The notes under the pieces: model-generated | Seen by the model: the letters and a program-made list of their open reading frames with translations, nothing else | What the model was told of the DNA's origin: nothing | Database searches by the model: none | Position numbers and translations under genes: made by a program | Source of the DNA: a virus | Strand: one strand, 5' to 3' | Length of the DNA stretch: 20,203 nt | Virus record (IMG/VR): IMGVR_UViG_3300025168_000900 | Span: 1-20,203 of that record | Shown here: in pieces, positions 1 through 20,203 of the stretch | Position numbering within the stretch: position 1 is the first letter of the stretch | How the letters are laid out: each line of letters opens with the position of its first letter

Positions 1-1418
1 AACTCATCACGATATCTTGACTTGATAGTTTCGTTGAAATTCTCATCTAGCTCAAACTGTACAAAGAAGTCCATAGCAGCCAGATACTTATTGATGAGTT
101 TATTTATAACTGGTACATATTGCTTTATGATACGACTCTTAATACCAGTATCTCTCAGTAACTTTGTACCAACATCCATTACATTTTTTTGTAGTATTGC
201 ATTGGATGTTTCTGTATGTAAATTTTGTAGATTAACATCCTCGTCTGTAATCTCAGCTTCTTTCTGTTTAATTAAATTATCGTTATCAGCAACCTCTGTA
301 ATCTGTTCTTGTAGCTCTGCAATCAACATTGTCTTACTATTGATTAAAGATTGCTTATCAATAACCTGATGTTGTAGAGCATTAATTTCTAGCTGTATCT
401 TATTGATCTGCCCAAGTCGTTCTTCTTTATCAATTATGACTTTTCTGAGTTCATCCATTCCGTTGCTGAGTTCAAGAAATGCTTCTTCTTCCTCTGCAAT
501 TCGTCCATCTTTGAACTCTGAATCAATCTGTTGCTGACAAGTTGGACATTCATCCTTGTTATGAAAGAAGTCAATGGTGTGCCTATGACGATCTTGTTTA
601 TTGATAAGTCTGTCAAGAATCTTTTCTCCTTCTTTCTTTTCTTTATTAACTTTAGCTTCGTCCTCTTTACGAGTTTCAAACTCATTAACAGTGACTTGAA
701 GTTTTGAAACGTCATCTCTTAGATTAACAAGGTCTTTGTTTGCTGTTTCAATAGACCTATGCTTTCTTGCAATGTCATCGGACTGTGCCTGTCTTAGACT
801 CTCAATGTTCTCATGGAGTAGAGAGATACGAGTTTCAACCAGGCTTTTTTCATACTCAGTTTTTTGGAGCTCTTCTCTGTGTCTCGACACCTTGTCCTTT
901 AAGATAGAAGACATCACAGAAAAGATACCAATGTCCAATAGGTCCTCAATAACTTCCTTCCTATCTTTAGTATTCATTTGCATGAATGGAACGAAGTTAC
1001 TTGACCCAAGAACTACTATCTGTTTGAATGACTTGTATGTTACTTTTAGGATTTGCTTTTCGAGAACTTCTTGATAGTCTCTTGCATTAGCTTCTTGATT
1101 GAGCAGCTTACCATTTTGCCATACTTCAAAGTATCTTGGCTTAAGACCTCGACGAATGAGATATTCCTGCTTACCAATCCTAAACTCACACTCAACTTCC
1201 ATGTGGTTTGTATTGACCGAGTTAACTAATTGTGTAGTTGCAACATTACGGAAAGCCTTACCATACAATGCATAACAAATAGCATCGATCATAGTCGACT
1301 TACCAGCTCCATTATCCCCAATGACCAACGTAGCCTTATTAGTATTAAAGACTACTTCAGTCTGTGCATCCCCATAAGAAACAAAGTTCTTCCAACGCAC
1401 ACATTTAAACTCAATCAT
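1..1418 (-). CDS. 46: gp46-like recombination endonuclease, SbcC/Rad50-type ATPase subunit (partial, 3' end outside window)
   Basis: This is the ATPase and coiled-coil subunit of the phage gp46/gp47 complex, which processes DNA ends for recombination-dependent replication. The reading frame opens at the ATG at 1418 and stays open to the left edge, giving 472 complete codons. The protein starts MIEFKCVRWKNFVSYG and has a Walker A motif, GDNGAGKS, at residues 34-41. A long charged coiled-coil-like stretch follows, with a CPTC zinc hook at residues 291-294 (bases 537-548). T4 gp46 is about 560 residues, so the ABC signature and Walker B should lie beyond base 1. The start overlaps the gp47 stop by four bases (ATGA), which implies translational coupling within one complex. 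I checked the frame base by base from 1418 to about 780 and found no frameshift; short ORFs in other frames here are shadows. Confidence 0.95.
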   Translation of the reverse strand, partial: MIEFKCVRWKNFVSYGDAQTEVVFNTNKATLVIGDNGAGKSTMIDAICYALYGKAFRNVATTQLVNSVNTNHMEVECEFRIGKQEYLIRRGLKPRYFEVWQNGKLLNQEANARDYQEVLEKQILKVTYKSFKQIVVLGSSNFVPFMQMNTKDRKEVIEDLLDIGIFSVMSSILKDKVSRHREELQKTEYEKSLVETRISLLHENIESLRQAQSDDIARKHRSIETANKDLVNLRDDVSKLQVTVNEFETRKEDEAKVNKEKKEGEKILDRLINKQDRHRHTIDFFHNKDECPTCQQQIDSEFKDGRIAEEEEAFLELSNGMDELRKVIIDKEERLGQINKIQLEINALQHQVIDKQSLINSKTMLIAELQEQITEVADNDNLIKQKEAEITDEDVNLQNLHTETSNAILQKNVMDVGTKLLRDTGIKSRIIKQYVPVINKLINKYLAAMDFFVQFELDENFNETIKSRYRDE

Positions 1419-2476
1419 TCAACCGCCAAGGCTTCATTATATAGTCCATGCATAAGATTCTTTAATTCTTTTTTATTGTACTTCAAATCCAACCCCTCAA
1501 TGTACCCATCTAATATAGTCATTGTATCCTCAGCTTCATCAATAATGTCAGCATCATCATCCAAGTCAAGATTCAAATGATCATCTACAACTTGTAGATG
1601 GATAGGATTATAGTCTTCCAACAAAGAGATAAAGGAATCAAACATCACTGGATTATTCTTTTCTTTAATAATCAGTTTAATGTAAGAGTCCTCAAGACCA
1701 CTATGTGCAATACCATTAAGATCCTCGTATGTCATATTAGTGTCATCATACCAGATCTTATTAAATAGTATACTACTATTTGGTACAAAAGTCAACAGTC
1801 TTGTATCAGTATCATAGACATGAAATCCTTTAAGATCATCATAACATGACCATGTCATCTCATATGGTGTACCAAGGTATGTAATGTTATCTGTCGTACT
1901 TCTATGATGGAAGTGACCACTATAGACCTGATCAAACTTCTCAAATGCTTTAGGATTACACCCTTCATAGTTTGGCATACCTCTATACATCTGAAACCCA
2001 GTGAGCTCAAGATGACCAAAGCAAACTTGCGCCTTAGTCTTCTCAATCATCTCCCATGTCTTCTCTTCATTGTCTTTACAGATCCATGGAACCAATAGTA
2101 TATCAAGACCATCAATATTGATCTCTGTAGGCTCGCTATACTCAATTATGTTATCATAGCCATCAAGCAATAGATTGATACTATTAACATCTAATGTATT
2201 CTTATAGGTGATATCATGATTGCCTATGATAGTATACATCTTAATGTTACGTTCATACAATGGTTGAAACAACATCTCTTTAGATGTCTTGAGTGATGTG
2301 TATGATATAAACTTTCGTCTATCAAACGTATCACCCAAGTTAACTATCTCTTGTATGTTATTCTCATCTACATAAGGAAAGAATACTTCGTCAAAGAACT
2401 TCTTCTGAAATGCTGCAACCTTTTGATTATCATTGCGAGCACCAAAGTGAAGGTCTGTCAATAATGCAATTTTCAT
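1415..2476 (-). CDS. 47: gp47-like recombination endonuclease, SbcD/Mre11-type nuclease subunit
   Basis: This is the metallophosphoesterase nuclease partner of gp46, 353 residues against about 339 in T4. The expected metal-binding motifs are all present in order: DLHFG near residue 8, GDTFDRR near 48, GNHD near 85, GHLELTG near 154 and SGHFHH near 187. Together they form the two-metal site of Mre11/SbcD enzymes. The C-terminal part is acidic (a DLDDDAD run) and probably contacts gp46. Its ATG follows the gp55 TAA directly (TAAATG) and no good Shine-Dalgarno sequence is visible, so it probably relies on translation of gp55. Its stop overlaps the gp46 start by four bases. Confidence 0.96.
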   Translation of the reverse strand: MKIALLTDLHFGARNDNQKVAAFQKKFFDEVFFPYVDENNIQEIVNLGDTFDRRKFISYTSLKTSKEMLFQPLYERNIKMYTIIGNHDITYKNTLDVNSINLLLDGYDNIIEYSEPTEINIDGLDILLVPWICKDNEEKTWEMIEKTKAQVCFGHLELTGFQMYRGMPNYEGCNPKAFEKFDQVYSGHFHHRSTTDNITYLGTPYEMTWSCYDDLKGFHVYDTDTRLLTFVPNSSILFNKIWYDDTNMTYEDLNGIAHSGLEDSYIKLIIKEKNNPVMFDSFISLLEDYNPIHLQVVDDHLNLDLDDDADIIDEAEDTMTILDGYIEGLDLKYNKKELKNLMHGLYNEALAVE

Positions 2477-3019
2477 TTAAAAATACTTTTCGACACCTTT
2501 GGCTTGCTTACGTTTTTCCTTTGTCTTCACTTCTTTAGCTTCAAAGTTCTTAACAAAGTCATTCATATAGTCACTACCAATTTCTACGTTATTGCCAATA
2601 CCCATATCATCCCCCTCAACTAATGTGTTGAACAATACAGACTGCTCCAATGACTTATGCTTGATGTATAGTTGTTTCTTTTCCTTTTGTATCCTTCTCA
2701 AGAAAGCATAATAGATAATTTGCGTGAAATATGCAAAAGGATTATTAGACTTCTGTGGATCAAAGTTATGAATATAACTAACGCAGTTTTCAATACCATC
2801 GCTAATCATATCATCCTTAAATGTATAGTTAGCAAAGTTAGGTTTAGTCGCTAGTCTATTAGCAATCTGTAGTAAGCAACGTCCAACATAGTTTGGTATC
2901 TGAGGTTTAAGTTCTCCACTCTCTTCAGATTCATTCACAGCATCCTTATACTCAATCATAACAGCATACAATTGCTTGTTATCAACGTAATGAGCCTTGA
3001 CTTTTCTCAACTTAGTCAT
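2477..3019 (-). CDS. 55: gp55-like late-transcription sigma factor
   Basis: This is a 180-residue T4-type sigma factor that directs host RNA polymerase to late promoters with a TATAAATA element. T4 gp55 is 185 residues. The recognisable sigma region 2-like core is around residues 68-115 (DMISDGIENCVSYIHNFDP followed by NPFAYFTQIIYYAFLRRIQ). The lysine-rich tail ending VEKYF fits the C-terminal part that in T4 binds the sliding clamp and the polymerase flap; that assignment is inference. The start ATG shares one base with the stop of the upstream gene (TAATG) and lacks an evident Shine-Dalgarno. Perfect TATAAATA boxes elsewhere in this window are its likely targets. Confidence 0.94.
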   Translation of the reverse strand: MTKLRKVKAHYVDNKQLYAVMIEYKDAVNESEESGELKPQIPNYVGRCLLQIANRLATKPNFANYTFKDDMISDGIENCVSYIHNFDPQKSNNPFAYFTQIIYYAFLRRIQKEKKQLYIKHKSLEQSVLFNTLVEGDDMGIGNNVEIGSDYMNDFVKNFEAKEVKTKEKRKQAKGVEKYF

Positions 3020-3402
3020 TAATGATACGTAGTATTGGCATCGCCAACACCCAGAGCCTCAACCATTTGTTTGGTTCTCTTTCGCTGCTCAGCGATATCT
3101 TCGTTCTGTGAACTCATCTCTGTGTATCCTTCTTTCAAAAATCTTTCATAATTACTGATAATATTTTCATGCAGATCATCTGCAATAGCAATGACCTTAG
3201 ACTTATGGACTGTGATTATATTCGTCTTATTGAATAGCAACCAATGCGAACATTGAATCCATGTCATTCCATTTGGTGAGATAGATCTGTACATAATGAC
3301 AGGATCTTCAAACAAAAGATACTCTCCATCATCTTCAACCACTCTCGTTAGAATCTCTTCACCATTCATTAGCTTTACTAAGCCATAATACCCTGCTGGC
3401 AT
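3019..3402 (-). CDS. conserved hypothetical protein, possible Sm/LSm-like fold
   Basis: This 127-residue protein has no function I can name firmly. Residues 7-75 are rich in predicted beta strands: LVKLMNGEEILTRVVEDD, then an acidic turn, then a strand leading to NIITVHKSKVIAIADD. This pattern, opening with a GEE turn, resembles small Sm/LSm-like barrels. The C-terminal third is helical and charged. It starts two bases after the uvsW stop, with its AAGGAG ribosome-binding site inside the last uvsW codons, and it ends on the gp55 start codon. That places it in one transcript between a helicase and the late sigma factor. The gene is well supported by the tight packing; the fold is a guess from strand pattern. 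Confidence 0.8.
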   Translation of the reverse strand: MPAGYYGLVKLMNGEEILTRVVEDDGEYLLFEDPVIMYRSISPNGMTWIQCSHWLLFNKTNIITVHKSKVIAIADDLHENIISNYERFLKEGYTEMSSQNEDIAEQRKRTKQMVEALGVGDANTTYH

Positions 3403-3404
3403 AA

Positions 3405-4838
3405 TTACTCCTTTAATGTATACGTGTATACTTTATATGGAAACTGTTCATCATTATACAGCTTTACTCTATCCGAGTAATGCCTGGCGGTATAGTTAAC
3501 CCACTTTCCTTTGGAAAGATTGTCGACGATGTCGTAAAGTTTACATCCCAGATTATCTGGGTCTTTCCGCAAGCCTCTACCGATTGATTGCAATACCCGA
3601 ATCTTACTTTTTGAGGGGCTAGCGAACACGATGTTATTAAGCCTGCGAATATTAACACCGGTACTAAACGTACCATACGATGCAACAATAATTGCTCGTT
3701 CTTCTTTCTCCACAATTGCTCTAACTTCATTTCTTTCCTCCCCAGAAACGCCACCATGGATAAAGAATATTGGTCTATCCAGTTCCTTGGCCATGTCATA
3801 TAATACTTTACCATGTTTTTCAACTAGTGCATATAGCAAGAGTGTATTACCCTTCAGCTCTTTACACAACTCAATTAAGAAGTCATTACGAGGCTTGCAT
3901 GCTATAATATAGTTAACTTCATCTCTGTAAGATGCCCTAGCCATCTTTGATTTATTTTCTTTACTGTGGTCTAGGATACATATATTTATCTTTAACTCAG
4001 CTAAATGTTTTTGCTCAATTAATTCAGACGTTGTTACAACCTTTTCTACTGGACCAAATAATCCCTCTAGTACTAACTTATGTGTCTGTGAGTCATCTAG
4101 TGTACCTGTGAATCCAAACTTATATGGACAATCAACTAGCTTAGACATTATTGTTGTTAATGATTTAGCTTTAAACAAATGAGCCTCATCACCAACAACA
4201 ACTTGGAATTGCTCAAACCATTTTCTTGGCAGCTTGTATATTGACTGCCATGTCGTAATAGTAATCTCTGTATCAATATCTTTACTTGCACCAGCTGTAA
4301 TCATATGAATGTCATCTGCATATCCATACTCATGGAAGTCTGATGCAAGCTGTGCAACAAGACCTGTAGTAGGTACTATAATTAACTTCTTCATAGGATA
4401 GTATCTTGCAAGCATATAGATGATCATGGATTTACCAGAAGCAGTAGGAGATACTAACATAGCTCTCTTATTTGTTATAGCATGAGCTACAGCACTCTTC
4501 TGATAGTTTCTTGGTTCCATACTTAATTTCAATGTCTTAGCCAAGTCATCCACATCATCTATTGTAAAGGGGTTAGTGTGGACTAATCGTTCGTCCACTT
4601 TACAAGTATAGCCTCGCACACCACAAAAGTCAACAATATAATCTTTTAATCCTGTATATACTGTTCTTGTTACAGAATTGAACAATCTAATTTTACCATC
4701 CCATACTCTATTACGTACAGCAGGCATAAACTTAGCACCAGGTACATCAAACGTAAAGAAGTCTGATAGCTCTTGAGCTACAGAAGAATCACATTTTACT
4801 TGAAGGTGTACGTCATCTTTGTATACTATTTCTATCAT
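3405..4838 (-). CDS. uvsW: UvsW-like SF2 DNA/RNA helicase
   Basis: UvsW remodels branched DNA and unwinds R-loops in T4, suppressing origin-dependent initiation late in infection and supporting recombination-dependent replication. This 477-residue protein (T4 UvsW is about 500) has a small N-terminal DNA-binding domain to about residue 105, with the motif VRNRVWDGKIRLF near 41-53. The helicase core follows: Walker A PTASGKS at 131-137, DEAH at 217-220, and FTGTL at 243-247. The second RecA-like domain carries ASYGTFSTGVNI and QSIGRGLRK (motifs V and VI). Its ATG overlaps the uvsY stop by four bases (ATGA), pairing it with the recombination mediator. Confidence 0.96.
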   Translation of the reverse strand: MIEIVYKDDVHLQVKCDSSVAQELSDFFTFDVPGAKFMPAVRNRVWDGKIRLFNSVTRTVYTGLKDYIVDFCGVRGYTCKVDERLVHTNPFTIDDVDDLAKTLKLSMEPRNYQKSAVAHAITNKRAMLVSPTASGKSMIIYMLARYYPMKKLIIVPTTGLVAQLASDFHEYGYADDIHMITAGASKDIDTEITITTWQSIYKLPRKWFEQFQVVVGDEAHLFKAKSLTTIMSKLVDCPYKFGFTGTLDDSQTHKLVLEGLFGPVEKVVTTSELIEQKHLAELKINICILDHSKENKSKMARASYRDEVNYIIACKPRNDFLIELCKELKGNTLLLYALVEKHGKVLYDMAKELDRPIFFIHGGVSGEERNEVRAIVEKEERAIIVASYGTFSTGVNIRRLNNIVFASPSKSKIRVLQSIGRGLRKDPDNLGCKLYDIVDNLSKGKWVNYTARHYSDRVKLYNDEQFPYKVYTYTLKE

Positions 4839-5269
4839 AGACCTACTTTAAACTTTTCCCAATCAACAGCTGTTTTTATTTGAAATCCTCTTATGTTCAA
4901 TGACTTTACTATTGATTCTAAGAACTCAACTTTTTCTTTTGCATATGCTGTTTTTAAGTTATGGTTTGTTATATCTTTATCAGATTCAATATACATTGGA
5001 ATATCTGTTTTAAGAATACGTAAAGGGTTTGGATCCCAACCACGATCAACAAGATCCTCTTCTGCCATTACGCCAGAATAATAATCATATTTGTCTTTCT
5101 TGAGGCCTTTATACTCCTCTTGAAGTTTTACTAACTTCATTCTCTCTTCACTAAAATACCTATAGTATTTATGATGGAGCTGGGGTATACGTATAGATTC
5201 TTCACCTAGCTCAGTTCTATCTATTTTAGAATCTGTAGACCAAGCATCATAATAATCATTTAAGTTCAT
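4835..5269 (-). CDS. uvsY: UvsY-like recombination mediator protein
   Basis: UvsY loads the UvsX recombinase onto single-stranded DNA coated with gp32. The 144-residue length is close to T4's 137. Recognisable features are the helical middle with KLVKLQEEYKGLKKDKYDYYSG, matching T4's KARLDYYSG region, and the C-terminal SLNIRGFQIKTAVDWEKF, matching the T4 SRGFAIKHIQDMRAF end. It overlaps the preceding oxygenase gene by 14 bases and the following uvsW by four, so all three are probably translated from one message. Confidence 0.92.
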   Translation of the reverse strand: MNLNDYYDAWSTDSKIDRTELGEESIRIPQLHHKYYRYFSEERMKLVKLQEEYKGLKKDKYDYYSGVMAEEDLVDRGWDPNPLRILKTDIPMYIESDKDITNHNLKTAYAKEKVEFLESIVKSLNIRGFQIKTAVDWEKFKVGL

Positions 5270-6263
5270 CGATTGCTACCACTAACTTCTGACATCTTTC
5301 ATTATACTGCCCATTGAAGTTCTGGTCAACAAGATTTGCTAACTCAATCATCATTAGTCTCTTATCACCACTGTTGATAACATTGACATATCGTGGAGAG
5401 ACTCCACCAGCCATATCACCATATGATTTGATAAGACGTTCTGCTTCTTTACCAACATGCTTCTCAACTATCTTAGGTGTAAACATATTGACATCATGCT
5501 TCTTATACACATCACCGTACACACTATGCCATAACCCAGCCATACACACTGGCTTCTCTGCACCTAACTGTTCTAAGTACACATATACATTCCATAGATG
5601 ATGAAAGAATGGTCTTCCTGTATGTTCAACTTTAGTTGTATTGTCATACAAATACTTTACACCTTTATCTCCATATTCCAATGGAGCGGTGTTGAATACC
5701 ATAATGGTTTTTTCAAAAGGAGTTATTCTTGATAGAGGTGATGTAGAATGTAACTGTGCACTATCAAAGATAAACATTCTATTATACTTTGGTAACATAG
5801 CAACCTCTACATCTTGACTATCGTCATACAACAGAGTCATTCCATAGTACTTAGGATCCCAATCTTTAGTTAGATATAGGATAGCTGTTTCAAATCCAGG
5901 ATGTGATTGAACTACATCTCCATCTCTTGCTTGTTTATCTGTATGTGGATATGCATCTTGTCCAAAGTGATACGTCTTTGTATACGATCTATACAATGAT
6001 CTCTTACCTATTACATCTTGTAAAACATCAAATGCATCCAACATGATAGGATGGTTTTGATCTATCTCTGGTGATGAACACATATCCCACTGGAAGTGTT
6101 TTGGCTGCTTAACAATATTGTGTTGACCATGACCGTATTCAAATGTGTTACGAGCATGAGACTTCCAACCATGTTGGAACCATGTACAATATTTTCTTTT
6201 GATGTCAAGCAATAGGTCTTCGGAGAAGGCGCCTTCGACGCACTTCGGTTCAATATAACTCAT
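5256..6263 (-). CDS. 2OG-Fe(II) oxygenase fused to a C-terminal HD-like (DUF6817-type) domain
   Basis: The N-terminal half (about residues 1-200) looks like a 2-oxoglutarate/Fe(II) dioxygenase. It has an HxD pair at H107 and D109 (YPHTDKQ), a distal H172 (QLHSTSP) and R179 as a candidate 2OG-binding residue. The C-terminal part (about 210-335) resembles an HD-like domain: HTGRPFFHHLW with H221/H222, GLWHSVYGD with H246, GKEAERLI, and a late acidic position in IELANLVDQ (D313). The canonical HD pair reads HS here, so the metal site may be degenerate or of the DUF6817 type. The substrate is unknown; nucleic acid, protein or a small metabolite are all possible. The start has AGGA six bases upstream of the ATG. 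The gene sits between a tail-tube-like protein and uvsY. Oxygenase confidence is high; the HD assignment is from motif recall. Confidence 0.82.
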   Translation of the reverse strand: MSYIEPKCVEGAFSEDLLLDIKRKYCTWFQHGWKSHARNTFEYGHGQHNIVKQPKHFQWDMCSSPEIDQNHPIMLDAFDVLQDVIGKRSLYRSYTKTYHFGQDAYPHTDKQARDGDVVQSHPGFETAILYLTKDWDPKYYGMTLLYDDSQDVEVAMLPKYNRMFIFDSAQLHSTSPLSRITPFEKTIMVFNTAPLEYGDKGVKYLYDNTTKVEHTGRPFFHHLWNVYVYLEQLGAEKPVCMAGLWHSVYGDVYKKHDVNMFTPKIVEKHVGKEAERLIKSYGDMAGGVSPRYVNVINSGDKRLMMIELANLVDQNFNGQYNERCQKLVVAIDELK

Positions 6264-6271
6264 TATAAATC

Positions 6272-6856
6272 CTAAAAATTAGTAGATTGTGTATCCGTAG
6301 TTCCAGCTGAACCCAGTCTTAGAATTCTGAACAGCTTATATCTAAATGTTGCTTGGCACTCTATGTAATCAACAGAAGGTGCCGTGGTTGAAAATTGTAA
6401 GTCAGACAATGCTGTTGGATAGCAGTCTTCAAATTGTACTTCTACGTTAGGCTGCATAGCACTGTTCATAATAGTTAATGTAGCATCACTATACGGCCCT
6501 TCCGACATGAAGTCAACACTTCTTTGCTTTTGATATATGTTCTTAGCTTGAGCAAAGTCTTCTGGAAATCCTAATTGTACCATCCAATCAAACAACTCAA
6601 TATAATTTTTCATATCCTCATCAACTTTGAAAGCAAGTTGAAACTCAGCAAAAGCCATTCTGTCACCAATGGTAGGAATGTTAACAAAAGGGGTTGGCAT
6701 TACTGCATCACCCATTTGTACTGTAGGAACATTCATTGATTGAACAAAATAGTTTGTTGTTGGTAGCTTCTTTATTCCAAAGTTAAAACCCAGTGGTGAT
6801 AGAAACTGAGTATTATCAGGCTGATCGCTTAGTGCTCCACCGAATTGATTAGCCAA
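6272..6856 (-). CDS. virion protein with gp19-like tail-tube fold (second tail-tube paralogue)
   Basis: This 194-residue protein appears distantly paralogous to the tail tube protein gp19 at 13089-13640. Around residues 60-90 it reads IGDRMAFAEFQLAFKVDED followed by LFDWM, where gp19 reads AGDRTFAEWTITVVNDED followed by MEEWM. The C-termini also share a pattern, with DLQFS and a YIECQATFRYKLFR strand against gp19 IDLDWN and EEFSVTFQYDWW. It may be a baseplate-tube adaptor, a tube cap or a minor tube protein; which one cannot be told here. It begins with an uncommon TTG codon, supported by AGGAG at 6863-6867 six bases upstream and by the lack of any other early start. It overlaps the Usg-family gene by 28 bases. 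Confidence 0.78.
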   Translation of the reverse strand: MANQFGGALSDQPDNTQFLSPLGFNFGIKKLPTTNYFVQSMNVPTVQMGDAVMPTPFVNIPTIGDRMAFAEFQLAFKVDEDMKNYIELFDWMVQLGFPEDFAQAKNIYQKQRSVDFMSEGPYSDATLTIMNSAMQPNVEVQFEDCYPTALSDLQFSTTAPSVDYIECQATFRYKLFRILRLGSAGTTDTQSTNF

Positions 6857-7068
6857 TCGACGCTCCTATATTCTCTAGTGTTTGAATCTGCAACCAACAC
6901 TTCATTGATTACAGCATCAATGTTATGATGCCAATAGATCAGAAACTTATGTACTCTAGGATATTCTGGTACAATGTCTTCCGTACCCCAGATAAATTCC
7001 TGAAGAATGTTTCTGTAGTCTGGCATCCAATATCTGACGTTAACTAGTACTTGTTGTCTAACTATCAT
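6829..7068 (-). CDS. usg-like: Usg-family small protein
   Basis: This is a 79-residue protein matching the small Usg family, best known from alphaproteobacterial chromosomes where it lies near trpF/trpB; its molecular function is not established. The diagnostic stretch is residues 15-46: MPDYRNILQEFIW, then a TED/VPEYPR segment, then KFLIYW, ending with an acidic DAVINEVLVA strand. This parallels the family pattern of LPDHP, LLQSFIWQDYD, APDFP and FLDFW as I remember it. The ATG at 7068 has AGAAGAG just upstream, but that site is only a few bases past a TATAAATA late promoter box. The gene therefore sits at the very 5' end of a late transcript or is nearly leaderless. It overlaps the following structural gene by 28 bases. 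A host-derived origin is inferred. Confidence 0.75.
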   Translation of the reverse strand: MIVRQQVLVNVRYWMPDYRNILQEFIWGTEDIVPEYPRVHKFLIYWHHNIDAVINEVLVADSNTREYRSVDWLINSVEH

Positions 7069-7076
7069 ATCTCTTC

Positions 7077-7084
7077 TATTTATA
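7077..7084 (-). promoter_or_regulatory. T4-type late promoter box TATAAATA before the Usg-family gene
   Basis: The minus strand reads TATAAATA exactly, the consensus for gp55-directed late transcription. It follows the T-tract of the gp23 terminator by one base. In T4 the start lies about six bases past the box, which here is at about 7071, only two or three bases before the ATG at 7068. Confidence 0.75.
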
Positions 7085-7085
7085 C

Positions 7086-7114
7086 AAAAAAAGAGGAGGC
7101 ATAAAGCCTCCTCT
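7086..7114 (-). terminator. rho-independent terminator after gp23
   Basis: On the minus strand a perfect 9 bp stem, AGAGGAGGC / GCCTCCTCT, with a five-base loop (TTTAT) is followed by a run of T ending at 7086. It begins 22 bases past the gp23 stop. The plus strand has no T-tract after the stem, so it should act only on minus-strand transcripts. It would end or attenuate the head-gene message after the major capsid gene. Confidence 0.93.
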
Positions 7115-7135
7115 GAGTTGTTAATGTAATCGAAA

Positions 7136-8497
7136 TTACATAATGTTGTCTACTAGGATCTTTCTGTAGTACTCATTAGAGTCTGCAGCAAGGGCACCAG
7201 TAGCAGCAAGAGCAGCTGTACCTCGTGCAAAAGGATTCTCGATCACGCCGTAACGAGTCTTGAAGCCGATTTTAGGTTGGAAAGTATCTTCCCCAACCGC
7301 ACGAACCATTTGCAATGGAACATATGGGCAGTAGAATAGACCAGCATCAAATGCACTAGAGCCTTTATAACCGATAGTCATGTAGTTACCAGTTGTATAA
7401 GGATCAATGTATACTCGAATTCGTCCGTTAAGTACACCAGCAAAAGTGTTGCCTGTGTCATCTACTTGCAAATTGTTAGAGTTAAGAGCTGGAGTGTAAT
7501 CAAGTACACCAGCCATTTGTAGTGCGGAAGCAACATCTGAAGAGCAGATCAGCATGTTGCCTTTCCCTCTACGAGTACCCTTCGCAATACTGTTAGCTTC
7601 ACGTTCGATTTGGAACATCAAACCTTTAAACTTTTCAACCATCCAACGACCGTTAGAGTCGGTGTCTAGGTCAAATTTACCTGCTGTTGTTGTGTCATCT
7701 TGTGCACCAACTTTAGCAATAACATTGACTGTTCGAATCATTTCTCGGTTGATTTCAGCCAAGATTTCAGTCGAAAGAATGTTAGCTAATTCAGACTCTG
7801 CGTCCAATCCGTGGATTGCTTTCAAGTCCTGTGCCAATTCCATTGTGTATTCTGCTTTGAGAGCTCTGGACTTTGCAGTCACAGCAATCTTCTCAATGCT
7901 GAATGCCATTTCTGGGAACACGTTGGCAGCACCATCACCCAAGCGCTCTGCTTGAGCTGTGGACATACCAGCAGCATAGTTGTACAATTCAACGTTGGAA
8001 GCGGTACTGTTCAAGTAACCGTTACCTACGAATGTACCTAGGTTTTGTGTAGCACCACCTACGTTAGTGTTTGTGGAGGTATCTTTATCCATTGAGAAGC
8101 CAGTGTTGACTTCGTTATAGAAAGTTTCTCCGCCGGTCTGGTTAGTGTAACGTGATCTCATTGCAAAGATCAAACCAGTAGGACCAGTCATAGGCTGAAC
8201 ACCCATGATGTCATATGCTACCAAGTTTGGCATTGCACGACGAACCAAGCTGATTAGAACTGGGTCGTAAATATCAATGTTACCATCGCCAGCTGTTGAA
8301 GACGAAGCTCCCATAGCGTTTGTTGGAGCTGCTTCGAGCAACGATTGTGGATTGAAAGCTGCTGACTCACGTAGAGCAGTTTCAGTGTTTTCTAGCATTA
8401 CAGCTGTGACGTTCCGCTTATGAACATCCCCAATTTTGTCTAAGTCGGGGTGCTCAATAATAGGCTGCCATTTCTGCAATAATTCTTCGTTTAACAT
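7136..8497 (-). CDS. 23: gp23-like major capsid protein
   Basis: This is the HK97-fold major capsid subunit, 453 residues against 521 in T4. Landmarks are RRAMPNLVAYDIMGVQPMTGPTG near residues 86-108, AKSRALKAEYTMELAQDLKAIHG in the middle, and AGVLNGRIRVYIDPY plus PKIGFKTRYGVIENPF toward the C-terminus. The shortening falls mostly between about residues 120 and 190, where T4 carries its surface insertion domain. The N-terminal propeptide has a good prohead-protease site, LLE|A, at E55/A56, matching T4 cleavage after residue 65. The start has GGAG nine bases upstream of the ATG. No late box lies in the 22-base gap after gp22, so it is probably read from the gp22 promoter. Confidence 0.98.
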   Translation of the reverse strand: MLNEELLQKWQPIIEHPDLDKIGDVHKRNVTAVMLENTETALRESAAFNPQSLLEAAPTNAMGASSSTAGDGNIDIYDPVLISLVRRAMPNLVAYDIMGVQPMTGPTGLIFAMRSRYTNQTGGETFYNEVNTGFSMDKDTSTNTNVGGATQNLGTFVGNGYLNSTASNVELYNYAAGMSTAQAERLGDGAANVFPEMAFSIEKIAVTAKSRALKAEYTMELAQDLKAIHGLDAESELANILSTEILAEINREMIRTVNVIAKVGAQDDTTTAGKFDLDTDSNGRWMVEKFKGLMFQIEREANSIAKGTRRGKGNMLICSSDVASALQMAGVLDYTPALNSNNLQVDDTGNTFAGVLNGRIRVYIDPYTTGNYMTIGYKGSSAFDAGLFYCPYVPLQMVRAVGEDTFQPKIGFKTRYGVIENPFARGTAALAATGALAADSNEYYRKILVDNIM

Positions 8498-8519
8498 TTG
8501 TTTCTCCGTATGTTAAGAA

Positions 8520-9635
8520 TTATCTTGTAAGGGTTCTTGAAATAGCCTGAGCATAAGCAGCCATGTTCCCGTCAGAGATTCCCGTAGGCTTATCTTCGTT
8601 CTCAACTTCAACTAATTCTTCATTGATTTCAGTTTCTGTTGCGGCTGGTTTCTTGTTAAAGTATGTTTCAAGAATAGTGTCGAGCTTCGATGTGAAGTCC
8701 TCTTCACTATCATAGTCTAGGCCTTCAACTAGATCCTTAAACTCATCTTGTTGTTTAAGGGTCATGCCTCTACTCTTCTCATTGAAAAGGATAGCTGCGT
8801 GTTGATCTTTCATGACCTTCTTGAGGTCAATCTCTGTGTTGATTGCTTCGTCAATTTTCTTCTTCAGTTCTACAACTTCAGATTCCATATTGGAAACATG
8901 GTCAACCTTGTCTTCAGGAATCTCAATAAGAGATTCTTTGAATAGGTCTTTGACGCCACTCATAAAGTTTTCAGCCATCTCTACTTTAAGAGCTGACTCG
9001 ATGGCAATCTCATTTTCCTTCATCCAAGTCTCGGCAACGTACTCTAGGTACTCATCGAGTTTGGTTTCTAGGTCTTCTTCGTGTTGAGCAGTAGCTTCTG
9101 CCAACTTCTTATCATAAGCTTCTTTCAATGCTTCTTCTACTATTGTAGCTTTTGCATTCAAAGCTGCTTCAAAGATTGTGGATGCTTGATCGAAGAAATC
9201 CTCTGTGAGGCTTTCCTTATCTTTGAATAGCAATTCCAAATCTTCTTTGACTTTAATATTAGCCATTGTATGAAGTTTGACAGGAGATCCAGCATCTCCT
9301 TTTGTTGTAATGGATGCCTTGTTTCCTGAAGAATCCATCAAGCCTTTGTAAGCCTTAGAGGCTTGGCCTGGTGTCATCTTAGAGAACATGTCTACCACGT
9401 TTTGGATTACGCCAGTTTTACCTAACTTAGGCATTGGCATAGCGTTTGTCTTATCCGCTTTCCTACGAGAAGAACCAGTATCGATTGGGTCGGCCACACT
9501 AGAGTCCTCACCAGAAGCCTGGAATTCAACAAGTTGGTCTTGTTCTTCAACGTCGTCAGCGGCTTCAAGAATTTCATCATCGTCAGTTAAGGATTCTAAA
9601 TCCTCAATCTGCTCCTGAGCTTCTTCTCTTGCCAT
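8520..9635 (-). CDS. 22: gp22-like prohead scaffold (core) protein
   Basis: This is the internal scaffold around which the capsid assembles; it is later destroyed by the gp21 protease. The 371-residue protein (T4 about 269) is strongly acidic, with a low-complexity N-terminus (residues 1-70) and a long helical, coiled-coil-like middle from about 120 to 300. It ends AYAQAISRTLTR, resembling the conserved C-terminus of T4-type scaffolds that contacts the shell. It lies between protease and capsid genes exactly as in T4. TAGGAG precedes the ATG by six bases and a TATAAATA box lies at 9665-9672. Confidence 0.94.
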   Translation of the reverse strand: MAREEAQEQIEDLESLTDDDEILEAADDVEEQDQLVEFQASGEDSSVADPIDTGSSRRKADKTNAMPMPKLGKTGVIQNVVDMFSKMTPGQASKAYKGLMDSSGNKASITTKGDAGSPVKLHTMANIKVKEDLELLFKDKESLTEDFFDQASTIFEAALNAKATIVEEALKEAYDKKLAEATAQHEEDLETKLDEYLEYVAETWMKENEIAIESALKVEMAENFMSGVKDLFKESLIEIPEDKVDHVSNMESEVVELKKKIDEAINTEIDLKKVMKDQHAAILFNEKSRGMTLKQQDEFKDLVEGLDYDSEEDFTSKLDTILETYFNKKPAATETEINEELVEVENEDKPTGISDGNMAAYAQAISRTLTR

Positions 9636-9664
9636 TATTGACTCCTATAGTTTGTCATTAAACT

Positions 9665-9672
9665 TATTTATA
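9665..9672 (-). promoter_or_regulatory. T4-type late promoter box TATAAATA before gp22
   Basis: The minus strand reads TATAAATA in the 48-base gap between gp21 and gp22. Initiation would be expected near 9659, leaving a leader of about 24 bases that contains the TAGGAG ribosome site. It probably drives gp22 and gp23. Confidence 0.85.
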
Positions 9673-9683
9673 ATTTTAGTGTA

Positions 9684-10340
9684 TTATAGCGATTTTAGGT
9701 ATTTATCGAATAGTCTCAACGCTGATTCTTGAAGTTCCTTACTCGACTTCCGTCCTAGCTCTTTCGTTTCTTCCACAACTTTCATTGCGTTGAAATGTCC
9801 AGATGCAGCGTCATATACCCAATCGACCCCTTCCATCACTCCATTAACAAATGCTTGAGGTGCTGAGGGATCAGCCACAATATCTGCAGCCGTAGAAAGC
9901 ATGAAGTCATCTTGTACTACTTGACATCCTGCCTTCTCTCTTAGAGTACCCATACCACGGCTTGAAACTCCCAATTGAGCACCTTCATCAATTAAGTTTT
10001 TGACAATATTACCATACGGGGTATCTAAAATCTTTGCTTTACCAATATAGTTGTTACCTTCTTGGTGCAAATCTTTGATCATATGGGATGCTCTTTCCAA
10101 ATTTATGGTTGGTCCATTAGGATGGCCAAGCTCCCCAAATGCTCTATTCTTTTGAATATATTGTTCGTTGTAACGGTTGACTTCCTTCTGCATTGTAGAC
10201 ATAGGATACATTCTACCATTACGGTTCTTCATTTCTGCTTGGAGGAATACACCTTCAATAAAATGACTTTTTTGTTTTGTCTCTTCATCAATCTGGATTC
10301 TAACATCAACAGACTCAATCAGTTCTGTTACTAGCTTCAT
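9684..10340 (-). CDS. 21: gp21-like prohead maturation protease
   Basis: This serine protease processes scaffold and capsid proteins during head maturation. From the preferred start it is 218 residues (T4 212). The catalytic His is in GELGHPNG (H73) and the Ser in LGVSSRGMG (S126 or S127). D153 in TAADIVADPSA is a candidate third residue. The frame is open further upstream to 10376, but the ATG at 10340 is preferred. It overlaps the upstream stop as ATGA, has GGAGGGAG about seven bases upstream, and gives the family-like N-terminus MKLVTELIESVDVR. The site lies inside the end of the preceding gene, so coupling is likely. Confidence 0.95.
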   Translation of the reverse strand: MKLVTELIESVDVRIQIDEETKQKSHFIEGVFLQAEMKNRNGRMYPMSTMQKEVNRYNEQYIQKNRAFGELGHPNGPTINLERASHMIKDLHQEGNNYIGKAKILDTPYGNIVKNLIDEGAQLGVSSRGMGTLREKAGCQVVQDDFMLSTAADIVADPSAPQAFVNGVMEGVDWVYDAASGHFNAMKVVEETKELGRKSSKELQESALRLFDKYLKSL

Positions 10341-10603
10341 TCTGAGCTCCCTCCAGCAATTGGAGTAATGAAACATGTTGCGACATCAGTGTGCAATGAA
10401 ACATACAATCCAGTTGCACCAAGATCAAGATTGATTGACTCGCCACCATCTAGGTTGATCGTCTTAACAACATTACTATTTGTTGTTCCAATTTCCACGT
10501 TAGCAACTGATGTAGCATGCGTGTTAACAATCCTAACATAGCGATAAGATTGTTGATCGTGATCACCATCTAGTACAGCTGTATTAGCAATTACCTTTAT
10601 CAC
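10337..10603 (-). CDS. small beta-rich protein of unknown function in the head-gene cluster
   Basis: This is an 88-residue protein I cannot name. The preferred start is GTG at 10603, which overlaps the stop of the previous gene as GTGA and has TAAGGAG six bases upstream. A TTG at 10621 opens the same frame but has no comparable site. The sequence alternates short hydrophobic strands and polar turns (YVRIVNTHATSVANVEIG, INLDGGESINLDL, ATCFITPIAG), suggesting a small beta sandwich. There is no signal peptide or membrane segment. Its place between core and protease genes suggests a head-associated or decoration-like protein, which is inference only. Confidence 0.8.
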   Translation of the reverse strand: MIKVIANTAVLDGDHDQQSYRYVRIVNTHATSVANVEIGTTNSNVVKTINLDGGESINLDLGATGLYVSLHTDVATCFITPIAGGSSE

Positions 10604-11196
10604 GCTACACTCCTTACCCAATTAAGCAATGCAGAATTGGTTTCTCTATTCGTTACGAATAGATTCTCAAATTGTTCTTGATGATCGTCTGATAAACTAT
10701 CAAATACTTCTTCTAGTTTAGCCATTTCATCTGCTTCAATTTTAACTTCTGCCCCATCATCCAGCAACCACATACCATCCTGTTCAGGATCAAAGTCTTC
10801 TTGAGACATCTTATTGGCTGTTGCATACATGACTGACTCTGCATCTTTACCATATCGGCTAACAAAGTCTGACTTATTCTTTTTCATAGACATTACAATG
10901 TCTTCTGCTCTTTTATTGGCAGCAGCTTCATACATATCATCGCCTTGCTCATTTTCTTTATCAGCAATGCGTTTTTTCTTTGTACGTTTTGCGCCAGAGA
11001 ATAGCTCGTCCTTATCACCAGCATTCTTTTCAGGCACAGGGTAATCAGTCTTAGCAATGACGTGCTTGTCTTTAAAGTCACGCTCGCCAGGAACACCAGG
11101 GTTCTTATAACTAACATTCATTCCTTTATCCTGTCCAGGAGTAGGAATAATATCAGTCTTGATTGGTCGTTCCAGCAGTTGGCTCAATCTCTTCAT
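10600..11196 (-). CDS. putative prohead core-associated protein in the gp68 position
   Basis: This is a 198-residue charged, hydrophilic protein between the gp67-like gene and gp21, the slot held in T4 by gp68 (141 residues). A basic stretch (TKKKRIADKENEQ, about residues 72-84) is followed by RAEDIVMSMKKNKSDF and YGKDAESVMYATANKMS (about 96-130). I associate this motif with phage head and scaffold-region proteins, from memory. The C-terminal part is acidic and helical (KLEEVFDSLSDDHQEQFENL). The ATG at 11196 lies 44 bases inside the upstream gene. An alternative ATG at 11121, with AGGA seven bases upstream, would remove 25 residues and the overlap. Homology to gp68 is not established by sequence. 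Confidence 0.78.
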   Translation of the reverse strand: MKRLSQLLERPIKTDIIPTPGQDKGMNVSYKNPGVPGERDFKDKHVIAKTDYPVPEKNAGDKDELFSGAKRTKKKRIADKENEQGDDMYEAAANKRAEDIVMSMKKNKSDFVSRYGKDAESVMYATANKMSQEDFDPEQDGMWLLDDGAEVKIEADEMAKLEEVFDSLSDDHQEQFENLFVTNRETNSALLNWVRSVA

Positions 11197-11464
11197 CTGC
11201 CTGTTCGTCCTCTTCTTGTTCGTTATCGGCTTCTACTTCACCTTCTTGTTCTTCTGGTCCAAGCTCCATTGCAGGAGTACTTGATGGATCTAATCCAGCC
11301 AGTTTGTCCGCTACAACTTGTCGTATCTGGTCAACTTTATCATTAACCCTATCGACCATTGCTCCAGAGAAGTAATCTGCAAAAGCAGTTGGTTCTCCAT
11401 TGTTTGCGGCCTTAATCATATCATTCAAAGTTTGTCCTGGTGTTTCCACCTCAGGTTCAGCCAT
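11153..11464 (-). CDS. 67: gp67-like acidic prohead core protein
   Basis: This 103-residue protein has an amphipathic N-terminal helix region (LNDMIKAANNGEPTAFADYF and RVNDKVDQIRQVVADKLAG). It ends in a tail made mostly of Glu, Asp, Gln and Ala (about residues 65-95). T4 gp67 (80 residues) has the same two-part design, a helical N-terminus then a very acidic C-terminus, and sits directly after gp20. It probably forms part of the internal core with gp22. GGAG precedes the ATG by nine bases and a perfect late promoter box lies at 11481-11488. Confidence 0.82.
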   Translation of the reverse strand: MAEPEVETPGQTLNDMIKAANNGEPTAFADYFSGAMVDRVNDKVDQIRQVVADKLAGLDPSSTPAMELGPEEQEGEVEADNEQEEDEQADEEIEPTAGTTNQD

Positions 11465-11480
11465 TTATTTCATCTCCAAT

Positions 11481-11488
11481 TATTTATA
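11481..11488 (-). promoter_or_regulatory. T4-type late promoter box TATAAATA before gp67
   Basis: The minus strand reads TATAAATA, just past the gp20 stop at 11490. A second overlapping ATAAATA begins five bases upstream. Initiation near 11475 leaves a short leader holding GGAG before the gp67 ATG at 11464. It probably serves gp67 through gp21. Confidence 0.85.
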
Positions 11489-11489
11489 T

Positions 11490-13058
11490 TTATCCGTCAC
11501 TAGGGGGGCCGTTTTGGCCGTCAACATTGTTCGTTCCCATGTCAGGATCCGCTAATGCTGCATCCATTTCTGTGTTTGCGTCATTCTCGGCTTTCATTTG
11601 ATCTTCTAATGTAGCAATTTCATCATCAGACATTCTAAGTACATTACGTTTTACCCACTCTTGTGAGAAGTATTTGCCAACATATGGGTCGATACTATTC
11701 AATGTATTGACTCTTTCTGTAACAATTTCATTCTCTTTGAGTTCAGTAAAGTAGTTGTCTTGCTTAAAGTCATACTTGATATTACGTCTAACATCTTGAT
11801 ACTCTTCTGGTGTCATATGACCTTTAAGTACCAATTGCTTTTCCAATGCGCCATCAAATAACATTGCAAAACGCATGCGCAATCTTTGTATAAACTTCTG
11901 AAACTTAACTTCGTCGCGATTGATTTCAGTTGCACGACCCAACGACATTCCTGTATCAGGCTCTAAGCGACTGACAGGAACGTTGAGAGACTTGTACATC
12001 TTCTTCTGGAAGTATATTACATCATCCATCTCGCCAAGATTTTGACCGCCCGGTAGTGTGGTAATCTCTGTACCTCGACCACCTTCTCGTCGTGGAAGCC
12101 AATAGTCTTCAAGCATTGTCATAAACTTACGATCGTCTCTGATCTCGCCAGTGGCTGCATCGTAGATCAATCTGTTCTTATGCTTGACCATCATGTCTCG
12201 TAGGTATTGTTCTGCTTTCATCTTGGGTAGATTACCAACATCAATATAGAATATACGTCTTTCAGGAGCTCTAGCTATTCGATAGATCACCGTTGCATCT
12301 TCTAATATACGAAGTTGGTTGAGAGGCTTGATAGCCTTATGTAGATGAGATAAAACTAGTCTGTTATCTTCACTCATTACACCAGAAGTGCAATGAAGAA
12401 CTGCATCCTTTGCAATCTTTACACCCTGGTCTTGACCAGCAGATGATGGAGTGCCTCCAGGATACCCAACAAAACCTTTGTTGTTATACAAAAAGAACTC
12501 ACTCCTTGTACGTTCTACTGTAACTTGAGTACCAGGTATACGTTCTTTTTTGTTTTCTCTAATCTTTTTGATCTTACGAGGATCAATATATCTGAGTTCT
12601 TGAATACCATCAGCTACATTCTCTGGATCAATGATAACATGATAGAACATACGTCCATCAATATACCAATGTCTAGCTACTTCATAGCCTTTTTCATTAA
12701 ACTCTAATAGGTCAAGAATGTATTCAAATTCTTCTTGAATAATTTTCTTAGTACCTGCACCCAGACCTTTAACGTGGTCAAGGTTTATTTCTACTAGTCT
12801 TTGGTGTTCATCGTATACTATAAACTCATGAATGATATCATCAATAGCCATGTCGCACTCAGGCTGCATAGACATTCGACGATATCTTGTTATCATTTCT
12901 GCTTCGGTACGTGTTGCTCCTTCGAGATCCACGTATGTGCCATACATGCCTCCTGTAGAGACCTGATGCGCACCGTCATCCAAAGCAAGAGGAGCGAACG
13001 ATGCAGTTGCCTGATCGTCCGCCCTTCTCTTTATTTCAAAACCAAAAAGGGTAGCCAT
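11490..13058 (-). CDS. 20: gp20-like portal protein
   Basis: This is the dodecameric portal at the head vertex through which DNA is packaged and ejected, and which docks the terminase. The length of 522 residues matches T4's 524. Family landmarks are MITRYRRMSMQPECDMAIDDI near residues 56-76, IKPLNQLRILEDATVIYRIARAPERRIFYIDVGNLP near 242-277, and MSLGRATEINRDEVKFQKFIQRLR near 362-388. The N-terminus (MATLFGFEIKRR) and the low-complexity C-terminus (NNVDGQNGPPSDG) are also typical. Only a weak GAAAGTGA ribosome site is visible, and no convincing promoter box lies in the 30-base gap after gp19. Confidence 0.97.
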   Translation of the reverse strand: MATLFGFEIKRRADDQATASFAPLALDDGAHQVSTGGMYGTYVDLEGATRTEAEMITRYRRMSMQPECDMAIDDIIHEFIVYDEHQRLVEINLDHVKGLGAGTKKIIQEEFEYILDLLEFNEKGYEVARHWYIDGRMFYHVIIDPENVADGIQELRYIDPRKIKKIRENKKERIPGTQVTVERTRSEFFLYNNKGFVGYPGGTPSSAGQDQGVKIAKDAVLHCTSGVMSEDNRLVLSHLHKAIKPLNQLRILEDATVIYRIARAPERRIFYIDVGNLPKMKAEQYLRDMMVKHKNRLIYDAATGEIRDDRKFMTMLEDYWLPRREGGRGTEITTLPGGQNLGEMDDVIYFQKKMYKSLNVPVSRLEPDTGMSLGRATEINRDEVKFQKFIQRLRMRFAMLFDGALEKQLVLKGHMTPEEYQDVRRNIKYDFKQDNYFTELKENEIVTERVNTLNSIDPYVGKYFSQEWVKRNVLRMSDDEIATLEDQMKAENDANTEMDAALADPDMGTNNVDGQNGPPSDG

Positions 13059-13088
13059 GTAATTATATCACTTTCACATTATGTAAAT

Positions 13089-13640
13089 CTAATTGCCGCC
13101 AGCGTTACCCGTTGTTCCCCCATCAACTTCCCACCAGTCATACTGGAAGGTCACACTAAATTCTTCGATGGCGTCTGTAGTGTTCCAATCGAGGTCAATT
13201 GAACTGACTTCTATTGGCCACATACCATTAAAGGTGTACTGGCGCAACGGTGTTCCAACTTTTGCATATTGGATAACCTGGGCATTTTCTTTGTATAGAG
13301 CTGGAGCCGAGGTCCCAAAACCTCTTACGTTACCAAGATGAGAGTTGATGTTTTGCATCCACTCCTCCATTGCGTTTCTAATGAGGAAATCCTCATCATT
13401 AACTACCGTAATAGTCCACTCTGCGAATGTTCTGTCACCAGCAATCTTGATTTTCCTACCGAAGTATCCCACCTCGATGGTCCCGATTGTTGATGCAGGA
13501 ATTTGTGCTGCTCTAGCCATAAATGGCAGCTTCGCATCCCCAGCCGGATTGACTGGGTTGTTCATGATAACCTGAAACAGAGCAGGCCGTGCACCACCTA
13601 GTGCTAGCTGTGATCTGATTTCGTTAATATTAAAGGCCAT
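13089..13640 (-). CDS. 19: gp19-like tail tube protein
   Basis: This is the subunit of the rigid inner tail tube. The 183 residues (T4 163) carry the family landmarks: RPALFQVIM near residue 18, IPASTIGTIEVGYFGRKIKIAGDRTFAEW around 47-75, and a C-terminal WPIEVSSIDLDWN and VTFQYDWWEV. The start has GGAGAG about four bases before the ATG. The preceding 31-base gap has GCTAAATA, which matches only six of eight late-box positions, so gp19 is more likely read from the gp18 promoter. A distant paralogue sits at 6272-6856. Confidence 0.97.
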   Translation of the reverse strand: MAFNINEIRSQLALGGARPALFQVIMNNPVNPAGDAKLPFMARAAQIPASTIGTIEVGYFGRKIKIAGDRTFAEWTITVVNDEDFLIRNAMEEWMQNINSHLGNVRGFGTSAPALYKENAQVIQYAKVGTPLRQYTFNGMWPIEVSSIDLDWNTTDAIEEFSVTFQYDWWEVDGGTTGNAGGN

Positions 13641-13671
13641 TGAACTCTCCTATTCCTTGTATCTATTTAGC

Positions 13672-15876
13672 TTAGAATTGTCCGACGACTTCTGAGAACT
13701 CAACGTTGGTTCTGACCGCAACAAAGTTCAACTGAATGAAGTTAATTGATCGAGCTGGCTTGATGTATATGTCACCAACAAACTCGTTCCTATCAATTAC
13801 TTCGCCAGTATTATTTGTTTCGTCACAAACAACCTTAAAGTCAAAAATACCACGTCGACCTTGAACATCCCTAAGGAAAGGCTCGACTAGATTTCTGAAC
13901 TGAGCTCTAGTAAATTCGTCGTTGAATTCAAACAAAGTGAATTTAGCTGCAGTAGCTATTGCTTTTTCAAGAACAATGAACAGTCTTCGGACATTGATTC
14001 TATCAAATGCACTAGGCTTAGCTAACAATGTCTTGTCGCCAAACAGTATTGTACCTTGACCTGGGAATGTAGTAATTGGATTAATACCATTCTTGTAAAG
14101 TACGTCTCTATCAGCCTTATCAGGATTGTAAGAGTTCTTGATTACGTTCTTGAGAATACCTCTATTGAATCCAGCTGGTGAATACCAAGGATCTCTAGTA
14201 GTATCTGTTCGAACCATTAGACCTCCGACATCACCGTTGTATGGAACATAGCGGTAAACGTCATTGTATCTATCGTATTGGTACTTAAATCCACCATCCA
14301 TGATACCATATGAGGATGATGTCAAAGCATTTCTAAAGTCAACAGTATTAGCAGACTCGTTACCAAAGTTATTAATAACATCAGATTTAGGAGGAGATAT
14401 TGTGACGACACAATCTTTCCTTGACTCTGCAATGTTGTCAATTAGATAGTTGCCCCACTGATGATCATGAGTACCGCCTCTTGCTTTACCTTGCAAGACA
14501 ATTGATACGTCAATGTCTTCAGCATTTTTAAATACATCAACAGCTTTTGACAATTGGCCAATAGCTATGTTTGCTTCTCCACTGTCTGAATCACCAGTGA
14601 TTTGAAAAGCGGATACGTTTGATGTACCACCATCACGACCAATTGTAAATGATCTTGTGAATGGAGTTGTATTTGTAACTGCAGAGTTGGACATGTTAAC
14701 AGCAGTGTTGGAATAAGTTGCTGTACTGTTTTGTGTTTCACCAGCAGCTCTTACTTTCAAACCACCATTAAGTACCCATTGTGATTGATTATCAATCACA
14801 TTATAATAGTAAATTGATTCACCAGACTCATCTTTTGCATCTGATGCACGAGATAGTCCAGCATATTTCTCTAGTATTTGTCCTTTAACTCCAGTAATAT
14901 CACCATCTTCGTCTACAACCACAATGTGTAGTTCATCAGATGCATCTGAGTTATTGGCAACGTTGTTTGTAAACAATGTTGTACCAGGAGCCCTATCAAA
15001 ATTACCATTGTATTGCCACTTACGAGTAACACCAGTGGAAGTCAGGTCTAATGAAAATGCAGTAGCCTGTGTATACTTAGACTGTAGTGTTAGAGTAGCT
15101 TCTGCTGAGAAGATTGTGTCATTGTTGTTAGGTGCTAAAGCACCAGAAGTAGCTGTGGATCCAATAGTTTTTACTTCTAACTCTTGAACTCCAATAGAAG
15201 AGTTGCCCAAACGAATGACATCTCCAACTGCAAAGCTGGAAGCAACATTTGATACTGTGTTTTGTGCAAGCAGATATTCAGCAACTGTTACGTTAGATGT
15301 TTGCGTGAAACCTGTTTTTAGATCTGCAGCAGTAATTATAACGCTAGTATTACCAACTGCAACATTCAATGCTACGTTAGCTATACCTGCTATGTTATTT
15401 GAAACTGATGATTCAAATGCGCCTGAGCTATCACAAACAGATATCTTCAAAGAGTTTCCAAGAGAACCTGGATACTTTGCTATGAAAGATGCTAAGTTTG
15501 GAATGGTGAGTTCATTGTCGTAATGTTCTCTGTTCTTTGCTTGAACGGCCATTTGAGAGTTAGCTGAGTTAACTGCAGTTGCACCATTTTGCAACACAGT
15601 TGCGTTGAGTGCTGTAGTTGCTACAGCTCGACTGACGTATAATGAATTCCCATACGCGAGGAAGTTGGCAGCAGTGAAAAATGATTCAAAAGACGTACCG
15701 TCTGGTTTATGAAACCTGGATACCAACTCTTCTTCAGATGAAATAAGAGTTGCAACTTCTGCAGGACCCCACTTTAGGGAACCAGCAAATGCTCCTTCTG
15801 TTGTTGAAACAGCAGGCACAATAGTTGTTAAGTCAATTTCTGAAACATTTACACCAGGACTTACTTGGAATGCCAT
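13672..15876 (-). CDS. 18: gp18-like tail sheath protein
   Basis: This is the contractile tail sheath subunit, 734 residues against 659 in T4. The N-terminus is typical (VSPGVNVSEIDLTTIVPAVSTTEGAFAGSLKWGP). The conserved C-terminal domain includes GINPITTFPGQGTILFGDKTL near residues 594-614, RINVRRLFIVLEKAI near 626-640, and the end YIKPARSINFIQLNFVAVR. The middle, about residues 100-450, is rich in Asn, Thr, Ser and Val and is the variable surface part, which accounts for the extra length. AAGGAG lies about nine bases before the ATG, and a perfect late promoter box is at 15927-15934. Confidence 0.97.
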   Translation of the reverse strand: MAFQVSPGVNVSEIDLTTIVPAVSTTEGAFAGSLKWGPAEVATLISSEEELVSRFHKPDGTSFESFFTAANFLAYGNSLYVSRAVATTALNATVLQNGATAVNSANSQMAVQAKNREHYDNELTIPNLASFIAKYPGSLGNSLKISVCDSSGAFESSVSNNIAGIANVALNVAVGNTSVIITAADLKTGFTQTSNVTVAEYLLAQNTVSNVASSFAVGDVIRLGNSSIGVQELEVKTIGSTATSGALAPNNNDTIFSAEATLTLQSKYTQATAFSLDLTSTGVTRKWQYNGNFDRAPGTTLFTNNVANNSDASDELHIVVVDEDGDITGVKGQILEKYAGLSRASDAKDESGESIYYYNVIDNQSQWVLNGGLKVRAAGETQNSTATYSNTAVNMSNSAVTNTTPFTRSFTIGRDGGTSNVSAFQITGDSDSGEANIAIGQLSKAVDVFKNAEDIDVSIVLQGKARGGTHDHQWGNYLIDNIAESRKDCVVTISPPKSDVINNFGNESANTVDFRNALTSSSYGIMDGGFKYQYDRYNDVYRYVPYNGDVGGLMVRTDTTRDPWYSPAGFNRGILKNVIKNSYNPDKADRDVLYKNGINPITTFPGQGTILFGDKTLLAKPSAFDRINVRRLFIVLEKAIATAAKFTLFEFNDEFTRAQFRNLVEPFLRDVQGRRGIFDFKVVCDETNNTGEVIDRNEFVGDIYIKPARSINFIQLNFVAVRTNVEFSEVVGQF

Positions 15877-15926
15877 GGCTTAATTCTCCTTCATTAAGGT
15901 TTTGAAATGCTTGATTTGCATGTCAT

Positions 15927-15934
15927 TATTTATA
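15927..15934 (-). promoter_or_regulatory. T4-type late promoter box TATAAATA before gp18
   Basis: The minus strand reads TATAAATA in the 70-base gap between gp17 and gp18. Initiation near 15921 gives a leader of about 45 bases carrying AAGGAG. It probably drives sheath, tube and portal. Confidence 0.88.
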
Positions 15935-15946
15935 AAAAAGCGGCTT

Positions 15947-17599
15947 TCACCACGAACCTTCAATCTCATACGGTGTAGCTGTTATCCAATCGTCTGATTT
16001 ATACTTCTGTAAATCATCTTCTGGATCATTAATTCCATCTTGGAAGAATCCAAATGGTAACATTTCTTCTTCAATAGCCTTTTCATTAGCCAGAAGTAAG
16101 TTCTTCCTTATATCTATATCAGTCATTTCTTTAAAGTATTCTTGACCTGTTAACCAAGCAAACAATACTAATGACATCACTAGATCATCATGATATCCTT
16201 CTTCAGCTGAATAGCTTTGTCCTCTTACAACAAATGCTGTCAACTCTTTAAGGATTTCAAAATCATTTATCTTTAAACGATCATTCTCAATGATAGTTTT
16301 TAAACCTGCACAACCAACTCTCTTCAACTGTTTAGTTGTTCGGACACCTAATTGTTGGGACTTACCTCCAAAGCCAGCTGTCAATAGCTGGCCAGCTCTT
16401 CCTCTCCACTCAGCTGTTAATATACCTTCATACTCTAACTCATGATGTAATATATCAGCAACTTGTTGACCTATGTCATTAATCTCGACAAGTACGATAG
16501 CATCATTATACTTACGTGCAGCGTCATAAATAATAGAAGGATATAACATAGGAGCAATAACATTGGATCTATACGTACAAACGACTTCATAAGGCACAGT
16601 AGTACAATCAACAACAGTAAAAGCAGAATAATCATTTCCTATACCTCTTGAAGTATCAACACTGATTGCGTATACATGACCTCTTATTCTTTCATGCCAT
16701 ATCTTCATGTTCTCATTTTGAGATATTGGTTCATGAAAAGTTAATGCTGCTAGCTTACTAGGATTGATTAGAGTGTTAGATGATCCTATGAAGTCACATT
16801 CAAACTCTTGTCTGAATTGTTCCTCACTAGTGTTCTTTATGGTTTGCTCTTTCCACTCCTCATCTCTACCTGGTACAGCAGACCAATGAACTTTGATAGG
16901 AACGTATTCATTTCTACCTTCTTCTGCATCTACCCATAACTTGTAGAACAAGTTCATACCTTTTGGAGTAGATGTAATCATAACTCTTGATGTCTTACCA
17001 GATGAAATGGTAGGATAAACCGATGCAAAGAACTCCTCTTGTAGTTGAGAATCTACGAATGCAAACTCATCAAGATACACTAACGAGAATGAACCACCTC
17101 GTATAGCAGATGATGATGTTGAACTTGCAAGAACTTTACTACCATTTTCTAACTCAAGACTACCTTTGTTCCATTCAACTAGTCCTTGTTGTAACCAATG
17201 AGGTAACCACTCATATGCCATTTGCAATCTACTCAATATCTCACGAGCAGTACTTGCTTTGTTAGCTAAGATAGCACAATTGAATGATTCGTTGAATAAG
17301 ATAAACCAAAGTATAACAGCAACCATTGTTGTTGTCTTACCAGATTGTCGAGGCATTTTACATATAGAGAAACGATTATGAACAACAGACTTCATTATGT
17401 CTAATTGAAAGTCATACAAATCTAGATTGACAACACCTTCATCAATGTTAACAATCTTCATATATGTTTTACAAAAGTATTCAATATCCTTTGAGCATCT
17501 TACAAGCTCTTGGATTTGCTCTTCTGTATAATCTAGTTTAACTCCAGCTTTTTTTAGTCTGGGATTACCTAGATAGATTTCAGTCGGGGATAACTCCAC
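15947..17599 (-). CDS. 17: gp17-like terminase large subunit (packaging ATPase and headful nuclease)
   Basis: This motor protein translocates DNA into the prohead and cuts it at headful completion. The 550 residues (T4 610) include Walker A MPRQSGKTT at 82-90, Walker B LVYLDEF at 173-179 with catalytic E178, and coupling motif TSTPKG at 209-214. The RNase H-like nuclease domain has acidic residues D315 (SVDTSRG), E372 (VEIND) and D471/D472 (YHDDLVMSL). The start is GTG at 17599. An in-frame TAG lies nine bases upstream and the next Met is residue 47, so GTG is the only sensible start. A GAGGAAAG ribosome site lies in the upstream nuclease gene, which it overlaps by 20 bases. Confidence 0.97.
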   Translation of the reverse strand: MELSPTEIYLGNPRLKKAGVKLDYTEEQIQELVRCSKDIEYFCKTYMKIVNIDEGVVNLDLYDFQLDIMKSVVHNRFSICKMPRQSGKTTTMVAVILWFILFNESFNCAILANKASTAREILSRLQMAYEWLPHWLQQGLVEWNKGSLELENGSKVLASSTSSSAIRGGSFSLVYLDEFAFVDSQLQEEFFASVYPTISSGKTSRVMITSTPKGMNLFYKLWVDAEEGRNEYVPIKVHWSAVPGRDEEWKEQTIKNTSEEQFRQEFECDFIGSSNTLINPSKLAALTFHEPISQNENMKIWHERIRGHVYAISVDTSRGIGNDYSAFTVVDCTTVPYEVVCTYRSNVIAPMLYPSIIYDAARKYNDAIVLVEINDIGQQVADILHHELEYEGILTAEWRGRAGQLLTAGFGGKSQQLGVRTTKQLKRVGCAGLKTIIENDRLKINDFEILKELTAFVVRGQSYSAEEGYHDDLVMSLVLFAWLTGQEYFKEMTDIDIRKNLLLANEKAIEEEMLPFGFFQDGINDPEDDLQKYKSDDWITATPYEIEGSW

Positions 17600-18008
17600 G
17601 TTCAGCTAACTTTCCTCTATTGGCAATATGCTCTTCAGCAATATCATCCTTGGATTGACCATGGTATGCAACACCATAGTTATCATTAATCATTGCTTCA
17701 GCCATTTTCATATAACTATTATTGTGCGAAGCATATATTTCAAAGTCTCCTAATATCCTACCATACTTTCCTTTTTCATCTTGGAAAGAATAGAACTTTC
17801 TAGCTGTTGCCATATATCTTTTTACTTGTTCTGTAGCAAGTTTACCAAACTTCTTCTCTTCAGGATCTGACGTTCTTGATTCTGGTGTATCAATTCCCAT
17901 AATTCTGATACGTTGGTTCTGTAACCAAATTCCAAAGCCTAGATCAATATCGATATCAACGGTATCACCATCAACAATCCTAACTAATTTAAAATTATAT
18001 TCATACAT
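17580..18008 (-). CDS. staphylococcal-nuclease (SNase/TNase) homologue
   Basis: This 142-residue protein is an OB-fold SNase-type nuclease. The sequence IVDGDTVDIDID carries the metal Asp (D15). RIRIMGIDTPES aligns so closely that R35, D40 and E43 match the numbering of the classic Staphylococcus enzyme, and KYGR supplies R84 for the second catalytic Arg. All catalytic positions appear intact. No signal peptide is seen, so it should act in the infected cell. The ATG at 18008 is preferred; the longer frame to 18071 begins with GTG and adds 21 non-family residues. AAGGA lies about 11 bases upstream. It stands between small and large terminase genes, which in T4 are adjacent. A role in packaging or in degrading host DNA is speculation. 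Confidence 0.9.
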   Translation of the reverse strand: MYEYNFKLVRIVDGDTVDIDIDLGFGIWLQNQRIRIMGIDTPESRTSDPEEKKFGKLATEQVKRYMATARKFYSFQDEKGKYGRILGDFEIYASHNNSYMKMAEAMINDNYGVAYHGQSKDDIAEEHIANRGKLAERGVIPD

Positions 18009-18061
18009 CCGTTGACTTGTCCTTCTTTTGGTATATAATAAACTATGTGGCCCGGACAGTA

Positions 18062-19102
18062 CTAAGCCCACTTACTCTCATCACCTTCTATTGCCCAGTC
18101 TCTATATGAATAGAGTTGTCCCTTTAAGTTATTTATAGTCTTTACAGATCGATCATTATTGACAATATCATAGATATCATCCATATAGCAAGAGTTGAAT
18201 GTTCTATATGGACTAGAGAAATAGGTCTCTCCAGTAGCCATATTTAAATAATGATTAGTATCATGCGATAGTACTTCTCTATCAAACCACTTCCATTGTT
18301 CTTGTGAGCTCTTTTGTCTTGGCATCCATCTATCTAGTTCAGGAAAATGATGAAAGAAATACATATTCTTCATTATCTTATCCCATGAATGATTAACAAT
18401 ATCACTTTCATACCACATATCCAATTGTTCTCTAAGAACATCATCATACCATGATGCGTGGATTATAGGATTGTCCTCAAAGAACTCAGTGTTCTCAATA
18501 CCAATAACATGACATCCCAATGATCTAAATCTTCTAAGGCCTTGTTCAAATCCTTGGATAGGTGAATTTTCCATATATCTATTGATAACAGGAGCACCAG
18601 TGCCCCAAACAATAAAGTCATTCTCTGGATCAATTGACTCATGACTAAGTAATGCTGTCTCGGAGGTTGCATAAACGGGACAAGGAAACATATCAATAAA
18701 AGTATTTTGATAGTAATCTGATTTTGCAAACTCTACAACATTAACATTTTGTATTATTTCTGGAACGAAGTTTTGAAATTCTCTTAGGTTTGTAGACTCA
18801 TAATGATTCAATATGTTGTTTCTAAATTGATATACTTGATGTATCTTTATATGTTCTATTTCTAATTTATCAAAAACGTATGCAATGATTGCACTATCGC
18901 AGCCACCACTGACTGGCAATACCAATCTTTTATTTGTTCTTTCTCTGAGTCTTAATGCTGCATCAAAGCAAGCCTCTCTGAATGTCATCTTGGTTTTTTC
19001 AAACCTCTGCATCCAGTGAAAGCCTTTTTCGTTTATTATATAACTCTTACCAGCATAGTCAGGATCACCACTATGGAAGACGTATTCATTTTTTAGGTTC
19101 AT
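18062..19102 (-). CDS. PP-loop ATP-pyrophosphatase, asparagine-synthetase-like (AANH superfamily)
   Basis: This 346-residue protein has a clear PP-loop, VSGGCDSA, at residues 64-71, preceded by a strand (KRLVLP) and followed by a helix. That is the ATP-binding signature of enzymes that adenylate a substrate and release pyrophosphate. A second loop at 165-176 (VWGTGAPVINRY) recalls the GxGGDE..GY region of asparagine synthetase, and the C-terminal SPYRTFNSCYMDDIYDIV with a later Lys (LKGQLYS) recalls its last segment. There is no N-terminal glutaminase domain, so it would need ammonia or another donor, or act on tRNA, a nucleobase or a peptide. It overlaps gp16 by 17 bases and precedes the SNase gene. 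The superfamily is secure; the reaction is not known. Confidence 0.85.
   Translation of the reverse strand: MNLKNEYVFHSGDPDYAGKSYIINEKGFHWMQRFEKTKMTFREACFDAALRLRERTNKRLVLPVSGGCDSAIIAYVFDKLEIEHIKIHQVYQFRNNILNHYESTNLREFQNFVPEIIQNVNVVEFAKSDYYQNTFIDMFPCPVYATSETALLSHESIDPENDFIVWGTGAPVINRYMENSPIQGFEQGLRRFRSLGCHVIGIENTEFFEDNPIIHASWYDDVLREQLDMWYESDIVNHSWDKIMKNMYFFHHFPELDRWMPRQKSSQEQWKWFDREVLSHDTNHYLNMATGETYFSSPYRTFNSCYMDDIYDIVNNDRSVKTINNLKGQLYSYRDWAIEGDESKWA
18130..18137 (-). promoter_or_regulatory. possible internal late promoter box TATAAATA within the PP-loop gene
   Basis: The minus strand reads TATAAATA inside the last 80 bases of the PP-loop coding sequence. Initiation would be near 18124, about 115 bases before the SNase start, and could feed SNase, gp17 and beyond. 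It may also be chance, since the codons encode ordinary residues. Confidence 0.4.
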
Positions 19103-19562
19103 TGTTTAACAACTGACTCCTGGCGTTGCCACCCAATAGTTTAGTTAGGTCTGCATTGGTTCCAACAAATAAGTTATTTGTTACTTTATCAGGTCCACCT
19201 TTACCTTTAGGATCTGACAATATATCTTTTGCCTTAGCTTGTAAGTCTACAATCTTTTCATTTGTATCTGTTAATGTTTTTATTAGTTGACCTACAACCT
19301 CATATGCTCTAGGATGTTGAGACTGATTAGCAAGATCAAGTATACCATCTAATGCATCTCTACCTCTTTCAGCTAGATGATATAAATTTTCTCTGGCATA
19401 CTCTATATCTTTTTCTGTTGATTCTTTTCCTGTGGCTGGTACATTTTTGGGTGCCTCTTTTGATGAGTGTATAGACAAAGGGGCAGTGTTAGGACTGATA
19501 TCCAAAGCAGCAGCAATAGGATCAGCATGAGCATTAAAAGGTCTATCCTGTTCCATCACCAT
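19086..19562 (-). CDS. 16: gp16-like terminase small subunit
   Basis: The small terminase forms a ring that recognises DNA and regulates the gp17 motor. From the chosen start it is 158 residues (T4 164). The first part is disordered and proline-rich. The central helices (EKDIEYARENLYHLAERGRDALDGILDLANQ and YEVVGQLIKTLTDTNEKIVDLQAKAKDI) fit the antiparallel coiled coil of T4-type small terminases. The C-terminus ends NNLFVGTNADLTKLL. The frame is open up to 19601, but the ATG at 19562 has GAGGAG (19570-19575) seven bases upstream; a second ATG at 19556 is possible. It overlaps the end of gp15 by 20 bases. Confidence 0.92.
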   Translation of the reverse strand: MVMEQDRPFNAHADPIAAALDISPNTAPLSIHSSKEAPKNVPATGKESTEKDIEYARENLYHLAERGRDALDGILDLANQSQHPRAYEVVGQLIKTLTDTNEKIVDLQAKAKDILSDPKGKGGPDKVTNNLFVGTNADLTKLLGGNARSQLLNNEPKK

Positions 19563-20203
19563 CGAAGAACTCCTCAAAGTTAGATATATAATCATAATCA
19601 TCAGTTGACTTTATAGATGACGCATCTATTGTTAATGATGCATTTGTAGTTGGTGAACCATTAGCCAGCAAGCCTGGTGTGGTTGTTGTGCGAGAGTGAA
19701 GTGTGAATTGTGTACCATTTGAATGGCTTGTTTCAATTGTCTTCACTGTTGTGTTAGATGGGTGTACATTAGCAAACTTAGTTGTTGTATCAACATAAAA
19801 CATTGTGTTAGCTTTCTTGATAACACCAGTCTTACTTACAGGGCCAAACAATTGTCCTTTCACTGTAAATGTAAGAGTGTGTATCAAAGCTCGTCTTGTT
19901 TGAAAGTCTGCTTCATATGTATCTGATATTGTTACAGCTTCTAGAACAACTGGAATATCAATCTTCCAATCCATCTCTGGAATCAACTCAGCTGTAACAG
20001 TAAACTCTGGTGTGAAGAATGGCATAATCTGTTCAAGTATCTTTGTTGAGTCTTCAGCATATCTAGTAAATATATTCAACTCAATATTGATATCATATGG
20101 AACAGGGTTATACATTGTTCTTAGATTGGCATTGTTATTGACATCATGTATTGCAACATTTCTACGTACAGTGTTTAGCTTACGCTCTGTTGCATATGAC
20201 ATT
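19543..20203 (-). CDS. 15: gp15-like tail sheath stabiliser / tail completion protein (partial, 5' end outside window)
   Basis: gp15 forms the ring that caps the tail tube and sheath and joins the tail to the head. The visible part is 219 residues from a Met at 20202, with the family stretch MYNPVPYDINIELNIFTRY near residues 30-48 and EQIMPFFTPEFTVTAELIPEMDWKIDIPVVL shortly after. T4 gp15 is about 272 residues and this conserved motif lies well inside it. The Met at 20202 is therefore probably internal and the true start lies past the right edge. The C-terminus is a Thr/Ser-rich then acidic tail. It overlaps gp16 by 20 bases. Confidence 0.92.
   Translation of the reverse strand, partial: MSYATERKLNTVRRNVAIHDVNNNANLRTMYNPVPYDINIELNIFTRYAEDSTKILEQIMPFFTPEFTVTAELIPEMDWKIDIPVVLEAVTISDTYEADFQTRRALIHTLTFTVKGQLFGPVSKTGVIKKANTMFYVDTTTKFANVHPSNTTVKTIETSHSNGTQFTLHSRTTTTPGLLANGSPTTNASLTIDASSIKSTDDYDYISNFEEFFDGDGTG

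Follow-up and report, generated by a model that had tools for sequence, protein, structure and literature searches.

A phage branch of the Usg family in T4-like phages: close late promoters and a tentative link to the host chaperonin

Why would a T4-like phage carry a gene of the Usg family, for which we found no biochemical function in the literature searched and for which no function is, to our knowledge, known? The question is raised by IMG/VR record IMGVR_UViG_3300025168_000900, of which we analysed positions 1 to 20,203 (the window, 20,203 nucleotides in all). A sequence-only reading of the window had placed a Usg gene at 6829-7068, and translation of the open reading frames shows these coordinates to be exact, with usg read from the minus strand, from an ATG at 7068 to a stop at 6829-6831, as a protein of 79 aa, and with the plus-strand reading of 6829-7068 interrupted by stops. 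The family motifs quoted in that reading are all present in the protein, and the profile search it had proposed as a check gave a significant match to PF06233 (E 7.9e-17, residues 10-63), the score of 61.6 bits, where the curated cut-off is 27 bits, placing the protein in the family. All 73 phage and bacterial proteins in our alignment match PF06233 at E <= 0.01, and Y13, P16, W27, D31, P34 and W46 are invariant across them. A search of PHROGs returned only a weak match to phrog_12283 (E 0.039), which was not reproduced with other Usg members. Pairs of usg genes with 78-92% protein identity have dN/dS values of about 0.11-0.15, and this purifying selection supports usg as a coding gene. The window protein is a true Usg under purifying selection, and it belongs to a phage-specific branch found widely among uncultivated T4-like phages.

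The T4-like assignment of the window agrees with its gene content, which is that of a T4-like late region running gp18, gp19, gp20, gp21, gp22, gp23, usg and a tail-tube-type gene, followed by an oxygenase fusion, uvsY, uvsW, a gp55-type sigma factor and a gp47-type nuclease, some of these names being inferred from synteny with annotated relatives. The upstream neighbour of usg is the gp23 major capsid protein gene (7136-8497, minus strand), behind which a terminator hairpin of 9 pairs followed by a T run (7092-7114, minus strand) likely separates the transcription of usg from that of gp23. On the other side lies the tail-tube-type gene (6272-6856, minus strand; phrog_45, E 5e-34), whose TTG start at 6856-6854 falls inside usg. 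The two genes had been described as fused by overlap; they do overlap, by 28 nt, but are not fused. Judged by its sequence, an AGGAG ribosome-binding-type site for the tail-tube-type gene also lies inside usg (6863-6867, minus strand), and the arrangement of AGGAG and internal TTG is kept in sister phages. Three other minus-strand genes of the window deserve mention. The oxygenase fusion (5256-6263), between the tail-type gene and uvsY, combines 2OG-Fe(II) oxygenase and DUF6817 domains; in the cultured relative Mosig, a 2OG oxygenase gene is located after uvsY. A 346-aa protein (18062-19102) carries an ATP-binding SGGxDS loop of the kind seen in asparagine-synthase or QueC-like enzymes and had no match in a Pfam search. 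A Staphylococcal-nuclease-type protein (17580-18071; PF00565, E 8.5e-10) overlaps the gp17-type terminase gene.

The gene is no peculiarity of the window phage. One large IMG/VR scan confirmed 365 stretches encoding Usg relatives (80 kept) and another 242 (80 kept), two sets that overlap and are not additive, while an alignment-based search of IMG/VR found 52 usg loci; the near relatives comprise eight loci, 78-100% identical and in the same position as in the window. Five different Usg queries found no match among 50,697 deposited phage genomes, and in four cultured relatives with a shared gp23 region usg is missing from the interval that separates gp23 from the next conserved gene. Sorted by position, the 107 distinct phage usg genes comprise 39 between gp23 and the tail-tube gene as in the window (slot A), 26 between an HNH endonuclease or other gene and the large terminase gene (slot B), 21 between a spike/hub gene and a gp25-type wedge gene (slot C), and a further 21 outside these slots. 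A divergent HNH endonuclease gene is upstream of usg in most slot B loci, and in one locus a homing-endonuclease-like gene sits between gp23 and usg. A quick tree of the phage genes shows no fewer than six changes between these three main slots, so usg has moved, and we infer that it acts as a small moved-about cassette (a moron) within the morphogenesis region. In five loci (L036, L038 and L042-L044) it is found among non-structural genes; L042-L044 and L053 have their own late box, and in L043 and L044 usg runs opposite in direction to its neighbours, making these the clearest self-contained cassettes. Six further IMG/VR loci (L057-L062), with host-type Usg, probably stem from bacteria or plasmids, and the phage counts exclude them. 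One of them, L059, is a contig labelled viral that carries groEL, groES, a host-type usg and two Hsp20 genes, and probably represents a heat-shock island of a bacterium or plasmid.

The late promoter claimed for usg is indeed there: a T4-type TATAAATA box (7084-7077, minus strand) follows the gp23 terminator immediately and leaves 8 nt to the ATG. T4 late promoter boxes run from -13 (PMC2988020), and in a T4-type late gene the box would occupy -13 to -6 relative to the transcription start; the spacing between box and ATG is conserved. With the T4 geometry, transcription of the window usg is predicted to start 3 nt before the ATG, giving a 3-nt leader. In sister phages with a 5-nt spacing, because the T4 box starts at -13, the predicted +1 is the A of the ATG itself, with a leader of 0 nt. 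Among the loci collected first, usg has 22 TATAAATA boxes in front of it, of which 19 stand at a distance of 5 nt, two at 8 nt and one at 19 nt, whereas none of the 65 other boxes lies less than 10 nt from the ATG of an ORF, counting ORFs of 50 aa or more. Further loci, with the usg start picked by profile, had NATAAATA 4-8 nt 5' of the ATG in 37 of 73 further distinct usg genes, 24 of them at exactly 5. There, 22 of the 28 TATAAATA boxes assigned to usg are at 4-7 nt, compared with 6 of 149 other boxes, and two of these six are usg itself read from an alternative ATG. This amounts to a partial replication, because the further loci are related to the first set and in some cases share contigs with it.

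Altogether, 57 distinct phage usg genes out of 107 carry a NATAAATA late promoter of the T4 type that stands 4-8 nt before the ATG, for the most part exactly 5, and the close box is found at usg in several unrelated genomic slots. The slot C genes are without it and stand behind same-strand neighbours. Spacing this close to a start codon is rare at the other late promoters of these loci; the close box is enriched at usg but not exclusive to it. L273 and a few other loci have TATAAATA 3-6 nt before the ATG of other genes, e.g., a baseplate-hub-type gene, and predicted leaderless late genes are thus not confined to usg. For roughly one in two phage genes, the promoter anatomy predicts a usg mRNA that is made late and has no leader or almost none. 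We are highly confident of the combination of Usg family membership, late expression and leaderless anatomy, the leaderless start being a predicted one. If confirmed, TATAAATA-N5-ATG would mark a conserved leaderless late gene of T4-like phages and would bear on start-codon calling and on the understanding of late translation.

The gene had been taken to point to an alphaproteobacterial host, and a tree with bacterial Usg proteins had been proposed for finding the donor lineage. We built that tree, and it separates 46 phage-type proteins from 86 host-type proteins across a branch with support of 100/99, the resolution inside the groups being low with 79 residues. Since phage and host Usg split cleanly and the root is unknown, neither donor nor host can be read from it: no donor lineage can be named, and the gene alone is no proof of an alphaproteobacterial host. 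The exchange of usg between cells and phages is either old relative to our samples or hidden in its direction.

The bacterial genes offer a lead on function. Among 144 evenly drawn alphaproteobacterial genomes, 72 encode Usg, in 73 copies, and at least 39 of the 73 lie within 3 kb of groES among the matches listed. Of these, 37 are divergent, and the groES-usg gap measures 188-565 bp in 35 copies; the other 34 copies have no listed groES nearby, a number in which contig ends and unlisted matches hide some. We estimate the chance expectation for groES adjacency at well under 1% for genomes of a few megabases, with the reservation that related genomes are not independent. Among named genomic loci, usg is divergent from groESL in 38 of 80, in Rhizobiaceae, Phyllobacteriaceae, Nitrobacteraceae, Sphingobiaceae, Chelatococcaceae and Rhodospirillaceae as well as in Bosea and Micavibrio-like genomes, and all five plasmid loci opened have groEL divergent from usg. 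CIRCE-like sequences with 0-2 mismatches occur in many groES-usg gaps (in a scan made without a shuffled control), and a simple pattern found no RpoH-like promoter directed towards usg in the gap. The Usg gene of Mesorhizobium loti, msl2390, is among the most heat-induced genes after heat shock (M = 5.54) and stands beside groEL (mlr2394, M 5.79) and the small heat-shock genes mll2386 and mll2387 (PMC3989490). The family had been described as lying near tryptophan genes, which we saw (comparing by eye) for only 1 of the 73 copies, in a Caulobacter-type genome with usg 66 bp before trpF, against the 39 near groES. Bacterial Usg is a neighbour of groESL and not a trp gene, with about half of the copies divergent, on chromosomes and plasmids alike. 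In some public plasmid records alphaproteobacterial Usg bears the name aspartate-semialdehyde dehydrogenase, probably by a mix-up with the unrelated usg of E. coli.

Because bacteria tend to keep usg beside GroES/GroEL, a testable idea of its function can be framed. According to a database record note, folding of T4 gp23 needs GroEL together with the phage protein gp31, which replaces GroES. The heat-shock and chaperonin neighbourhood in cells, the late cassette in phages and gp23 as a GroEL client together lead us to propose that Usg may assist the GroEL/GroES folding system as a small accessory protein. A phage-encoded copy would be supplied late, at the stage where gp23 and further proteins of the virion reach the host chaperonin in large amounts, and this copy would help virion proteins fold or steer the chaperonin towards them. 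A link to gp23 would not be exclusive, because phage usg also precedes terminase or wedge genes or sits among non-structural genes. As a whole, the account of a phage Usg branch carried as a late leaderless cassette and acting as a chaperonin accessory for virion proteins is our best explanation, and we rate it as a serious possibility that falls somewhat short of probable. The chaperonin-linked role as such, which gene context suggests indirectly, we advance more tentatively. Its boldest form, in which Usg is an unrecognised small cofactor of alphaproteobacterial GroEL/GroES and its late leaderless phage version folds the capsid and other virion proteins, parallel but unrelated to T4 gp31, we consider rather unlikely. 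The notion that Usg replaces gp31 or GroES gains no support: a search of usg-carrying records detected neither gp31 (phrog_931) nor Cpn10, but gp31 is missing also from relatives without usg (Mosig, DLP6, phiM12 and Melnitz). The groESL linkage, the one report of strong heat induction and the phage life of usg beside capsid, terminase and baseplate genes provide a first concrete and cheap hypothesis for this family.

Several other explanations were weighed against the chaperonin-linked one. The sequence-only reading had suggested a late or structural role, of which the late part is consistent with the promoter and the structural part is weakened by the occurrence of usg in at least three morphogenesis slots and also elsewhere. 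A role as a late-made minor protein of the virion, or in the assembly of its head or tail, would fit the promoter, the sites beside gp23, terminase and baseplate genes, and the translational overlap with the tail-tube-type gene. Yet the neighbours vary from slot to slot, the same structural genes occur in close T4-like relatives that have no usg, and in bacteria the family consists of cellular genes linked to heat shock and not of phage structural genes, so that we regard this role as unlikely. To about the same degree we doubt that phage Usg is a mimic that replaces or poisons a partner of host Usg and, for example, damps or prolongs the late stress response. A cassette with its own promoter that changes sites, a phage branch strongly diverged from host Usg and the heat-shock neighbourhood of the host gene would suit such a mimic, but phage takeover genes are usually early and usg is late, and the conserved residues are common to phage and host Usg, which favours the same activity for both.

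That usg might be passenger DNA, hitch-hiking with homing endonucleases and of no benefit to the phage, is suggested by the divergent HNH gene upstream in most terminase-slot loci and by the homing-endonuclease-like gene between gp23 and usg in L030. This is quite improbable in view of the low dN/dS, the deeply conserved promoter spacing and the many usg loci without an endonuclease nearby. A role related to tryptophan biosynthesis, drawn from the historical neighbourhood of the family and already disfavoured, could appeal to the trpF-adjoining copy of the Caulobacter-type genome; with that single copy in 73, and with none of the phage loci examined showing a recognisable trp gene, we consider it extremely improbable.

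How, then, does phage Usg compare with known systems? Fair AlphaFold2 models (mean pLDDT 83.7 for phage and 86.4 for Caulobacter Usg) predict for both a core of two strands, a helix and a strand. A fold search of the PDB with the phage and bacterial models gave nothing significant, no GroES-like fold was among the matches listed for either, and the window protein has no Cpn10 match in Pfam. Phage Usg is thus like bacterial Usg (PF06233) in its profile match far above the cut-off, in the invariant Y, P, W, D, P and W columns and in this similar predicted core. It differs in lacking the conserved N-terminal 'GLTTA' stretch, in being mostly shorter (75-84 aa compared with about 89), in forming its own clade, and in having a late promoter instead of a groESL-divergent region. 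With phage morons it shares its own promoter, a sharp presence or absence among relatives and varied insertion sites, being an inserted gene that is missing from relatives at the same place. It departs from typical morons in its late, predicted leaderless promoter, in its presence over a very broad set of phages and, in the window lineage, in overlapping the next gene instead of having its own terminator; our search at the window usg found only the upstream gp23 terminator. T4 gp31, as phage-encoded help for the chaperonin-dependent folding of gp23, is comparable by analogy only, with no sequence similarity found, and the Pfam matches and the fold matches listed gave no resemblance of Usg to a GroES-type co-chaperonin. 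The best structural match in BFVD (E 3.5e-8, 42% identity) is UniProt A0A6J5KMR6, 'Usg-like [uncultured Caudovirales phage]', which shows the phage subfamily to be in databases already as an automatic annotation, although our literature searches found no study of it. Beyond this known 'Usg-like' annotation of phage proteins, what is new here is the close late promoter at phage usg and the groESL neighbourhood of its bacterial counterparts.

Follow-up and report, generated by a model that had tools for sequence, protein, structure and literature searches.

What could a PP-loop protein encoded between the two terminase genes of a T4-like phage contribute to its host virus? The question is raised by the window, i.e., the whole stretch of 20,203 nucleotides analyzed here (positions 1 to 20,203 of IMG/VR record IMGVR_UViG_3300025168_000900), whose preliminary description had placed an asparagine-synthetase-like ATPase between gp16 and gp17 and contrasted this with T4, in which the two genes are adjacent.

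Gene order and constraint on the PP-loop gene

On the minus strand, the genes are arranged in the order gp15, gp16, PP-loop gene, SNase-like gene and gp17, followed by gp18 and gp19 (Table 1). The PP-loop gene does lie between the two terminase genes, but it is not alone there, since the interval also contains the SNase-like gene. ORF calling confirmed the 346-residue frame, which has an ATG start, the SGGCDSA loop at residues 65–71 and the 17-base overlap with the gp16 ORF (19086–19102). The described lack of a glutaminase domain was likewise confirmed: only 64 of the 346 residues precede the PP-loop, and none of the family models extends over the N-terminus. Homologs of the SNase-like protein begin at the codon equivalent to position 18008, and the product (17583–18008, minus strand) matches the PADLOC model of an SNc+LTD protein with an E-value of 4e-9. 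In the structural block of the window, an ORF at 5256–6263 (minus strand) was found to fuse a 2OG-Fe(II) oxygenase domain to DUF6817 (PF20680, E 5.3e-16).

Table 1. Coordinates of the features in and around the gp16–gp17 interval of the window
Feature	Coordinates	Strand	Evidence or remark
gp15, tail sheath stabilizer, cut by the window end	19543..20202	-	PF16724, phrog_227
gp16, terminase small subunit	19086..19601	-	PF11053 (E 2.5e-8), phrog_445
PP-loop gene, subfamily A, ATP-pyrophosphatase-type	18062..19102	-	ORF calling, homologs, alignment, dN/dS
PP-loop SGGCDSA, residues 65–71	18890..18910	-	alignment of homologs
Lys264 codon	18311..18313	-	weak candidate for the catalytic Lys; contradicted by the motif test
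TATAAATA, T4-late-promoter-like, within the 3' end of the PP-loop gene and ahead of SNase–gp17	18130..18137	-	
SNase-like gene, probable start 18008	17580..18071	-	PF00565 (E 8.5e-10), phrog_452 (E 1.9e-31)
gp17, terminase large subunit	15947..17599	-	PF03237 (E 4.9e-27), PF17289

The PP-loop gene is under purifying selection. Its reading frame is kept in homologs at 79–81% and at 49% identity, and dN/dS amounts to 0.100–0.140 in all six pairs of the window's subfamily (A) and to 0.078–0.114 in all three pairs of a paralogous subfamily (B); a third subfamily (C), with too few changes, was left out of these figures. In the 15-row family alignment, loop residues S65, G66, G67 and S70 are invariant in all 14 covering rows, as is K264, and D69 is replaced by Glu in subfamily C. 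The other columns that are invariant wherever covered are K127, S128, Q132, D210, N211, P212, K245 and F253-P254-E255, and none of the invariant columns of this alignment is a cysteine. The gene diverges faster than its neighbors, with 79–81% identity versus 92–97% for gp16 and gp17; in the more distant contig L054, the PP-loop protein is 49% identical to that of the window, versus 86–93% for gp16 and gp17.

A PP-loop family with three subfamilies

Viral scans, together with the locus survey, revealed three subfamilies, and the alignment-based viral scans returned no member beyond them. Subfamily A, to which the window protein belongs, is represented in other contigs at 79–100% identity and carries SGGCDSA. 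Subfamily C (L054/L135, L134, L136, L137 and L138) is 46–49% identical to the window protein, and its L054 member occupies the same slot. Subfamily B comprises four contigs at 26–28% identity, in which the gene is located elsewhere than between gp16 and gp17, and its loop reads SGGADS. The 128,318-base contig G001 carries both A and B; its subfamily B paralog (G001:15926–16885) was detected by phmmer at E 1.2e-17, and BLASTP aligned A with B at 23% identity over 311 residues (E 5e-24). Of the findings that would refute the preliminary description by its own account, absence from all relatives was not observed, as the gene is present in close relatives, and loss of the ATP site was observed in part: the loop is kept in A and B, and in all five subfamily C contigs (L054 4492–5532, L134, L136, L137, L138) it reads SGGAES, with Asp replaced by Glu.

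The family has a narrow distribution. Members were found in only 6 of the 34 records searched, and an alignment-based scan of genome contigs identified none. A tblastn search of 50,697 phage records detected no relative of the window protein at E ≤ 10 or of the paralog at E ≤ 0.01. Among 398 bacterial genomes from the phylum of Bacterioplanes sanyensis (G033), only three gave matches at E ≤ 0.01, none of which spans more than 46 profile positions or represents a full-length homolog; by eye, these were one asparagine-synthetase-like ORF, the top match (E 4.5e-5, 46 profile positions), and two MnmA-like ORFs. PADLOC gave no match for the PP-loop protein, and no description of the family was found in the literature searched. 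None of Pfam, NCBIfam, PHROGs and PADLOC covers this PP-loop family. As for the host, a protein of G001 that was assigned by eye as a PstS-like phosphate-binding protein (L030:11173–12159, minus strand) shares 54% identity with a locus of Bacterioplanes sanyensis, which is a weak hint.

The gp16–gp17 interval is a variable region

To describe the slot, we used the best 80 of at least 599 gp17 loci matched in a viral scan. The PP-loop gene is present in eight of the ten loci of this set in which gp17 is at least 92% identical; the remaining two, L051 and L060, are contigs cut inside SNase and gp17. It was found in none of the other 70 of these best 80 loci, i.e., in 0/9 at 79–88% gp17 identity, 0/17 at 69–74%, 0/16 at 63–68% and 0/28 at 55–62%; both gp16 and gp17 are visible in 56 of the 70 (6, 11, 15 and 24 by descending band). 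The expected conservation between gp16 and gp17 therefore holds for close relatives and not for the remaining loci, and among the surveyed loci only a single clade of marine T4-like phages, all uncultured, carries the gene. Wherever a contig shows its neighbors, these are gp16 and SNase.

The rest of the interval changes with distance. Within the same best 80 of at least 599 loci, SNase is present in all 17 scorable loci at 69–88% gp17 identity, and it is the sole gene of the interval in at least two of them (L055, L056); gp16 abuts gp17 in 15/15 scorable loci at 63–68% and in 16/24 at 55–62%. The SNase-like gene is a recurrent companion of gp17 at gp17 identities of 69% and above. Other cargo, read or named by eye from translations, includes an MscS-like ORF before SNase in L062 and other loci, unknown ORFs in L059 and L061, PAP2-like and kinase-like ORFs in L104 and L114, and a PurM-like ORF in L109.

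A comparable arrangement is found in cyanophages. Upstream of gp17, Syn33 and S-BM1 carry, among others, genes for plastocyanin, ferredoxin and PTOX as well as gnd and zwf; gp17 itself is adjoined by a PF00565 or endonuclease gene. The g15–g18 region of cyanomyoviruses is described as hypervariable, with 4 to 14 inserted genes (Millard et al. 2009, cited in PMC2984593). That region agrees with the interval analyzed here in its position, in the SNase adjoining gp17 and in its variable cargo. The cargo itself differs, being a PP-loop enzyme here and photosynthesis or pentose-phosphate genes there, and the window's phages were not identified as cyanophages. Judged by the relatives, the cyanophages and PMC2984593, the place of insertion is not unusual but belongs to a type of variable region already known. 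Since the interval is empty or variously filled in relatives, marine T4-like phages commonly vary at the gp16–gp17 position, and what is out of the ordinary is the PP-loop cargo.

Two insertions between gp17 and gp18, assigned by eye as a sulfotransferase-like ORF in L054 (7650–8231) and an unknown ORF in L068 (4095–4741), extend the variable region past gp17. In L078 (1468–3129), gp17 is represented by two adjacent ORFs, 1468–2229 and 2233–3129, a split that could reflect an in-frame stop codon, an error in sequencing or some intervening change.

A late-promoter-like site embedded in the PP-loop gene

In its 3' end, the PP-loop gene contains TATAAATA, which resembles a T4 late promoter. The window has six copies, all on the coding (minus) strand, versus 1.6 expected, and the stretch from gp15 to the PP-loop gene has none. 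The embedded copy spans the codons for KTINN and occurs at the same place in all 11 of the subfamily A and C contigs examined (e.g., L009 6966, L054 5454, L134 4713); within 400 bases upstream of SNase, none was found in ten loci that lack the PP-loop gene. Codon conservation around the site is not striking by itself: between the window and L054, the codon is kept in 89 of 155 identical-residue columns, and in 10 of 17 for Ile/Asn. From this arrangement of consensus matches we infer late co-transcription of gp15, gp16 and the PP-loop gene, together with a separate late start for SNase–gp17. The earlier proposal that the gene is built into the packaging transcript agrees with the gp16 overlap, but SNase and gp17 may be transcribed separately from the site in its 3' end.

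Assignment within the PP-loop enzymes

The best family matches of the window protein are weak, cover only the ATP loop and belong to PP-loop families, not to any non-PP-loop family (NAD_synthase, 0.1; PP-loop family, 0.11; TtuA, 0.0093; lasso cyclase, 0.011). Pfam, NCBIfam and PHROGs yielded only sub-threshold loop matches, also when the subfamilies were included in Pfam rescans, and an LB_053-family match of NCBIfam to L054 (E 1.3e-4, 21.3 bits) falls far under its cut-off of 200. Of the label "asparagine-synthetase-like PP-loop", the second half stands, but the first is not supported by sequence models, as a PF00733 search of the window record, G002 and G005 found nothing up to an E-value of 10. 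In the same search, the PF00733 match in G001 was its QueC-like gene, and CmoY, an asparagine-synthetase homolog of phage S-B43, was recovered at E 4.4e-15.

Profile–profile comparison with CmoY, AsnB, MnmA, QueC and 30 AsnS domains aligned 20 to 46 columns of the loop, and the best values, 3.9e-7 for a single-sequence AsnB and 4.6e-8 for a two-sequence MnmA, favor no branch. Global hhalign runs gave no useful alignment, and full-length NadE, GuaA and TilS profiles gave none outside the loop. Inspection by eye revealed no second motif of the GxGxDE type. The C-terminal segment K245...HFPE...K264S..W.WF resembles, by eye, the AsnS pattern K.LLR...LP...R.K.GF..P...W, in which the catalytic lysine of AsnS sits on the R.K.GF segment; this likeness was not used as evidence, because 184 of 200 column-shuffled profiles scored as high.

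Two groups of enzymes can be set aside more readily. QueC has conserved zinc-binding cysteines, and the thiolases TtuA, MnmA, TtcA and LarE have conserved catalytic or Fe-S cysteines. The window family, in which no cysteine is invariant, is therefore unlikely to belong to either, the more so as G001 has a separate QueC-like gene; like QueC, which is common in phages, it is nevertheless a PP-loop enzyme. The branch check proposed in the preliminary description thus made QueC and the thiolases unlikely, but did not tell the Asn_synthase, NAD synthase, GMP synthase and TilS branches apart for the window protein.

A first structure model (8 rows, pLDDT 33.4) was unusable. The second reached a mean pLDDT of 46.9 and a pTM of 0.56, with residues 40–125 mostly at 60–82, and predicts the SGGxDS loop after a helix, followed by a Rossmann-like core. 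A Foldseek search against the PDB returned nothing at E ≤ 0.001; its leaders were all PP-loop enzymes (NAD, GMP and asparagine synthetases, TtuA, TilS and LarE), and at this model quality the HUP/adenine-nucleotide-alpha-hydrolase-like fold of the superfamily is a tentative assignment. In a viral structure library, the best matches were uncharacterized Caudovirales proteins and proteins named asparagine synthase. VIA-align gave Z-scores of 8.9 for beta-lactam synthetase (169 residues, rmsd 3.8), 8.3 for both GuaA (142 residues) and NadE (147), 8.2 for LarE (140), 8.1 for E. coli AsnB (170) and 8.0 for carbapenam synthetase (164), where differences under 1 count as ties. The AsnS-type enzymes align with the model over more residues than the others do, and the invariant K264 is where the alignments with beta-lactam and asparagine synthetases stop, a position which we take to be near the catalytic lysine of the AsnS family. 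Because the AsnS-type alignments are the longest and end at K264, an AMP-forming amide ligase is preferred, with no claim of family membership. The window protein shares with the PF00733 family, exemplified by beta-lactam and carbapenam synthetases, the PP-loop with its upstream helix and the best, albeit tied, structural match; it differs in having no glutaminase domain, no profile match, no second motif and a C-terminal half that is not alignable. In this comparison, AMP-forming amide ligase chemistry is the simplest reading.

Possible functions of the PP-loop protein

We give about even chances to the reading that the gene is accessory cargo of the hypervariable region and encodes a PP-loop AMP-forming ligase, probably late and acting on a product of tailoring. 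The SGGxDS loop would bind ATP, the substrate would be adenylated at a carboxyl (or carbonyl) group, releasing pyrophosphate, and attack of an amine on the adenylated group would form an amide or amidine. Since there is no glutaminase domain, the amine would probably be free ammonia or an amino compound. Expression would probably be late, together with gp15 and gp16, and the most likely substrate would be a product of the phage's own tailoring enzymes, either a modified DNA base or a sugar or surface glycan.

The surroundings of the paralog bear on these two substrates. In G001, the subfamily B gene neighbors a B12-type radical SAM protein (PF04055, E 8e-16) and a PhyH dioxygenase (E 1.5e-24); a NodU-type carbamoyltransferase (E 5.5e-45) follows two ORFs downstream of it, and a glycosyltransferase-like ORF is nearby. 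The cluster also includes the QueC-like protein and continues with a run of radical SAM proteins, several of them SPASM-like. The gene order of the cluster is the same in G031. The stretch L026:13307–L027:9808 (G001:13307–28811) holds two PP-loop proteins and a DUF6071 protein among the radical SAM genes. The structural block of G001 is preceded by a radical SAM gene, a weak Asp/Asn-hydroxylase match and matches to the glycosyltransferase family phrog_1962. The same contig encodes GTP cyclohydrolase I (5.6e-56), a PTPS/QueD-like protein (6.9e-16), a weak radical SAM protein resembling QueE by eye (the three at L032:3940–7273) and the QueC-like protein (L026:16860–17510), which matches PF06508 at E 4.2e-8 but scores 22.5 bits against 150.3 for TIGR00364; the contig with these genes has no tRNA gene, and the TGT/DpdA-type family PF01702 had no match in any of seven records, G001 included. 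These contexts are leads for glycan or nucleobase chemistry and not tests of the window gene.

A more specific role in tailoring sugars or surface glycans, e.g., by amidation of uronic acids that alters the host surface or decorates the virion, is unlikely, although it has several points in its favor. Besides the carbamoyltransferase and glycosyltransferase-like ORF near the paralog and the phrog_1962 matches upstream of the structural block, phage HTVC008M encodes a carbamoyltransferase followed by a PP-loop protein annotated as NadE and a UDP-glucose/GDP-mannose dehydrogenase. The host-recognition islands of pelagimyophages are described as carrying glycosyltransferases and radical-SAM cassettes (PMC7029224). 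The HTVC008M PP-loop protein, however, falls outside the family (score 7.1, E 0.052), and the window gene is not in a glycan-type cluster, being flanked by gp16 and SNase wherever these are visible. In a contig of marine virus AG-345-D19 (L234 2588–3970, 5868–7953), an ORF that appears amidinotransferase-like by eye stands near a carbamoyltransferase 50.8% identical to that of G001, with a radical-SAM-like ORF close by.

DNA-base hypermodification, in which a CmoY-like ligase would add an amine to a carboxylated phage-DNA base late, before packaging, is rather improbable. CmoY, the AsnS homolog from a marine Kyanoviridae phage, acts on a DNA base, ligating glycine to 5-carboxymethylcytosine, and the same work reports 2,251 sequences of such ligases, for which several amine specificities are possible (PMC12783734). 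The position of the window gene in the packaging region, its overlap with gp16 and its late-type promoter site would suit such a role, as would the set of GTP cyclohydrolase I, PTPS/QueD-like, weak QueE-like and QueC-like proteins in G001, which points to modified-nucleobase chemistry. CmoY (Synechococcus phage S-B43, 271 aa) and the window protein are both glutaminase-free PP-loop proteins of marine T4-like phages, but CmoY is a clear PF00733 member and its gene adjoins CmoA and CmoX outside the terminase slot, neither of which applies to the window protein. The two are unrelated beyond the loop: BLASTP gave E 0.86 over 13 residues, and hhalign aligned 20–28 loop columns only. Neither the C5 methylase family PF00145 for CmoX nor TIGR00740 for CmoA was found in any of nine records, most of which are, or may be, fragments, and PF01702 was missing from all seven records noted above. 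CmoY is by analogy a precedent in mechanism only.

It is very doubtful that the protein is a NAD synthetase-, GMP synthetase- or TilS-like enzyme supporting phage DNA synthesis or translation. Weak loop matches to NAD_synthase, NadE and TilS, and the GuaA and NadE folds that tie with AsnS-type ones, are what suggests it, but all of the scores are far under the curated cut-offs (PF02540, 12.1 bits versus 21; TIGR00552, 12.2 versus 63.65), the full-length profiles do not align beyond the loop, none of the 398 bacterial genomes has a full-length homolog, and NAD synthetase, GMP synthetase and TilS are already encoded by bacteria. Equally doubtful, in our estimate, is an extended form of the ligase reading, namely a phage-restricted enzyme, fixed in one clade between the terminase subunits and expressed late, that would form a bond new to phages, such as an amide or amidine on packaged DNA, a virion protein or a glycan, with the paralog working in a multi-radical-SAM pathway and the SGGAES subfamily pointing to altered chemistry. 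A degenerate, non-catalytic protein with a structural, regulatory or counter-defense role in assembly, which the SGGAES loop of subfamily C and the faster evolution of the gene relative to gp16 and gp17 might suggest, is the least credible, as the full SGGxDS loop is kept between subfamilies A and B at 26–28% identity, dN/dS is about 0.08–0.14 and PADLOC finds no match.

Implications for marine T4-like phages

The locus holds a constrained, clade-restricted accessory gene whose PP-loop family has no description in the libraries searched; the variable slot was already known. The embedded late-promoter-like site would account for continued expression of gp17 despite the insertion. If the protein is an AMP-forming ligase, it would represent a new enzyme family in the phage modification toolbox, beside CmoY, and a tractable target, being 346 aa long and having homologs with natural loop variants; the gp16–gp17 slot of marine T4-like phages beyond the described cyanophages would also take up biosynthetic genes.
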